A DNA stretch of 64,000 nt, from contig CANIKO010000007.1 of the NCBI GenBank assembly GCA_947468275.1, forward strand, positions 62,001 to 126,000, given 5' to 3'. This document shows positions 1 through 64,000 of the stretch, one piece after another (the first letter of the stretch is position 1; each line of letters opens with the position of its first letter). The notes beneath the pieces were generated by a model that searched no databases, was not told the DNA's origin, and saw only the letters and a program-made list of their open reading frames with translations. Source of the stretch: Bacteroidota bacterium. GTDB taxonomy: Bacteria; Bacteroidota; Bacteroidia; NS11-12g; UBA9320. A program made the position numbers and the translations under genes.

Positions 1-1269
1 TACTTATTATTTCTGTTTTTTAAATCAATTGGAATAAGCAGTCCTGTTATAAAAATGTATGTCGTTCGTTTGCTGCATGCTGTTTATAGCATATCTATTG
101 TTTACTTTGGATTTAAAATTTCAAAAAAACTTAGTAATGATGAAGTAGCTAAAAAAGTGGGTTTATTATTGGCTATATTTTGGTTTATGCCAATGCTAAG
201 CATTCGTAATATGGTAGAAATGGTTTGTATTCCTCCTTTAATATTTTCGATATGGTTATTAATAAAATCTCAGGATGACAATAATTATTCACGATTTTTA
301 ATTGCAGGTTTGGTGGCTGGCATTGCTTTTTCATTTCGGTTTCAAACGATGATGTTCATAGGCGGAATTGGATTGGCAATTTGGATACAAAAAAAATGGC
401 TTCAAGGAATATGGTTTGGAATTGGCGCACTTCTATCCATAGTAATTATTCAATGCAGCATTGATTTGTACATTTGGGGCAAACCCTTTGCCGAGTTCAC
501 CGAATACGTTCGTTATAACATCGAAAACGCAAATAACTATGGAAAAGGACCTTGGTATAATTATCTCTTATTAATTGCAGGTTTGATGATTCCCCCCATC
601 AGTCTGTTTATTTTATTCGGGTTAGTTAAATCTTGGAAAAAATATCTCCTCATTATTTTCCCAGCACTTTGCTTTTTAGTATTTCACAGTGTTTTTCCCA
701 ACAAACAGGAACGTTTTATCTTACCTGTAATTCCTTTCTTTGTAATGGCAGGAGTGGCGGGTTGGTATAATTTTGAGCAACAATCTTCCTTTTGGATGAA
801 AAGAAACAAATTGCTCAAAGGAAGTTGGACATTTTTTTGGGTACTAAATACAATTTTACTAGTCCTATTAACGCCAAGTTCTACCAAAGTGAGCCGAGTA
901 GATGCAATGTCCTATCTTTCAACCAAAAACGACTTGAAACATTATATGATTGAATCTTCAAATTCATGGGGAGCGGTAATGATGCCTCTTTTTTATGTTG
1001 GCAGATGGGAACTTCCTTATGAAGTTTGCGGAGCATGTCCAGCTAAAATGAACTTTGATTCCATTCAATACAAACATTTACCTTGGCCGGATTATATCGT
1101 TTTTGCGGAAGCCGAAAATATTAAAGCCAGGGTAGATACCATTAAAAAATATGTAAAAGGTTTAACGTACGAAAAAACTATAAACCCAAGTCTTTTGGAT
1201 ATAACAATGCATTTTTTGAATCCGGTAAACGTTAATCAAACTTACTTTATTTATAAGGTTAAAAAATAG
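1..1269 (+). CDS. Integral-membrane GT-C glycosyltransferase (GT22/ALG9-PIG-B-like), 5' truncated by window edge
   Basis: The frame is open from base 1, so the true start lies before the window; the first in-window ATG is at 55. The protein is very hydrophobic, with about eight predicted membrane helices, and ends in a soluble tail. The spacing of helices and the segment RNMVEMVCIPPLI, in the place where GT22 enzymes carry a conserved Arg...Glu stretch, resemble lipid-linked mannosyltransferases of the ALG9/PIG-B type. Such enzymes move a sugar from a polyprenyl-phosphate donor across the membrane onto a lipid or protein acceptor. The catalytic first-loop acidic residues would be in the missing N-terminus. 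A GT83/GT39-like enzyme is a possible alternative. It is followed by a 115-bp gap and then pdxA, with no sign of an operon. Confidence 0.55.
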   Translation, partial: YLLFLFFKSIGISSPVIKMYVVRLLHAVYSISIVYFGFKISKKLSNDEVAKKVGLLLAIFWFMPMLSIRNMVEMVCIPPLIFSIWLLIKSQDDNNYSRFLIAGLVAGIAFSFRFQTMMFIGGIGLAIWIQKKWLQGIWFGIGALLSIVIIQCSIDLYIWGKPFAEFTEYVRYNIENANNYGKGPWYNYLLLIAGLMIPPISLFILFGLVKSWKKYLLIIFPALCFLVFHSVFPNKQERFILPVIPFFVMAGVAGWYNFEQQSSFWMKRNKLLKGSWTFFWVLNTILLVLLTPSSTKVSRVDAMSYLSTKNDLKHYMIESSNSWGAVMMPLFYVGRWELPYEVCGACPAKMNFDSIQYKHLPWPDYIVFAEAENIKARVDTIKKYVKGLTYEKTINPSLLDITMHFLNPVNVNQTYFIYKVKK

Positions 1270-1384
1270 ATTTTGGTTTACAAAAACATCAATGGTTATT
1301 TGTAAATTTTAACAACATAAAGTTATCGTTATCAAACAAATCCTAGAATTGAATAAAATTACCGAAATTCGCCACACCTAACAT

Positions 1385-2479
1385 ATGAGTCAAAAAATTA
1401 AAATAGGAATAACTGCAGGGGATATAAATGGAGTGGGGCTTGATATTATTTTAAGAATATTTGCCGAAGATGGATTTGGCAAACAATTCATTCCGGTATT
1501 ATACGCCAGTCCACAATCTATTAAGTTTTATAAGAACCTTTTAACACTTAACGATAATCCGGTTTACAAATTAATAAAACACACCTCGGAGTGTGAAGAA
1601 GACAAACTAAATCTCAGAATTTGCACTGAAGAAGAAATTGTGATTACCCCAGGTGAGGCATCTGAAACTGGAGGAAAGTTTGCTTTGGCTGCCCTAAAAA
1701 TGGCTATGGCCGATGTTAAAGATGGACAGATTCAAGCCATTTGCACCGCTCCTATTGATAAACACAGCATTAAAAGCAGCGACTTCCCTTATAACGGTCA
1801 CACGAGTTATTTGGCCAAGGAAATGGATGCTTCAAACTATGCAATGATGCTAGTTTCGGATAATTTACGCGTGGGATTGGTAACGGAACATGTTCCTTTA
1901 AAAGACGTATCTTCCTTATTAACTCAAGAACTTATACTTGAAAAAATAAGAGTAATTCATGAATCTTTAAAAATAGATTTTGGGATTATAAAACCAAAAA
2001 TTGCAGTGTTGGGATTAAATCCACACTCTGGAGATGGCGGGGTAATAGGTCGCGAAGAAATAGAAATTATACAGCCCGCTGTAGAAAAAGCACAAGCTGA
2101 AAAAATGGTAGTTTGGGGCCCCTATTCAGCCGATGGTTTTTTTGGCAATCACCAGTTCAGCCAGTTTGATGCTGTTTTGGCAATGTATCACGACCAAGGG
2201 TTAATCCCTTTTAAATACATGGCCTTTGAAGATGGCGTAAACTTTACAGCAGGATTACCAATCGTTCGAACCTCGCCCGACCATGGCACAGCCTATTCAT
2301 TAGCAGGCAAAGGCACAGCCAATGTTTCTTCCTTTACCGCAGCTTTAAACATGGCCAACCGGATCCATAATCAACGCATAGAAAATATGGGAATGGCTAA
2401 AAACCCGTTGGACTTTACACGATATCGTAAAGAAAAATTCAGTATCGGGGTACCTAATATGCCAAGACGAGACGGGTAA
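1385..2479 (+). CDS. pdxA: 4-hydroxythreonine-4-phosphate dehydrogenase PdxA
   Basis: 364 residues, the usual PdxA length. This cytosolic enzyme oxidises 4-phosphohydroxy-L-threonine with NAD in the DXP-dependent pathway to pyridoxal 5'-phosphate. Family landmarks are all present: the N-terminal GITAGDINGVG, the metal/substrate motif in NGHTSYLA, NPHSGDGG in the middle, then AMYHDQGLIPFK, and near the C-terminus GLPIVRTSPDHGTAYSLAGKG. The metal-binding histidines of the family sit in these blocks. The start ATG at 1385 directly precedes the conserved first beta strand, which supports it. The gene stands alone between a glycosyltransferase and a Rieske lipoprotein; partner pyridoxine genes are not in the window. 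Confidence 0.95.
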   Translation: MSQKIKIGITAGDINGVGLDIILRIFAEDGFGKQFIPVLYASPQSIKFYKNLLTLNDNPVYKLIKHTSECEEDKLNLRICTEEEIVITPGEASETGGKFALAALKMAMADVKDGQIQAICTAPIDKHSIKSSDFPYNGHTSYLAKEMDASNYAMMLVSDNLRVGLVTEHVPLKDVSSLLTQELILEKIRVIHESLKIDFGIIKPKIAVLGLNPHSGDGGVIGREEIEIIQPAVEKAQAEKMVVWGPYSADGFFGNHQFSQFDAVLAMYHDQGLIPFKYMAFEDGVNFTAGLPIVRTSPDHGTAYSLAGKGTANVSSFTAALNMANRIHNQRIENMGMAKNPLDFTRYRKEKFSIGVPNMPRRDG

Positions 2480-2672
2480 TAAATTTCAGATCCATTTTAA
2501 TCTCCTTCCAGTTATCGTCTTTACTAGTGATAAGATTTTAGAAAACAATTTATCACCAGAACCAGGGGAATCTTCCATACTAAGGCTAACAAACATTTTT
2601 AAGTCATATTTATAAAACTATACTAAAAGCAAATAACAAAACTACGTTCGGCAGCGTATAGACTATTATTAT

Positions 2673-3077
2673 ATGGACAGAAAAGAATTTTTATCACAAG
2701 TAGGATTAGGCGCTGCCAGCGTTTTAATACCAATATGTATGGGTGGGTTGTCAAGTTGTAAAAAAATTGGTGTAACCCCTAATACAGATTTTATAATAGA
2801 CATAAGTACTGGAGCCTTAGCCAAAAATGGCGGTTTTTTGGTAAGTAATGGGGTGCTAATAGCACGCACAAATTCAGGAACTTTTATAGCCGTTTCAGCA
2901 GCATGCACACACCAAGGCACCAATGTTAATTATAATGCAAGTGGCAATAATTTTATTTGCCCTAATCACGGTGCCCGATTTGATAGCAATGGTAATGTTA
3001 TCCAAGGACCTGCAAGTGCTAGTTTGACCAAATTCAATAGCACATTGAGCGGGTCAAGTTTGCATGTGTTTGCATAA
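2673..3077 (+). CDS. Secreted Rieske [2Fe-2S] lipoprotein
   Basis: 134 residues. The N-terminus (MDRKEFLSQVGLGAAS...) is a signal peptide ending in a lipobox GLSSC with the acyl-accepting Cys at residue 29, so the protein is probably membrane-anchored outside the cytoplasm. There is no twin-arginine pair. The Rieske cluster-binding motifs are intact: CTHQG (C78, H80) and CPNHG (C96, H99), separated by 15 residues and followed by ARFDSNGNVIQGPA, as in Rieske ferredoxin-like proteins and arsenite oxidase small subunits. No cytochrome b or oxidase large subunit is adjacent, so the electron partner is unknown. It converges with the ABC operon 8 bp downstream. Confidence 0.85.
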   Translation: MDRKEFLSQVGLGAASVLIPICMGGLSSCKKIGVTPNTDFIIDISTGALAKNGGFLVSNGVLIARTNSGTFIAVSAACTHQGTNVNYNASGNNFICPNHGARFDSNGNVIQGPASASLTKFNSTLSGSSLHVFA

Positions 3078-3085
3078 TTTTTATT

Positions 3086-3766
3086 CTACATTTTTATAAT
3101 TTTCCCATCCTCCATCTCAATAATACGATGGGTTTGGGCGGCAAATTCATTGTCGTGTGTTACAATTAACAGGGATTGATTATAGACCTCTGCTAGTTCT
3201 TGAAAAATATTAAAAACAATTTCACTGTTCTTTTTATCCAGATTTCCAGTAGGCTCATCCCCCATTATTATAAGAGGGTTATTTATTAAAGCACGAGCTA
3301 TGGCTACCCTCTGTTTTTGGCCTCCTGATAATTGATTCGGTTTTTTAAAAGCTTCGTTTTCAATACCCAAAATTTTAAGCTTTTGGTAGGCTCTTTCTTC
3401 CACCTCCTTTTCAGAATGAATTCCTAATTTCAAACCAGGTAACATAACATTTCGCAACACCGAAAATTCATTTAACAAATAATGAAACTGAAAAACAAAT
3501 CCGATTTTTTCATTTCTAACCTTTGCAAGTTCTGCTTCCTTTTTATTTCGCATAGGCACATTGTCAATTAACAAATCTCCTTCATAATCTGTATCCATGG
3601 TACTCAAAATATAAAGCAGGGTTGATTTTCCACAACCCGATTTACCAATAACAGAAACAAAATCGCCTTTGTGCATAGAAAAGCTAATTTCTTTTAAAAC
3701 CTGAACTGTGATAGGGTCGTGAAACGATTTGGAAATAGCCTTGGCTTCTAATATAATTTCGTTCAT
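3086..3766 (-). CDS. ABC transporter ATP-binding protein (LolD/MacB family)
   Basis: 226 residues, the length of LolD/FtsE-type ATPases. It shows Walker A GKSGCGKST (residues 41-49), a Q-loop at VFQFHYLLNEFSVLRNV typical of the MacB/LolD group, signature LSGGQKQR (146-153), Walker B LIIMGDEPTGNLD (165-177) and the switch His in LLIVTHD. Its start is 1 bp downstream of the permease stop, so the two are translationally linked. It should power the adjacent FtsX-fold permease together with the periplasmic adaptor upstream. Third gene of a three-gene operon. The substrate (lipoprotein, peptide or drug) cannot be deduced. Confidence 0.9.
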   Translation of the reverse strand: MNEIILEAKAISKSFHDPITVQVLKEISFSMHKGDFVSVIGKSGCGKSTLLYILSTMDTDYEGDLLIDNVPMRNKKEAELAKVRNEKIGFVFQFHYLLNEFSVLRNVMLPGLKLGIHSEKEVEERAYQKLKILGIENEAFKKPNQLSGGQKQRVAIARALINNPLIIMGDEPTGNLDKKNSEIVFNIFQELAEVYNQSLLIVTHDNEFAAQTHRIIEMEDGKIIKM

Positions 3767-3767
3767 A

Positions 3768-5027
3768 TTATTTGCCTCGGATAATAATTACAGGATCTAT
3801 TTTACTGGCTTTACGTGAAGGAAAATAGCCCGCAAAATAAGTTGTGACCAATGAAAATATACTCCCAATCATATAGAACTTAGGATTATAATTTATTGGA
3901 AATGTTTTGATTGTAGGCAAAGCTGCTGTATTAAAAGGTATTTGATCAATAACATTTGATAATCCAAATCCAAAAATCAAACCCATAGAACCCCCAAAAA
4001 TACCAATACTTAATGCGATAGTTATAAAAATTCGATTTACATCTTTGCCCGAAAAACCTGTGGCTTTGAGGATGGCGATAGAATCCATTTTTTCATAAAT
4101 CATCATGTTTAGAATATTATATATTCCAAATCCTGCTACAATTAATAAAGTAACTCCCACAGCATAGGAAATAATGGTTCGAACGCTGCTTCCGGTTTCA
4201 AACTGTGAATTGGCAGTTTGTATATCAATGGCTTCCACTTCAAATAATTTTTGATATTCAATGGCTATTACCGGAGCCGATCTCATATCCTTAAGTTTTA
4301 TTTGAATGTCAGTTATAAAACTATTGGATTCTCCCATAAGCTTCTGAGCAGTAGTAATGGAGGCATAACTCTGCACTTTATCCAAATCCTGCAATCCTGA
4401 TTGAAAATACCCCACTACTTTTAATTGCATTCTATCGCCTTTGGTAGTTGTAACTTGGATAACATCGCCAATATTAGCCAGCATTTTATCGGCAGCTCCT
4501 TTACCCAAAATAATACTGTTAGGCGTATTTTTAAGATCAATGTAATTACCAGTGGTTACATAATCCTTAAAGAAAAATAATTTATTTTCGGCTTCCACAT
4601 CTATTCCATTTATTACTCCCGTGATATCGATAGCTCCCACATTATAAATAACTTGGGCGGTAATTTTTGGAGCAATTCCCAACACACGGATATCTTTTTT
4701 TAAAGCCTTTATTATAGCCGCATTGTTATATATTTCCAGTCGTTCGTTTTTGGGTTTAATGGAACTTACAAAATTGTGATAGTTTTTATATTGCGAATAA
4801 TTATCAATGGGCTGAATTTTGGATGGTTGAATCTCATTGTATAGCCGAACATGAGGTGTTCTGTTTATTATAAGATTATCCAGCATATCATTTAATCCCG
4901 ACATAAAACTAAGTAATGTGATAAACATAGTAATACTAAACGTAACTCCAATAGCCGCCACCAGCGTTTGTTTCCAACGAGCCAGCAGCAATGATTTTGA
5001 AATACTGAGAATCAGTTTATATTTCAT
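3768..5027 (-). CDS. ABC transporter permease, MacB/LolC-FtsX family
   Basis: 419 residues with the 1+3 helix layout of the family: one helix near residues 20-45, a large extracytoplasmic (MacB_PCD-like) domain to about residue 275, and a C-terminal FtsX domain with three helices carrying YNILNMMIYEKMDSIAILKATGFSG, the usual coupling-helix region. It belongs to the mechanotransmission class, which drives export or extraction from the periplasmic side rather than moving substrate through a channel. It starts 12 bp after the adaptor gene and runs into the ATPase gene. Only one permease gene is present, so it probably works as a homodimer. Confidence 0.87.
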   Translation of the reverse strand: MKYKLILSISKSLLLARWKQTLVAAIGVTFSITMFITLLSFMSGLNDMLDNLIINRTPHVRLYNEIQPSKIQPIDNYSQYKNYHNFVSSIKPKNERLEIYNNAAIIKALKKDIRVLGIAPKITAQVIYNVGAIDITGVINGIDVEAENKLFFFKDYVTTGNYIDLKNTPNSIILGKGAADKMLANIGDVIQVTTTKGDRMQLKVVGYFQSGLQDLDKVQSYASITTAQKLMGESNSFITDIQIKLKDMRSAPVIAIEYQKLFEVEAIDIQTANSQFETGSSVRTIISYAVGVTLLIVAGFGIYNILNMMIYEKMDSIAILKATGFSGKDVNRIFITIALSIGIFGGSMGLIFGFGLSNVIDQIPFNTAALPTIKTFPINYNPKFYMIGSIFSLVTTYFAGYFPSRKASKIDPVIIIRGK

Positions 5028-5039
5028 TCCAAAATTATA

Positions 5040-6116
5040 TTATTTAGGTTTTATTAGCTCTTGGGATTCACTCACTCCAGAGAGTATTTCAATTTTTTGA
5101 TAATCTTTCAAACCTGTTTTTACTGCTACTTTATCGCCATTAGGTTTAACCACAAACGAATCGTTTAATAAATAATCGCGGGGAATTAGAATGGCTTTTT
5201 CTTTTGAATTAATTACAATATTGGCTTCAAAACTAATGTTGGGGTAGAGAATTTCAGGCTGCTCAACAAACTGTGCTTCCACCAAAAATGTTTTACTTCG
5301 CTCATTCATTAAGGGATTTATTTTGGTAACCTTTGCTTCAAATACTTTTCCTTTATAACTCTCTAAAGTAACCAAAACTGTAAGCCCCTTTTTTATTTTC
5401 AAAATATCATATTCATCCACCTGCATCTCTAAAATGAACTTGCCGGCATCCCCAATTATGGCTATCGGAGTTTGGGCTCCTACAATTTCACCTTTGGATT
5501 TTGTAAGGCTATAAATAATTCCGTTAATTTCACTTTTCAGCACATAATCACTTTGAAGTTTATCGGCTATTAAAAGATTTTTCTTAGACTGAGAAGATGA
5601 AAAATTAAGTTGCCGCTTAAGGTCATTATATCTTACCACTGAAGAATAATAAGCATTTTTTGAGTTTTGATAAGCCAATTCGCGTTGTTCCAATTCTATT
5701 TTAGTTCCTATCTGCTGCTGCCACAGGCTTTTTTGTCTAAAAAATAATGCTGAATCTATTTTCATTTTATTTTTTGCCAAATCAACTGCAAGTTGGGCAT
5801 CGTTTAATTTTCCCTGATTGGCATTTATATCAGAAAAAGCCGCTGACAGTTCAGCATTCTCCTTATTTAGCTTTTGGGCTTCATTAGAAATTGATAAAAT
5901 TGGGGTTCCAATTTTTACCGAATCACCTTCTGACAGATATACATTTTCTACAATTCCATTAACGGAGGCATAAGCCTGATATTGATTTTCGCTTTTAATT
6001 ATTCCCGAAGCATAAATCGATTCGGAAATAGATTCTATAGTGGGTTTTATTTTTTCTACTTTGCTTTTGCAAGCAAACAAAAGGAGAACAAAAACGACGG
6101 GAAATCTTTTGGTCAT
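5040..6116 (-). CDS. RND/HlyD-type periplasmic adaptor lipoprotein
   Basis: 358 residues. Signal peptide with lipobox LLFAC (Cys16), so it is a lipid-anchored membrane-fusion protein. Order of parts: N-terminal half of a biotinyl-lipoyl-like domain (NGIVENVYLSEGDSVKIG, about 50-70), a helical hairpin of about 100 residues rich in Lys/Glu/Gln, the second lipoyl half (LKSEINGIIYSLTKSKGEIVGAQTPI, about 190-220), then beta-barrel and membrane-proximal domains. This is the MacA-like partner linking the inner-membrane ABC pair to an outer-membrane exit duct; no TolC-like gene is in the window. First gene of the operon adaptor-permease-ATPase. Confidence 0.87.
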   Translation of the reverse strand: MTKRFPVVFVLLLFACKSKVEKIKPTIESISESIYASGIIKSENQYQAYASVNGIVENVYLSEGDSVKIGTPILSISNEAQKLNKENAELSAAFSDINANQGKLNDAQLAVDLAKNKMKIDSALFFRQKSLWQQQIGTKIELEQRELAYQNSKNAYYSSVVRYNDLKRQLNFSSSQSKKNLLIADKLQSDYVLKSEINGIIYSLTKSKGEIVGAQTPIAIIGDAGKFILEMQVDEYDILKIKKGLTVLVTLESYKGKVFEAKVTKINPLMNERSKTFLVEAQFVEQPEILYPNISFEANIVINSKEKAILIPRDYLLNDSFVVKPNGDKVAVKTGLKDYQKIEILSGVSESQELIKPK

Positions 6117-6264
6117 AACGGTACAAAGGTATTAATATGGCTCAAGAATAATATGAGTTTGATCATAATTAACTACTCAAATATAAAAAGAAAATAAAGG
6201 GGATTTTGGTGCAGTAGCTTAACCGGAAAACTAATTAACAAAATAAGGAAAAGGAAAGGAAAAT

Positions 6265-6293
6265 AAAAAAGTCCCGATTTCTCAGGACTTTTT
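6265..6293 (-). terminator. Rho-independent terminator for the exported protein gene
   Basis: GTCC (6271-6274) pairs with GGAC (6285-6288), extended by an A/T zipper: A run at 6265-6270 and T run at 6289-6293. Read on the minus strand this is a short G+C stem followed by Ts. The stop codon of the minus-strand gene (6282-6284) lies inside the loop side. The stem is short, so confidence is moderate. Confidence 0.5.
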
Positions 6294-6959
6294 ATTTAGT
6301 AAAAATGTGCTTATTAAGAATATACCAAATTTAAAATTCCCAATTAATAAATTTCTGACAGGTCTATAATCAGGGAATGCCGTCTTTGAAATAGTTGATT
6401 TTTCAAAGAAATGATTATAGCAAACATCTAAATCTATGAAACTCCTTTTTGATAATCGATAGGTAATACCGTGGCCTAATCCTATTCCAAAACTATTGTA
6501 TTCAGATGAAAGTAAATTAGGTTCCCCAAAATAACTATACTGAAAAATAAATTCTTCGCCATATCGCCAATTTAAGGATGTAATAGTGTTAAGTTGAAAT
6601 CTTTTCTTTTGAAAAAATAATCGCTTATATCCAATAATACCTTGATAGTAAGTGATACTTAATACTTCACCGAAAACGTTTACAGAATTATTTTGACCTA
6701 AATGATTATTAAGATACCAATTGGCTAAAAAAAATAATTTATTATCTTTATTTGGATGATAACTTGCTCCCACACTAGAAATCAATGGCCAAAATATCCA
6801 TTCGTTCCTAAAGTTATTATCAACCCTTGTCGATAGAAAGAAATTTGAATTAATGCCAAATTCTAATGAATATTTTCGTTGTTTAAAATTAGTAGAATCA
6901 TTAGAAAAACAAATAATTGTAAAATTAAATACAAAAATTATTACCCAAAAACATCTCAT
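6282..6959 (-). CDS. Exported protein of unknown function, probably outer-membrane barrel
   Basis: 225 residues, not assigned to a family. The N-terminus has a hydrophobic signal (MRCFWVIIFVFNFTIICFS) and no lipobox. The remainder is rich in aromatic and polar residues in alternating patterns (KYSLEFGINSNFFLST, KLFFLANWYLNNHLG, LISTFLLNKKS at the end), as in small Bacteroidota outer-membrane beta-barrels with an aromatic C-terminal strand. It stands alone with its own terminator. The barrel assignment is an inference from composition only. Confidence 0.6.
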   Translation of the reverse strand: MRCFWVIIFVFNFTIICFSNDSTNFKQRKYSLEFGINSNFFLSTRVDNNFRNEWIFWPLISSVGASYHPNKDNKLFFLANWYLNNHLGQNNSVNVFGEVLSITYYQGIIGYKRLFFQKKRFQLNTITSLNWRYGEEFIFQYSYFGEPNLLSSEYNSFGIGLGHGITYRLSKRSFIDLDVCYNHFFEKSTISKTAFPDYRPVRNLLIGNFKFGIFLISTFLLNKKS

Positions 6960-7127
6960 AATTATTTTTCTCTATTGCATTGTTACAGTTGGTTAAACAC
7001 CCTCAAATGTAATATTCAAAATAGTTTAATAATAAAAATTTTACTCTATCATCTTTATTTCATATCTCACCTCTAAAACTCACCATTAAACAAAAAACTT
7101 ACTTATTTTCGCTACCTATTTTTTTAT

Positions 7128-10100
7128 ATGAAAAGATTCGGATTAATCAACAACGCATTAGGTTGGCTCACTTTCGTTATATCACTTGTGGTATATGGCC
7201 TCACGGTAGAGCATTCAGTTAGTTTATGGGATTGCGGCGAATTTATTTCCGCATCATATCGTATGCAAGTAGTGCATCCGCCCGGGGCTCCTTTGTTTTT
7301 AATGCTTGGCCGCATATTTTCGCTTATGGCCGGTGGCGATGTAACCATGGTGGCTTTTTGGGTAAATATGCTAAGTGTTACTGCCAGTGCCCTTACGGTA
7401 ATGTTCACCTTTTGGATTATTGTACATTTTGCCAAAAAAATAATGAATATTTCATTAGATGCCACTGAAATAGAAATGCCAACTGCATTGGCTATTTTGG
7501 GCAGCGGTTTGGTAGGAGCATTAAGTCTTACCTTTATGGATTCGTTTTGGTTTAGTGCTGTGGAGGCGGAAGTTTACGCTTCTTCTTCTTTATTCACTGC
7601 CTTATCATTTTGGTGCATACTAAAATGGGAACGTGTAAAAAACGAACATGGATCTGACAGATGGCTTATACTTATTGCATACATGCTCGGGCTATCCGTT
7701 GGGTTGCACTTACTTAATTTATTGGTTATTCCTGCGGTTATTTATTACTATTATTTTAACCGTTACAAATACAGCAGAAAAGGGTTTTATATTTCTACAG
7801 CAATTGGTATCGGTACTTTGGGTACTATTCAAGCTGTTATATTGCCGGGCTTACCAAAAGTATCCGCCATATTTGATCGTTTGTTTGTAAATTCCTTGGG
7901 GATGCCTTTCAACAGCGGTTTATTATTTTTTGTGGTATTATTTTTATCCTTGGTAAGTTATGGTATTTATTACACTATAAAAACCAATCATACTATTGCC
8001 AATTTAGTTTTGAATTGTATACTTTTTATTTTCCTTGGGTATTCATCCTATTCTATGGTAGTTATCCGCTCATTAGCCGATCCTGCTATTGATATGAATA
8101 ATCCTGAAGATGCCTATACTTTGACTAGTTATATAAATCGTGAACAATATGGTAGCCGTCCTGTAGCCTATGGTCCATATTATAATGCTCAATATATCAG
8201 CACTGAAGAGGGTGGCATGCAATACAGAAAAGGTACAGATAAATATGAAGAAGTAGGAAACAAAATAGAACCGGTTTGGGATCCTAAATATTGCACAATA
8301 TTTCCTCGTATGGGCGATTCGCAAAAAGAAGGAGGACCGCAAGGTTACCAATTATGGAGCGGTGCTAAGGAAGGCAAAAAACCAACGTTTGGCCAAAACT
8401 TAACCTTCTTTTTTAAATACCAAATAGGCTATATGTACATGCGTTATTTCATGTGGAATTTTGTAGGTCGACAAAATGATAATCAAGGAATGACTGGCGA
8501 TCCATGGGATGGAAATTGGCTAAGTGGAATAGGATTTATAGATAATATGATGCTTGGGCCACAAAGTAATCTGCCCGATACTTTTAAAGTAAACAAAGCT
8601 CGAAATACTTTTTTCTTTCTTCCATTTATTTTAGGAATTCTAGGGATGGTAATTCATTATCGCAAACGAAGATTGGATGCCAATGTAGTGCTAACCTTAT
8701 TTTTGTTTACAGGATTAGCAATTATCGTTTACCTTAATCAACCGCCTTATGAACCTCGCGAAAGGGATTACTCTATGGTTGGTTCGTTCCAAACTTTTTG
8801 TATATGGATAGGATTAGGTGTCTTATTCTTATTTGATTATTTAGGTAAAAAATTAAAAATCAGCAAAACTGGTGTAGCAGCAGTTGTCATTGGTGCTGCC
8901 TTATTGGCAAGCCCTTATCTTATGGCTAAATATAATTGGGATGACCATAATCGTTCTAACCGTTATCTAGGTATTTCTTTTGCCAAAAACTACCTTAACA
9001 GTTGCGAAAAAAATGCAATTCTATTTACTAATGGAGATAATGATACATACCCACTTTGGTATGCGCAAAATGTAGAAGGAATAAGAACTGATGTGAGAAT
9101 TATCAATCTTAGTTTGTTAGGCACTGATTGGTACATCAATGCTCTAAGGAAAAAGGTTTATAATTCTGAACCATTAAATTTATCGATTCCGGCTGAAAAA
9201 CTAGTGGAAGGAAAACGTGAAGTAACTTACTTTTTTGATAATGGCCAATTTGACCAAACCAGAGTTTATCCTTTAGATGAGGTTGTTAAATTTATGACCA
9301 GTGAAAACGAAGCGGAAATGACTGCAGCTAATGGGGGACAACTTATGAACTTTATGCCTGTTAAAAAATTCGTATTACCCGTAGATAAAAATGCTTGTAT
9401 TAAACAAGGTTTTGTTAACGCAAATGATTCAATCGTTGACAATATTACCTTCGATATTGGAGCCTCCAATATTTATAAAGGCACATTAGTAGTGTTGGAT
9501 ATTTTGGCACAAAATGCTAAAGATGGATGGAAGAGGCCGATTTATTTCACTACAACTACAGGTTCATCCGCTTACTTAAACTTGGATGAATATTTTAGAT
9601 TAGAAGGTTTAACCTACCGTTTAATACCTGTAAAAGCTGATAAAGACAGAATGGGATTAACAGATCCGGATATGCTTTATAACAAACTAACCAAAGAGTT
9701 TGATTGGGGAAATATGGATAAAAACCTAAAAATGAATATGGACGATAAGGCTACCTTGGTTCCAAAAAATTTAAGAGTTTTGTTTGTTCAGCTGGCAAGA
9801 ACCTATGCTATGGAACGAAAAGATAATACTAAAGCAGTAGTTTTACTTGATTATAGCCAAAAAGTAATTCCAGAAGCTATTATGCCGATGGATTTGCGTT
9901 TGCGTTTTTATTATATTGATACCTATTATATTGCCGGTGATAAGAAAAAAGCTGAAAAAGTAATGGAATTTATGGTAAAAGATTGTGAACAGCAGGCTCG
10001 TTTCTACAAGCAATATACTGGAGATAAAGCCAAATTTGTAACAGAAAAATTGCAAGAAGCTATTGGTTACATTGGTGAATGTGCTAAAAGAGCAACTCAA

Positions 10101-10160
10101 GAAGGAAACAAAAATTTAGGAGATAAATACACGGCATTGTTTAATCAACTGAGCCGATAA
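7128..10160 (+). CDS. DUF2723 family membrane protein (TMEM260-like O-mannosyltransferase)
   Basis: 1010 residues. The N-terminal half is a polytopic GT-C fold. The diagnostic DUF2723 stretch lies at residues 10-60: GWLTFVISLVVYGLTVEHSV, then SLWDCGEFISASYRMQVVHP and PGAPLF; the acidic DCGEF is in the position of the catalytic first-loop acid of GT-C enzymes. Further helices run to about residue 600, followed by a soluble C-terminal region of about 400 residues with helical hairpins (LLDYSQKVIPEAIMPMDLRLRFY) resembling TPR-like repeats. Human TMEM260 of this family O-mannosylates extracellular domains; in Bacteroidota the acceptor is not known, but surface glycoproteins are plausible. Monocistronic, with a good terminator downstream. 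Confidence 0.88.
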   Translation: MKRFGLINNALGWLTFVISLVVYGLTVEHSVSLWDCGEFISASYRMQVVHPPGAPLFLMLGRIFSLMAGGDVTMVAFWVNMLSVTASALTVMFTFWIIVHFAKKIMNISLDATEIEMPTALAILGSGLVGALSLTFMDSFWFSAVEAEVYASSSLFTALSFWCILKWERVKNEHGSDRWLILIAYMLGLSVGLHLLNLLVIPAVIYYYYFNRYKYSRKGFYISTAIGIGTLGTIQAVILPGLPKVSAIFDRLFVNSLGMPFNSGLLFFVVLFLSLVSYGIYYTIKTNHTIANLVLNCILFIFLGYSSYSMVVIRSLADPAIDMNNPEDAYTLTSYINREQYGSRPVAYGPYYNAQYISTEEGGMQYRKGTDKYEEVGNKIEPVWDPKYCTIFPRMGDSQKEGGPQGYQLWSGAKEGKKPTFGQNLTFFFKYQIGYMYMRYFMWNFVGRQNDNQGMTGDPWDGNWLSGIGFIDNMMLGPQSNLPDTFKVNKARNTFFFLPFILGILGMVIHYRKRRLDANVVLTLFLFTGLAIIVYLNQPPYEPRERDYSMVGSFQTFCIWIGLGVLFLFDYLGKKLKISKTGVAAVVIGAALLASPYLMAKYNWDDHNRSNRYLGISFAKNYLNSCEKNAILFTNGDNDTYPLWYAQNVEGIRTDVRIINLSLLGTDWYINALRKKVYNSEPLNLSIPAEKLVEGKREVTYFFDNGQFDQTRVYPLDEVVKFMTSENEAEMTAANGGQLMNFMPVKKFVLPVDKNACIKQGFVNANDSIVDNITFDIGASNIYKGTLVVLDILAQNAKDGWKRPIYFTTTTGSSAYLNLDEYFRLEGLTYRLIPVKADKDRMGLTDPDMLYNKLTKEFDWGNMDKNLKMNMDDKATLVPKNLRVLFVQLARTYAMERKDNTKAVVLLDYSQKVIPEAIMPMDLRLRFYYIDTYYIAGDKKKAEKVMEFMVKDCEQQARFYKQYTGDKAKFVTEKLQEAIGYIGECAKRATQEGNKNLGDKYTALFNQLSR

Positions 10161-10184
10161 TTTTAACTATTCAAAAAACACCAC

Positions 10185-10216
10185 AAACCCACTCTGATAA
10201 ACGGGGTGGGTTTTTG
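10185..10216 (+). terminator. Rho-independent terminator after the DUF2723 gene
   Basis: Ten-base stem AAACCCACTC (10185-10194) with GGGTGGGTTT (10204-10213), one G-T wobble, 9-nt loop, followed by a T run ending near 10215. It lies 25 bp after the stop at 10160. Confidence 0.85.
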
Positions 10217-10234
10217 TTTAAGGATAAAATAAGA

Positions 10235-10392
10235 ATAACAGGGAGACACAGAGGCCACAAAGAAAAAACGGAGAAATATTTTGACTATATCTTTGTTGAC
10301 TCCAAATAAAATAAATAAAAAAACATTCCGGCACAAAGGCGCATAAAAACACTGAAAAACCCCCGTGTACTGCGTGCCTCCGTGTTAAAAAC
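10235..10392. repeat. Degenerate CACAGAGG/CCTCCGTG intergenic repeat pair
   Basis: The plus strand carries GAGACACAGAGGCCACAAAG near 10243-10262 and, about 100 bp on, the inverted form CCCCGTGTACTGCGTGCC then TCCGTGTT ending at 10389. A matching direct-orientation copy is at 46744-46785. These purine-rich 'cacagagg' tracts look like a dispersed non-coding element. The segment fills the gap before rlmB and contains no credible ORF; the rlmB promoter must lie in or just after it. Confidence 0.55.
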
Positions 10393-10397
10393 AAATT

Positions 10398-11150
10398 ATG
10401 GAAACACCAATTCAAAACAATATCGTATTTGGGCTAAGGGCAATAATTGAAGCTATATTAGCCGGCAAAAACTTTGATAAAATTTTTATTAAGCAAGGAA
10501 CCAAAGGAGAACTTGCCACAGAACTTTTAACTTTAGCTAAAGAAAAAGAAATCTCATTTAAAATTGTCCCGCAGGAAAAATTGGATGGAATTACCCGTAA
10601 AAATCATCAGGGTGCCATTGGATTCATTGCTCCTGTTGATTATCAAAATTTTGAAGAAATAATCACAGGGCTTTTTGAAAAAGGAAATGACCCTTTGATT
10701 TTAGTATTAGATGAAATAACCGATGTTAGAAATTTTGGAGCAATAGCCCGAACTGCTTTATGCATGGGAGTTAACGCTATCGTTATACCAGCTAATGGTT
10801 CAGTAACAATTACACCTGACGCTATAAAAACCAGTGCAGGAGCTTTACTCACTATTCCTGTTTGTAAAGTAAAATCTTTACCAGTGGCTTTAGAAAAAAT
10901 GAGGGAATACAGCCTTCAAATAATTGGATGTACCGAAAAAGGAAGCGACCTTGTAAGTGATTTAGATTTATCTGGCCCGATAGCTATCGTTATGGGTTCT
11001 GAAGAAAAAGGACTCTCCCCAATAATGCTTAGAATAGCGGATAAATTAGCGTTTATTCCAATCGGGGGTCCAGTAAAATCATTAAATGTATCGGTTGCTA
11101 CAGGGATGATTTTATACGAAGTGAGAAGACAAAATCCTATAGTAAAATAA
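10398..11150 (+). CDS. rlmB: 23S rRNA (guanosine-2'-O)-methyltransferase RlmB (TrmH/SPOUT family)
   Basis: 250 residues. A short N-terminal substrate-binding domain (residues 1-75, NIVFGLRAIIEAI...) precedes the SPOUT knot. The three TrmH motifs are intact: motif 1 DEITDVRNFGAIARTA (about 110-125, with the conserved N and R), motif 2 IAIVMGSEEKGLSP (about 195-210) and motif 3 SLNVSVATGMILYE (about 225-240). The enzyme uses S-adenosylmethionine to methylate a ribose 2'-OH in 23S rRNA (G2251 in E. coli). The radA start follows after 2 bp, so the two genes form an operon. Confidence 0.9.
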   Translation: METPIQNNIVFGLRAIIEAILAGKNFDKIFIKQGTKGELATELLTLAKEKEISFKIVPQEKLDGITRKNHQGAIGFIAPVDYQNFEEIITGLFEKGNDPLILVLDEITDVRNFGAIARTALCMGVNAIVIPANGSVTITPDAIKTSAGALLTIPVCKVKSLPVALEKMREYSLQIIGCTEKGSDLVSDLDLSGPIAIVMGSEEKGLSPIMLRIADKLAFIPIGGPVKSLNVSVATGMILYEVRRQNPIVK

Positions 11151-11152
11151 CA

Positions 11153-12526
11153 ATGTCCAAAACCAAATCCACCTTCTTTTGTCAAAATTGCGGAGCCTCT
11201 GCCGCCAAATGGATTGGTAAATGCCCTGCTTGCGGTCAATGGAATACCTATGTGGAAGAGGTTATAATTAAGGAAGATAAAACTCCTGAATGGAATGTTG
11301 GTGAAGGAAAGAACAAACTAAACCCTTCCAAAAACAAACCCAAAACCTTTGCCGAAATTGATTCAATAAGCGAAAAACGATTGCCAACCTTTGACGGTGA
11401 ATTGGATAGAGTTTTGGGAGGAGGTATAGTTACGGGAAGCCTTATTTTATTAGGCGGTGAACCGGGAATTGGTAAGAGCACTTTACTGCTGCAAATGGCT
11501 GTGAAAAGCAAAAGCAAAGTATTGTACCTATCGGGCGAGGAAAGTGAAACCCAAATAAAAATGCGGGCTGAGCGTGTGGGTATTAACAATGAAGAGTGTT
11601 ATATTTTATCAGTTACCAATATTCAAATTATTTTTCAGGTTATAAAAGAACTGCAACCTGAAATTGTAATTATTGATTCCATCCAAACCCTTTATACCAA
11701 TTATATTGATTCAGCTCCAGGAAGTATTTCACAAATACGCGAGTGTGCTGCTGAGTTTTTACGATTTGCCAAAGAATCTAATACTCCCGTTTTTTTGATT
11801 GGGCATATTACAAAAGATGGGGTGATAGCAGGACCAAAAGTATTGGAACATATGGTGGATACAGTTCTGCAATTTGAAGGTGACCGCCACCATACTTACA
11901 GGATTTTAAGAGCTATAAAAAACCGTTTTGGGTCTTCGTCCGAAATTGGAATTTACGAAATGATACAAACCGGCTTGCGTGAAGTACCCAATCCCAGCGA
12001 AATATTAATAACCCAGCGCCAGCAACCTTTATCCGGAATTTCTATTACCGCAGCCATCGAAGGAATACGTCCTTTGTTGGTAGAAACTCAAGCCTTGGTA
12101 AGTAGTGCAGTATATGGAACTCCCCAACGTAATTCCAACGGGTTTGATTTAAGGCGCTTGAATATGCTTTTGGCAGTGCTTGAAAAACGCTGCGGTTTTT
12201 ATTTGGCTTCTCAGGATGTGTTTGTAAATATTGCCGGCGGATTAAAATTAGAAGACCCGGCTTTGGATTTGGGAATTGCCATTGCTATATTATCATCATT
12301 CCACAATCAAGTGGTAAATCCCACTTATACTTTTGCAGGCGAAATAGGCCTGAGTGGCGAAATAAGAGCTATTGGAAAAATAGAACAACGAATATCAGAA
12401 GCCGAAAAATTAGGATTTAAAGCCATTGTTATTTCCAAATTCAACCAAAAAGGTTTAACAAAATCCAAAATTGAAGTGATTCCAGTTTCTAAAATTGAGG
12501 AATGCTTGGATTTTATTTGGGTGTAA
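11153..12526 (+). CDS. radA: DNA repair protein RadA/Sms
   Basis: 457 residues, normal for RadA. Order: N-terminal C4 zinc finger (C10, C13, C24, C27: CQNCG...CPACG), RecA-like ATPase with Walker A GGEPGIGKST (about 101-110), Walker B VIIDSIQT, the RadA-specific KNRFGSS motif, then a C-terminal Lon-protease-like domain (VNIAGGLKLEDPALDLGIA) without the proteolytic role. RadA is a DnaB-type helicase that drives branch migration in recombinational repair. It starts 2 bp after rlmB and is presumably co-transcribed. Confidence 0.95.
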   Translation: MSKTKSTFFCQNCGASAAKWIGKCPACGQWNTYVEEVIIKEDKTPEWNVGEGKNKLNPSKNKPKTFAEIDSISEKRLPTFDGELDRVLGGGIVTGSLILLGGEPGIGKSTLLLQMAVKSKSKVLYLSGEESETQIKMRAERVGINNEECYILSVTNIQIIFQVIKELQPEIVIIDSIQTLYTNYIDSAPGSISQIRECAAEFLRFAKESNTPVFLIGHITKDGVIAGPKVLEHMVDTVLQFEGDRHHTYRILRAIKNRFGSSSEIGIYEMIQTGLREVPNPSEILITQRQQPLSGISITAAIEGIRPLLVETQALVSSAVYGTPQRNSNGFDLRRLNMLLAVLEKRCGFYLASQDVFVNIAGGLKLEDPALDLGIAIAILSSFHNQVVNPTYTFAGEIGLSGEIRAIGKIEQRISEAEKLGFKAIVISKFNQKGLTKSKIEVIPVSKIEECLDFIWV

Positions 12527-12557
12527 AATCATTTACAACTGTTTAATATTTCTAATT

Positions 12558-13490
12558 TTAAAAATACCGAATAGGTCTTACTATAAATTTATTGTCATCT
12601 CCAAGCCATGAATATTGTTCATAGTGAGAAAAATTGATTTGTAACCTAAAACAATAACCATATTCTGGTTCAGCGAATGGATTGCCACTGTATACTGTAT
12701 GAGTTGAACTCCAATAACATCCATCTTGGAAATTTCCAATTACTTCCCAGTTAGCTAATACTAGTTCAAATTCTTTACTACATGGCAAATACCAGTCTGT
12801 ATAATAATTTAATTCCAAATCATTACAAACACTTGCCGCATTTTGTTTTTGACCACCAGAGTTTGAATGAATCTCTGTATTTAATTTGCCGGCACCGAGG
12901 TAATCATAATAATAACCTCCCCAAATATATCTACCATCCACGTCACTATCTGCCACAATAATTCCATGCAGTTCACCTTCTATATATCCCTTATCACCGG
13001 GTTTTAATATATACCCAACCTTACCTCCATTTAAGGCATCACCAACCATAAGTTTTGATAGCGGTTCTGTTTTAAATTTCAGAACATCACCATAAGATAT
13101 TCCATCTTTGGTTAAAGCATAGGCTCTGGCATAATAAGTAGTTTCGTCTTTTAATCCTTTTAGTTTAATTGTGAAATAGTGAGGATTGTCCTTATCATTT
13201 AGGTTAAAATCGATATCACTAAAATTTTTAAAACTATTGACAGTGGGCAAAGGAAGTGTATCATAACATATTCCCTTTTCAATGATTGGTGAACTACTGT
13301 CGCTCAACACATGACCTCTACATTTGAACAATCTGCCTATCTGAAATATTTCAACTGTCTTTACTTCGGGCAAAGTAAAAGTAGGCTTACTCATTTCATT
13401 CTTTTTACACCCTGAAAATAATAGAACGCACAGGTATATTTCAGAAAAAAGAGTTAATAAAAATAGAGCCTGCTTATTTTGTCCTATCAT
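12558..13490 (-). CDS. Surface lipoprotein with Fn3-like and DUF1566-like C-terminal domains
   Basis: 310 residues. Signal peptide with lipobox LLFSGC (Cys28). Residues about 35-145 look like a fibronectin-III/Ig-type domain ending in GLKDETTYYARAYALTKDGI, a common Bacteroidota pattern. From about 150 on, GGKVGYILKPGD, DWYLPCSKEFELVLAN and CYWSSTHT...FRLQ...VRPIRYF match the DUF1566/fibrobacter-paralogous fold (W-LP-xxEL...YWSS...VRPVR). Such proteins are usually cell-surface; the ligand is unknown. It converges on radA with a 31-bp gap. Confidence 0.75.
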   Translation of the reverse strand: MIGQNKQALFLLTLFSEIYLCVLLFSGCKKNEMSKPTFTLPEVKTVEIFQIGRLFKCRGHVLSDSSSPIIEKGICYDTLPLPTVNSFKNFSDIDFNLNDKDNPHYFTIKLKGLKDETTYYARAYALTKDGISYGDVLKFKTEPLSKLMVGDALNGGKVGYILKPGDKGYIEGELHGIIVADSDVDGRYIWGGYYYDYLGAGKLNTEIHSNSGGQKQNAASVCNDLELNYYTDWYLPCSKEFELVLANWEVIGNFQDGCYWSSTHTVYSGNPFAEPEYGYCFRLQINFSHYEQYSWLGDDNKFIVRPIRYF

Positions 13491-13547
13491 AATTTTAAAA
13501 CGTAAATATAAGGTTAAAATTGCTTTAATATAAATTTGTTAAGCCAT

Positions 13548-13583
13548 AAAAAAAGCCCTGCATTATAAAAATGCAGGGCTTTT
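13548..13583 (-). terminator. Strong terminator of the Fe-S/NrfD/cytochrome operon
   Basis: Perfect 9-bp stem GCCCTGCAT (13555-13563) with ATGCAGGGC (13571-13579). On the minus strand it is followed by seven Ts (A run 13548-13554 on plus). It lies 29 bp after the cytochrome c stop at 13608. Four Ts on the plus side make it potentially bidirectional. Confidence 0.9.
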
Positions 13584-13607
13584 AGAATATTAATTATAGC
13601 TATTTTT

Positions 13608-14033
13608 TTATAATGTTCTTACGTAGTTAATAATATTCCAGATGTCTTCTTCATCAGTAATTTTTTTCTTAAAAGAAGGCATATCATCCCTACCTGTTTG
13701 AATTTTATAAAATAATTCGCCATCCGTTTGTAGTTGAAAATCTTTTGTGCTAAAATCACCAGATGGGGTATCTAATTCTTTTGATTTGGGGCCGTCACCT
13801 AAACCTTTGGAGCCATGACATGATTTGCAATTTTTTGTGTACAAGGCTTTTCCCGCTGATGTACTTTCTGCACCTTTAGCAATAGGATTCTTCTTGGCTT
13901 TTGCCGCTTCTGCAACCTTCCATGGCTTCTTTTTATCATCCTGTGTTCTTGTGTTGAATGACATTGTAATCCAGCTAAGAACTAGCATCATTAATACGGC
14001 AGTAAATAATTTTTTGTTGGTTAGTGTTTTCAT
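13608..14033 (-). CDS. Exported monoheme cytochrome c (class I)
   Basis: 141 residues. An N-terminal hydrophobic segment (residues 8-26) acts as signal or anchor; a Lys/Ala-rich linker follows, then a compact cytochrome c domain. Heme attachment site CKSCH (C69, C72, H73) in GKALYTKNCKSCHGSKGLGDG; the axial Met is probably in DDMPSF near residue 118, and the C-terminal helix is DIWNIINYVRTL. Last gene of the operon, 88 bp after its neighbour and followed by a strong terminator. It is the likely soluble electron carrier for the NrfD/Fe-S module. Confidence 0.9.
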   Translation of the reverse strand: MKTLTNKKLFTAVLMMLVLSWITMSFNTRTQDDKKKPWKVAEAAKAKKNPIAKGAESTSAGKALYTKNCKSCHGSKGLGDGPKSKELDTPSGDFSTKDFQLQTDGELFYKIQTGRDDMPSFKKKITDEEDIWNIINYVRTL

Positions 14034-14121
14034 GTTTCTTTTTTTATTGGTTAATTTATGTTATTTCAAAATAAGTCCCTTTCATTATTACTCCATTAAT
14101 AAGTAATACTATGGGTATGTA

Positions 14122-15045
14122 TTATTTTTTAGTTTTCCCAAGTCTTTTTATCTTAAATAATAGATAAACTAAATAGCAAATAGTTCCCCAAATTAATATA
14201 ATTAATGAAACGGTTACAATCACTAATGGAATTGGCGCATTATTACCTCTTGACCATAAAGTTCGTCTTGTTAATGGATTTACTTTAGGCAGTATTTTCC
14301 ATGGGATATCTTTACTTATTTCAATAATACCGTTGTTTTCTTCATCATCATACCTCGCTACTACTGTTATTGTCTTATTGGCATTTCCTGGAAGATCTGC
14401 AGGAATTTCTGCTGAAACTTCACCATTTTCGTCGGTGGTTAATCCGTCTTCACCAAAAGGCAACATTCCAAAAGTTCTCTTAATAAGCATTTTCATTTCA
14501 GTTTCAGGCGAAGCTACCTCAGCACCGTCTTGAAATTTAGTCAGTTTAGCTACAACAGTTGTTACAGCATCTTCAGTATTAAACGTAAAATTTATCAATG
14601 CTTCATTCACAGTTATCTCTTCCTGCATATCTTCATAACGCAAATCTTCATTGGTAGTAGCAATAAAATTAAATACATGCACCTTTGACATCAATTTATT
14701 AAAATTATCAGTGAATTTGAATGTAGCCAAACCATCTTCGTTTGTTACAAGATTCCCCATCCATCCGTCTCCAACTATTGGATCATACTTTTTAATTTCC
14801 GTCAGGTAAAGATTTACTATAAGATTTTCAACTGGAATAAATTTCCCATCTACTTTTCTTGTTACTTCTACCTTCACACTCTTTATCCCATTTGTTATTT
14901 TATAACTTAGGTTCATGCTAGCTTGTAGCTTTGATGACGTGGAATCATTCTGAGCATATATATTAATGCTAAAAAGTGAAACCAGATATATAATAAAAAC
15001 TGGAATCAGTCTTTTAATGTATAAATATTTGAATAGCTTTTTCAT
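14122..15045 (-). CDS. Membrane-anchored extracytoplasmic protein, Ig-like domains, in NrfD operon
   Basis: 307 residues, not assigned to a named family. Signal-like N-terminus (MKKLFKYLYIKRLIPVFIIY...), two beta-rich regions (GNLVTNEDGLATFKF near 95-110; GEDGLTTDENGEVSAEIPADLPG near 195-215) that repeat the 'T-x-E-x-G-x-A/V' pattern of Ig/CarboxypepD-like folds, and one C-terminal helix (IPLVIVTVSLIILIWGTICY) followed by a basic cytoplasmic tail. Its ATG overlaps the NrfD stop (ATGA), so it is translationally coupled and probably an accessory subunit of the same complex. Confidence 0.72.
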   Translation of the reverse strand: MKKLFKYLYIKRLIPVFIIYLVSLFSINIYAQNDSTSSKLQASMNLSYKITNGIKSVKVEVTRKVDGKFIPVENLIVNLYLTEIKKYDPIVGDGWMGNLVTNEDGLATFKFTDNFNKLMSKVHVFNFIATTNEDLRYEDMQEEITVNEALINFTFNTEDAVTTVVAKLTKFQDGAEVASPETEMKMLIKRTFGMLPFGEDGLTTDENGEVSAEIPADLPGNANKTITVVARYDDEENNGIIEISKDIPWKILPKVNPLTRRTLWSRGNNAPIPLVIVTVSLIILIWGTICYLVYLLFKIKRLGKTKK

Positions 15046-16412
15046 ACTTTTTCGTTTAAATGCTCATAAATGGTATCACTATGTATTCCTCTTTCTTCTG
15101 CTATTTCCCAAATAGAAATAACAGGAAAATACCTAACAAAAAGTGTAATAACTAATAACGCTCCAGCAAGTGATGCTCCCGTAATTGACCATTCTGCTAA
15201 TGTTGGTGCATAATGTTTAGATGCTTCAGGAATCTGTTGTAAAGGCAAGAATGGGTGCAACATAGTTGGAATTACAATTAAATATCTTTTGAACCAAGCT
15301 CCAATAATTACAAACACTGCCATGATAAAAATTGGCAAGGGTTTTCTTCCTTTTTTAAATAGGAGAACAATTATTGGAATGAACATTCCAAAAATTTGCA
15401 CTGACCAAAACATTGGAGCGTAATGTCCCGTAAATAGTTCACGAAGATGTTCAGCTTCATCACCTTTCATTTTATATCCTGGAATAAAGTACTCATTTAC
15501 CGTAAAATATAGATATATAAATGAAAGAAGCACTAATAATCTTCCCATTCTGTCAAAATGCTTGTCGGTAAGATATTCATCATAATGAACATAAAATTTC
15601 CTTAAAATAGACATACCCGCAATAACAGCTGCCGCTCCTACCATGAAGGCGCCAGCAACAAAGTAGGCACCGAAATTAGTGCTATCCCAACCAGGGCGGT
15701 ATGTAGTTGCAAATAGCCAAGAGGTAACTGTGTGGATACTCAAGGCAACAGGAATTATCAAAACTGATAAAATTTTAACTGCACGCTTTATTATTTCATA
15801 TTGTTCAGGTTTGTTCTCCCATCCAAATGACAAAACACTATACATCTTTCTTTGCCATTTAGGAATATTAGGCAGCCGGTCTCTGCAAAATGCAATATTT
15901 GGAAGCAATGAAAAATACAACAGTAATAAACTTATAGTCATATAGGTCATTACCACAATTACATCCCAAACTATTGGCGATTGAATTCTACCATGAAGAA
16001 ACATATTAAGAATTCTATCTGGACGCCCCATGTCTACAATGATAATTAATCCTGCAAACATGATTGCAGATACGGCAATCACTTCAGATATCCTCGTTAA
16101 TGGTGCTCTCCAGTTTACATTAAGTAAATTAAGAACGGCTGTAATTAATGAACCTACCAAACTCACGGCCACAAAAAATACAAAATTGGAAATATAAATT
16201 CCCCAAGAAACAGTATCATTTAATCCAGTAACTTTTAACCCAAACCTAAGTTGTTGAATATAGTTATATAATCCAATTGCAATTACTATGCATAGAACGG
16301 TTACCCATAATTTACCTGCTATACCAAATTTGCGCGGCAACAAATCTTCATTATAGCGATTAAGCATTTCAATCGCTTCCTTCTCGCTTTTCGGTGTTAT
16401 TAAATCTTCCAT
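15042..16412 (-). CDS. NrfD/PsrC-family quinol-interacting membrane subunit
   Basis: 456 residues with about ten hydrophobic helices. Recognisable NrfD/PsrC/ActC features: WGIYISNFVFFVAVSLVGSL, WRAPLTRISEVIAV, FAGLIIIVDMGRPDR (the Asp-Met-Gly-Arg-Pro motif of the family), SIHTVTSWLFATTYRPGWDST and FTGHYAPMFWSVQIFG. Such subunits oxidise or reduce quinone in the membrane and exchange electrons with an attached Fe-S protein. The closest in style are ActC-like subunits of alternative complex III and related respiratory complexes. It lies 24 bp after the ferredoxin subunit and overlaps the next gene by 4 bp. Confidence 0.9.
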   Translation of the reverse strand: MEDLITPKSEKEAIEMLNRYNEDLLPRKFGIAGKLWVTVLCIVIAIGLYNYIQQLRFGLKVTGLNDTVSWGIYISNFVFFVAVSLVGSLITAVLNLLNVNWRAPLTRISEVIAVSAIMFAGLIIIVDMGRPDRILNMFLHGRIQSPIVWDVIVVMTYMTISLLLLYFSLLPNIAFCRDRLPNIPKWQRKMYSVLSFGWENKPEQYEIIKRAVKILSVLIIPVALSIHTVTSWLFATTYRPGWDSTNFGAYFVAGAFMVGAAAVIAGMSILRKFYVHYDEYLTDKHFDRMGRLLVLLSFIYLYFTVNEYFIPGYKMKGDEAEHLRELFTGHYAPMFWSVQIFGMFIPIIVLLFKKGRKPLPIFIMAVFVIIGAWFKRYLIVIPTMLHPFLPLQQIPEASKHYAPTLAEWSITGASLAGALLVITLFVRYFPVISIWEIAEERGIHSDTIYEHLNEKV

Positions 16413-16436
16413 ATTATTTTATGTTTATCATTTAAT

Positions 16437-17384
16437 TTATTTTTCTTTTACCTCTTCAGCATCTTCAAATGGAAACAAACGATTGGCGGCAGGTAAGTAA
16501 TATACACTTGGTTCTGTACCCAATCCTTCCATATATCTATAACCAGCCTTGTCTCTTAGTAATTGCTTGAAACGAACAGTTTCATCCCCATTACAAACGG
16601 TATCTTCATTAGCATCACCAAAATAATAAACACCATTAGGACAAGCGGATACACAATGAGGCAGATTCCCTTGTTTTAGCATATCAGGGCAGAAATCACA
16701 TTTCTCAACTGTTCCTTTTTTTCTGGGAACGCTAGTTTCAGGAGAATATGACATTTCTAAAATATTTGCAGGTTGCTGCGGTTCTTCCCAGTTGAATGTG
16801 CGGGTTGAATATGGACAAGCTGCCATACAGAATCTACAACCTATACAACGTTCATTGTCTATTAATACGAGTCCATCACTTCTTTTAAACGTTGCATCAA
16901 CAGGACAAACTTTCACACATGGCGGTTTATCGCAATGCAAGCATGGTTTTGGCATCCAATAGGGAGAGGCTTCCGGAGAATCCTGCATTTTAAATACCTT
17001 AAGCCATTTATCCTGCTCTGGAAGTAAATGATGCTTTTGGCAAGCCTTTTGGCATTTAAGGGCATTTTTACAACGTGATAAGTCGATCACCATAACATAC
17101 TTTTTACCTGGGATTCCTTCGCGAGAATCTGTTGGGCTAGCACCACAACATTCGTGTGCTTTGAGGTGTGAGGAATCTACTTCTACAAGTTTTCCATCAG
17201 TAGTAAGTACTTTTACTTTATTTCCACTTTCTACCTTTGCCGAATCTTTGTTGTCGGAAAAAACCTTTTGCAAACCACCTCCAACTACTGTTAGACCGGC
17301 AGCAAGAAATCCAAATTTCAGAAAATCTCTTCTTCCTGAATGGTCACCTTCCAATTTTTCTTTATCATCTGATTTTTGTGACAT
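16437..17384 (-). CDS. Tat-exported four-cluster ferredoxin subunit (DmsB/HybA/PsrB type)
   Basis: 315 residues. Twin-arginine signal GRRDFLKFGFLAAG (RR at 18-19), so the protein is folded with its clusters and exported to the periplasmic side. From about residue 98 come four cysteine groups: CKNALKCQKAC, CLHCDKPPCVKVCPVDA, CIGCRFCMAACPYSTR and CDFCPDML...PHCVSACP, enough for four [4Fe-4S] clusters wired in series. Paired with NrfD downstream it forms a quinone-linked electron-transfer arm. No molybdopterin catalytic subunit is adjacent. First gene of a four-gene operon whose promoter carries two FNR-like dyads. Confidence 0.92.
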   Translation of the reverse strand: MSQKSDDKEKLEGDHSGRRDFLKFGFLAAGLTVVGGGLQKVFSDNKDSAKVESGNKVKVLTTDGKLVEVDSSHLKAHECCGASPTDSREGIPGKKYVMVIDLSRCKNALKCQKACQKHHLLPEQDKWLKVFKMQDSPEASPYWMPKPCLHCDKPPCVKVCPVDATFKRSDGLVLIDNERCIGCRFCMAACPYSTRTFNWEEPQQPANILEMSYSPETSVPRKKGTVEKCDFCPDMLKQGNLPHCVSACPNGVYYFGDANEDTVCNGDETVRFKQLLRDKAGYRYMEGLGTEPSVYYLPAANRLFPFEDAEEVKEK

Positions 17385-17427
17385 AATTTAAAATATTATT
17401 TAATCGGGTTTTGTTCATTTATTGCTT

Positions 17428-17492
17428 CAAAGTTGACTGTTTAATCGCCTATTTTCTATGACCAACATCAATCTAAACTATGATATTTATCA
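17428..17492 (-). promoter_or_regulatory. P4: promoter with tandem FNR-like dyads for the Fe-S/NrfD operon
   Basis: On the minus strand: -7-like box CAACTTTG (plus 17428-17435; fits nAnnTTTG), proximal dyad TGA-N6-TCA at 17459-17470, distal dyad at 17481-17492, the latter inside TATGATATTTATCATA, a perfect palindrome. Proximal dyad start to box start is 31 bp and dyad-to-dyad spacing is 22 bp, the same as in three other promoters of the island. The box lies 44 bp upstream of the ATG. Confidence 0.8.
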
Positions 17493-17560
17493 TATTGAAA
17501 GGTGTAAAATTGAAATCTTATTTTCATTAATGAAGTGGGCTTCAAATCAAGATTACTTTT

Positions 17561-17600
17561 AAAAAAAAACTGGTTACAACTATTAAAATTGTAACCAGTT
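17561..17600 (-). terminator. Terminator of cassette A (after the DUF5777 gene)
   Basis: Perfect 12-bp stem AACTGGTTACAA (17568-17579) with TTGTAACCAGTT (17589-17600), loop 9 nt, followed on the minus strand by a T run (As at 17561-17569 on plus). It sits 26 bp after the stop at 17626. Confidence 0.9.
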
Positions 17601-17625
17601 AAACTTATTTCTAATCAACCCTAAA

Positions 17626-18525
17626 TTAACGCTTGGTGATGTTAAATCCAATCAAAAACTGTCCTTTTGAATAATTATTTTTATTATAAAAATTATTGGA
17701 TTGGGGAACTATACTTTGATAGTTTCCAAGGAATATTTGAAATGTGTGCGTCGCAGTTCCTATTTGTAATCCAAAACTTACATTTGGGTTAGGATTATTA
17801 GTAGTGTGCTTAGTTAATGGTTGGTCATAATTAGCAATTATGTCCATCTTATCATTTATAGCATAACATCCACTAAAGGCAATAGCAAAATGGGCATTGT
17901 TCATCTTAGGTTTAATTACACCTTCAGAATTTACATATCCTTCCACATTGTTAAACCAGGTTAAACTTGGAGCTACCTGAACTGACAAGCTTTTATTGAT
18001 TTTTCTAGCTAATATCAATTGGTTAAAATAAGAAAGTCTGTCAGAGTTATTCACAAAATTCCCTTTCTTCTCTCTGGTATCTATGGCAAAGTTTCCATAA
18101 TAGGTAGCGCTAATGGGAGAACCACCAACTTTGGCTTGCTTCAATATGGCATATTTTAGATTGCCATCCAGTTGCATACGTTCTTTTGTTAAACCAAATC
18201 CTACTTGTAAATTTTCAATAGGGGTGTAGTTAAATCCTAAACGGATGTTAGATGGAGCATAAAGACCATAAAAATCTTCATACCCATTTTTTACAACTCC
18301 AAAGCGGTGTTGAATTACAAATTCAAATACACCTTTTACCGGAACCATGACAGTTTGATTGTCAATTAGAAGATTACCTTTAAAGGTTTTCTTTACAATT
18401 TCATTTTTTTTAGGTTTTACTTCGGTATTTTCCTGAGCAAATGACATGCTTCCTATTGCCAAAAGGCAAATTAAGAGAGACAATGGCTTAAGGATATATG
18501 CGATTTTTTTTAATTGTTTTTTCAT
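17626..18525 (-). CDS. DUF5777-type outer-membrane beta-barrel protein, cassette A
   Basis: 299 residues from the ATG at 18525; a longer start at 18555 would overlap the upstream gene and add ten residues before the signal peptide, so the inner ATG is preferred. Cleavable signal ending SMSFAQ. The mature part has the family hallmark FEFVIQHRFG followed by LYAPSNIRLGFNYTPIENLQVGFG, and alternating hydrophobic strands to the C-terminus. DUF5777 proteins are predicted barrels found next to cytochromes in Bacteroidota. It begins 14 bp after the CX4CH cytochrome and is about 40 percent similar by eye to the barrel of cassette B. A pore or sheath for heme lipoproteins is an inference. Confidence 0.82.
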   Translation of the reverse strand: MKKQLKKIAYILKPLSLLICLLAIGSMSFAQENTEVKPKKNEIVKKTFKGNLLIDNQTVMVPVKGVFEFVIQHRFGVVKNGYEDFYGLYAPSNIRLGFNYTPIENLQVGFGLTKERMQLDGNLKYAILKQAKVGGSPISATYYGNFAIDTREKKGNFVNNSDRLSYFNQLILARKINKSLSVQVAPSLTWFNNVEGYVNSEGVIKPKMNNAHFAIAFSGCYAINDKMDIIANYDQPLTKHTTNNPNPNVSFGLQIGTATHTFQIFLGNYQSIVPQSNNFYNKNNYSKGQFLIGFNITKR

Positions 18526-18538
18526 CGTATTGATTTTT

Positions 18539-18940
18539 TTAATTGTTTTGGGCATTTTGTTTAATCCAGGCTAACATGTATTGACTAATATTAGATGGGT
18601 TTGCGGGACCAGTGGGTGGCATAATAGTTGCCTTTTTGCCTGTTAACCATAGATATACTGCACTGTTTTCAGGGCTTGCAACATCAATATACCCGCCATT
18701 TGTGAGTGAATTAAATGCTTTATCTGAAGTCAAAGTAGGTTTTACTCCTCCTGCACTGTGGCATCCACTCATATTGCATTTTGAATCCAATATGGGTATT
18801 ATATCATTAGCAAAACTAACAGGTCCTGTAATCTCAACATCTGTTTTTGGTAATACTGTCGCTACTTTATAGCAACTTTGCAAGCCAATCATAGCAGCGG
18901 CAAATACCGCAATAGCTATTGTTATTTTATTTATTGACAT
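18539..18940 (-). CDS. Small cytochrome lipoprotein with CX4CH heme motif, cassette A
   Basis: 133 residues. Signal peptide with lipobox GLQSC (Cys23). After the conserved FANDIIPILDSKC comes CNMSGCH (C55, C60, H61), that is CX4CH rather than the usual CX2CH, followed by HSAGGVKPTL. The downstream part (YLWLTGKKATIMPPTGP) has a possible axial Met. This pattern (SKC-x4-CH) is seen in Planctomycete-type and Bacteroidota cytochrome-like domains. Middle gene of the three-gene cassette; lies 60 bp after the EB_dh gene and 14 bp before the barrel. Heme binding is predicted, not shown. Confidence 0.8.
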   Translation of the reverse strand: MSINKITIAIAVFAAAMIGLQSCYKVATVLPKTDVEITGPVSFANDIIPILDSKCNMSGCHSAGGVKPTLTSDKAFNSLTNGGYIDVASPENSAVYLWLTGKKATIMPPTGPANPSNISQYMLAWIKQNAQNN

Positions 18941-19000
18941 GATTTTATTTATTAAATTATTGAAGTTAAGTTACTTTTATTTAACTGAAACAGCTTAAAG

Positions 19001-20362
19001 CTATTTTTGAAACTTCAATAATAAATTTGGTTTAATACCATGTTGATAATTTGATTGGTTAAATATAGCCACTCCAAAAGGCTGATCTTGCATTTTGCCA
19101 TCAACCATACCATAAGTAAAATCAATATCTTGTTTTAAAGTACCAGGTGTTTTTAACAAACGTTTCCACTCAATAATCCAACTTGTACCTGTGTAAGTAA
19201 CTTTACAGCTAATATCAGCTCGGCCATTGGTTAAAGGAGCTGACCAATAACTTGGAACTGCTTTTGGACCAACGCCACCATACACTGCGTCACCAATGCG
19301 CTGATAATCGGTACCAACTCTTGGGTCAATTATACTAAAATCACTTAATGTAATAACACCGTTTGAATCTACAGCAATAACTCTCTTTGCTAATCCACCA
19401 GTATCTGTTTGAAGAATGAAATATGAATTAGATGCATTTGGATTTATATATTTAGGCACTGAAACTTTAGTTACAGGAGTTTTTCCAGTGATAGCAATAC
19501 TTTGGGTATTATTGGTAGTTCCCGTTCCTGCAACGTTGGATTGATAAGTTGGTCCAAAAGGATAAGTAGTACTTTTACCTGTAACTACCTGATCATCTTG
19601 ATGACGGCCACTACCGCTTCCACCAACTAGATTTGTAACTGAAGGACCACCTGCCCAATCTTGATACTCGTCAGAAAATTGTGCATGAAGTGGGTCTCTT
19701 CCAATTTTCAACCACCACATATCAATTTTTTCATTGGCACCATTAGTATAATGATTTGCACTTGCATTGGCTTTCATAGTTGCAGGAGTAGTAGTTGGAT
19801 CAAGATATGGAGTGAACATGTGACAACTTGCATAACATGTTTGTGAAGGAAATTTAATACATGAATTATCAATATTCCATAACATAGCAAATTTATCTTC
19901 GCCCCATCCTTCTCTGGTAAGGTTTCCATTTACATCATATGTTCTTGCGCTTGGTTCTTGCGCCCAACGTTTTGTTGCAGGATCATAATACCAAGGAGAA
20001 ACCGATACACTTTTGTTTATATCAGGATATTCTGCTAAAAAATAAATGTTGGTTTCGTCATACACTGAACGTAAGGTAAGTGGATACTGTGTGCCAATGT
20101 AGCCATAAAATAAACCATTACCAGCATCAGGTACTTGGGTAATTGTGTTTAATTTTGTAGCATTTGCCCACACGTCATCAATTACACCATCAATTACTGG
20201 TGCTGTTGCTGTTTTTACCGAAACTAAATCAGCTCTTTGGGTAACAACTGCAGGTAGGTCCAACATCTGATTTTCTTTTGTACAACTGGATACAAACACA
20301 ATTGCCATAGCACCTACACCTACCAAGGTGGCTAACATTGCTTTTACTGATTTTGTTTTCAT
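19001..20362 (-). CDS. Ethylbenzene-dehydrogenase-domain heme lipoprotein, cassette A
   Basis: 453 residues. Signal peptide with lipobox FVSSC (Cys27); the first residues MKTKSVKA are shared with the YceI lipoprotein. The mature part matches EB_dh/carbohydrate-binding-9-like domains: APVIDGVIDDVWANATKL, LRSVYDETNIYFLAEYPD, GWGEDKFAMLWNID, then CYASCH (C176, C180, H181), a CX3CH heme motif, and near the C-terminus WIIEWKRLLKTPG. EB_dh domains bind heme b in the gamma subunits of ethylbenzene and DMS dehydrogenases; here a covalent site is added and no molybdenum subunit is nearby. First gene of cassette A, behind promoter P3. Confidence 0.83.
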   Translation of the reverse strand: MKTKSVKAMLATLVGVGAMAIVFVSSCTKENQMLDLPAVVTQRADLVSVKTATAPVIDGVIDDVWANATKLNTITQVPDAGNGLFYGYIGTQYPLTLRSVYDETNIYFLAEYPDINKSVSVSPWYYDPATKRWAQEPSARTYDVNGNLTREGWGEDKFAMLWNIDNSCIKFPSQTCYASCHMFTPYLDPTTTPATMKANASANHYTNGANEKIDMWWLKIGRDPLHAQFSDEYQDWAGGPSVTNLVGGSGSGRHQDDQVVTGKSTTYPFGPTYQSNVAGTGTTNNTQSIAITGKTPVTKVSVPKYINPNASNSYFILQTDTGGLAKRVIAVDSNGVITLSDFSIIDPRVGTDYQRIGDAVYGGVGPKAVPSYWSAPLTNGRADISCKVTYTGTSWIIEWKRLLKTPGTLKQDIDFTYGMVDGKMQDQPFGVAIFNQSNYQHGIKPNLLLKFQK

Positions 20363-20395
20363 ATTTTTTTGTTTTTAGTTATGATTATTGTAGCG

Positions 20396-20495
20396 CAAAT
20401 TTGCGTTCAATTACAAAATCAAAAAATGACTTTACTCATTATTATAAATGACTTCTGTCACCATTAGGCTTGATTGTTAGCAGACAAAAGTCTGC
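20396..20495 (-). promoter_or_regulatory. P3: promoter with tandem FNR-like dyads and upstream GCAGAC palindrome (cassette A)
   Basis: Minus strand: -7-like box CAAATTTG (20396-20403), proximal dyad in AATGACTTTACTCATT (TGA-N6-TCA at 20427-20438), distal dyad in ATGACTTCTGTCAC (20449-20460), and a perfect 6-bp palindrome GCAGAC-AAAA-GTCTGC at 20480-20495. Spacings: box to proximal dyad 31 bp, dyad to dyad 22 bp. The box is 34 bp upstream of the ATG. The whole block is duplicated upstream of the YceI gene (P2). Confidence 0.82.
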
Positions 20496-20635
20496 AAAAA
20501 CGCAACTTTTTAAAAAATATCACCAATTTAAAAGACATTGTTATAGTAAAAAATCGACTATACAATAATATTTTTCCCTTTTTTTTTAGAGTAGTTAACT
20601 AAATAATGGTATTATTTATAACTCCATATTTAATA

Positions 20636-21553
20636 TTAATAATTCCAAAGCCGAGTAACATTAAAACCTATTACAACATCCTTTTTTGTGAAGTCATTCG
20701 AGTTATAAAGCACGTTATATTGGTTAATAATGTAATCATAAGTACCCACAAAAATCTGAAAAACATGGGAACCTGTTGATGCTTCAAGTCCAATGGATAA
20801 ATTTGGTTTTGCCAAAATAGTTCCTGCCGCTTTTAGTTTACTGTCAGGTTTTGTAAAGTTGTGATCATACTCAAAAAGAATAGCTGTGGCATCTCCAATT
20901 TTATACCTTCCATTAAATGATAACCCAATGTTATTATGAGCCACCGATGAATCTACCATATTGAAATGAGAAATACTCGGTGCCAACTGAAGCGATAGTT
21001 TTTTGGTAATTTTTCTTGCAATAATCAGTTGATGGAAATAAGATAAACTATTGGTTTTTTTAGGAAAAACATCTTTCCTTACATCAATGGCCGCATCTCC
21101 AAAATAAGTTATACTAATCGGTATACTGCCTGACCTGGTTTGCTTTAAGATGGAATACTTCCACCCAAAATCCTGTAATTTATTATTTTTTGTGGTACCA
21201 ATTCCTAACTGGAGCTTATTAGTAAAAGTATAGTTAAGTCCGATACGAATATTAGAAGGTGCATACAATCCCAATAAATCAAATTCTTCGCTATTTAATT
21301 TTCCAAACCTGTGTTGAATAATAAATTCAAGGGTGTTTTTGGTTGGAACTTTAATGGTTTGATTGTTTAAAAGATACCCGCATTCAAAAGTTTCTTTTAT
21401 AGGTCGTTTGTCTTTCTTTGGTTTTTCCTCTACTACTGTATTCGAATCAGTTTGAGCGTAGCCCGAAAAAGCAAAAAGCTGAAATAATAGTGACAGGGTC
21501 ACTAATTTAGTATATAAATTTGGTTTCATAATTCTATTATAAAAGTTGTTCAT
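20636..21553 (-). CDS. DUF5777-type outer-membrane beta-barrel protein, cassette B
   Basis: 305 residues from the ATG at 21553, 12 bp after the preceding cytochrome stop; a start at 21595 would overlap it by 31 bp and prepend a basic stretch. Signal peptide MKPNLYTKL...AFSGYAQ (within residues 9-35). The mature part repeats the cassette A layout: ETFECGYLLNNQTIKVP, EFIIQHRFG, LYAPSNIRIGLNYT, PISITYFGDAAIDVRK and a terminal VIGFNVTRLWNY strand. Predicted outer-membrane barrel. Last gene of cassette B; no clear hairpin terminator follows it before P3. Confidence 0.82.
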   Translation of the reverse strand: MNNFYNRIMKPNLYTKLVTLSLLFQLFAFSGYAQTDSNTVVEEKPKKDKRPIKETFECGYLLNNQTIKVPTKNTLEFIIQHRFGKLNSEEFDLLGLYAPSNIRIGLNYTFTNKLQLGIGTTKNNKLQDFGWKYSILKQTRSGSIPISITYFGDAAIDVRKDVFPKKTNSLSYFHQLIIARKITKKLSLQLAPSISHFNMVDSSVAHNNIGLSFNGRYKIGDATAILFEYDHNFTKPDSKLKAAGTILAKPNLSIGLEASTGSHVFQIFVGTYDYIINQYNVLYNSNDFTKKDVVIGFNVTRLWNY

Positions 21554-21564
21554 TTTTTTCTTTA

Positions 21565-21951
21565 TTAATTTAACTTGGCTCCTTGCTTTAACCATAAAAG
21601 AAATTTATTTCTATCTATAAGTGGTAATTTTCCAACTGGCATATTGGTATTAAGCTTTATCATTAAGGTGTTATCTTCTGCCCTGAGTTTTGGATTAACC
21701 AAAAAAGTGGTATCTACCAAACCATTTTCAAAGAGAGAAAGGTAGGCATCATCCTTCAACAGGTTAGGAGAAACACTTTTGTTGTGGCAGCCTGAAATAG
21801 CACATTTTGATGCAAAAATTGGTTGCAGGTCTCTCGTAAAACTGATTTGTGCATTGGGATCTAATGCCGGTGTTTTAAAATATTCTCTTTGGCAGGAGGA
21901 AACTAGATTTGAAAAAATAAAAATAATCAAGAGATATTTAATTGTTTTCAT
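21565..21951 (-). CDS. Small cytochrome lipoprotein with CX4CH heme motif, cassette B
   Basis: 128 residues. Lipobox LVSSC (Cys20). The heme site CAISGCH (C50, C55, H56) is CX4CH, with the same surrounding pattern as cassette A: FTRDLQPIFASKC...GCHNKS. C-terminal NTNMPVGKLPLIDRNKFLLW carries a candidate axial Met. Its start is 2 bp after the EB_dh gene stop, so the pair is translationally linked. Likely a lipid-anchored electron-transfer protein working with the EB_dh lipoprotein and the barrel. Confidence 0.8.
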   Translation of the reverse strand: MKTIKYLLIIFIFSNLVSSCQREYFKTPALDPNAQISFTRDLQPIFASKCAISGCHNKSVSPNLLKDDAYLSLFENGLVDTTFLVNPKLRAEDNTLMIKLNTNMPVGKLPLIDRNKFLLWLKQGAKLN

Positions 21952-21953
21952 GG

Positions 21954-23321
21954 CTATTTTGATTTAAAAGTTAGAGTTTGTTTTAGAGAACCGATGTGAT
22001 TTTTTCCATCATTATCCATTAAGGCTATACCAAATGGATAAGATTTACCTTCCGGTGATGCAAATTGAATATCATCAGAATTAGCGTTAGTAAGATCACG
22101 CACTAATAAAACTTTATAAACAGTATGTGGGTTAAAGGTATTTATCTTACCTCGTGTTACATTAGATACTGTCCATATATTGGCCTGACTGCCCGTAGGA
22201 TTAACTAAATAATAACCGGGAATACTTCCTAATGCTTTCATATATGCAATCATATCATCTTGAACATTGGTAGGAACTTGTGCCCAATACGTAAATCCTG
22301 TATGTTCAGATTTACCGGAGAAATCCTTTATACCTGCTCGTGACCATTTAGCTGCAAATCCAATATTTGCGAAAGCAGTTCCTTCACCAGTGGGTCCATC
22401 TCCTTCACCATGTTCGCCATGACAATGAAAACAACCATAAGTTTCGTTATGATAAACCATATCGCCATTAACAATATCGCCAATAAAAGCTGTTTTTTTA
22501 TAAAGATAATAGGCGGGATCTAATTTAGAGGAATCACCAAAAGGACGACCACACCTTTGTTCGCTTCCATCCCATTCGTACATTGGTGCGGATCGGGGAT
22601 CTCCGGGTATTACTTTATTTCTTACCATCATAGCAGTACCGGCATCATAATCAAGTCCTGTTGTTGCATTTGTGATCATATCTTTGGCATAGCCCAATGG
22701 TTCAGAAACTGCTAAATCCCAATTCCAAAGATCTACAGAGCCTGAAGCTGGCTGCATTTTACCATTGTGGCAAGAAGCGGCACATCCTTTTTCGGCAAAA
22801 GTACCTGCGGCACTTGTGGCTCCAGAAATATCAAATGCGAGAGATACTTTATCACTGTTTCCTTGTGATGTCCATCCATCAGGATTATCTGTTTTTAGAG
22901 GGTCACTTGGTCCATTTAGGATAGAAGCTTCAAGATTAGGACTATAATCGTTATCGGTCCATTCAATATATAAATATACCTTTTTATCATCATAGGCAGC
23001 TTTCATAATAACATTAGGATCTGTTTTTCCATTATTAAATGAATTTATTCCATTGTAGGTTCCTGTCATATTTAGTAGTCCATCAGGGTATAAAGATTTT
23101 GTATTTAAATCGCCAACTGTTACTTTGATATAATCCGCAGTTTTCCAATATGCGTTGGCCAAGGTAATAGGTGGAGTTGTTGCGTATGACGCTTCCAAAT
23201 CGGCCGTTTGTATAGAAACTTTTGGCCTCGGGGGTTGCGGAAAATATGCTTTTTCACATGCCGTGAATAACAAAATAATTGTTAATATGGCAAGTATTTT
23301 GGGGTTAAAAAAGATTTTCAT
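21954..23321 (-). CDS. EB_dh-domain heme lipoprotein fused to a cytochrome c domain, cassette B
   Basis: 455 residues from the ATG at 23321 (preferred because the signal MKIFFNPKILAILTIILLFTAC begins there; an in-frame ATG at 23357 adds 12 residues). Lipobox LFTAC. Mature order: EB_dh-like N-terminal part (AAYDDKKVYLYIEWTDND), a CX3CH site CAASCH (about residues 180-185), then an inserted cytochrome c domain with CFHCH (about 297-301) in NETYGCFHCHGEHGEGDGPTG and closing helix VQDDMIAYMKALG, then the end of the EB_dh fold (GIALMDNDGKNHIGS). Compared with cassette A it carries one extra heme. First gene of cassette B. Confidence 0.82.
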   Translation of the reverse strand: MKIFFNPKILAILTIILLFTACEKAYFPQPPRPKVSIQTADLEASYATTPPITLANAYWKTADYIKVTVGDLNTKSLYPDGLLNMTGTYNGINSFNNGKTDPNVIMKAAYDDKKVYLYIEWTDNDYSPNLEASILNGPSDPLKTDNPDGWTSQGNSDKVSLAFDISGATSAAGTFAEKGCAASCHNGKMQPASGSVDLWNWDLAVSEPLGYAKDMITNATTGLDYDAGTAMMVRNKVIPGDPRSAPMYEWDGSEQRCGRPFGDSSKLDPAYYLYKKTAFIGDIVNGDMVYHNETYGCFHCHGEHGEGDGPTGEGTAFANIGFAAKWSRAGIKDFSGKSEHTGFTYWAQVPTNVQDDMIAYMKALGSIPGYYLVNPTGSQANIWTVSNVTRGKINTFNPHTVYKVLLVRDLTNANSDDIQFASPEGKSYPFGIALMDNDGKNHIGSLKQTLTFKSK

Positions 23322-23450
23322 TTTAAGATTATTAATTATTAGGGATGAATTGAACATTGCTTAAAAGTGAACTAAATACATTGACTCGTTTTTAATCAAA
23401 CTTTTCTATTATAATATTATTAATGTCTGCTGTAAACTTCTAATTTAATA

Positions 23451-23486
23451 AAACAGGGTGGTTTTCAATTTTCAACCACCCTGTTT
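23451..23486 (-). terminator. Terminator between the small lipoprotein gene and cassette B
   Basis: Perfect 13-bp stem AAACAGGGTGGTT (23451-23463) with AACCACCCTGTTT (23474-23486), 10-nt loop; A/T-rich on both flanks. It ends the YceI/lipoprotein unit and implies that cassette B has its own promoter in 23322-23450, where no FNR-type dyad was seen. Confidence 0.88.
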
Positions 23487-23555
23487 CATGTTTTATTAAT
23501 TGGCTTTAAAAAATTACTTCATTTAATAGAGATATTTTTCAATACGCTTGATTTA

Positions 23556-23921
23556 TTATTCAACTGTTAAATTAACAGTTACATCACCTTTCTTAGCACC
23601 AATTGTAACCTTGGCTCCACCTGATTGTAATTTAATATCTAAACCGTTGGTGTAATCCGCATCTACAAAGTAATCGCCTTTATTCAAGCCTTTAAAACTA
23701 TACTTGCCGCTAGCATCTGTCAGTGTAGTAGCATCATAATTAGTGGTTGCTTCAGTAGCTTTAATAGCTAAATGAACAATTGCGTTGGGAAGAGCAGTTC
23801 CTTTAGAGGTAACTGTACCAACTATATTATTATCGCCTCCAAAGCCTGCTTCCTTTTTGCAGGAGGTAAATGTGAACAGTGAAACTATTAATAGTATGGC
23901 TGTTATTTTAATTGTTTTCAT
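23556..23921 (-). CDS. Small lipoprotein with CarboxypepD_reg-like domain
   Basis: 121 residues. Lipobox FTSC (Cys21) after MKTIKITAILLIVSLFT. The mature part is one carboxypeptidase-regulatory-like beta-sandwich: IVGTVTSKGTALPNAIVHLAI, TTLTDASGKYSFKGLNKGDYFVDADY, VNLTVE. Such domains are common as surface modules in Bacteroidota. It lies 70 bp after the YceI gene and before a strong terminator, so the two probably form one transcript from P2. No catalytic motif is seen; the role in the respiratory island is unknown. Confidence 0.78.
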   Translation of the reverse strand: MKTIKITAILLIVSLFTFTSCKKEAGFGGDNNIVGTVTSKGTALPNAIVHLAIKATEATTNYDATTLTDASGKYSFKGLNKGDYFVDADYTNGLDIKLQSGGAKVTIGAKKGDVTVNLTVE

Positions 23922-23991
23922 GTGATTATTTTTAATTTATTGTTAATGTTTAATATTTAATTATCAGTTCTTTTTAAATTTGATAATGGAT

Positions 23992-24750
23992 CTAATCATG
24001 TGCATTGTTTACAATGTTGCAATCAACTCGGATGGTTACTAAATCATTTATTGACGTTGAATTAACTCCAAATATGGTGTTTGCATTTATCGCAAATTGT
24101 CCTGCTAATCCAACTCTATCTGTCTTTTTGTTTGTAGTTGCATTAACTGTAGTTGAAATACCAGTATAACTCATTGGCATTTCAATAGATTTAGTAACAT
24201 TACGGAATTTAAAATCACCTTTTACTAAATAACCATTTCCGTATTTTTCAACGCTTGTGCTATTAAACCAAGCTGTATCAGTGCTTGCTCTAGGTTTAAG
24301 AACCACAGGAGCTTTGCTAGCAGTATCAAATATTACTCCCATATAACCTGGTCCGCATTTTCCATAAGCATCTCGTCCTGGTTCACCAGTATTATAGGAA
24401 GAAAGTAATACCCAAGATTTAATGGTTGTATTAGCAGGATTGGCTTGGTCAAAATTAACTATGTATTGAAAAGTATTAAATCTACCTGTAAGCGGGGCCC
24501 CGTTGGCATAATACTTTGTTTCCCACATTACATTACTATGAGCCTTGTCTACTTTCCAAGCTCCTGGAGTAGTATAAGTAGTTGGAGGATAACCACCAAT
24601 TCTGGCGTCAATTACATCTGTCCCAGAATTGTTGCTGTTTGCTAACAATTCCACTTTGTTTTCTTTGGAGCAACCGACTACTAAAGCGACTGCCATTGCG
24701 CACAAACCCACCACAGTGACGAATAGTGCTTTTACTGATTTTGTTTTCAT
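23992..24750 (-). CDS. YceI-family lipoprotein
   Basis: 252 residues. Signal peptide MKTKSVKALFVTVVGLCAMA with lipobox LVVGC (Cys27); the first eight residues are identical to those of the cassette A EB_dh protein. The mature domain is YceI-like: GAWKVDKAHSNVMWETKYY, LTGRFNTFQYIVNFD, YLVKGDFKFRNVTKSIEMPM, and the final FAINANTIFGV. YceI lipocalin-like barrels bind polyisoprenoid or amphiphilic molecules in the periplasm and often accompany cytochrome genes. Transcribed from P2, which carries the tandem FNR-like dyads. Confidence 0.87.
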   Translation of the reverse strand: MKTKSVKALFVTVVGLCAMAVALVVGCSKENKVELLANSNNSGTDVIDARIGGYPPTTYTTPGAWKVDKAHSNVMWETKYYANGAPLTGRFNTFQYIVNFDQANPANTTIKSWVLLSSYNTGEPGRDAYGKCGPGYMGVIFDTASKAPVVLKPRASTDTAWFNSTSVEKYGNGYLVKGDFKFRNVTKSIEMPMSYTGISTTVNATTNKKTDRVGLAGQFAINANTIFGVNSTSINDLVTIRVDCNIVNNAHD

Positions 24751-24784
24751 AATTTATTTGTTTTTAGTGTTGATTATTGTGGTA

Positions 24785-24884
24785 CAAAGATCCTTTGGTG
24801 AACAAAATCGAGAACTGACTAAACTCATTTTTATATATGACTTCAATCAACTTTACAGATGATTGTTAGCAGACAAAAGTCTGC
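24785..24884 (-). promoter_or_regulatory. P2: promoter with tandem FNR-like dyads and GCAGAC palindrome (YceI gene)
   Basis: Minus strand: -7-like box GATCTTTG (24785-24792), proximal dyad in ACTGACTAAACTCATT (24816-24827), distal dyad in TATGACTTCAATCAAC (24838-24849), palindrome GCAGAC-AAAA-GTCTGC at 24869-24884. The spacings (31 bp, 22 bp, and 33 bp between distal dyad and palindrome centres) are identical to P3. Box lies 35 bp from the ATG. Confidence 0.82.
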
Positions 24885-24963
24885 AAAAACGCAACTTTCA
24901 AAAAACTACTGGACCATTAAAAATCGCCTTTGGTGCCTAATAATAAAGAGCTTAAGATATTCT

Positions 24964-25680
24964 TTAGAATAAACTTATTTTATATCTAGAAATACAATTT
25001 TTCAAACCTTGATAATCTGACATAATAATTTCTTTCCCCCTTATATGGATTAAATTTTGTTGATTGAGGGAAGTAAGGGTGCGACTAATTTGTTCAGAAT
25101 TGGTGCCAGCAATTTCAGCCAAGTCTTGCCGTGAAATAATTACATTAAGTGCTTTTTCCTTCTTACTAATCCCAAATGTTGATGCAACATATAGCAATGC
25201 AAATATTATTTTTTCCTCTACTGTCATTTGGGCAAAGAATTTTGTTCGTTGTTCTATTTTCCGAAGTTCTTTTGAATAGAACATCATCATATTAAATGTA
25301 AACTGAGGATTAGCCATTAAAGCATCATGCATGGTTTGATTATCAAAAAAACAAATTCGCGAATCTTCCATTGTCACCGCTTCAATCGGATAGGTTTCGC
25401 CCTGTGAACCTAAATGCCCTAAAATATGCCCATCAGTGGCTAGCCTTACAATTTGTTTTTTACCATCTAGGTTTGAACTATTAACCTTTACTTTACCTTC
25501 TTGAATAAAATATACCCCAAAAATAAGATGGCCCTCTAAAAAAATATGTTGACCTTTTTTAAAAACAATCTGATTCTTCTTGTTATTTACTAATAAAATC
25601 CAATGGCTATCACAAAGCTTAATATAGCAGTCTGTGTTTTTGCATTTACCGCATTCAACAATAATATTATCTGATGTCAT
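24964..25680 (-). CDS. FNR-type Crp-family regulator with predicted [4Fe-4S] cluster
   Basis: 238 residues. N-terminal cysteines C10, C13, C18 and C23 (CGKCKNTDCYIKLC) and an internal C110 mirror the C20/C23/C29 + C122 cluster ligands of E. coli FNR. A cNMP-like sensor barrel covers about 30-130 (GQHIFLEGHLIFGVYFIQEGK), a dimer helix follows, then a Crp-type winged HTH (about 180-220) with recognition helix SEQISRTLTSL. E196, S199 and R200 form the ExxSR signature that in FNR reads TGA half-sites. The protein is thus a good candidate for the TGA-N6-TCA dyads found nearby. Transcribed alone; no dyad in front of it. Heme- or NO-sensing (HcpR/DNR-like) is the main alternative. Confidence 0.87.
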   Translation of the reverse strand: MTSDNIIVECGKCKNTDCYIKLCDSHWILLVNNKKNQIVFKKGQHIFLEGHLIFGVYFIQEGKVKVNSSNLDGKKQIVRLATDGHILGHLGSQGETYPIEAVTMEDSRICFFDNQTMHDALMANPQFTFNMMMFYSKELRKIEQRTKFFAQMTVEEKIIFALLYVASTFGISKKEKALNVIISRQDLAEIAGTNSEQISRTLTSLNQQNLIHIRGKEIIMSDYQGLKNCISRYKISLF

Positions 25681-25749
25681 TTTAATTTCTCTCTTTAAAT
25701 TTAATAGTTAAATATAATCATTTCAGAATACCGTTTAAAACAAAAAACC

Positions 25750-26598
25750 TTATTGATGTTTAGGATTTGGATTGGAAATATTAAATCGGATAACACCCGT
25801 TATGGAATAGAAATTAAAATCCTCAAAACTGACTTTCAACCCTAATCCTATTAAGTTTTCCATAATTTTTTCATCTCTTATTCCAAATTCCAATTCACTA
25901 AAACTTTCTTTACCTCTCTTGCGCAGCAAAGCCTCTGAATAAATTGTTGTGTATTCATTAATATGTATAGGTTGCATTTGATAGAAAACCGAATATTCTA
26001 TTTTTTTATTTCTAGATACAGTTGAATCTAACCCTCCATTATTAACTAAATGTTCATTTAAGCCCAATAATGAAACACTTGTACGTAAAATATGAAATGC
26101 ATTGTGTACATATTTAATATCCGACCAATATACAGTCGCGGAAAGACCTGAATAGGTTGTATTTGGGTTTTTATTTACCTGGTCAATACCCATTGTATAA
26201 CCAATATGAAGTGGGAATTCTTTCCACGTTAAATCAAAAGTTGTTTCAAAAAAGTGAACCTTCGATTTTTCTTCTTTCTCTTGTTCGGAAATCGTAAAAA
26301 CCCTTCCTTCCGTTTGTGAAGGTCCATAAAAATGCAATTGGCTAACTGCAGTTAAACTTTTGCGATTGTTGAGTGCAATTTCTAATTTTTCAAGGCCATT
26401 AATACAAACTGCTCCCCCCTTTTCATTGCCAAATTCAAAAAGCCTTTTCTTTCTAGAGGAATCTATAGGTGCATTAAATATAAAAGGAGCCGACACCGTA
26501 TCCGTTTTGTGAACTAAATTCTCGGATCTTACGTCTTGCGCTTTGATTTCGAATATTAAACACAGAACACAAATATTGGCAATTAAAATGGATCTCAT
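25750..26598 (-). CDS. Exported protein, probable outer-membrane protein, FNR-dyad controlled
   Basis: 282 residues, no family recognised. Cleavable signal MRSILIANICVLCLIFEIKAQ. The mature part has alternating beta-strand patterns (LEIALNNRKSLTAVSQLHFYGP, TTYSGLSATVYWSDIKYVHN, LGLKVSFEDFNFYSITGVIRFNI) suggesting a barrel or porin-like protein, with a stretch rich in Glu/Lys near residue 105. Upstream lies P1, with the same tandem dyads as the cytochrome genes, so a role in the same respiratory regulon is inferred. A 70-bp gap separates it from the regulator gene downstream. Confidence 0.65.
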   Translation of the reverse strand: MRSILIANICVLCLIFEIKAQDVRSENLVHKTDTVSAPFIFNAPIDSSRKKRLFEFGNEKGGAVCINGLEKLEIALNNRKSLTAVSQLHFYGPSQTEGRVFTISEQEKEEKSKVHFFETTFDLTWKEFPLHIGYTMGIDQVNKNPNTTYSGLSATVYWSDIKYVHNAFHILRTSVSLLGLNEHLVNNGGLDSTVSRNKKIEYSVFYQMQPIHINEYTTIYSEALLRKRGKESFSELEFGIRDEKIMENLIGLGLKVSFEDFNFYSITGVIRFNISNPNPKHQ

Positions 26599-26735
26599 AC
26601 TTTGATGTCATAAATTAAATCACTTTAAGCAAAGTGAGAAATCAAAGTCAATGTAAAACCAAAGATTGTCAATTCAGCAATCCTCCTTGTTTTCTCAAAA
26701 TGATAAAAAATGGAATCTGTTTAAAAATTCGATTG

Positions 26736-26802
26736 CAAATATTGCAATGTATATTTCTTTTTAAACTGACTAATATCAGTAATACATAATGATTTATGTC
26801 AT
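26736..26802 (-). promoter_or_regulatory. P1: promoter with tandem FNR-like dyads for the outer-membrane protein gene
   Basis: Minus strand: -7-like box AATATTTG (26736-26743), proximal dyad ACTGACTAATATCAGT (TGA-N6-TCA at 26767-26778), distal dyad ATGATTTATGTCAT (26790-26801). Box to proximal dyad is 31 bp as in P2-P4; dyad spacing is 23 bp instead of 22. The box is 138 bp from the ATG at 26598; the leader contains a 7-bp hairpin (TCACTTT-aagc-AAAGTGA, 26620-26637). Confidence 0.78.
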
Positions 26803-26858
26803 GTAAATTAGTCCCAATCGATCATGAAAAAATATTTATTATTCCCCTAAACAAATAT

Positions 26859-27890
26859 TTAATGTTTCACGACTCTATGCATCTGAAAAATCATAGCAGC
26901 AAATATTACAAAAGCCCCCGCCTGATGCACAACTCCCAACCAAACAGGCACATTGTAGATCAATGTAAAAATTCCAAGCACGGCTTGTAATAATACAAAA
27001 ATCATAGACAGATTGATGGCATATTTTTGTTCATCGTTTAAGTTCCAACCGGAATTTTTGCGCTTCAGCCACATAAATAATATCAGGCCAAAAACAATGA
27101 GTGCCAAGGTGCGATGAATGAACTGAACAGTTGTAATATCATTAAATAAACTAATAATTCCATTGCGTGCAAATGCAGCTGTTACCGATGAAGCTACCCA
27201 TTCATTACCCATCATTGGCCATGTATTATACACATGCCCGGCATGCAGGCCCGCTACAAAAGCACCATATGTAATTTGAATAATCAGCAGTATGAATGTT
27301 AAAATACTTAATCGCTTTATAACTTTCGAAACTCCTGTATTTTCAATTGTTTCATATTTTAAATCCTGTGAAACCCAAAAGATATAACCAAAGGTGATAA
27401 AAGCATTTACCAAATGGATGGCCAAGCGATAGTGACTTACATAAGGAGCATTCATCAATCCACTTTTTACCATATACCAACCTAAAAATCCTTGCCAAGC
27501 CCCCAACAAAAAAATAATAATAAGTTTGGGAAGCAGTTGATTACTGATTTGCTTTTTGATTAAAAAATAAAAGAAAGGAATTATGAAAACCATTCCCATC
27601 AAGCGCCCAATAAGGCGATGTAGATATTCCCACCAGTAAATACTTTTAAAATCGTCAATACTAAAACCTGAATTTATCAATTGAAACTGCGGCGATTGCT
27701 GGTATTTAATAAATTCCTGTTGCCATTGCATTTCATTCATCGGCGGAAAAGTTCCGGTAATTACTTTCCATTCGGTAATGGATAATCCGGAACCGGTAAG
27801 GCGAGTAATACCACCAATTACTACCATTGCAAAAACCAATAAACATCCGGCATAAAGCCAAATTATAATATTTTTATTTGAATTATTCAT
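26859..27890 (-). CDS. ctaA: Heme A synthase, COX15/CtaA family
   Basis: 343 residues, eight predicted helices. Family landmarks: VIGGITRLTGSGLSITEWKVITGTFPPM, YWWEYLHRLIGRLMG (heme-ligand His in EYLHR), GWYMVKSGL, SHYRLAIHLVNAF, AGLHAGHVYNTWPMMG, QFIHRTLA and GVVHQAGAF. These carry the four conserved histidines. The enzyme oxidises heme O to heme A for aa3-type cytochrome oxidase. Sequence resembles the longer proteobacterial/mitochondrial COX15 type. Oxidase subunits are not in the window. It sits at the edge of the respiratory island but no FNR-type dyad precedes it. Confidence 0.93.
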   Translation of the reverse strand: MNNSNKNIIIWLYAGCLLVFAMVVIGGITRLTGSGLSITEWKVITGTFPPMNEMQWQQEFIKYQQSPQFQLINSGFSIDDFKSIYWWEYLHRLIGRLMGMVFIIPFFYFLIKKQISNQLLPKLIIIFLLGAWQGFLGWYMVKSGLMNAPYVSHYRLAIHLVNAFITFGYIFWVSQDLKYETIENTGVSKVIKRLSILTFILLIIQITYGAFVAGLHAGHVYNTWPMMGNEWVASSVTAAFARNGIISLFNDITTVQFIHRTLALIVFGLILFMWLKRKNSGWNLNDEQKYAINLSMIFVLLQAVLGIFTLIYNVPVWLGVVHQAGAFVIFAAMIFQMHRVVKH

Positions 27891-27968
27891 GATTTTGATT
27901 TGGCAAAACTACGCTTTGAAATAGGTATTATTTAAATAAAACTGATAAAACCAAAAATTTGTTTTTGA

Positions 27969-30900
27969 TTATTTTCGGATGAGTGTCACCGTTCCCGAAA
28001 ACAAAGGTTTAATTTTTTCAGACTCACCCTTGTATTCGCAAATATAAAAGTAGGTTCCTTCAGGGCATTCCTTTTTACCATTATTCACACAGCCGTTCCA
28101 GCATTCATAATAATCTTTGGTTTCAAACATTTTTTGCCCCCAGCGATTAAAGATGGTTAATCTAAATTTAGCACATTCATTCAATCCGCCGCCAAAATGA
28201 AAGCAGTCGTTTAGCCCGTCGCCATCAGGTGTAAATACATTGGCAGTAATTAATTTATCCGCCGGTGTTCCTTTTATTTCTACCTCTATAAAAGTGGTAT
28301 CTGGGCATTGTTTACCTGCATCTGTTATTAATAAAATTTTGTATGTCCCCGGAGTTTTATATTCATGTAAACCCGGTCTATTTAAATTGCTGATAGTACT
28401 ATCGCCAAAACTCCAGATACTCGTTTCAAAATCACTGCTTTTATTAATTAATTCTACCTGACTGGTGCATTCAAATTGTTTTATTTCAAATGCGGCATCA
28501 CTTCGTTTCACTACATTTACAATATGAGTAGCGGTGTCAGCCACATTGCAGGTATTGGAATCAATAGCAGTTAATTTTATAATATATTTTCCAACATCCG
28601 GAAAACTGTGTTTTGGATGCGTATCATTGGAGGATTTGCTATCCCCAAAATCCCAAACGTAGTGATTATTTCCATCACTTTGATTGGTGAATTGAACATC
28701 TGCCGGGCCGCAGGCTGTGGCATCGGGAATAAATTTAGCTTTAACAAAAGTACTTATCTGAAAATCTATTTTAAATGCGGCATTACTGCATCGCCAGCTG
28801 ACATTTTTTGGAAAGGCTGAATTAGTGGTCGTAGGAAAATCATTTAAAGTGCCGCCAGGATTATTGGGACAACTCGAGCAAACAGATTGGTATATCACCC
28901 CTCGCTTATCAAACCTACTAGTGCCTCCATCCACATGGTCTTCGGATTTATTTCCGCCATAATAGGTTGCAAACAGAAGGCTTGACAGATTTTTTCCAAA
29001 CACAGCCAGATAGAAATCATTATTATCGGTAGTAGTTTGTAGAGCATTAGATGTAATCGGCAAATTTTTGGTCGTTCCAAATCTTATAATAGCCGAACCC
29101 CAGCCGGATATATAAATATTGCCACATGAATCTACCAAAAATGCAGATGGTGAAATTTCAGGAATATGTTGCCTTGCCCCAAATACCGTTTGTTTTTTTA
29201 CAATTTTCAAATCAGCATCTGCTATTAGTATAAACTGCCCGGTATTGGCTTTGTTACTATAAACGCCTTTCGATGCCGGAATATCTCCTTCCGTTTGCCC
29301 GGTGGCATATACATTTCCTGATTTATCTATTTCCAAAAAATATATCTGGTCATATTTATCAGTGCCATAATAGGTGGCTTTTTGCAAGGCAAAAGTGGTT
29401 TTATTATATACTGCCATAAACCCATCGCGCAATCCATTATTGTTTTTGCTGATGGCACCAACATGCGTTGGCAAATTAGAACTCAAGGTTCCTCCGGCTA
29501 TATATATGTTTTCATTTTTATCAAACTCAAGGCTGTAAATACCATCACTGCTATTACCCCCAAAATAAGTTGACCATAATAATTGGTCCAGATTTTTTGA
29601 AAATTTCAGACAAAGCCCGTCTGCTAAACCTTCGAGAGAAGATTTTGAGGAATTTTTTAAAGGTATATTATTTGAATTGGTTCCTGTAACAACATATATA
29701 TTATCTGCTTTATCTATTAAAACTTCCCCTCTAAATTCATCGGCATAATTATATCGTAAGGCTGCATCTGTTAATCCATCATGGTTATTCCCTCCAAAAA
29801 AAGTTGATCCTTTTAATTGGTCTCCATTTTTTGAAAGTTTAAAAATTACAATATCTGTAAACCCATTGGTTGCAGAATAACTGTTATGCGAAATATCAAA
29901 ACCATTCGATTTCATAGGGAAATCTTGTGAATAGGTGGTTCCAAATACTACCAATTCGGTATCGCTATTTACCACCATACTATGCGGATAATCATCTTCT
30001 ACACCTCCAATATATGTGGCATAAAGCAAGATTTTCCCGCTTGAATCGTACTTGCTAATCGTAATATCGCATGGTAAATTAACAGGATCAAATCCCTGAC
30101 CACCTTTACATACCGTTTGAAAAGCACCCACTGTTACTGGATATTCACCATGAGAATTGTCGGTAATTCCTCCTGCATATAAGTTTCCTCTTAAATCAAA
30201 TGTGGCGGTATATCCAAAGTTATCACCTCGCGAACCGGAGTATGTTGAGAATATTAAAATTGGGTCAATAACTAAAGGTAGAGCATGGTTATAGCCATTA
30301 GGGAACTGATAGGAAATTCGGTTATTATTCAAAACATAATTACATTTTAAACCCAAAAAATAAACCTTTTTTAACTCGCCACTGCTTTGCCATGCTTCTA
30401 AATTTTTATCAATAAAAGTTCCTATACTTGTTTTTAGCACTAAACTATTTCCTTTTGAAATTACTGAATCTAACCCTTCCAATTCCAAGTCTATTTGCGA
30501 AGCATCAGCATTAGGACTCACCATCCATTCGTATTTTATTTGTCCATATTTAGAATACACTTTTAAATCAATTCCTTCATATACATTGGTATAAATAACC
30601 TCTGAAAATACTGAAACATTAGAAGCCCATTTGCTTTTATCATTTCCTAGAAAGTAGTTAAATTTTTCTTTAAAGGGCTTTTGCCCGTTAACTCCAATAT
30701 TGTTTTGGCAGTTATAAAATTTGTATTTAAAAACATGGCCATGAATGATTGGATTTTTTACCAATGTATCCTTGTGCAAATGCTGATGGGCTTTGCGATA
30801 TTCCATTTCATTAAATACTTTAAAAGTAATGGCATTTCGTTCCAAAAAAACATAACCTGTATTTAACTGAACTCTAAAAAGAACCTCTTTTTCAAACTGG

Positions 30901-31004
30901 CCTTGGTTTTCAACAAACTGCAATGCATCATTATCCTGAGCCATTGATAGCAAAGGAAAAGCTATTAAAAACAAAAGGTAATATTTATGAAGCCTAATAA
31001 TCAA
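27969..31004 (-). CDS. T9SS surface protein: SBBP beta-propeller, two PKD domains, CHU_C sorting domain
   Basis: 1011 residues. Signal peptide ending LLSMAQ. The N-terminal domain (residues 25-240: LQFVENQGQFEKEVLFRVQ...) is the DUF7948-like part that precedes SBBP propellers. The propeller region (about 245-730) repeats blocks such as LLYATYIGGVEDDYPHS, LWSTYFGGNSSDGIYSL and DKSGNVYATGQT. Two PKD domains follow (YVWDFGDSKSSNDTHPKHSF; SIWSFGDSTISNLNRPG), then the gliding-motility-associated C-terminal domain (VFTPDGDGLNDCFHFGGGL...FNRWGQKMFET...GTYFYICEYKG...GTVTLIRK), a type B T9SS sorting signal. Secreted and probably cell-surface attached. Tandem paralogue of the next gene upstream. Confidence 0.9.
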   Translation of the reverse strand: MIIRLHKYYLLFLIAFPLLSMAQDNDALQFVENQGQFEKEVLFRVQLNTGYVFLERNAITFKVFNEMEYRKAHQHLHKDTLVKNPIIHGHVFKYKFYNCQNNIGVNGQKPFKEKFNYFLGNDKSKWASNVSVFSEVIYTNVYEGIDLKVYSKYGQIKYEWMVSPNADASQIDLELEGLDSVISKGNSLVLKTSIGTFIDKNLEAWQSSGELKKVYFLGLKCNYVLNNNRISYQFPNGYNHALPLVIDPILIFSTYSGSRGDNFGYTATFDLRGNLYAGGITDNSHGEYPVTVGAFQTVCKGGQGFDPVNLPCDITISKYDSSGKILLYATYIGGVEDDYPHSMVVNSDTELVVFGTTYSQDFPMKSNGFDISHNSYSATNGFTDIVIFKLSKNGDQLKGSTFFGGNNHDGLTDAALRYNYADEFRGEVLIDKADNIYVVTGTNSNNIPLKNSSKSSLEGLADGLCLKFSKNLDQLLWSTYFGGNSSDGIYSLEFDKNENIYIAGGTLSSNLPTHVGAISKNNNGLRDGFMAVYNKTTFALQKATYYGTDKYDQIYFLEIDKSGNVYATGQTEGDIPASKGVYSNKANTGQFILIADADLKIVKKQTVFGARQHIPEISPSAFLVDSCGNIYISGWGSAIIRFGTTKNLPITSNALQTTTDNNDFYLAVFGKNLSSLLFATYYGGNKSEDHVDGGTSRFDKRGVIYQSVCSSCPNNPGGTLNDFPTTTNSAFPKNVSWRCSNAAFKIDFQISTFVKAKFIPDATACGPADVQFTNQSDGNNHYVWDFGDSKSSNDTHPKHSFPDVGKYIIKLTAIDSNTCNVADTATHIVNVVKRSDAAFEIKQFECTSQVELINKSSDFETSIWSFGDSTISNLNRPGLHEYKTPGTYKILLITDAGKQCPDTTFIEVEIKGTPADKLITANVFTPDGDGLNDCFHFGGGLNECAKFRLTIFNRWGQKMFETKDYYECWNGCVNNGKKECPEGTYFYICEYKGESEKIKPLFSGTVTLIRK

Positions 31005-31119
31005 TTATTATATCTCAAAATTACGACAATCCTGATTGAATAGACTATAACTTGGTTAAATGTGTTGCATTTATAACAATGAAATTCATAGCTTATGATT
31101 TAAACCATGGTTTCGGATT

Positions 31120-34100
31120 TTAATCCTTCCTTATCAAAGTAACTGTTCCTGAAAAACGTGATTTAATAAAAAGAGATTCACCTTTGTATTCACAAATATA
31201 GAAGTAGGTTCCTTCGGGACATTTTGGCCCTGTATTTTTTACCCTTCCGTTCCAGCAATCATTAAAATCTGTAGTTTCAAACATTTTCAAACCCCAACGA
31301 TCATAAATAATGAGTTTGAATTTAGAACATTCATTCAGTAAACCTCCAAAATGAAAGCATTCATTTAGTCCGTCACCATCAGGTGTAAACACATTTACAG
31401 GAATAAATTTATCAGCCGGGGTTCCTTTAATATTAGCTAGAAAATAAGCTGTATCAGGGCACTGCTTATCAGCATCTGTAATTAATCGGATGGTATAAAT
31501 TCCTGAATCTTTATATTCATAAGTTCCCGGGTTTTCATTGTTGCTAGTGTTGCCATCGCCAAAATCCCAATTAGTGGTTTCATAATCACTGCCGGTGTTA
31601 TGTATTTCTATTTGACTTATGCATTCAAAACCTTTGGTGATAAAACTTGCGTGACTTTGTTTTACCACATTTACGGTTCTGAAAGCTGTATCATTCACAT
31701 TACAGGTATTGGTATCATTAACTATAAGCCTTACATTAAAAGTTCCAAATTTAGTAAAACTGTGATTTGGGCTTTTATCGCTTGAAAAATTACCATCTCC
31801 AAAATTCCATTGATAATTTCCACTACTACTTAGATTGATAAACTTTACATGACCTGTATCGCAAAGTGTGGTATCAGGCATAAAGTCGGCACTTACATAG
31901 GTATTTACTTTTATCTCAATCGTTTTTAAAAGTGTATCAGAACAAAGAGTATTATCGGATATAAGCGTTATTTTATAACTCCCCGGTCCCGGATATTTAT
32001 AAATTCCCGGATTGGGGTTCTGATTTTTATTCCCATCCCCATAATCCCAATCCAATATAATGTAATCTTTACTTTTATTGATTATTTCTACCTGACTCAA
32101 ACATTTAAATTCTTTAATATCAAAATCAGCTGTAGGGTGCACCAATACATTAGCAAGCCGCGTTATGCTGTCTCTAATATTGCAGGTAGCCGAATCGGTA
32201 ACAAGAAGCTTGATTGTATATTTTCCTGTTGATGGATAACTATGCAAAGGATTTTTAAGGGTTGAAATTTTCCCATCTCCAAAATCCCATTTAAAAGTAC
32301 CGTTGCCTATGCTTTGGTTGGTAAATTGAATTTCAGCCGGGCCACAAAGTGTGGTATCAGGAATAAATTTGGCATAGGCATAGGTTATTTCTTTTATCTC
32401 AAATGAAACTGTGGCGGTATCAGAACAGAGGTTTTTAGCATCCGTCATTAAGGTGATTTTATATTTGCCTGCTACAGGATATTTATAAATGCCGGGGTTG
32501 GGGTTTTGGTCTTTATTCCCATCTCCATAATCCCAATCCAAAATGGTGTAATCCTTGCTCTTATTAATAATCTCTATCTGCTTTTCGCAGTGCGAATTTT
32601 TTATAATAAAATCTGCTGTCGGTTTTTGCAATACAGTTACTTCTTTGATAATTGTATCCGAAACGTTGCAGGTGTTGGAGTCAATAGCAATAAGCCTTAA
32701 TGTATATTTTCCCACATTAGGGTAACTGTGATTTGGGTCCTTTAAAGTGGATGTTTTACCGTCACCAAAATTCCATTCATATTGTCCATTTCCGGTACTT
32801 TGATTGGTAAATTGAATTTGAGCAGGGCCACACAATGTAGGGTCGGGAATAAATTTAGCTTTTACCAAATTGTTTATTTGAAAATCAATTTTAAAAGCAG
32901 CATTGCTGCATCGCCAACTTACATTTTTGGGAAATGCAGAACCGGAAGTTGTAGGAAAATCATTTAACGTAGCTCCGGCTGTATTGGGGCAACTAGAACA
33001 AACGGATTGATAAATTACACCACGCTTATCAAACCGGCTAGTGCCACCATCTACATGATCGCGAGATCTATTTCCGCCATAATATGTAGCAAACAATAGC
33101 CCTGAAATATTTTTGCCAAATACAGCTAAATAAAAATCGGAACCATCAGTGTTTTTTTGAAGTGCATTGGCTGTAATAGGCAATCCTGTGGTGGTTCCGA
33201 TATGTCCTGCTCCCACATTTGAACCCCAGCCTGAGATATAAATATTACCACAAGAATCTACCAAAAAAGCAGATGGTGAAATATTTGGACTATTAGCACG
33301 AGTTCCAAAAACGGTTTGTTTTTTTATAGCACTAAAATTGGAATCTGTTATTAAAATGAACTGTCCTGAGTTTTTGGTGTAGGTATAAACTCCCTTTGAC
33401 GGCACTATATTTCCTTCCGTTTGACCGGTGGCATATACATTTCCAAGTTTATCAATTTCCAGAAAATAAATTTGGTCGTAGGCCGAAGTTCCAAAATAAG
33501 TTGCCTTATTTAAAGCAAATGTATTTTTATTATAAACGGCCATAAATCCATCAATTCCGCCATTGTTGGTTTTGTTAAAAACGCCTGTGGTAGTTGGTAA
33601 GTTATAGCTAAATGTGCCGCCAGCCACGTATATGTTTTCATTTTTATCAAACTCCAAACTGTAAATCCCATCACTTCCTTTCCCACCAAAATATGTGGAC
33701 CAAAGCAATCGATCCAAATCTTTTGAAAACTTCAAACACAAGCCGTCTGCCGGACCTTCGAGTGAAGATTTTGAAGCATTTTTTGTAGGAATATTGTTGG
33801 AATTGGTGCTGCTCACCACATAAATATTATTAGCTTTATCGGTTAAAACTTCACCTCTAAATTCATCTGCATAATTGTATTGCAAAGCTCCGTCAGTTAA
33901 TCCATCATGATTACTTCCCCCAAAAAAAGTGGCGGCCCTTAAACTGTCTCCATTTTTTGAAAGCTTAAAAATAATAATATCCGTGTAGGCTAAAGTGTCG
34001 GAATAACTGTTGTGAGAAGTATCATAACCATTAACTTTCATCGGAAAATCACGGGAATAAGTAGTTCCAAAAACCACCAGTTCTGTATCGCCATTCACCA

Positions 34101-35133
34101 CCATACTATGCGGATAATCGTCTTGCACACCACCAACATAAGTTGCATACAGCAAGTTTTTTCCTGTAGAATCATACTTACTTATCGTAATATCACATGG
34201 TAAATATACGGGCTCAAAACCTTTTCCGCCTTTACATTTGGTTTGAAAAGCTCCTTTTGTTACCGGGTATTCGCCATGGGTGTTATCGGTTATTCCTCCC
34301 GCATATAAATTTCCTCTCAAATCAAAGGTGGCGGTATATCCAAAATTATCGCCTCTTGAGCCCGAATAGGTTGAAAAAACGAGGATGGGGTCAATAATTA
34401 ATGAAAGCGTTTTATTATACCCTTTTGGAAAAATGTAAGAAATTCGATTATTTTTAAGTTTGTAATTGCAAGGAATTGATTCCTGTGAATGGTTTTTTTG
34501 CAAACGATCACTTGTTTGAAAAACCTGTAAATTTTTATCAGTAAAACTGCCAATGCTAGTTTGCAAAATCAAATTATTTTCTTTCACAGTTACCCCATCT
34601 AGACCTTCCAATTCAATTTGAATTTGCGAAGCATCCGCATTTGGACTCACCGTCCATTCGTATTTTAGTTGCCCATATTTTGAGTAAACTTTTAAATCAA
34701 TTCCTTCATAAATATTTTTATAAACTACGTCCTGAAATAACGGAACATTGCTGGCCCACTTACCCTTATCGTTTCCTAAGAAATAATTAAATCTTTCTTT
34801 AAAAGGCAAGCGGCCCTTTATTTCTGTACTTTTTTGAGAGTTAAGGAATTTATATTGAAATACCTGACCATGAATTATTGGGTCGCTTTTAAAAGTATCA
34901 TATTGCAAATGCCTATGGGCATTTTGATATTCCTGTTCATTAAATAATTTAAATGTAATGGTGCTTTGTTCTAAAAAGACATAACCAGAATTTAACTGAA
35001 CTCTGAATAAAACCATGGAATCAAACTGGCCTTTGTTTTGAACAAACTGCAAAGCCTCCTCATCTTGTGCATTTACAATTAAAGGAAGAAACATTCCCAA
35101 AACAAAACCATATTTTAAAAACCGAAGCAACAC
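31120..35133 (-). CDS. T9SS surface protein: SBBP beta-propeller, six PKD domains, CHU_C sorting domain
   Basis: 1337 residues. Same architecture as the 1011-residue paralogue downstream, with long identical stretches (for example FSTYSGSRGDNFGYTATFDL). Signal peptide ends LIVNAQ. DUF7948-like and SBBP regions run to about residue 735; then six PKD domains instead of two, arranged as three pairs: an odd type (PDTTLCGPAEIQFTNQS...WDFGDGK) and an even type (CLSQVEIINKSKDY...LDWDYGDGN). The CHU_C domain ends GTVTLIRKD. The extra 326 residues fit four added PKD domains of about 82 residues. Function as adhesin, sheath or filament protein is inferred from family behaviour only. Confidence 0.9.
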   Translation of the reverse strand: MLLRFLKYGFVLGMFLPLIVNAQDEEALQFVQNKGQFDSMVLFRVQLNSGYVFLEQSTITFKLFNEQEYQNAHRHLQYDTFKSDPIIHGQVFQYKFLNSQKSTEIKGRLPFKERFNYFLGNDKGKWASNVPLFQDVVYKNIYEGIDLKVYSKYGQLKYEWTVSPNADASQIQIELEGLDGVTVKENNLILQTSIGSFTDKNLQVFQTSDRLQKNHSQESIPCNYKLKNNRISYIFPKGYNKTLSLIIDPILVFSTYSGSRGDNFGYTATFDLRGNLYAGGITDNTHGEYPVTKGAFQTKCKGGKGFEPVYLPCDITISKYDSTGKNLLYATYVGGVQDDYPHSMVVNGDTELVVFGTTYSRDFPMKVNGYDTSHNSYSDTLAYTDIIIFKLSKNGDSLRAATFFGGSNHDGLTDGALQYNYADEFRGEVLTDKANNIYVVSSTNSNNIPTKNASKSSLEGPADGLCLKFSKDLDRLLWSTYFGGKGSDGIYSLEFDKNENIYVAGGTFSYNLPTTTGVFNKTNNGGIDGFMAVYNKNTFALNKATYFGTSAYDQIYFLEIDKLGNVYATGQTEGNIVPSKGVYTYTKNSGQFILITDSNFSAIKKQTVFGTRANSPNISPSAFLVDSCGNIYISGWGSNVGAGHIGTTTGLPITANALQKNTDGSDFYLAVFGKNISGLLFATYYGGNRSRDHVDGGTSRFDKRGVIYQSVCSSCPNTAGATLNDFPTTSGSAFPKNVSWRCSNAAFKIDFQINNLVKAKFIPDPTLCGPAQIQFTNQSTGNGQYEWNFGDGKTSTLKDPNHSYPNVGKYTLRLIAIDSNTCNVSDTIIKEVTVLQKPTADFIIKNSHCEKQIEIINKSKDYTILDWDYGDGNKDQNPNPGIYKYPVAGKYKITLMTDAKNLCSDTATVSFEIKEITYAYAKFIPDTTLCGPAEIQFTNQSIGNGTFKWDFGDGKISTLKNPLHSYPSTGKYTIKLLVTDSATCNIRDSITRLANVLVHPTADFDIKEFKCLSQVEIINKSKDYIILDWDYGDGNKNQNPNPGIYKYPGPGSYKITLISDNTLCSDTLLKTIEIKVNTYVSADFMPDTTLCDTGHVKFINLSSSGNYQWNFGDGNFSSDKSPNHSFTKFGTFNVRLIVNDTNTCNVNDTAFRTVNVVKQSHASFITKGFECISQIEIHNTGSDYETTNWDFGDGNTSNNENPGTYEYKDSGIYTIRLITDADKQCPDTAYFLANIKGTPADKFIPVNVFTPDGDGLNECFHFGGLLNECSKFKLIIYDRWGLKMFETTDFNDCWNGRVKNTGPKCPEGTYFYICEYKGESLFIKSRFSGTVTLIRKD

Positions 35134-35285
35134 TAAATTATCTCAAAATACGACATTCCTACTGTAATAGACAACCATAAAGATTAAACAGTTGCTTTTA
35201 GAATTTTAAAAGTTTTCTAAATTTTCAAAATTTAGGAAAAGTTAATAAACCTTAGGAAGCGTATATTCGCGGCTGTTTTTATACA

Positions 35286-36794
35286 ATGGAATTAAACGAG
35301 TTACAAATTCAACGCAGAGAAAAATTAGTCCGGTTGCGCGAACTGGGCATAAATCCTTATCCGGCACACCCTTATGAAGTAAATGTATCGGCTGCAGACA
35401 TTAAGGAAAACTACGAAAACGACAAATTAAATTACAAAGATATTTCGTTTGCAGGTCGCATTATGTCCATAAGAATTATGGGAAAAGCAGCTTTTGCGGT
35501 TTTACAAGACAGTACCGATAGAATTCAGATTTATGTAAACCGCGATGAAATTTGTCCAGAAGAGGACAAGTCGATGTACAATGAAGTATTCAAAAAACTA
35601 CTCGACATTGGCGATATTATTGGGGTGAAAGGTTATGTTTTTACTACCCAAACAGGTGAGATAAGTATTCACGTTGCAGGATTTACCTTGCTTTCAAAAG
35701 CATTGAATCCTTTGCCTTTGCCAAAAGAAAAAGATGGTGAAATTTTTGATGCCTTTACCGACCCCGAAATGCGCTACCGTATGCGGTATGTGGATTTGAT
35801 AGTGAACCGCCAGCAAAAAGATATTTTTATTAAACGTACCAAAACCTTTAATTCCATGCGTCAGTTTTTGAATGACAAAGGCTATATGGAAGTGGAAACC
35901 CCGGTTTTGCAACCCATTCCAGGTGGTGCTGCGGCTCGTCCGTTTATTACTCATCACAATGCTTTGGATACTCAACTTTATTTGCGAATAGCCAATGAAC
36001 TGTATTTAAAACGCCTTATTGTTGGGGGCTTTGATGCGGTGTATGAGTTTTCTAAAGACTTTAGAAACGAAGGAATGGACCGAACCCATAATCCTGAATT
36101 TACCATTATGGAACTGTATGTAGCCTATAAAGATTACTACTGGATGATGGATACTACGGAGGAAATGCTTCGCAAATTGGCCATTGATGTTACAGGAAAT
36201 GAACAGGTTCCTTTTGGTGAAGTGGTGCTTGATTTTGGTAAACCTTTTGAACGCATCAGTATTATGGATGCTATAAAAAAATACGGAAATGTGGATGTAA
36301 ATGGCATGGACGAAGATACTTTGCGCCAAACCTGCAAAAGCAACGGCATTCATGCGGATGAAAAAATGGGGGTAGGTAAAATGATAGATGAATTGTTTGG
36401 CGAATTGGTTGAACACCATTTAATCCAACCAACGTTTATCATTGATTACCCGATTGAAATGAGTCCGTTAACCAAGATACACCGCGACAAACCTGGATTG
36501 ACCGAACGCTTTGAATTAATAATTAATGGCAAAGAAATAGCCAATTGCTACAGTGAGTTAAACGACCCCATTGACCAGCGTGAACGGTTTACCGAGCAAA
36601 TGCGATTGAGCGAAAAAGGCGACGACGAAGCTATGTTCATTGACCAGGATTTTTTAAGAGCTTTGGAATACGGAATGCCACCAACCGCCGGAATAGGAAT
36701 AGGTATGGACCGTTTGGTAATGCTCTTAACCAATCAGCAATCTATTCAGGAGGTACTTTTCTTTCCTCAAATGCGACCTGAGCGTTGGGATTAG
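35286..36794 (+). CDS. lysS: Lysyl-tRNA synthetase, class II
   Basis: 502 residues, standard length. N-terminal OB-fold anticodon-binding domain (residues 55-150, [21 protein letters not shown]) and class II catalytic core. Motif 2 is [19 protein letters not shown] with the adjacent [11 protein letters not shown]; motif 3 is [20 protein letters not shown] near the end, followed by [11 protein letters not shown]. Residues [20 protein letters not shown] belong to motif 1 and the Lys-binding pocket. It charges tRNA-Lys. Monocistronic; the ATG at 35286 is preceded by an A/T-rich promoter region. Confidence 0.96.
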
Positions 36795-36885
36795 TGTTGG
36801 CTGGGAGCATTAGCCGATACCTTAATTTGAAAATAGAAATAAATTAATCGGCAAATGAGGCCGGAGAAGTGGGATTGATTAACCA

Positions 36886-37818
36886 TCAATTTTTAATAAA
36901 CCTTCCTATATAATTCATCCCTGTCTTGGTAAATTTAACAAAATAAATTCCTTTAATAAGTGTTGAAATATCTATATGTTCATTGGGGTTCAATTCCTCT
37001 TTAAAAATACCCTTTCCACACAAATCATAAATTACAATTTCTCCTTTTTCAACCCCCTTTATAGTTATATAATCTTTGGCAGGATTTGGAAAGATATATA
37101 GTTTGGTTGGATTATGATTTAAGATTCCGACCGCTTCATTAACAGTTATTATTATTTTTTTCTCGCCTAAATTGGTATCAGGATAAGTATCTATACATTT
37201 TGTTTTAAAACCATCTTTCGTAAAATCTAAAACCCATGTAAGGTAAACTTCATACTTTCCAGCCTTGGTATATCGGCATCCTGCCTTATTATTTGAAGAA
37301 TCAATCAAAGATGTTCCATTCCCAAAACTCCATTCCCATTTTGATGTACTGCCTGCCATTGATGTACTACGATTTTCAAAATTTATCGAATCCCCAACCT
37401 CAATAATTGTGTCATTCTTAAAAACTCTAAATTTGGTATCTTGATCTGAAATGAGAACCAGATGAGACAAGCTATCTTTGAATCCAAATTTTGTTTTAAT
37501 TACCAATGTAACATTCACGGCACCAGTTTCAAGCATCGGATTTCTGTAATCACAGATTGGATTTTTCAACTTGCTTGTTTTGCCATTACCAAATTTCCAT
37601 GTCCAATCAATTATAGTATCACATGAATCACCTATGATATTACAAGGATTAATAATTTTTGATGAATCAATAAATAAAACCATGACTCCACAACTACCAT
37701 AGCCACCTTCTGCTAATCTATACTGAGCAACTGGCTTTGGTTTCCATGATTGGCTAAAACCATTTGTATTAAACAAAACAGAAAAATAAAGCAGAATTAA
37801 ACCAACCTTGAATTTCAT
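36886..37818 (-). CDS. T9SS type A secreted protein with PKD-like domains
   Basis: 310 residues from the ATG at 37818, where a good signal peptide (MKFKVGLILLYFSVLF...GFSQ) begins; an upstream in-frame ATG at 37851 adds eleven residues that do not fit a signal. Two PKD-like domains: IDWTWKFGNGKTSKLKNPIC (about 65-140) and WEWSFGNGTSLIDSSNN (about 150-225). The C-terminal tail LYIFPNPAKDYITIKG...LIKGIYFVKFTKTGMNYIGRFIKN is a canonical T9SS type A sorting domain. No enzymatic motif is seen. Convergent with lysS; stands alone. Confidence 0.82.
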   Translation of the reverse strand: MKFKVGLILLYFSVLFNTNGFSQSWKPKPVAQYRLAEGGYGSCGVMVLFIDSSKIINPCNIIGDSCDTIIDWTWKFGNGKTSKLKNPICDYRNPMLETGAVNVTLVIKTKFGFKDSLSHLVLISDQDTKFRVFKNDTIIEVGDSINFENRSTSMAGSTSKWEWSFGNGTSLIDSSNNKAGCRYTKAGKYEVYLTWVLDFTKDGFKTKCIDTYPDTNLGEKKIIITVNEAVGILNHNPTKLYIFPNPAKDYITIKGVEKGEIVIYDLCGKGIFKEELNPNEHIDISTLIKGIYFVKFTKTGMNYIGRFIKN

Positions 37819-37963
37819 AATTTCAATCAAAAATACATCGCGTAATGTCATTAACCTAAAGTTAAATTTGGTACAAACCCATTTTCAAATTTCCAAATCT
37901 CCAAATTTTCAAATCACACTAATTATTCCAAAAAATAATCGTTTTTTTGAAGGAAGCTAATTC

Positions 37964-38878
37964 ATGAGCAATTACAATACCTCCACCCCACGAATTTCAA
38001 GGCATGATCCATCGTCATTGCCGCAGGTGGTAAGCATTGCTATCATTATTTATTTGTTGGGTTTATCAGGCTTAATGTTTTTTGCCGGGCAAAAAATGGT
38101 GGACAGCCTTAAAGAAAAGGTGTATGTAAATATCTACTTTTCACAAAACACTGAGGAAAGCAGTATTCTTCAAATATTAGAATCTTTAAAATCAAAAACC
38201 TACACTAAAGATGCCTATTACCTGAGCAATAAGGATGCAGCTGCTGATTATAAAAAAGAATTGGAGCAGGATTTTGAAGATGTATTGGGCTATAACCCTT
38301 TGCCTTCAAGTATTGAACTATCGGTAAAAGCAGACTACAGCGACAGGGCCAGTCTTCATAAAATTGAAAAAGAGTTGTATTTATACGATGGAGTAGAAGA
38401 AGTATTAACCCAAACCAACCTTATTGAACAAATAAATAAAAATAAAACGTTGGCCGCTGGAACCTTGGCCGGTATGGGTTTGCTGTTTATTATCATTGCT
38501 TTTTTTCTTATTAATAGCACCATACGATTAAGTATTTACAGCAAGCGGTTTTTAATACGAAGTATGCAATTGGTTGGAGCGACAGAATATTTTATCATAA
38601 AACCTTTTCTGAAAAAAGCGGCTTTTCAGGCATTGATGGCTTTTATTGTTTCTACCGGTTTTTTGATTCTAACCTTTTATGTTATTGGCAATTGGGCCAA
38701 TGATTTAATATTCTCTGGTAAGATGACATGGATAGATGCCCAAAATCCGATGCAAGAAATATTGATTTATTCTTCTTTATTTGCATGTCTGTTTCTAGTA
38801 GGTATTCTTATACCCATAATATGTACATATTGGAGCACCAAACGTTATTTATACTCAAATATAGAAGACCTTTATTAA
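37964..38878 (+). CDS. ftsX: Cell division protein FtsX
   Basis: 304 residues. One N-terminal helix (about 25-48), an extracytoplasmic domain (KVYVNIYFSQNTEESSILQI...EEVLTQTNLI) and three C-terminal helices of the FtsX fold, including RLSIYSKRFLIRSMQLVGATEYFIIKPFL, the coupling helix region. FtsEX couples ATP hydrolysis in the cytoplasm to cell-wall hydrolase activation at the septum. FtsE is not adjacent, which is normal for Bacteroidota. An AGGAAG sequence about 10 bp before the ATG may serve as ribosome-binding site. Followed closely by DUF3098 and uppP, a conserved trio in the phylum. Confidence 0.9.
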   Translation: MSNYNTSTPRISRHDPSSLPQVVSIAIIIYLLGLSGLMFFAGQKMVDSLKEKVYVNIYFSQNTEESSILQILESLKSKTYTKDAYYLSNKDAAADYKKELEQDFEDVLGYNPLPSSIELSVKADYSDRASLHKIEKELYLYDGVEEVLTQTNLIEQINKNKTLAAGTLAGMGLLFIIIAFFLINSTIRLSIYSKRFLIRSMQLVGATEYFIIKPFLKKAAFQALMAFIVSTGFLILTFYVIGNWANDLIFSGKMTWIDAQNPMQEILIYSSLFACLFLVGILIPIICTYWSTKRYLYSNIEDLY

Positions 38879-38887
38879 ATAAAAATT

Positions 38888-39157
38888 ATGTCGAAAAAAA
38901 TTCAGGAAAAAGCAAAAACCAATTCAAAAGAAACTCCGAGTTCAAAAATTGATATGGTATTTGAAAAGCAAAACTATATGCTAACAGGTTTAGCATTTGC
39001 AGTGGTGGTATTAGGTTTCTTATTAATGTGGGGCGGCAAGGAAGATATTTATAGTTTTCGGAGGATAACATTAGCACCAATTGTAGTAATCGCAGGATTT
39101 TTGATAGGTGTATTTGCAATAATGTATAAACCTAAAAATACCAATGGGGCTGATTGA
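38888..39157 (+). CDS. DUF3098 family small membrane protein
   Basis: 89 residues. A charged N-terminus (first 28 residues) is followed by two helices, [19 protein letters not shown] and [20 protein letters not shown], separated by KEDIYSFRR. This is the DUF3098 layout, found between ftsX and uppP in Bacteroidota. It starts 10 bp after ftsX and overlaps uppP by 14 bp, so co-translation is likely. Molecular role unknown; context suggests envelope or division work. Confidence 0.85.
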
Positions 39158-39941
39158 GGCCATCATTCTTGCTATTGTAGAAGGCCTTACGGAGTATATT
39201 CCGGTAAGCAGCACCGGCCACATGATTATTGCCTCATCGTTTATGGGCATTCAGGCCGATGATTTTGTAAAGCTATTCACTGTTTGCATTCAGTTAGGCG
39301 CTATCATGGCGGTGGTTGTTTTGTATTTCAAACGTTTTTTTCAATCCGTTGAATTTTATTACAAGCTTTTTGTAGCTTTTATTCCGGCTGTTATTCTTGG
39401 CCTTTTATTCAAACACCAAATTGATAGTCTTCTTGAAAATGTAATTGTTGTTGCTTTTGCATTAATTGTCGGTGGATTATTTCTAGTATTTATCGATAGC
39501 TTTTTTGACAAAGGGAAAAAGAATACAGAGGAGAAAACAACTTATAAAAATGCTTTGGTTATCGGAATTTTTCAAACCATAAGTATGATTCCAGGAGTTT
39601 CACGCTCTGCGGCTACTATCATTGGAGGAATGAGTCAAGGATTGACGAGAAAAGTTGCGGCTGAATTTTCATTTTTTTTAGCAGTACCAACTATGTTTGC
39701 TGCTACTGCCAAATCACTTTACGATTATTTTGACGATGGTGGAAGTGTAACTCCCGAGCAGTGGAAATTATTTGCAGTTGGTAATATTGTAGCCTTCCTC
39801 GTTTCAATACTTGCCATCCGGTTTATGATAAATGTGCTTACCAAGTATGGTTTCAAATTCTTTGGTTACTACCGCATTATAGCCGGAACATTGATACTTA
39901 TTCTATATTTTTCAGGAATAAGTCTTTCTATTATAGATTAA
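39144..39941 (+). CDS. uppP: Undecaprenyl-diphosphate phosphatase UppP/BacA
   Basis: 265 residues, about eight helices. The two catalytic signatures are present: [17 protein letters not shown] near residue 10-26 (Glu-rich loop and SSTGH) and [18 protein letters not shown] near 150-168 (the Arg-containing PGxSRS motif). It recycles C55-PP to C55-P for peptidoglycan and polysaccharide synthesis and acts in the inner membrane with its active site on the periplasmic side. Overlaps DUF3098 by 14 bp. In relatives truB often follows; here a small exported protein gene does. Confidence 0.95.
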
Positions 39942-39953
39942 TTTTGAAATACC

Positions 39954-40280
39954 ATGTTGCGGTTTTTTCTTTCTTTAGCTGTATTGTTTTTTGCCTCCCA
40001 AGGATTTAGCCAATCTGCAACTTCTGATTCAACAATAAACGGAAACTATTATTTTAAAACCAAAAATACCGTTTCCTTAAAAGGATATTTTAAAAATACC
40101 AAACGGCATAAAATATGGACTTGGTATAATGAGGATGGCAGCCTGCATAAACAAATTAAATACAAACACGGCCGCCAACTTTGGATTATCTATTTCGAAA
40201 AAAACAAACCTTGGTTAAAGATTGATCGCAACGGCAAACGACGAGTTATTAGAGCCTGCGATTGCAGGGAAAATGGTTGA
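39954..40280 (+). CDS. Small exported protein with MORN-like repeats
   Basis: 108 residues. Signal peptide MLRFFLSLAVLFFASQGFSQ. The mature part has two short MORN/YwqK-like units: NTVSLKGYFKNTKRHKIWTWYNEDGSLHK and QIKYKHGRQLWIIYFEKNK. The C-terminus is basic and ends in CDCRENG. MORN-variant repeats of this kind occur in many small Bacteroidota secreted proteins of unknown role. It starts 12 bp after uppP, so it may be the last gene of that operon, and converges with the carboxylase gene 6 bp downstream. Confidence 0.7.
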   Translation: MLRFFLSLAVLFFASQGFSQSATSDSTINGNYYFKTKNTVSLKGYFKNTKRHKIWTWYNEDGSLHKQIKYKHGRQLWIIYFEKNKPWLKIDRNGKRRVIRACDCRENG

Positions 40281-40286
40281 TTTATT

Positions 40287-41828
40287 TTACAAAGGAATAT
40301 TTCCGTGCTTTTTCTTAGGCAAATTAGCCACCTTATTTTCAAGCATTTTAAAGGCTTTGATAAGTTTGATACGGGTTTCTTCGGGTAATATCACTTCATC
40401 AATAAATCCCCTCTCGGCAGCGCGATACGGGTTAGCAAATATTCCGGCATACTCAGCTTCCTTTTGTTTTAATGCTTCGGCTGGGTCAGAGGCTTCGCCT
40501 ATCTCTTTTTTAAAGATAATTTCAGCAGCTCCTTTGGCACCCATTACCGCTATTTCAGCAGTTGGCCATGCAAAATTCATATCGGCACCTATATGTTTGC
40601 TGTTCATTACATCATAAGCTCCGCCGTAGGCTTTACGTGTGATAACTGTAACTCTTGGCACGGTGGCTTCGCAAAATGCATAAAGTAATTTAGCACCGTT
40701 GGTAATAATGGCATTCCACTCCTGATCGGTTCCTGGAAGAAAACCGGGAACATCTTCAAAAACTAATAGTGGGATATTAAAAGCATCGCAAAACCTTACA
40801 AAACGAGCGGCTTTCTGACTACTTTTGACATCCAATACACCTGCTAAAAAAGCGGGTTGATTGGCTACTATCCCAATACTTCGGCCTGCCAATCGGGCAA
40901 AACCAACGACAATATTTTCAGCAAAATCTTTGTGTATTTCAAAAAAACTTTCTTCATCAATTACTCCTTCTATCACATCGCGCATATCATAAGGCTGATT
41001 TGCATTTTCAGGAATAATAGTGGCCAATTGCTCGCGCAATTCATTTGTAGTTAAAGTATAGTTTTCAAACGGAGGCCGTTCTTCACAATTTTGAGGAATA
41101 TAACTTAGTAGTTTCCTTAGTTTATTCATAGCCTCCAACTCGTTGGAAGCATTAATATGCGATACCCCTGATTTGGTTCCATGCACGGAAGCACCGCCTA
41201 AATCTTCACTGCTTACCTCCTCATTGGTAACGGTTTTTACCACATTCGGCCCAGTTACAAACATGTAAGATGATTTTTCAACCATCATAATAAAATCGGT
41301 AATGGCAGGACTATAAACTGCTCCACCGGCACAAGGCCCCATAATTACAGAAATCTGAGGAATAACGCCACTAGCTAAAGTATTTCTATAAAATATATCA
41401 GCATAACCGCCCAAAGAAACTACTCCTTCTTGAATTCTTGCTCCACCACTATCATTTAGACCAATAACGGGTGCTCCATTTTTCATGGCCATATCCATTA
41501 TCTTACAAATTTTTTCGGCATGGGTTTCACTTAATGAACCTCCAAAAATTGTAAAGTCCTGAGAAAAGACAAACATCAATCGGCCATTAACTGTTCCATA
41601 TCCTGTAATAACACCATCACCTGGATAATGAATTTCTTCCATCCCAAAATCGGTGCTGCGATGTTTTACAAAGGCATCTATTTCCTCAAAACTTCCTTTA
41701 TCAAATAATAATTCTAGCCTTTCTCTGGCTGTAAGTTTGCCTTTTTTATGTTGAGATTCTATTCTATCGGCTCCGCCACCCAATTTACTTTGCTCTCGTT
41801 TAAATATTAACTTTTCGCGTTTGTTCAT
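40287..41828 (-). CDS. Acyl-CoA carboxylase beta (carboxyltransferase) subunit, propionyl-CoA type
   Basis: 513 residues, the length of PccB/MmdA. Crotonase-fold carboxyltransferase with [32 protein letters not shown], then [22 protein letters not shown] (the acyl-CoA oxyanion region) and [20 protein letters not shown] in the N-lobe, and [37 protein letters not shown] in the C-lobe. It transfers CO2 from biotin to propionyl-CoA (or catalyses the reverse, in methylmalonyl-CoA decarboxylase). The biotin carboxylase and biotin carrier subunits are not adjacent, so the exact enzyme remains open. Confidence 0.9.
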
Positions 41829-41883
41829 TTTTTTAGATGTGATATTTTTTTATGATAACAGTGCAAATATATTTCATAGCCAT

Positions 41884-41921
41884 GTATAGTAGGGGTTCAA
41901 AATTTTGAACTCCTACCATAC
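41884..41921. repeat. 38-bp near-perfect palindrome without loop
   Basis: GTAT-n-GTAGGGGTTCAAAA is followed directly by TTTTGAACTCCTAC-n-ATAC; the two arms match except for one position (G against A's complement). It lies 3 bp beyond the YebC stop, has no adjacent T run, and so resembles a REP-type intergenic palindrome more than an intrinsic terminator. Confidence 0.7.
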
Positions 41922-41924
41922 AAT

Positions 41925-42680
41925 CTATTTTTCCAATTCATTTATTAATTCATCCGTCAATTCCAGATTATGATAAACCGTATTTATATCATCATCGTCT
42001 TCCAATTTTTCTATCATTTTCAAAAATTTTAAAGCTTCAGGAACCGGCAAAGATTTAAAATTTAATGCAATTCGTTGTAATGAAGCGTTCTCAACCTCAA
42101 TTCCCAATTCTTCTAATTTTTTTTGCATGGCACCAAAATTTTCAAATGAGGTGGTTATTTCCCAATTTTCCTCTGCTTTTTCAATATCATCAGCACCACC
42201 ATCTATCAACTCGAATTCCAGGTCATCTTCGTTCTTGCCTTCAAGTTGCGCTTTTGGTACAATAAAAATTCCTTTATGTGCAAACACAAAACTTAATGAA
42301 CCATTGGTTCCCAAGTTTCCTCCGCTTTTCATAAAAATACTGCGAATATTAGCTACAGTTCGGTTCACATTATCGGTGGCAGTTTCAATAAATACAGCTA
42401 CTCCCCCATTTCCATAACCTTCATAAGTTAGTTCCTGATAATTGGCGGCATCCGCTCCAGAGGCTTTTTTAATAGCATTTTCTACCTTTTCCTTGGGCAT
42501 ATTAGCACCACGGGCATTCTGAATGGCCAATCGCAATGAGGGATTGCTATCCGGGTTTTCACCACCGCTTTTGGCAGCAATTGAAATGTCTTTAATTATT
42601 CGGGTAAATAATTTCCCTCTCCGCTTATCCTGCGCTCCTTTACGGTGTTTTATATTAGCCCATTTACTGTGTCCTGACAT
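41925..42680 (-). CDS. yebC: YebC/PmpR family protein (TACO1-like)
   Basis: 251 residues from the conserved MSGHSKWANIKHRKGAQD at 42680; an in-frame ATG four codons upstream is not conserved in the family. Contains FTRIIKDISIAAKSGGENP, NARGANMPKEKVENAIKKASG, YEGYGNGGVAVFIE and TDNVNRTVANIRSIFMKSGGNLG, all family blocks; the C-terminal third is acidic (MIEKLEDDDDINTVYHNL). YebC proteins have been described as transcription regulators, and more recently as translation factors that ease stalling at proline stretches, like human TACO1. Monocistronic. Confidence 0.95.
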   Translation of the reverse strand: MSGHSKWANIKHRKGAQDKRRGKLFTRIIKDISIAAKSGGENPDSNPSLRLAIQNARGANMPKEKVENAIKKASGADAANYQELTYEGYGNGGVAVFIETATDNVNRTVANIRSIFMKSGGNLGTNGSLSFVFAHKGIFIVPKAQLEGKNEDDLEFELIDGGADDIEKAEENWEITTSFENFGAMQKKLEELGIEVENASLQRIALNFKSLPVPEALKFLKMIEKLEDDDDINTVYHNLELTDELINELEK

Positions 42681-42726
42681 ATTGAGGTGCAAAGATAATT
42701 TTTAGAACCTTTAATTTTTTGTAAAT

Positions 42727-42764
42727 AAAAAGAGCCTACCAATTTAATGGTAGGCTCTTTTTTT
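42727..42764 (-). terminator. Terminator of the T9SS type A gene 42783-43637
   Basis: Perfect 11-bp stem AGAGCCTACCA (42731-42741) with TGGTAGGCTCT (42748-42758), 6-nt loop, A run at 42727-42730 and T run at 42759-42764. It sits 25 bp past the minus-strand stop at 42783. Confidence 0.9.
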
Positions 42765-42782
42765 AAAACTTTTATTTTCTAA

Positions 42783-43637
42783 TTATTTAGAAATAATAAT
42801 TTTTTCGGTAGTGCTATATGAACCGGTAGAAATTTTATAGAAATAAATTCCAGGATTTACATTGCTAGCATCTAATTGGGCCGTGTAAGTTCCAAAGTTT
42901 AAACTTTTCTCATTGGCTATTTCTTTTATCATTTTACCTGCCATATCATACAATTCAATTTTCACATCTGTTGCAGTGTTTATTTGGTAGGTAATGGTAG
43001 CATTTGTATTAACTGGATTAGGACTAATTGATGGCTTTCCTACTAATATTCTGTTGGCATCCGCTATTTCTTTAGTAGAAGCAGAATTAGCTGAAAATTT
43101 AATGTTATCCAAAGTTAAAGCGGTTCCGGCAAGGTGAGTTGAACCGGCAGAGTTTGAAAACAATACATAAGCAGTGTCAGGGTTTCCCGCCATTTTATAC
43201 TTGTCACTAAGCTCAATAATCACTTCTTTCCAAGGATAAGATCCGGCATTCATAATAACCCCTGTGTTAAGTAAGGTATCCACCTTTTGGGTAGTGGTAT
43301 TATATTTTGTTAATCGAACCAAACCTAAAGCCACCTCACCAGCTCCTGCAGGAAGATAGCAATACATGTAACGAAATGAATTAGGTCTTGTACTAAAAGC
43401 AAATTTTTGTGCAATAAATGCGGTTGAACTAGTGCTTTGTAAAAACCCAAATTTTGAATCGTTAACAGGATTTAATTGTTCAGAACCAGTTTGAGTAGTA
43501 ACTTTTAAAGAACTAATGTAAGTAGCATTTGAACCCGACCAAACTCCGTTAGTTTCAAAACCACCGTTTGGCACCATCTGTCCGTATGATGTAGAAGCTA
43601 CAAATACAGAAAATAAAATAGTAAAGACTTTTTTCAT
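42783..43637 (-). CDS. T9SS type A secreted protein of unknown function
   Basis: 284 residues. Cleavable signal MKKVFTILFSVFVASTSYGQ. The central region (about 25-185) is a beta-rich sandwich (GGFETNGVWSGSN...FAFSTRPNSFRYMYCYLP...YVLFSNSAGSTHLAGTALTLDNIKF) like carbohydrate-binding or PCMD-type domains. The C-terminal SISPNPVNTNATITYQINTA...LYDMAGKMIKEI...GIYFYKISTGSYSTTEKIIISK is a complete T9SS type A sorting domain. It stands alone with its own terminator. Ligand unknown. Confidence 0.82.
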   Translation of the reverse strand: MKKVFTILFSVFVASTSYGQMVPNGGFETNGVWSGSNATYISSLKVTTQTGSEQLNPVNDSKFGFLQSTSSTAFIAQKFAFSTRPNSFRYMYCYLPAGAGEVALGLVRLTKYNTTTQKVDTLLNTGVIMNAGSYPWKEVIIELSDKYKMAGNPDTAYVLFSNSAGSTHLAGTALTLDNIKFSANSASTKEIADANRILVGKPSISPNPVNTNATITYQINTATDVKIELYDMAGKMIKEIANEKSLNFGTYTAQLDASNVNPGIYFYKISTGSYSTTEKIIISK

Positions 43638-43694
43638 GTTTTTTAAATTTAATAATTTTAGTTTTCAAATGTAATGATAACAATTACCTTTTCA

Positions 43695-46679
43695 TTAACC
43701 CAAAATATTTTTTATGTCATTAATATCCAAAGTTTTATAAAAGGATTCTTCGGAAAGAACCAATTCAGAGGCTAAATTCAACTTTTTGTTTTGCAGATTT
43801 AATATTTTCTCTTCCACTGAATTTTTGGTTATAAACTTATAACTGAAAATATTTTTAGTTTGTCCAATCCGGTGTGTTCGGTCAATGGCCTGCCGTTCCA
43901 CAGAAGGATTCCACCAAGGGTCTATAATAAATACATAATCGGCTGCGGTTAATGTTAGCCCCACTCCACCTGCTTTTAACGATACCAAAAAAATTGGTAT
44001 TTCGGGCGTTTCCTGAAATAATTTAACTTGCTTTTGTCTTTCCTTGGCACTAAAACTTCCATCAAAATAGCAGTAATTAAGTCCATCCTTATCAAAGGCT
44101 CTTTTAATAATTTGCAATTGCTGAACAAACTGGGAATAGATTAAAATTTTATGACCACTTTCGATAGCAGTATGGGTTCGGGACATCAATTCAATAAATT
44201 TTCCGGAACTTCCTTCGTAATTTTTATCTACCAAATACGGATGATTGGATAATTGCCTCAATTTGGTTAAGCCCGCTATGATATTAAATCGCGCTTTGTT
44301 GATTCCTACTTCTTCTATGTTTTCCAATACCTGATTTCGGAATTGCGATTTTAATTCCTCATAAATTGTTTCCTGCTCGGGTGTCATATCGCAGTATAAA
44401 ACTTGCTCCGTTTTTTCAGGCAATTCTTTGGCCACCTGTTGCTTGGTTCTTCTTAAAATAAATGGTTTTATTAAGGTTTTTAACTCCGCCAATTTTGCTT
44501 CGTCGTGGTCACGTTCTATAGGTGTAACATAGGTGTCTTCAAAAAACTTTAAGCCACCCAATAATCCCGGATTTACAAAACTTATTTGCGACCAAAGGTC
44601 ACGTATGGAATTCTCAACCGGTGTGCCGGTAAGCACCAATCGGTTGTCGGCATTCAGATTGCGAAGTGTTTTAGAAGTTTGGCTATGCGGATTTTTTATG
44701 TTCTGGCTTTCATCCAAAATAATATAATGAAACCGGAAATTGATGAACAGTTCTTCATCGTTTCGAACTGTTCCATAGGTACTGATGATTAAATCGTATT
44801 TTTCAAAATGCTCATTTTCTTTAAGCCTTGCCTGCCCGGTATGAATAAATACTTTAAGATTTGGGGTAAATTTTTTGGCTTCATTTATCCAGTTATAAAT
44901 AAGGGAAGTCGGCACTACTAAAAGCGAGGTTTTGCTTGGATTTGAAACTACTTTGGTTCTTGGTTTTGCCTGCTCAAATATAGACAATTGTGCCACTGCC
45001 GGTTTTACTTCGGGTACTTCCGGTGCTATTGTTTCATGGCTGGTTTCCTTTTCATTTTGCAACATGGCCAGGGTTTGAACCGTTTTTCCCAAGCCCATAT
45101 CATCAGCCAAACAGCCACCAAATCCATATTCCTTCAAAAAATAAATCCAGTTGTAGCCCGCAATTTGGTAATCGCGCAAAGTTCCCTTTAATCCTTTAGG
45201 CAAAGGCCTTTCTGCTATTTCTTCAAATGATTTTAAACCTTCCAGTTTCGTTTGTATGCCGGCTGTGGTTTCAAAACTACCCAGCAAGCCCCAGTGCAAT
45301 TTTTTAATCCGGATGTGTTGGCCTCCTTCGTCATACCTCAAAATCCCCTGAAACTTAGCCATCCATTCTTCGGGTATCAATGCAATTTCCCCATTGGGCA
45401 ATACAAACTCGCGGTTGTTGTTCAGTATATTTTCTTTCAGTTCAAGAAACGGAATTTCAAAGTTTCCAAACCATACTTTGGTTTCCAAATCAAACCAATC
45501 GGCATTTTTGGCTATTTCTATTTTTAAGTTTTTTTCACCCAAAAAATAGACTTCCTTACCCATGTTTTGGTTTATCTCAAAGCCTCGTCCTATCAAAGTT
45601 GTTTTCTGAAGTTCCAGCCATTCAATGGTTCGGTATTTTTGGGCGGTTTCGGTTGGTTCTGTTTTCACCAATCCTTTTTCTTTTAATACAAATACCGACC
45701 CTTCCAATTGCTGCAAGCCAATGGATTCAATAAACTCCAGCTTGTGTTCCTCCCAATCTCGGCTTCGCCTTATTTTGCGAAACAAAAACGAATCGCCTTT
45801 TTTTTCATAAATAGCATGGGCCATTTTTTTGGAATGATAGGGAAAAACCTGCCCGTCGTATTTAAACGAAAGGATAAAACCATAGTCGTTTGTCAGCACT
45901 TTTTCCAGTTTTAAAATAGCGGAAGCCTTGTGGGTTTCCTGGACTATTTCAAACCCTTCGGCCCGCACATTAAATTTTTCAATCAGCTCCAGCCCAAATT
46001 TTTTAAAGAAAATTTCTTCCGACCTGCGGGCTACAGCTATATAGTATTTGGTAATAAAGGGTTCTATTTTTTTGCCATCCACATCCTTTAGCACGATGAG
46101 CTTATCATCAATAATAATATGGGCCGGATTATAAGTTAGTATGGCACTGTTTCCCATTAATTTCAACCGCTCATTGTTTACTTTTATTGTGGCATAATAC
46201 CGGGTTTCGGTTTCCATGCGGTTAAAATGAAACAACACACTCACATTGTCTTTGTGTATGGTTAGGTGCTTGGCCGTTGGGTTTTTGGTTTCGCTGCTAA
46301 AGTATAATTTGGTAGGATTTATAAGTTCCAAAGCCTCACTCAATCGCAATTCAATAAACGGCCGTACAATAGTGGCAAAGGTTTGTTCATCACATTTTTT
46401 TTCAAAAAACTCCTTGGGCCTGATAGCTCCTTTGCGGTAAAATTTTTTAACAATCCGTTCGGGGGTTATTTCTTCTAAAATTTTGATGGCTTTAAAATCA
46501 TTCTCTTCCAGCAAATGGCTGTATAGATTGGCATTGGCGGCAATAAGGCGCTGGTGGGCCAACGAAAAATTACCGGCAGCAGTTACCTCCACCAAAAACG
46601 GCTCAATAACCAGCCCCAAATACGGATGCTTTACAATGGAATACAGAAAAGCAATAGTTGCCTTTTCAGAAAGTATCAT
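43695..46679 (-). CDS. SNF2-family helicase-like ATPase
   Basis: 994 residues. The N-terminal half (to about 470) is a poorly conserved accessory region common to bacterial SNF2 proteins. The ATPase lobes follow: GGCLADDMGLGKTVQTLAML (motif I), LLVVPTSLIYNWINE (Ia), YDLIISTYGTVRND, YIILDESQNIKN (motif II, DESQ variant of DEAH), RLVLTGTPVEN (III), LIYSQFVQQLQ (IV), IFLVSLKAGGVGLTLTAADY (V) and RQAIDRTHRIGQ (VI). It is a DNA translocase remodelling nucleoprotein or transcription complexes, comparable to RapA-like or HepA-type proteins. No restriction or defence genes are adjacent. Confidence 0.9.
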   Translation of the reverse strand: MILSEKATIAFLYSIVKHPYLGLVIEPFLVEVTAAGNFSLAHQRLIAANANLYSHLLEENDFKAIKILEEITPERIVKKFYRKGAIRPKEFFEKKCDEQTFATIVRPFIELRLSEALELINPTKLYFSSETKNPTAKHLTIHKDNVSVLFHFNRMETETRYYATIKVNNERLKLMGNSAILTYNPAHIIIDDKLIVLKDVDGKKIEPFITKYYIAVARRSEEIFFKKFGLELIEKFNVRAEGFEIVQETHKASAILKLEKVLTNDYGFILSFKYDGQVFPYHSKKMAHAIYEKKGDSFLFRKIRRSRDWEEHKLEFIESIGLQQLEGSVFVLKEKGLVKTEPTETAQKYRTIEWLELQKTTLIGRGFEINQNMGKEVYFLGEKNLKIEIAKNADWFDLETKVWFGNFEIPFLELKENILNNNREFVLPNGEIALIPEEWMAKFQGILRYDEGGQHIRIKKLHWGLLGSFETTAGIQTKLEGLKSFEEIAERPLPKGLKGTLRDYQIAGYNWIYFLKEYGFGGCLADDMGLGKTVQTLAMLQNEKETSHETIAPEVPEVKPAVAQLSIFEQAKPRTKVVSNPSKTSLLVVPTSLIYNWINEAKKFTPNLKVFIHTGQARLKENEHFEKYDLIISTYGTVRNDEELFINFRFHYIILDESQNIKNPHSQTSKTLRNLNADNRLVLTGTPVENSIRDLWSQISFVNPGLLGGLKFFEDTYVTPIERDHDEAKLAELKTLIKPFILRRTKQQVAKELPEKTEQVLYCDMTPEQETIYEELKSQFRNQVLENIEEVGINKARFNIIAGLTKLRQLSNHPYLVDKNYEGSSGKFIELMSRTHTAIESGHKILIYSQFVQQLQIIKRAFDKDGLNYCYFDGSFSAKERQKQVKLFQETPEIPIFLVSLKAGGVGLTLTAADYVFIIDPWWNPSVERQAIDRTHRIGQTKNIFSYKFITKNSVEEKILNLQNKKLNLASELVLSEESFYKTLDINDIKNILG

Positions 46680-46740
46680 TTAATTATTGAAAGAGATTAA
46701 ACCCTCAAATTTAGGGGATTTGAGGTTGTGTTTTTAAAAA

Positions 46741-46785
46741 ATAACACAGAGGCATGGAGAACACAAAGAAGCACGGAGAAATAGT
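46741..46785. repeat. CACAGAGG intergenic repeat, second copy
   Basis: ACACAGAGGCATGGAGAACA then CAAAGAAGCACGGAGAAATA shares ACACAGAGG, CACAAAG and CGGAGAAATA with the element at about 10243-10278. It opens the 545-bp gap between the helicase and the solute-binding lipoprotein; the rest of that gap is the REP block and its flanks. Confidence 0.55.
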
Positions 46786-46850
46786 TTATAAAAAGATAAA
46801 ATCATTGTATTACGATTTCCCAACTTATCCTTGCTGCAAGCGAGGACAAG

Positions 46851-47102
46851 TTCCCAGCTAGTCCGAGTTTATCCAAATAGGCTGGTTCGAGTTTGTAACT
46901 CGGACCTACTTAGTAATTAATTTATGGAAGCACAAGTTAAAAACTCGCCCAGCTAGTCCGAGTTTGTCCGAATGGGCTGGTTCGAGTTTAGCAATAAGTT
47001 TATATTTATTTTTACTTATAGGCATTGCTGAATTAACATTTGTAACTCGGACCTATTTAGATAATTTATGGAAGCACGAGTTAAAAACTCGCGCCAGCAA
47101 GG
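46851..47102. repeat. REP-like block, copy 1 (252 bp)
   Basis: Starts TTCCCAGCTAGTCCGAG and ends CGCGCCAGCAAGG. It is built of two related units. Each begins GCTGGTTCGAGTT, holds GTAACTCGGACCTA and TTATGGAAGCAC, and ends with AAGTTAAAAACTCGC or GAGTTAAAAACTCGC followed by CCAGC. Hairpins CGAGTT-n3-AACTCG recur. The second unit (46974-47102) carries an extra stretch of about 51 bp, absent from the first. Nearly identical to copy 2 at 48695-48946. Confidence 0.9.
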
Positions 47103-47224
47103 AGGTATACAAAAGAAAGACCTAATTTTTAATTATCAACCTGCGACTCAAGTTATCCAACCCCGGGTACTTTTTATTTTAATTAGCTTAATATTGCTGG
47201 CTTTTTTTAGCTAACTTAAATATA

Positions 47225-48439
47225 ATGATGAAGAGATTTTTTATTTCTGCTGTGGCATGGGTTGCCCTAATGATGGCCTTTCAGGCATGTAAAGAGAAGG
47301 ATACTACCCCTTCACAAAAAACGATAAATATAAGAGGGCTTTTCTCGTTAACGGGCAACTGGTCATCCTTGGGATTAACATCACAAGCGGCTTTGGATTT
47401 GGCTGCCGAAGACATCAATGCTTATCTGGCTAGCAAGAATTCCGGCTTTAGAATAGCGGTTTCAGTATCTGATACCAAACTGGAAACAGATCTAGCAAAA
47501 ACATTTTTCACCAAAGCCAACAACGATAAAATTAGTTTTATTATTGGCCCGCAGTCAAGCGCTGAGCTAGCTGCCATTAAGCCATTGAGCGATTCATCTC
47601 AAATTATTGTGATAAGTCAAAGCAGCACTGCCAGCAGCATGGCAATTGCCAATGACGCTATTTTTAGGTTCTGCCCAGGCGACAAAATTGAAGGAGCTGC
47701 CATGGCGGCCACCATTGCCAAAAATGGTTTCAAAGGGTTAGTTACTATTGCCAGAGACGATGCTGGGAATAAAGGTTTGCAAACTTCAACTGGGGCAGCT
47801 TTTATAGCCAAAGGTGGACAAATAGCAACCGTTACACCCTATGCCACTAATCTAATAGACTACTCCGCTTTGGTTGCCTCAATTAAAACTCAGATTAACA
47901 CACTCATAGGTGTTCATGGAGCGGATAAGGTTGGTATTTACCTAGCTTCGTTCGACGAAGGCATTGAAATTTTAAAACTTGCGGCAGCCGACCCTATTTT
48001 AGGTAGTGTGAATTGGTTTGGAGGCGATGGAGTTGTTTTAAGTACAGCATTTTTGAGCGATACCGTGGCGGCGAAATTTGTAATAAAAACCTCGTTTTTC
48101 GCACCTGCTTTTGGTTTACCGGTAGCCACCGAATCCCAATGGAAACCTGTGGCCGACCGTATTAAAGCCAAAACCGGCACCGAACCTGATGCCTTTGCCT
48201 TGGCTGCTTATGATGCCATGTGGACTATAGTAAAAACAATTGAAGCCAACAATGGCCGTGTGGATGACTTTATCAAACTCAAAACTCTTTTTATGGAGCA
48301 GGCTAATAAGCACAGTGGCATAATGGGTGCAGTAACACTTGATGCCGCAGGTGACAGGGCTAACGGAACGTTTGACTATTTTAGTATTGCTAAACAGGGC
48401 AATTCTTATGTATGGAAGTTGGTTGGGAAGTCTGAATAG
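47225..48439 (+). CDS. Orphan solute-binding lipoprotein (Peripla_BP_6/LivJ-like)
   Basis: 404 residues. Lipobox AFQAC (Cys22) after MMKRFFISAVAWVALMM. The mature protein has the leucine/amide-binding periplasmic fold: IRGLFSLTGNWSSLGLTSQAALDLAAEDIN, IGPQSSAELAAIKPLSDSSQIIVIS, GLVTIARDDAGNKG and AYDAMWTIVKTIE. Such receptors normally feed a LivHMGF ABC transporter, but no transporter genes are near, so a sensing or scavenging role is possible. It lies between two REP blocks, and its G+C content looks higher than that of its neighbours, hinting at transfer. Either of two adjacent ATG codons may be the start. Confidence 0.85.
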   Translation: MMKRFFISAVAWVALMMAFQACKEKDTTPSQKTINIRGLFSLTGNWSSLGLTSQAALDLAAEDINAYLASKNSGFRIAVSVSDTKLETDLAKTFFTKANNDKISFIIGPQSSAELAAIKPLSDSSQIIVISQSSTASSMAIANDAIFRFCPGDKIEGAAMAATIAKNGFKGLVTIARDDAGNKGLQTSTGAAFIAKGGQIATVTPYATNLIDYSALVASIKTQINTLIGVHGADKVGIYLASFDEGIEILKLAAADPILGSVNWFGGDGVVLSTAFLSDTVAAKFVIKTSFFAPAFGLPVATESQWKPVADRIKAKTGTEPDAFALAAYDAMWTIVKTIEANNGRVDDFIKLKTLFMEQANKHSGIMGAVTLDAAGDRANGTFDYFSIAKQGNSYVWKLVGKSE

Positions 48440-48496
48440 GACAGTTAAAAGTGAAGGTATATAGGTAATTGGTTCAATGACCTATATGCTATTCTG

Positions 48497-48697
48497 CTAC
48501 AAACTCACAAAGTTTATACTCAGATTAAAAAACATAAAGTCGGATAGTTTAAAAATCATGGCATAATTATGGCCGCCTGTAATATTTCGGGTAAAATCTT
48601 TGCCCGTTCCCAAGTCATCCACTTTGTAATTTAATATTTTGCAATAACCTGTTTGCGCTGATAACCAAAAGGCTTTATAAAGTTTGCATTGGTATTC
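48497..48697 (-). pseudogene. Duplicated 3' fragment of the 49781-50848 gene
   Basis: 201 bp aligns without gaps to 49781-49981, the last 66 codons and stop of the minus-strand outer-membrane protein gene. I count 12 mismatches, all in the first 80 bp; the remaining roughly 120 bp are identical. The copy keeps a stop (TAG instead of TGA) but is cut abruptly where REP copy 2 begins, so no full gene remains. It shows a recent duplication or partial conversion tied to the REP/RAYT insertion. Confidence 0.88.
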
Positions 48698-48946
48698 CCA
48701 GCTAGTCCGAGTTTATCCAAATAGGCTGGTTCGAGTTTGTAACTCGGACCTACTTAGTAATTAATTTATGGAAGCACAAGTTAAAAACTCGCCCAGCTAG
48801 TCCGAGTTTGTCCGAATGGGCTGGTTCGAGTTTAGCAATTAGTTTATATTTATTTTTACTTATAGGCATTGCTGAATTAACATTTGTAACTCGGACCTAC
48901 TTAGTTAACTTATGGAAACACGAGTTAAAAACTCGCGCCAGCAAGG
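48695..48946. repeat. REP-like block, copy 2 (252 bp)
   Basis: Same length and order as copy 1, with few differences (for example CCTACTTAGTTAACTTATGG in place of CCTATTTAGATAATTTATGG near the end). It abuts the gene fragment on the left and lies 50 bp before the RAYT start on the right, where a half-unit TAACTCGTATCCAG also appears. Confidence 0.9.
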
Positions 48947-48996
48947 TATGTTTTTAACTCGTATCCAGTAACAAAAATTAATTTTACTTTTGCTTT

Positions 48997-49542
48997 ATGA
49001 GCCGCAAATACAAATTTTATAATAAGGAAGGTTTGTACTTCATAAGTTTTGCTACTGTGTATTGGATTGATGTATTTATTAGAGAGTTATATTTTGAGGA
49101 AATGGTTAAAAGTTTGGATTTTTGCAGGAAAAATAAAGGAATGGAAATATACTGTTGGTGCATTATGCCAAGCCATATACATTTAATTTTTCGGGCTAAG
49201 GATTCAAATCCCGGTGATTTGATTAGAGATTTAAAAAAACATACATCAAAGCAGATTCAGAGATTAATAGATGAAAACAGCGAAGAAAGCAGAAAGGAAT
49301 GGATGCTTTGGATGATGGAAAGAGCTGGAAGTAAAAATAGTAATGTTAAAAACAGACAATTTTGGCAGCAACATAATAAACCGATTGAACTATGGAGCAA
49401 TGAGGTTATTGACCAGAAGGTGGATTATATTCATAATAATCCGGTAGTATCAGGATTTGTTTGTGAACCTGCACATTGGAAATACAGCAGTGCAAGGAAT
49501 TATGCTGGAGAAAAAGGAATTTTGGAAATTGATTTTGAATAA
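48997..49542 (+). CDS. REP-associated tyrosine transposase (RAYT, Y1/HUH family)
   Basis: 181 residues. Single-domain Y1 transposase: N-terminal MSRKYKFYNKEGLYFISFAT, HUH motif SHIHLIF (H60, H62), helix with LIRDLKKHTSKQIQRLI, and the catalytic Tyr144 in DYIHNNPV, followed by the C-terminal KYSSARNYAG typical of RAYTs. These enzymes cut and join single-stranded DNA at REP hairpins. Here it is flanked on both sides by CGAGTT...AACTCG REP blocks, the expected cognate substrate. Intact and without frameshifts, so possibly active. It belongs to a domesticated transposase class that is usually single copy. Confidence 0.93.
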   Translation: MSRKYKFYNKEGLYFISFATVYWIDVFIRELYFEEMVKSLDFCRKNKGMEIYCWCIMPSHIHLIFRAKDSNPGDLIRDLKKHTSKQIQRLIDENSEESRKEWMLWMMERAGSKNSNVKNRQFWQQHNKPIELWSNEVIDQKVDYIHNNPVVSGFVCEPAHWKYSSARNYAGEKGILEIDFE

Positions 49543-49564
49543 TAATTTATTAAAAGAGTAATGT

Positions 49565-49744
49565 ACGAGTTGCAAACTCGCACCAGCTTCTACCAAATAT
49601 ACTAGGACTAGCCAAGGGCTGGTTCGAGTTTAGCAATAAGTTTATATTTATTTTTACTTATAGGCATTGCTGAATTAACATTTGTAACTCGGACCTATTT
49701 AGATAATTTATGGAAGCACGAGTTAAAAACTCGCGCCAGCAAGG
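49565..49744. repeat. REP-like block, copy 3 (partial, 129-bp unit plus leading hairpin)
   Basis: A leading hairpin CGAGTTGCAAACTCGCACCAGC (49565-49586, given here as its two parts CGAGTTGCAAACTCG and CACCAGC) is followed by the 129-bp second unit at 49616-49744, equal in length to 46974-47102 of copy 1 and almost identical to it. The unit has inverted ends GCTGGttCGAGTT and AACTCGcgCCAGC. Confidence 0.88.
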
Positions 49745-49780
49745 AGTAAAGAGAGGTATTTTAGCATTATTTGCCACCTA

Positions 49781-50848
49781 TCACAAACTCACAAAATTTA
49801 TACTCAAATTAAAAAACATAAAGTCTGACAGTTTATTAATCATGGCATAATCATGCTTGCCTGTAATATTTCGGGTAAAATCTTTGCCCGTTCCCAAGTC
49901 ATCCACTTTGTAATTTAATATTTTGCAATAACCTGTTTGCGCTGATAACCAAAAGGCTTTATAAAGTTTGCATTGGTATTCAATTTTAGTTCTTAACTCG
50001 CCGCGTCGCAGTTCATAATTACTGGTAGATGTTGACATAAAATTCAAATGATAACTAGCTCCTTCCAGTTCATAACCTGCTCTTAACAGGCTGTTTTTAT
50101 TAATTGCCCTCCGATACCACGCCCTTGCAGGAAGTGTAATTTCGGTACCCCATTTTTTGTTGGGGGCTGTGTAATTAAAAATAACCAAAGGAAGAATACT
50201 GGACTGTCCCGCCCCGTAAGTACGCCCAAAACCCACAGCCCATTGCTTATAATCGCTTGGCCGGCGACCAAAAAGTGCAATAGCCGAATATTTCAAATAG
50301 TGGAGCGATTGAATATTACTAAATTTATAATCCCCGTTTAAATCTGCAGAGGTTTGAAAAATTACAAAGTGTTTTTCGTTTAAAGGTTTGTAGATGGAGG
50401 TATTTATTCCAATTGATTTTAAATCTTTAATTCCTAGATGAGGACCGAGCGCTGGGGGTGAAGAGTTAAAATAGTATTTAAGTAAATGATAACTTCCTTC
50501 CCCATAATTCGATTTCCAATAATTAAGCCCCACTTGCCAAATTATTTTAGGTTTATTCAGTATCGGGATTTTAGCTGTAAATCTTAAGCCGCTAACTCTT
50601 TTAAACTTTGTAGTTTCTACAATTGAAGGTTGGGCTTTTTTATCATAACTCCCAATATCCGATGATTTCAAGGTTTGGGCAAATTCATAATCATAACCAA
50701 AGGAAATAACTTTATTCGGACTCATCCCTAATATTCTGGCGGCACAATATTTTGTAGTCCATTTACCTGTTTTTGTAGCAGCCGAATCATTTCCGGCAAA
50801 AGAAAACTGACTCGATAGAACCAAAATAATAAGTAAGAGTCTGTTCAT
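49781..50848 (-). CDS. Exported protein, probable outer-membrane beta-barrel
   Basis: 355 residues, no family recognised. Cleavable signal MNRLLLIILVLSSQFSFAG. The rest alternates polar and aromatic residues in strand-like blocks (GLRFTAKIPILNKPKIIWQV, WAVGFGRTYGAGQSSILPLV, LSAQTGYCKILNYKVDD) and ends in FMFFNLSINFVSL, a typical barrel terminal strand. The 3' end is duplicated at 48497-48697, and a REP block lies just beyond the stop. Function unknown; the barrel call rests on composition. Confidence 0.65.
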   Translation of the reverse strand: MNRLLLIILVLSSQFSFAGNDSAATKTGKWTTKYCAARILGMSPNKVISFGYDYEFAQTLKSSDIGSYDKKAQPSIVETTKFKRVSGLRFTAKIPILNKPKIIWQVGLNYWKSNYGEGSYHLLKYYFNSSPPALGPHLGIKDLKSIGINTSIYKPLNEKHFVIFQTSADLNGDYKFSNIQSLHYLKYSAIALFGRRPSDYKQWAVGFGRTYGAGQSSILPLVIFNYTAPNKKWGTEITLPARAWYRRAINKNSLLRAGYELEGASYHLNFMSTSTSNYELRRGELRTKIEYQCKLYKAFWLSAQTGYCKILNYKVDDLGTGKDFTRNITGKHDYAMINKLSDFMFFNLSINFVSL

Positions 50849-50979
50849 GACACTTCAAATGTATTTAATATTTTCATATGTAGTTTATTTTCATTTTTTT
50901 AAGGTCATATGGAATGCCCAATTTAATTCGCAATGATTTGAAAATGTATCATTGGCATTTCAGAATTCAAATTGTTTCT

Positions 50980-51240
50980 TGTCCCCCTTTCAGGGTAAAT
51001 AAATCTAATTTTTTAATGTCGCATGGCGACTACCTATTTGTAGAAAAAAATATTCTTAGTTGAATATGCCCTGTAAGGGCTACCTCATTCAAGCCGAATT
51101 CTAATGCAAAATAAGGTAACCCTTACAGGGCAAAAAAAAAGAATAATACCAGATTACTACAAACTAGTAGCCCTTATAGGGCATTTTTAATAATAAACTC
51201 AAAAAATTAGATACGTTTGCCCTGATTCCCTTGGGGGTTA
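50980..51240. repeat. Second REP-like family between barrel gene and threonine aldolase
   Basis: This fills most of the 417-bp gap. Elements: GTCGCATGGCGAC (51018-51030, palindromic), GCCCTGTAAGGGCTACCT (51068-51085) with its inverted partner AGGTAACCCTTACAGGGC (51114-51131, one mismatch), and GTAGCCCTTATAGGGC (51167-51182). Related CCCTTTCAGGG-like words flank at about 50986-50997 and 51221-51237. No ORF or RNA is supported here. Confidence 0.75.
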
Positions 51241-51265
51241 GGAGGTATATTATTAATTTTACCCC

Positions 51266-52288
51266 ATGCTTATTGATTTAAGAAGTGATACCGTAACCCG
51301 GCCAACAGCTGCTATGAAAGAAGCAATGTTCAACGCCAAAGTGGGGGATGATGTGTTTGGTGATGACCCTGCAATAAATGAATTGCAGCAATTAACAGCG
51401 GATTTTTTTGGTATGGAAGCAGGTTTATTTTTTCCTAGTGGAACCATGGCCAATCAAGTGGCTATAAAAACCCATACCCAACCGGGCGATGAAATAATTT
51501 GTGACCAAACCGCCCATGTTTATCGCTATGAAGGTGGCGGAATTGCCTTTAATTCAGGAGCATCTGTGCGTTTGTTATTTGGCGAACGGGGAATTTTTAA
51601 ACCTGAAGATGTTATAACAAATATTAACGGCGATGATATTCATTTTCCAAGTACCAGCTTGGTTTGTCTTGAAAATACAGTAAACAAAGGCGGAGGCATT
51701 TGTTGGACTGCGGAACAACTTTCTGCGGTTTGCGAAGCTTCAAAAAAACACGGTTTAAAAACACATCTTGATGGTGCCCGACTTTGGAATGCTCTGGTAA
51801 AAACCAATCAAAACCCCAAGGATTATAGTAAATGGTTTGATAGTATTTCGGTGTGTTTTAGTAAAGGTTTGGGGTGCCCAGTTGGTTCGGTATTATTAGG
51901 TAATAAAGATTTCATTGATGCTGCCCGAAAACACCGCAAACGCTTTGGAGGAGGCATGCGGCAAGCCGGTTATTTGGCAGCTGCCTGTATTTATGCGTTG
52001 CAAAATAATATCACCCGATTGGCTGAGGACCATCAAAAAGCTTTAAAATTTGAAGCCATATTAAAATCACTACCTGCGGTAAAAGAAGTGATGCAAGTGC
52101 AAACCAATATTGTACTTTTTAAAACCGAATCGGTTGAAAAAGCCAATATCTATTTACAATTGTTAAAAGAACAAAATATATTGGCAGCGGCTACAGGTGG
52201 TGGCTGGATACGATTTGTAACGCATTTGGATATTTCGGATGAAATGATGGAGAAGGTAGTGGGTGTTTTGAAAGATATTTTAATATAA
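51266..52288 (+). CDS. ltaE: Low-specificity L-threonine aldolase
   Basis: 340 residues. PLP-dependent fold type I enzyme: LRSDTVTRPTAAMKEAM at the N-terminus, FPSGTMANQVAI (PLP phosphate region), DQTAHVYRYEGGG (stacking His84), THLDGARLWNA (Asp169, Arg172) and the PLP lysine K200 in VCFSKGLGCPVGS. It splits L-threonine or L-allo-threonine into glycine and acetaldehyde, and feeds glycine and serine pools. Monocistronic; the start is fixed by the conserved N-terminal LRSDT. Confidence 0.93.
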   Translation: MLIDLRSDTVTRPTAAMKEAMFNAKVGDDVFGDDPAINELQQLTADFFGMEAGLFFPSGTMANQVAIKTHTQPGDEIICDQTAHVYRYEGGGIAFNSGASVRLLFGERGIFKPEDVITNINGDDIHFPSTSLVCLENTVNKGGGICWTAEQLSAVCEASKKHGLKTHLDGARLWNALVKTNQNPKDYSKWFDSISVCFSKGLGCPVGSVLLGNKDFIDAARKHRKRFGGGMRQAGYLAAACIYALQNNITRLAEDHQKALKFEAILKSLPAVKEVMQVQTNIVLFKTESVEKANIYLQLLKEQNILAAATGGGWIRFVTHLDISDEMMEKVVGVLKDILI

Positions 52289-52398
52289 AAATCCTCTTCA
52301 TTTCATAAAAAATATTAATTTATTGAAGTCGGAACAAGGTAAAATGAATTGAAACCAAGTTTTTAATACTAATTTTACGATTCAATTATTTGGATAAA

Positions 52399-52860
52399 AT
52401 GAATTACAAATTCTTTTTAATAGGAATTGTTCTTAGCAGTATTTTTCTTACTAATTGTCAAAAATGTGAGGTTTATGATAACCCCCCTTTATATCTAAAT
52501 TTTAGAATAATTGATAAAAACAGTTCTATGGACTTACTTTATTCAAAAAAATATAGTCTGGATTCCATTCAGGTTTATTCGATAGAAAATAACCTTATTC
52601 ATAGAATAAAACTCGAGTTGCAAGTTGACACGGTAAATGAGAGAGTTATCATTGGTTCCTCAGACTGGATTCAAAAAAGTTTGGCGGGGCAAAAAGACTA
52701 CTTCTTAAAACTTAACAATGCAGATATTGACACTGTTATATTTAATGTGGAAGAAACAGGCGATAAATGCAATTCTGCTGAACAGATTAAAAATTTTGAG
52801 ATTAATAGCGTTGAGCTTTCGCATACCGAAATGAGTTTATATGGCGTTTATAAAAAATAA
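52399..52860 (+). CDS. Small lipoprotein of unknown function
   Basis: 153 residues from the ATG at 52399 (an upstream TTG at 52390 is possible but unneeded). Lipobox IFLTNC (Cys20), followed by QKCEVYDNPPLYLNF. The remainder looks beta-rich (YLNFRIIDKNSSMDLLYSKKYSLDSIQVYS, VNERVIIGSSDW) and includes IDTVIFNVEETGDKC, a pattern seen in several uncharacterised Bacteroidota lipoproteins. No catalytic residues recognised. Isolated, convergent with the MBL-fold gene 8 bp away. Confidence 0.68.
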   Translation: MNYKFFLIGIVLSSIFLTNCQKCEVYDNPPLYLNFRIIDKNSSMDLLYSKKYSLDSIQVYSIENNLIHRIKLELQVDTVNERVIIGSSDWIQKSLAGQKDYFLKLNNADIDTVIFNVEETGDKCNSAEQIKNFEINSVELSHTEMSLYGVYKK

Positions 52861-52868
52861 TTTTTCTC

Positions 52869-53858
52869 CTAGAATTTTATCACCTCCCCAAACCTTGCAA
52901 TTTTAAACCCTTGTTTAATTACAAACTTACTTTGTTTGCTTTTTGGATTCAATAATGGATTGGTATGATTAAAATGAATAAAGTAAATTTTACTTTTTTC
53001 AGATGCTGGCAAACCTTTAAAAAGCTCCATGCTTTCAATTACAAACGGATGCGGTATGTCAGAAATCTTGCGGGAGCTAATTTCATTTCCATCGTAAAAT
53101 GTGGCATCAATAAAGGCATAATCCACTTTGGCTATCTCCTCAATTATATTCTTTTGCCAAATGCTCCACTTATTAATATCTGGAATAAATAAAGCGGTTT
53201 TATTAGGTCCAATAATTTTATAACCCACTGTTTCTGAAAATTCATCGCGATGAGGAACAGTGAAAGGAACAATGGAAAAATTGCTGCTTAAGTTTAAAAT
53301 GGAATCATTTTTTAAAGGTTTTAATAAACTGTTTTTTTGCAATACCAACTGACTCCAAGGCCCGTTGGCTTCCAAATACGATTTCATGCGCGGCATAACA
53401 TATACAGGAACTTCTTTGGCCCCCATTGCCTCTTTTCCCAAATACATCAGCCCGGCATAATGACCAATATGGGCGTGGGTTATAAAAATACCATCAGGTG
53501 TTTCGTCTTCCTGAAATTTTGAAGATTTTTTCAGTAGTTTAAGTTGAGTTGAAATATCCGGTGTGGCTTCAATCAACCAAGTTTGTTTATTTTCTGAATC
53601 AATTAATCCCAGCGAAACCACCTTGCGACTTGGGTCAGGTGTTTCAAAAAGGTTTTTGCAACAGTTTTTTTTACACCCGATATGAGGCGAACCACCGTCT
53701 TGCAAGGTACCTAAAATAATAAGGACAGCTTTTGTATTTTCAACTTCACGGGTTGTTGCTTTCTGTTTACTGCAGGAAGCAACAACCATAAAGAGTATTA
53801 AAAAATAAGATAAATATTTTAATCGTTTGATTTTACTCACTGGTAGCCGTAGCTGCAT
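52869..53858 (-). CDS. MBL-fold metallohydrolase lipoprotein, PqqB-like
   Basis: 329 residues. Lipobox VVASC (Cys29). The core resembles the beta-lactamase-fold PqqB/phosphoribosyl-phosphodiesterase branch: IILGTLQDGGSPHIGC (residues 47-62), a cysteine cluster GCKKNCCK (61-68), ITHAHIGHYAG (H128, H130, H133; the usual Asp is Gly132), TVPHRDEFSETVGY, ALFIPDINKW and IYFIHFNHTNPLL. The loss of the Asp suggests altered metal binding. The only plausible ATG lies inside the end of the EF-G-like gene (26-bp overlap), so it is coupled to it. Substrate unknown. Confidence 0.8.
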   Translation of the reverse strand: MQLRLPVSKIKRLKYLSYFLILFMVVASCSKQKATTREVENTKAVLIILGTLQDGGSPHIGCKKNCCKNLFETPDPSRKVVSLGLIDSENKQTWLIEATPDISTQLKLLKKSSKFQEDETPDGIFITHAHIGHYAGLMYLGKEAMGAKEVPVYVMPRMKSYLEANGPWSQLVLQKNSLLKPLKNDSILNLSSNFSIVPFTVPHRDEFSETVGYKIIGPNKTALFIPDINKWSIWQKNIIEEIAKVDYAFIDATFYDGNEISSRKISDIPHPFVIESMELFKGLPASEKSKIYFIHFNHTNPLLNPKSKQSKFVIKQGFKIARFGEVIKF

Positions 53859-55962
53859 AATGTGCTTTTAATAAATCGTCCTGAATATTTTGAGGCACAT
53901 GACTATATCCAGAAAATTTATTGCTAAATGAACCTTTGCCTTGAGTCATGGAGCGCAAGGTAGTAGAATATTGGAATAATTCCGCCTGAGGGGTTTTAGC
54001 CTTTATTACCTGATAATGGCCAGCCCCTTCCATACCCAAAATCACAGACCTTCTTCCTTGAAGGTCGGTAATTATATCGCCCATGAGATCTTCAGGAACT
54101 TGCACTTCCAAATCCTGAATGGGTTCTAACAAACGTGGACTTGCATTCAAAAATGCTTCTTTAAACGCATGACCTCCGGCTATTTTAAAGGCAATATCAT
54201 TGGAATCAACAGGGTGCATTTTACCATCGTATACCATCACTCTTATATCACGGGCATACGAACCTGTAATCGGGCCGCTTTCCATGACTTCCATAATTCC
54301 CTTTTTAATAGAAGGCAAAAATCTCATATCAATCACCCCACCAACGATACAGTTATAAAAAATCAATTTACCACCCCAAGGCAAAGCTATTTCTTCTTTC
54401 CCCCTAAGTTGAAATCCCTGTGGCTCAGGCATTCCTTCGATAAATGGTTCTATTTTTAAATGCACCTCACCGTATTGGCCTGAACCACCTGATTGTTTTT
54501 TATGCCGATAGCTAGCAGTGGCTGAGCGTTGTATAGTTTCGCGATACGAAATTTTTGGAGCCACAAATTCTACTTCTACTCCATATTCATGATTTAATAT
54601 CCATTCTACAATTGAAAGATGAAGTTCACCCTGACAGCCAATTAACAATTGTCTCACTTCGCTGTTAAAAGATACCTGAACGGTAGGATCCTGACTATGG
54701 ATTTTGCGCAGCACCTCACTCATCCGTTCTTCATCTTTTTTATTTACAGCACTTATGGCCTTAAGTATTCTTGGTTCTGGAAACTGTATCGGCTGAATGG
54801 TTATCTTTTTTTGTGCGGAATGAAGAGTATCGTTGGTTTCTGTTTGTTTTAGTTTTAGCGCAGCTCCAATATCACCAGAACTTAGTTTTAAAACTGGTTC
54901 ACGCTTATTACCATCCATTATAAACAGTTGATTGATGGTTTGCTCATCGCCGGTTCGCGAGTTTATTACTTTATCACCGGGTTTTACTTCACCCGATTTT
55001 ACTTTAAAAAAACTTACCTGACCCAAGTTGGCTTCAAACAAGGTTTTAAAAACAAACAAGGCCACCGGCTTGGTTGGGTCACTTTTTATTTCATCTCCTT
55101 CTAGGCTTTGCTCAGGTTTAAGTTCAGATGCAGCAGGAGCAACATTATCAATAAATCCCATCAATCGGCCGCTTCCCATATCTTTTAATGCCGATACACA
55201 GAAGATAGGAAATAATTCGTGATGCAACATTCCTTGTTTTATTCCTTCGCGCATTTCCTCCTCGTTAAGTGTTCCTTTTTCAAAGAAAAGCTCCATAAGC
55301 TGTTCGTCATTTTCGGCTGCTTTTTCTACCAATTCATTGTGTAATGCTTCTGCTTTTTCAAGTTCTTCTTTAGGAATTGGCAGCTTTTCAGGTTTGCCGC
55401 CATCGGGTCCAAATTTGTAAACTTTCATTTTCAATACATCCACTATGGCCCAATCTCCTTTTATTTTAATTGGGTACTGCATCAGCATTGCATTTTTCCC
55501 AAACGCATTTTTTATGGATTGATAACTATCTTCAAAATTGGCATTAGGGTGATCAATCTGGTTTATAACAAAAAGGGTGGGTTTCCCCATCCTGTCAATA
55601 TAATTCCAAATAATTTCGGTACCCACTTCCACGCCATGCACTGCATTGACAACCATGGCCACTGTATCGGCAATTCGCATGGTACTTGCTATCTCTCCTA
55701 TAAAGTCATCTAAACCAGGAGTGTCAATCAAATTTATTTTATAATTTCTCCATTCGGTATGCAGTGGGGTTGCAAAAATGGTAGTTTCCCTGTCCTGCTC
55801 CACCTGATGATAATCGGATACGGTATTTTTGGCTTCAACTGCGCCCCGGCGGTTAATTATACCCGCCTCAAAAAGCATAGTTTCTGCCAAGGTAGTTTTA
55901 CCACATTTATGCGCGCCAACCAATGCTAAATTTTTGATGTGTTTTTCGTCATATTCTTTCAT
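53833..55962 (-). CDS. EF-G-like translational GTPase (second EF-G paralogue type)
   Basis: 709 residues from ATG 55962 (MKEYDEKHIKNLALVG); an earlier in-frame ATG at 56013 adds a non-conserved leader. G1 GAHKCGKTT (16-24), switch I region RETTIFATP, G3 IDTPGLDD, G4 INQID in place of the usual NKxD. It has domains II-V, with SYRETIQRSATASYRHKKQSGG in domain IV and AMDVEV-like EFVAPKIS before it, ending MTQGKGSFSNKFSGYSHVPQ. This divergent group differs from housekeeping FusA and includes stress or paralogous factors of uncertain role. It is upstream of, and overlaps, the MBL lipoprotein gene. Confidence 0.88.
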   Translation of the reverse strand: MKEYDEKHIKNLALVGAHKCGKTTLAETMLFEAGIINRRGAVEAKNTVSDYHQVEQDRETTIFATPLHTEWRNYKINLIDTPGLDDFIGEIASTMRIADTVAMVVNAVHGVEVGTEIIWNYIDRMGKPTLFVINQIDHPNANFEDSYQSIKNAFGKNAMLMQYPIKIKGDWAIVDVLKMKVYKFGPDGGKPEKLPIPKEELEKAEALHNELVEKAAENDEQLMELFFEKGTLNEEEMREGIKQGMLHHELFPIFCVSALKDMGSGRLMGFIDNVAPAASELKPEQSLEGDEIKSDPTKPVALFVFKTLFEANLGQVSFFKVKSGEVKPGDKVINSRTGDEQTINQLFIMDGNKREPVLKLSSGDIGAALKLKQTETNDTLHSAQKKITIQPIQFPEPRILKAISAVNKKDEERMSEVLRKIHSQDPTVQVSFNSEVRQLLIGCQGELHLSIVEWILNHEYGVEVEFVAPKISYRETIQRSATASYRHKKQSGGSGQYGEVHLKIEPFIEGMPEPQGFQLRGKEEIALPWGGKLIFYNCIVGGVIDMRFLPSIKKGIMEVMESGPITGSYARDIRVMVYDGKMHPVDSNDIAFKIAGGHAFKEAFLNASPRLLEPIQDLEVQVPEDLMGDIITDLQGRRSVILGMEGAGHYQVIKAKTPQAELFQYSTTLRSMTQGKGSFSNKFSGYSHVPQNIQDDLLKAHYAATATSE

Positions 55963-56221
55963 ATTTCTACATTTTAATTCATTCATGTATAAAACTGTTG
56001 AAGCAAACGACAATGCCTCAACTTGAGCAATTCATTACATCAAAGGAAAATAAAAATTTGGACATACAAAACCTTTTTAGGAGCGAAAAAACTGAATTAT
56101 ATCAGTTTTAATACTCAACTTTAGTCCGCCGACAAATTTTATTTAAAAAGATGGTTGGGTTAAAAATATACTTAGTAAAAGTGTTGGAAAATTTGATTAG
56201 GCCAGCTCTGAGAAGTTCGAT

Positions 56222-59200
56222 TTATCGGATTAATATAAACATTCCCGATTCGGTCATTTTTATATAATGGTTGCTGCTCGTGTAGGAATAAGTAACATGT
56301 ATTAAATAATTACCTAATTGTACCATTTCCCCTTTATAAGTTCCATCCCAACCTTCGTCGGATTCGTTGCCTTCAAATAATAATTCACCCCAGCGACTAA
56401 ATATCTGATATTTCATTTCACCCACATCATAAATCAGTGGTTTAAATCGGTCGTTTAGCCCGTCGTGGTTAGGAGTAAAAGCTGTCGGTAAGAAGAAACG
56501 ACAATTAATATCGCGAAATAGGACTTGAATAGAATCGCTTTTTTTGCCACAAATATTTGTGGCTGTCACCGAATAAATTCCTGGCTTTATGACCCTTAGA
56601 TAAGAATTTGTGCTTCCATCATTCCATATTACTTTTGACTGCCATGAATTAACCACCAAAGTCAGAACTTCATATTTACAGAGTGTGGTATCATTACCTA
56701 AATCAACTTTAGGCCCTGGATAAACATTAGTTACCTGGCTACTACTATCGGTGCAACCATTCACAGTCACAACATATTTCACCGTATCTTCCCAAAGTAT
56801 TATAGGATTATAAATATCGGATTGAATATTTTTACCATAATAAGTGCCCCCTAAAGTAACTGGTTTGAAATTATAAGGTCCTGTTAACTCGCAATAATAT
56901 TTATTTAAGAGTTCAAATTTTGGATTGGGCATTGGTTTTACATAAACCATTCTCTTAACTGTATCGCCGCACCCTTTTATAGAATTGGCTATGAGCGTGA
57001 TGGTTTTGTAACCTGGTGTTCCAAATATATGATTTGCAACTTTTGTAGTTTGCTGGCTTTCATTGTTAATGTTCCAATTGAATAAGTTTAGGCCTAAGGA
57101 ATCGTAACTCAGATCGTTAAATTGGTAATTATTTTGAAACAGACATTGGGCACTGTCATTCACATCAAACCATGCCTTGGGTTTGGGATAAATACGAATT
57201 TTATTTGTGAAACTATCTACACAACCACTATCGGTAGTGGTTTGAAGAATTATGGTATAAATACCGGAACGAGGATAAGTACTACTTGCCTGTTGCTGGA
57301 TGGATGTTTTTCCATTCCCAAGATTCCAAAGAACACCCTTTATTTGGCCAGTAATTACCTTACTCGTATTTGTAAAAAGATAATTCTGCTGGTTTATACA
57401 CTGATCACTATCGTTGGTTTTATAGGAAGTTTTGGCATTTGGATTTACTATAATAGTTTGACTCATCGAATCTTTACAACCATAATCCGAGGTTATGATT
57501 AATTTGGGTATATAATTTCCAATTGTTTTGTAAATATGTTTTGAATTGAGAGAAGTTATTGTGTCTAAATCTCCAAAACACCATTTGGAAGTCATAGTTC
57601 CTAAGGCGAGAACAGTTTTATTGGTAAAGATAAAGTTTTGAATTCGGAAACATTGGCCGGGATCATTTACGGCAAAATCTACTTTGGGCATAGCAGCAAC
57701 GGTAATTACTTTAAAAATACTATCCACGCATCCTAAGTCTGACAGGGAAGTTAAGGCCACATTATAATTTCCAAATTTCGAATAACTGTGTTTTACATTC
57801 ACGGCATTATTTTTACCTCCATCCCCAAAAAACCAGATGTAGGAAAGGGTTCCGTAGTTAATTAATGATTTATTTGTAAAATAATAGGCATTTTGAAACA
57901 AGCATTGAATAGAATCATCAATAGCAAAATTGACAATTGGCTTAGGATATACATCCACTATTTTTTGTACTGAATCTTTACATCCTTTATTGCTGGTTTC
58001 TGTTAGCAATACTTTATACACGGTATCCTTCAAATATTGTATAACAGGGTTGGCAAGAACAGAGATATTCCCATCGCCAAATTTCCAAAGATGCTGAATA
58101 ATTCCAACGGGAATGGTGCTGTTATTTTTAAATACGAAACTTTGACTGTTGATGCATTGGCCGGTATCATTTACTGCAAAGGAAACGGCCGGCATGGGGT
58201 CAGCTCGCACCAGTTTTTTCAATGAATCGATACATCCATTACCTGAAATGGCCGATAAGGTGACTACATAATTACCAAAGGCAAAATAACGGTGTGATGA
58301 ATTTAAATTCGTATTTGTAGCAATATCACCAAATTTCCATTGATAGGTTAAGCTTCCTTTACGAATGTTGCTAACATTTGTAAAAACAAAATTATTTTGT
58401 TTCAAACATTGATCAGTATCATTAATTGTGAAAAGAGGGAATGGCTTGGAATAAACTTCTATCATTTTAGAAATGGAATCCTTACAGCCCCTATCTGAGG
58501 TTTGAACAAGTTTAATAACATGAAAAGTGTCGCGGACAAACGTTTTATTTACCGTTGATAGATTTGAGAATGTAGTATCATCAAAAACCCATTTCCGCGT
58601 TAAAGTTCCAGTTGCAACAGCACTGTTATCTTTTAAAATAAACTTTTGATCATTGAGACATTGGGTCGTATCATTAATTGTAAAATTTGGAACAGGCATG
58701 GGATCCACAATTACAAAAGTGATAGCAGAATCAATACACCCAAAGTTAGAGGTTGATTTTAACAAGACATTAAATCCTCCAAAGTTTTTATAACTATACG
58801 ATGGCGAATTAACATTGGAAACTCCTGTATCTCCAAATTTCCATTGGTAGGTGAGAGAACCTGAAGCAATCGTAGAATTATTTGTAAAAATAAATTTATT
58901 TTGTCGAATGCATTGTTCCTTCTTGTTAACTGAGAATACGGGAACAGGCATAGGATATACAACCACAGTAGAAGAAACAGAATCAGTACAACCATAATTA
59001 CTAACGGGAATCAAAGTAACCTTATACGTACCATAGGTAAAATAATTATTAGAAGCATTACTTGAAATTTGTGATCTACCATCTCCAAAACGCCATGTTT
59101 GAGTGAAGGAGCCGGCTGCAATTTTAGTCTTATTAGTAAAAATAAAATTATTACCATACAAACATTGGTCAGGATCATTTGTACTAAAGGCAACTATTGG

Positions 59201-62200
59201 TTTGTAATAAACCTGAACTGAAAGCGATCCAGAATCCGAGCAGCCAAAATTAGAAACTTCTGTTAACCAAACTGTGTAAGTCTTTGCATAAGGGAAATTC
59301 TTAGTAGGATTGCTGATGAAACTGCTCGTGCTGTCTCCAAATTTCCAAACTCGTGAAAGACTTCCATAACTAATGCTACTATTATCAGTAAATTGAAATT
59401 TTTGATTATTAATGCACCCGTTACTAAAATTTATGTTAGGTTTAGCCATAGGCATTGGGTAAACAACCAATGTTTGGACTAATGAATCCAAACAACCTAA
59501 GGCTGAAAGCGAAACAAGTTTTACAGTATAGGTTCCAAAATTTGTATAACTATGTTGGGGGCTTATCTGAACAGACGTATTACCATCCCCAAAAAACCAT
59601 TTGTAACTCTGGCTACCTGATGATATTTTACTGCTATTGGTGAATTTAAAGATATTGCCTTTTAAACATTGTAAAGAATCATCAATCTTAAAGGCGGCCA
59701 AGGGCATCGGATAAATCACTGCCTTTTTGCGAACGGTATCCTTACAATTATTCACACTTGTTTCTCGAAGCATTGCGGTATAGGTTCCAGGTGATACATA
59801 ACTGTGCGTTGCATTCATTCCGTTGAAAGTAGTATTATCACCAAACTCCCAGTTGGAGGTTAAACTTCCCCAAGCTATTTTACTAGTATTTGTAAAACTA
59901 AAACCATTTGCATTTAAACATTGAGTAGAATCATTTATTTTAAAATTGGCGGCAGGCATTGGCCAAAGCCTGACTAATGCTGCAGCGGTGTCCTTGCATC
60001 CAAAATTTGAAGTCAATAGCAATTGAGGGTTAAAAATCCCTGTATCCTTGTAGTGATAAGATGCAGGATCTTTTGTTGAAGTGTCTCCGTTTCCAAACTT
60101 CCAAAGTCGAGTAAAAGTGCCTTCGGCGATTTTACCTAAGTCGCCAAATGAATAAAGATTGTATCGACTGCATTGATTGTTTTGATTAATTGAAAACTTG
60201 ACAATTGGCATAGCAAAAATCCTCACGGAATCATAAGTCGTATCTCTGCAGTTAAATCCGGATATTGAAATGAGCCGGATTTTAAATCTACCAAAATTCC
60301 CATATCGGTAATTAAAACTTGCTAACGTTGAAGAATCTAAATTTCCCAAATTCCATTTTGGAGACAGCGAACCGGTGAGTATTTTGCTTGAATCAGTAAA
60401 CGAGTACAAGTGATATTTAAAACACTGTTGCGCTTGATTTATCTTTATTTTTGATACTGGATTAGGATAAATAATAGTTGTTTTAACAAGAGAATCCGTG
60501 CACCCCCATTTTGTTTTTAAAACTAATTTAACATTGAAATTACTTGGGTTACTAAAAGTATGATTTGTGTTCCAAGAGTTGGAAGAATTTCCATCACCAA
60601 AATTCCATATCCAGGACTTTAAAGTATCCTTACTTGTTGACGAATTTGTATATACTACATTAATATTATGGCAAACGTTGGTAAAGCTAAATTTTGGATT
60701 GGGATTACTATGAACTGTATAATATCTTGCTATACTATCGGAACAACCCGCAACATTGGTAACCTTTAATTTTACTAAATAGGTTTTATCAAGGCTGTAT
60801 AATCTCGAAGGATTTTTTAAATTAGATTGACTGCCATCCCCAAAATCCCATTTCCATAAATAGATTTTATCATTGTATGTAAACGTTGAGTCTTTAAATA
60901 AACTAAATGCGCCTAAACAACTTTGTTTAAAACTAAAATTTGCAAAAGGAGTCATCGATACAACTACGATTTGCACCAATGAATCTTCACACCCATGATT
61001 GCTAAAATTTTTAAGTACCACTCTATAATGTCCAGTATCAGAATAGGTATGGGTAGGATTATTAGTAACAGAACTTGTACCGTCGCCAAAAAACCATTTA
61101 ACTGAGACGATAACTCCTGTACTAATGGTGCTAGCATTTGTAAACGTAGTGGTTGAATTAGAACAGTTTGTAATCCACGTAAATTTTGGTTTGGGCAATT
61201 CCCAAACAGTCACCATCCTCTTAAAACTATTACTTGTATCGGGGTAAATATCTTCACATACCCTTGAAGCGCCGTTCTTTGTAAATAATCCCCTTGCAAC
61301 TAATTGAGGATAAAAATCGCCATGCCCCTTATATTTAAATGAGACATTACTGTCTTTATCCGTTGCAAAAGTACCATTTGAGATATCCCTAAATTGCCAA
61401 GAATAATTGGTAGCATAACCACTATTATTTTTAAAGGTAATTTTTAAAGGTTCACATCCAATAGTATCACCAACAAAATCAAAATGTGCCATTGGGCCTA
61501 CCAAAACAAGGTCTTTGGTTATGGAGTCTTTACAACCAAAAACATTGGTAACTTTTAGTTTTATTTTATAATCGCCAGTAGCGAAAAACCGTTTTGGATT
61601 TGGTAAATAAACTTGAGCGTAAGACGGCCCAAAATCCCATTCCCAAGTTTTTACAAAATCGCCTTTTAAACCTTTCATAACAGAAGAATCCATGGTAGTT
61701 GAAAGTGTTTTGAAGTCAATGGCCTGTGCACATAATACTGAATCGAATGGCAATAAAAAATCCGCATAAACACCCGAAATATTTACGGAATTAAATTTAG
61801 AAAGCGTATCCCAACAGCCGATGCTATCGCTTACAGCCATAGAGATTTTATAAGTCCCAGGATAAGGATAGCTAATTTTAGGATTTGCTCCTAAATTTTG
61901 AAATCCATTACCATCTCCCAAATCATATTTCAATTGCTCTTTCCCCACTAAAGACCTCTGCGGATCACTCCAATAACGATAAGCTCCCGAAATTGTATCA
62001 TAATATCGGTTGAATTCAAATAATTGCAAGGAATCATTAACACATTTAAGGTTTGAAGAAACTAAAAAGTTTTTGTGAACCCCTATATTAATTAATATCG
62101 AAGAGTCAATACCGAAACAACCGTTGGGATGTATAACAGTTAATTTTATTCGGTATTTACCAGCTTTAAAAATATGAGAAACGGAATGTTGGTTTGTTGT

Positions 62201-64000
62201 ATCTATAAATTTCCCATCTCCAAAATTCCAAATAAATCGTGTTCCTGAATCTTGATTAGAATCAACCGGAAAAAAACGCAGGGAGGCATCAGTGCAGTAA
62301 TACTTTTCGGGAATATAATCACTTGTATAGATTGGAGACAATTTAATTACATTCACTGTATTATGAAACCATCCTGTATCTCTGCAAACTTTACCATTGG
62401 TATCCAATCCATTTTCTACAATTAGTCCAATAGTTACATTTCCAGCACTATCACCGGCATAGTTGCTGTATTTGTAATTATAGGCTTTTGAATTATACAT
62501 CCAATTGGAATCAAAATTCCCGGTTTTTACAGCAGATAAAGAATCCCACATTACCCACCATGAATATCGGTAACATGTAGGCTGTGATTGGTATATATTA
62601 AAGCTTAAGGATTTAAACCCTTCTGGTCCAGGGCATGGAGTGCCGTTCGATGGAGTAAATAATCCTTTTGCTTTGGGGGCCATAAGCGGAATAGCCACAT
62701 AAGCACTATCTCTGCAACCAAGGATTGTATCTACAACCACTAACTTTGGAAAATAACATGCTTCTTTTCCTTTCTTATACATATGCCGAAACCGCAAAGA
62801 ATCTCTCGAATACCTGCAATTTTGTCCAATATTTATTGAATCCTTGGTATTAAGAGTGCAGTTAGGAGCAAAAGCATCACCTGCATCCCAAAATACTTGA
62901 GCACTTTTATTTCTAAATAAAATGGATGAATTAATATACTGTATGGTATCTTTAATCTGACATTGAATCCGATTCGTGATATTACCAAAAAAAACGGATG
63001 GACCATGCACCACAATGGAATCGAGGTTTAATATACTATCGCATCCATTTTTGCTTATTTTAACTTTAGGGAAATATAACCCTGGATTATATCGGTACGC
63101 GGTTGAAAAATTATAAGATTGACCGCCATCCCCAAAGTCCCATTGAATGGAAGCCCCTGAAATGAAGGACTGTTTAAAATGAAAATAATTGTCATTTTTA
63201 CATTTTCCGCTACTTGAATCTATTACGGCATCTACTACATAACTTGTATTTTTAACACTATTTGTATTAGTGTATTGATCAGAACAACCATTTTTATTAT
63301 TTATCCATAAGGAAATATTAAAATTCCCATTTGCTGTATAATTGTGATTAACATTCGTCCAACTTACACTATCGGTACTACCATCTCCAAAATTCCAAAG
63401 AAAACGTGTGACAACTGGCGGGGATTCATTGGATTTGTTAGTTATGATTACTTTTGTGTTGAAACATCCTCCACCACCTGTAAAAGTGAAATCAGCCTTT
63501 ATTTCAGGATAAATAATTACAGGATACCTTGCAGTAGTGTATTCACTGCAATTATTAGTATCTTCTAATTCTAAAGTTATATAATAAGCTCCCCCCCTTT
63601 TATCCATATACTTATGACATATGACGCTATCGCTCAGTGGTGTGAAGTCGTCAAAAAAACCATCATCAAAAATTACCGTTCTAGATTTAAGTCTTTTTGT
63701 ATTATCTTTAAGCTTAATACAGACATTATTAGTATTAAAACATTGTGTGTCTTTTAAACCATAAAAAGTTGCATCTGGTAAAGGATTAACAAGTATGCTG
63801 TCCAACAAAATCCGGCATTTTGCAGAACCAAAATCTACCGTGAGCAAAGGAAAAAAATAGCCTATTTTTTTATAAATATGTGAAACCTTTATGGCGTCAT
63901 AGATGGAACTATCACCAAAATTCCATCTGAATGCAATAGCATTGCTAATTGTATCGGCTGTAAAAGTAACCTGTGAATTTTTACAAGCTTCAATTACATC
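56222..64000 (-). CDS. Giant PKD-array T9SS surface protein, 5' end beyond window
   Basis: The frame stays open through base 64000, so at least 2592 residues are encoded and the N-terminus is missing; the in-window TTG at 63847 is not a true start because PKD sequence (RWNFGDSSIYD) continues upstream. About 27 PKD-type modules follow each other, recognisable by W-x-FGDG and GC-x-D motifs (LWNFGDGSTDSV, WDFGDGSQSNLKNPSRLY, WKFGDGNISVLANP). Modules from about residue 1150 to 2200 are close copies of about 84 residues. The end is a CHU_C type B sorting domain: FFLPTAFTPNHDGLNDRF, IFSRWGELLFEG, DEGWDGTYKGE, ESGMFILIR. Probably an adhesin or surface filament. Confidence 0.9.
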   Translation of the reverse strand, partial: DVIEACKNSQVTFTADTISNAIAFRWNFGDSSIYDAIKVSHIYKKIGYFFPLLTVDFGSAKCRILLDSILVNPLPDATFYGLKDTQCFNTNNVCIKLKDNTKRLKSRTVIFDDGFFDDFTPLSDSVICHKYMDKRGGAYYITLELEDTNNCSEYTTARYPVIIYPEIKADFTFTGGGGCFNTKVIITNKSNESPPVVTRFLWNFGDGSTDSVSWTNVNHNYTANGNFNISLWINNKNGCSDQYTNTNSVKNTSYVVDAVIDSSSGKCKNDNYFHFKQSFISGASIQWDFGDGGQSYNFSTAYRYNPGLYFPKVKISKNGCDSILNLDSIVVHGPSVFFGNITNRIQCQIKDTIQYINSSILFRNKSAQVFWDAGDAFAPNCTLNTKDSINIGQNCRYSRDSLRFRHMYKKGKEACYFPKLVVVDTILGCRDSAYVAIPLMAPKAKGLFTPSNGTPCPGPEGFKSLSFNIYQSQPTCYRYSWWVMWDSLSAVKTGNFDSNWMYNSKAYNYKYSNYAGDSAGNVTIGLIVENGLDTNGKVCRDTGWFHNTVNVIKLSPIYTSDYIPEKYYCTDASLRFFPVDSNQDSGTRFIWNFGDGKFIDTTNQHSVSHIFKAGKYRIKLTVIHPNGCFGIDSSILINIGVHKNFLVSSNLKCVNDSLQLFEFNRYYDTISGAYRYWSDPQRSLVGKEQLKYDLGDGNGFQNLGANPKISYPYPGTYKISMAVSDSIGCWDTLSKFNSVNISGVYADFLLPFDSVLCAQAIDFKTLSTTMDSSVMKGLKGDFVKTWEWDFGPSYAQVYLPNPKRFFATGDYKIKLKVTNVFGCKDSITKDLVLVGPMAHFDFVGDTIGCEPLKITFKNNSGYATNYSWQFRDISNGTFATDKDSNVSFKYKGHGDFYPQLVARGLFTKNGASRVCEDIYPDTSNSFKRMVTVWELPKPKFTWITNCSNSTTTFTNASTISTGVIVSVKWFFGDGTSSVTNNPTHTYSDTGHYRVVLKNFSNHGCEDSLVQIVVVSMTPFANFSFKQSCLGAFSLFKDSTFTYNDKIYLWKWDFGDGSQSNLKNPSRLYSLDKTYLVKLKVTNVAGCSDSIARYYTVHSNPNPKFSFTNVCHNINVVYTNSSTSKDTLKSWIWNFGDGNSSNSWNTNHTFSNPSNFNVKLVLKTKWGCTDSLVKTTIIYPNPVSKIKINQAQQCFKYHLYSFTDSSKILTGSLSPKWNLGNLDSSTLASFNYRYGNFGRFKIRLISISGFNCRDTTYDSVRIFAMPIVKFSINQNNQCSRYNLYSFGDLGKIAEGTFTRLWKFGNGDTSTKDPASYHYKDTGIFNPQLLLTSNFGCKDTAAALVRLWPMPAANFKINDSTQCLNANGFSFTNTSKIAWGSLTSNWEFGDNTTFNGMNATHSYVSPGTYTAMLRETSVNNCKDTVRKKAVIYPMPLAAFKIDDSLQCLKGNIFKFTNSSKISSGSQSYKWFFGDGNTSVQISPQHSYTNFGTYTVKLVSLSALGCLDSLVQTLVVYPMPMAKPNINFSNGCINNQKFQFTDNSSISYGSLSRVWKFGDSTSSFISNPTKNFPYAKTYTVWLTEVSNFGCSDSGSLSVQVYYKPIVAFSTNDPDQCLYGNNFIFTNKTKIAAGSFTQTWRFGDGRSQISSNASNNYFTYGTYKVTLIPVSNYGCTDSVSSTVVVYPMPVPVFSVNKKEQCIRQNKFIFTNNSTIASGSLTYQWKFGDTGVSNVNSPSYSYKNFGGFNVLLKSTSNFGCIDSAITFVIVDPMPVPNFTINDTTQCLNDQKFILKDNSAVATGTLTRKWVFDDTTFSNLSTVNKTFVRDTFHVIKLVQTSDRGCKDSISKMIEVYSKPFPLFTINDTDQCLKQNNFVFTNVSNIRKGSLTYQWKFGDIATNTNLNSSHRYFAFGNYVVTLSAISGNGCIDSLKKLVRADPMPAVSFAVNDTGQCINSQSFVFKNNSTIPVGIIQHLWKFGDGNISVLANPVIQYLKDTVYKVLLTETSNKGCKDSVQKIVDVYPKPIVNFAIDDSIQCLFQNAYYFTNKSLINYGTLSYIWFFGDGGKNNAVNVKHSYSKFGNYNVALTSLSDLGCVDSIFKVITVAAMPKVDFAVNDPGQCFRIQNFIFTNKTVLALGTMTSKWCFGDLDTITSLNSKHIYKTIGNYIPKLIITSDYGCKDSMSQTIIVNPNAKTSYKTNDSDQCINQQNYLFTNTSKVITGQIKGVLWNLGNGKTSIQQQASSTYPRSGIYTIILQTTTDSGCVDSFTNKIRIYPKPKAWFDVNDSAQCLFQNNYQFNDLSYDSLGLNLFNWNINNESQQTTKVANHIFGTPGYKTITLIANSIKGCGDTVKRMVYVKPMPNPKFELLNKYYCELTGPYNFKPVTLGGTYYGKNIQSDIYNPIILWEDTVKYVVTVNGCTDSSSQVTNVYPGPKVDLGNDTTLCKYEVLTLVVNSWQSKVIWNDGSTNSYLRVIKPGIYSVTATNICGKKSDSIQVLFRDINCRFFLPTAFTPNHDGLNDRFKPLIYDVGEMKYQIFSRWGELLFEGNESDEGWDGTYKGEMVQLGNYLIHVTYSYTSSNHYIKMTESGMFILIR
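57290..60720 (-). repeat. Tandem coding repeat, about 250-255 bp period, inside the giant PKD gene
   Basis: The complement of the WKFG codons (CCAAATTTCCA and variants) recurs on the plus strand near 58077, 58328, 58832, 59336 and 60089, with diverged forms between, giving a steady step of about 250-255 bp. Each unit carries the same order: D-x-QC-L, FTN-S-I, G-S-L-T, W-K-F-G-D, G-C-x-D-S, V-Y-P-M-P. The first and last modules of the protein are more diverged, so this central tract looks recently amplified or homogenised. Confidence 0.85.

Follow-up and report, generated by a model that had tools for sequence, protein, structure and literature searches.

Tandem TGA-N6-TCA dyads at a fixed distance from the -7 box: a promoter layout of four transcription units that recurs class-wide

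In a preliminary description of a bacterial DNA stretch of 64,000 nucleotides (the window, that is, the whole stretch that was analyzed), four transcription units were proposed to share one promoter architecture, namely two TGA-N6-TCA dyads in tandem at a fixed distance from a -7 box. This raised the questions of whether the shared arrangement is more than a coincidence, how far it extends beyond the four promoters, and which regulator would read it.

Geometry of the four promoters

A dyad search of the window located all four promoters, P1 to P4, on the minus strand at the positions that had been claimed for them. They consist of the following elements:

26790..26801, minus strand: P1 distal dyad, TGACATAAATCA
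26767..26778, minus strand: P1 proximal dyad, TGATATTAGTCA
26736..26743, minus strand: P1 -7-like box, AATATTTG, 23 nt past the proximal dyad
24838..24849, minus strand: P2 distal dyad, TGATTGAAGTCA
24816..24827, minus strand: P2 proximal dyad, TGAGTTTAGTCA
24785..24792, minus strand: P2 -7-like box, GATCTTTG, retained in a genome of the same genus (G004) and one base further in a genome of the same family (G013)
20449..20460, minus strand: P3 distal dyad, TGACAGAAGTCA
20427..20438, minus strand: P3 proximal dyad, TGAGTAAAGTCA
20396..20403, minus strand: P3 -7-like box, CAAATTTG
17481..17492, minus strand: P4 distal dyad, TGATAAATATCA
17459..17470, minus strand: P4 proximal dyad, TGATGTTGGTCA
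17428..17435, minus strand: P4 -7-like box, CAACTTTG, retained in G004 and G013

Read along the minus strand, the dyads are arranged as TGACATAAATCA-11-TGATATTAGTCA in P1, TGATTGAAGTCA-10-TGAGTTTAGTCA in P2, TGACAGAAGTCA-10-TGAGTAAAGTCA in P3, and TGATAAATATCA-10-TGATGTTGGTCA in P4. The dyad-to-dyad spacing, which had been given as 22-23 bp, is 22 bp in P2, P3, and P4 and 23 bp in P1, and the palindromic TGA-N6-TCA core is present in 8 out of 8 dyads. In all four promoters, the gap between the end of the proximal dyad and the box of the form nAnnTTTG is 23 nt, and TTTG begins 27 nt past the proximal dyad. The 31 bp offset of the preliminary description, which was counted from the low-coordinate end of the proximal dyad to that of the box, equals this 23-nt gap. 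Together with half a dyad (6 bp), the gap places the centre of the proximal dyad 29 bp from the 5' end of the box; class II activation calls for about 29-30 bp between the site centre and the 5' end of the -10/-7 element downstream, and P1 to P4 thus show the expected distance. The boxes of all four promoters lack the first T of TANNTTTGY, the published -7 consensus (PMC12632263).

In total, the window contains 25 TGA-N6-TCA dyads, and P1 to P4 are the sole pairs that lie 10-60 bp apart. P2 and P3 belong to a common duplicated block of 250 bp with 77% identity, and P1 and P4 are independent of this duplication, in agreement with the earlier view that only two of the units share a duplicated promoter. 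The genes and one further element at the four promoters are:

25750..26598, minus strand: secreted protein, first gene after P1, with a 55% identical ortholog in G004
24964..25680, minus strand: CRP/FNR-family regulator with cNMP_binding and HTH_Crp_2 domains, 69 bp behind the P1 gene
23992..24750, minus strand: YceI-domain lipoprotein-like gene, first after P2 (domain match)
19001..20362, minus strand: EB_dh protein (ethylbenzene-dehydrogenase-type haem domain), first after P3 (domain match)
17568..17600, minus strand: strong terminator-like hairpin of 14 pairs with a trailing run of Ts, located between P4 and the cassette upstream of it
16437..17384, minus strand: 4Fe-4S dicluster protein with a twin-arginine-like leader, gene 1 of the P4 operon
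15042..16412, minus strand: NrfD-family membrane subunit, P4 operon (domain match)
13608..14033, minus strand: c-type cytochrome, P4 operon (CXXCH motif)

The secreted protein behind P1 has no Pfam or NCBIfam match. For the first two genes of the P4 operon, the nearest NCBIfam families are DsrO (16437..17384) and DsrP (15042..16412), and both genes are also near QrcC/QrcD, in each case below the curated cut-offs. The signal peptide of the EB_dh protein duplicates that of the P2 gene product.

Recurrence of the layout in the genome and the class

Pairs of dyads with spacings from 17 to 37 bp were counted in the complete 3.3-Mb genome. Among the 24 pairs, 13 had a spacing of 22 bp and one, P1, a spacing of 23 bp, with about 0.5 pairs for every other spacing (Poisson P = 2e-14 for 13 pairs versus about 0.5 expected). 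The preliminary description had considered that a genome-wide scan might turn up this geometry by chance within coding sequences, and the outcome was the opposite: all 13 pairs with a spacing of 22 bp lie outside any ORF of at least 100 aa, and one of them overlaps an 87-aa ORF, which is probably spurious. A search for a dyad combined with the box yielded 27 matches at the right offset, compared to 7 one base off and 4 for the reversed control, and a scan with the E. coli sigma-70 consensus revealed no excess over shuffled sequences (65 versus 67) and was thus uninformative.

Degenerate distal dyads at a distance of 22 bp behind all single-dyad promoters were also considered and rejected. The 21 promoters without an exact pair showed no rise at 22 bp and a mild rise at 33 bp, and the single-dyad promoters seem to form a separate group.

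The orthologous promoters of two relatives were compared next to those of the window. In G004, the locus is present in a single-copy version that includes P1, P2, and P4, and the P1 spacing of 23 bp recurs before the orthologous gene; G013 contains P2 and P4 as well as a further pair with a spacing of 23 bp before an EB_dh gene. In the orthologous P1, P2, and P4, 12 out of 12 dyad core bases are kept, whereas the remaining positions are only 36-43% alike. Five bases of the box are also kept between the genomes, except for P2 of G013, in which the box is shifted by one. Because the core has been kept while the flanks have diverged, the retained part is exactly the geometry that had been claimed.

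The layout is not peculiar to the four promoters, but is a class-wide architecture. In 58 genomes, comprising this genome and its relatives, 97 pairs with a spacing of 22 bp were found, compared to 5 when the pattern was reversed. An independent set comprised 40 pairs, the majority of which came from the relatives' genomes; here, TTTG was located at an offset of 27 in 26 cases, with a mean of 1.1 for every other offset. When pairs and box were searched with free spacing, 125 of 198 genomes of the class matched and the control had zero matches. Among the 150 matches listed for these 198 genomes, the spacing was 22 bp in 122, 23 bp in 10, and 32/33 bp in 6 cases; 23 and 32/33 bp are thus the next most common spacings, and 22 and 32/33 bp correspond to two and three helical turns. 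Conversely, when the spacing was fixed and a gap of 13-40 nt to TAnnTTTG was allowed, the gap was exactly 23 nt in 113 and 22-24 nt in 129 of the 139 tandem pairs listed, which stem from 119 genomes of the class. The full TAnnTTTG motif is found class-wide at exactly the box position of P1 to P4. In a sample of the phylum, 22 of 49 genomes of the same class matched, but only 1 of the 149 genomes that belong to other classes. A Taibaiella locus among the matches and the phylum-typical box indicate that the class in question is probably Bacteroidia.

Candidate regulators and target genes

The preliminary description had interpreted the four promoters as an FNR-type regulon. The CRP/FNR-family sites, the class II position of the proximal site, the second site two turns upstream, and the -7 box are all in line with this interpretation, but the E. 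coli FNR half-site TTGAT is not kept in P1 to P4, where TGA alone is constant and the neighbouring bases vary. By itself, TGA-N6-TCA cannot distinguish between members of the CRP/FNR family. The likeliest reader of P1 to P4 encoded in the window appears to be the regulator 24964-25680, the gene of which adjoins P2 on the upstream side; its location 69 bp behind the P1 gene indicates that it is possibly autoregulated from P1. The N-terminus contains four cysteines (C10-x2-C13-x4-C18-x4-C23), which are kept in G013 and the spacing of which is unlike that of E. coli FNR, and the recognition helix carries the motif E-x2-S-R (TNSEQISRTL). The NCBIfam Fnr subfamily model scored 61 bits against a cut-off of 228, no equivalog cut-off was reached, and the most similar proteins of solved structure are generic members of CRP/FNR. 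The regulator probably senses oxygen or redox state through a [4Fe-4S] cluster, and P1 to P4 may be under oxygen or redox control.

The genome contains three HTH_Crp_2 genes besides 24964-25680. Two encode receiver-cNMP-HTH_Crp regulators that are each located directly upstream of a tandem pair (C2:77078 and C12:64052), and both have a PAS kinase gene close upstream. A comparable set of parts is found in the rhizobial FixL-FixJ-FixK system, which comprises a PAS kinase, a receiver, and a CRP-family protein, and in which FixK-type targets include cbb3 assembly genes; here, in contrast, receiver and CRP domains form one polypeptide. The dyads could be read by such a receiver-CRP fusion, phosphorylated by the neighbouring PAS histidine kinase, in a two-component stress and respiration regulon and not by the FNR-type protein of the window. 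This would agree with the location of these genes: in this genome as in G004, they lie, together with PAS kinases, immediately in front of tandem pairs. It would also agree with the fact that G004, which is 98% complete, has no FNR-type match and yet keeps P1, P2, and P4; the CRP family is represented there by two receiver-CRP proteins and a short one, and a second YceI gene occupies the FNR position. However, FNR-type genes track the pairs better, as pairs occur in 14 of 15 genomes with an FNR-type best match (with N-terminal cysteines) and in 18 of 43 of the rest, in raw counts that classify best matches only and ignore phylogeny. Moreover, G019 contains 6 pairs and its sole CRP match is FNR-type, and several genomes with receiver-CRP genes lack any pair. 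We regard a receiver-CRP protein as a possible but rather doubtful reader of P1 to P4. Nevertheless, the persistence of the promoters in G004 means that the FNR-type protein of the window cannot be the only possible reader, and a regulon read by FNR alone was rejected as too narrow. In combination with the receiver-CRP fusions before pairs, it indicates that the layout probably serves more than a single subfamily. Pairs are also present in G030, G031, and G033, three genomes in which no CRP match was detected, perhaps owing to their incompleteness.

The dyads might also be operators at which bound dimers block the polymerase, as CRP/FNR proteins can repress and the arrangement is symmetric. 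Yet the dyads never lie over the -7 box; both are situated upstream of it, at the class II position, and the boxes of P1 to P4 lack the T of TAnnTTTG, as in activator-dependent promoters, which makes repression improbable. The possibility that the pairs arose by chance in A+T-rich DNA, and seem more numerous owing to the P2/P3 duplication, can practically be dismissed. The TGA/TCA core is short and P2 and P3 are indeed copies, but the counts in the genome and in the class contradict chance: the spacing of 22 bp is the sole peak genome-wide, the controls are low, and the orthologous promoters are conserved, as the low likelihood of chance in the preliminary description would lead one to expect.

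The other tandem pairs in the genome precede genes for Usp, Hsp20, PFOR, CvfB, and a T9SS-sorted protein, a GH130 operon, and a PEBP operon, and another pair precedes a small gene that is followed by a tryptophanase-like gene. A single dyad with the box precedes genes for a di-haem cytochrome c peroxidase, NADH dehydrogenase chain 3, a tryptophanase-like protein, and MbnP. In other genomes of the class, pairs were found before genes for FixS/CcoS (twice), cytochrome c, HemA, DoxX, Usp, and a tryptophanase-like protein, and in an uncultured Taibaiella before a norC/norB-like gene pair. The anticipated location before respiratory genes thus holds for a large part of the targets, which are respiratory or microaerobic (ccoS/FixS for cbb3 assembly, norCB-like, cytochromes c, PFOR, NADH dehydrogenase chain 3, HemA), but not for Usp, Hsp20, and the tryptophanase-like gene. 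Taken together, the predicted targets have the profile of a response to low oxygen, nitrosative conditions, and stress.

Proposed mode of activation and relation to known systems

We propose, with a probability of roughly 80%, that P1 to P4 are each a CRP/FNR-superfamily activator promoter read by two dimers, with the FNR-type protein of the window as the likeliest reader. The two dimers would bind head-to-tail to the two dyads, with their centres 22 bp apart (23 bp in P1). Dyads with this spacing abut, given that a CRP/FNR site spans about 22 bp, and the dimers could therefore touch. The proximal dimer would be located at about -41.5, the class II position, with 29 bp from its centre to the first base of TAnnTTTG downstream; in E. 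coli, a class II site centred at -41.5 is equally far from the -10 element. The distal dimer would be positioned at about -63.5 on nearly the same face of the helix, from where it might contact the proximal dimer or the C-terminal domain of the polymerase alpha subunit, and spacings of 23 and 32/33 bp would keep roughly the same face. As the boxes of P1 to P4 lack the first T, they are probably weak and activator-dependent, and would be transcribed co-operatively with the aid of the activator. The same grammar would be open to both receiver-CRP fusion regulators of the genome. As a plausible but tentative extension, one grammar of abutting dimers at 22 bp, a gap of 23 nt, and TAnnTTTG may be common to at least two CRP/FNR subfamilies (FNR-type with cysteines and receiver-CRP) within the same genomes. 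Distinct signals would converge on this grammar, with an obligate two-dimer geometry being imposed by the unusual sigma factor and promoter of Bacteroidota.

The individual parts, that is, CRP/FNR sites, class II geometry, and the TANNTTTGY box, are already known (PMC5957442, PMC12632263). In E. coli, CRP/FNR sites are centred at -41.5 in class II and at -61.5 in class I promoters, and class II and multi-site promoters resemble the present ones in having a proximal dimer at -41.5 and a second one near the class I position of -61.5 (PMC5957442). Unlike in E. coli, abutting dyads at a fixed 22 bp recur here across many genes and genera, and the layout is joined to TAnnTTTG instead of TATAAT. In the E. 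coli multi-site promoter deoC, the sites are wider apart and CytR is bound between them (PMC5957442). Within the phylum, Crp of Bacteroides thetaiotaomicron (BT4338) is a CRP-family protein that likewise has a 22-bp palindromic site, but its motif, TATGTTnTAnAACATA, lacks the TGA-N6-TCA core and is described as a single palindrome at sugar genes (PMC3878776). HcpR, PgRsp, and CrpPg of Porphyromonas gingivalis and HcpR2 of Bacteroides are further CRP/FNR proteins of Bacteroidota that are linked to redox, haem, or NO. In the accessible parts of their descriptions, HcpR2 has the motif GTAACnnnnGTTAC, again a different single palindrome, and a regulon of hcp only, another motif is given for P. gingivalis, and no tandem 22-bp grammar was found (PMC1274295, PMC12040651). 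In the open literature, which excludes most subscription papers, no report of a tandem 22-bp CRP/FNR rule in Bacteroidota was found. As far as can be judged from sequence, the tandem layout looks like a widespread standard of promoter wiring, apparently hitherto undescribed, by which responses such as that to a lack of oxygen would be controlled.

Little is understood of how genes are activated at the unusual TAnnTTTG -7 promoters in this phylum, and the layout offers a rigid, testable geometry for such activation. The natural spacing variants of 22, 23, and 32/33 bp represent a matched set for measuring the co-operation of two dimers. In addition, the geometry can be scanned for in raw sequence, which would give access to CRP/FNR regulons, including those of cbb3 oxidase, NO reductase, cytochromes, and Usp, in hundreds of uncultured genomes.

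Tandem-dyad promoters near regulator and nor-like genes

Tandem pairs of TGA-N6-TCA dyads were found directly after both loci for receiver-cNMP-HTH_Crp fusion regulators in the genome of the window, and at two sites in an uncultured Taibaiella.

L017:8560-11070, fusion regulator and adjoining PAS-HisKA-HATPase kinase gene
L018:16162-18414, fusion regulator and adjoining PAS-HisKA-HATPase kinase gene
L053:6280-9124, Taibaiella: tandem pair, norC/norB-like, hemerythrin-like and Rrf2-like cluster, second pair

The combination of kinase and fusion regulator resembles a condensed form of the FixL/FixJ/FixK chain. In Taibaiella, the first pair lies upstream of the cluster with an unchanged box offset, and the second has a FAS1-like gene on one side and an FNR-type gene on the other (the names hemerythrin-like, Rrf2-like and FAS1-like were assigned by eye only). 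In the congeneric genome G004, a second YceI-family gene (L088:9549-10127) occupies the position of the FNR-type gene.

Other dyad arrangements between genes

A stretch of 80 bp at L016:8960-9039 carries four dyads, arranged as two divergent tandem pairs with about 12 bp between them; an Hsp20 gene lies on one side and a 204-aa gene on the other. At L133 (G000:C2:57905-58011), two dyads 33 bp apart lie between small divergent genes, each with its own outward-facing box at the correct spacing.

Cassettes and the duplicated promoter block

17626-23357, two tandem cassettes, each encoding an EB_dh protein, a small CX4CH protein and a DUF5777 beta-barrel

This region contains the non-canonical haem-like motifs CX3CH and CX4CH. 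G004 and the confamilial G013 have one cassette copy each, versus two in the window; the cassette is possibly an outer-membrane electron-transfer unit. A 250-bp block is duplicated within the window (24659-24908 and 20271-20519, 77% identity). It carries a promoter, a leader and the signal peptide of a lipoprotein (MKTKSVKA...), and the genes behind the two copies, YceI and EB_dh, are unrelated. This arrangement represents the capture, through duplication, of a promoter together with a signal peptide.
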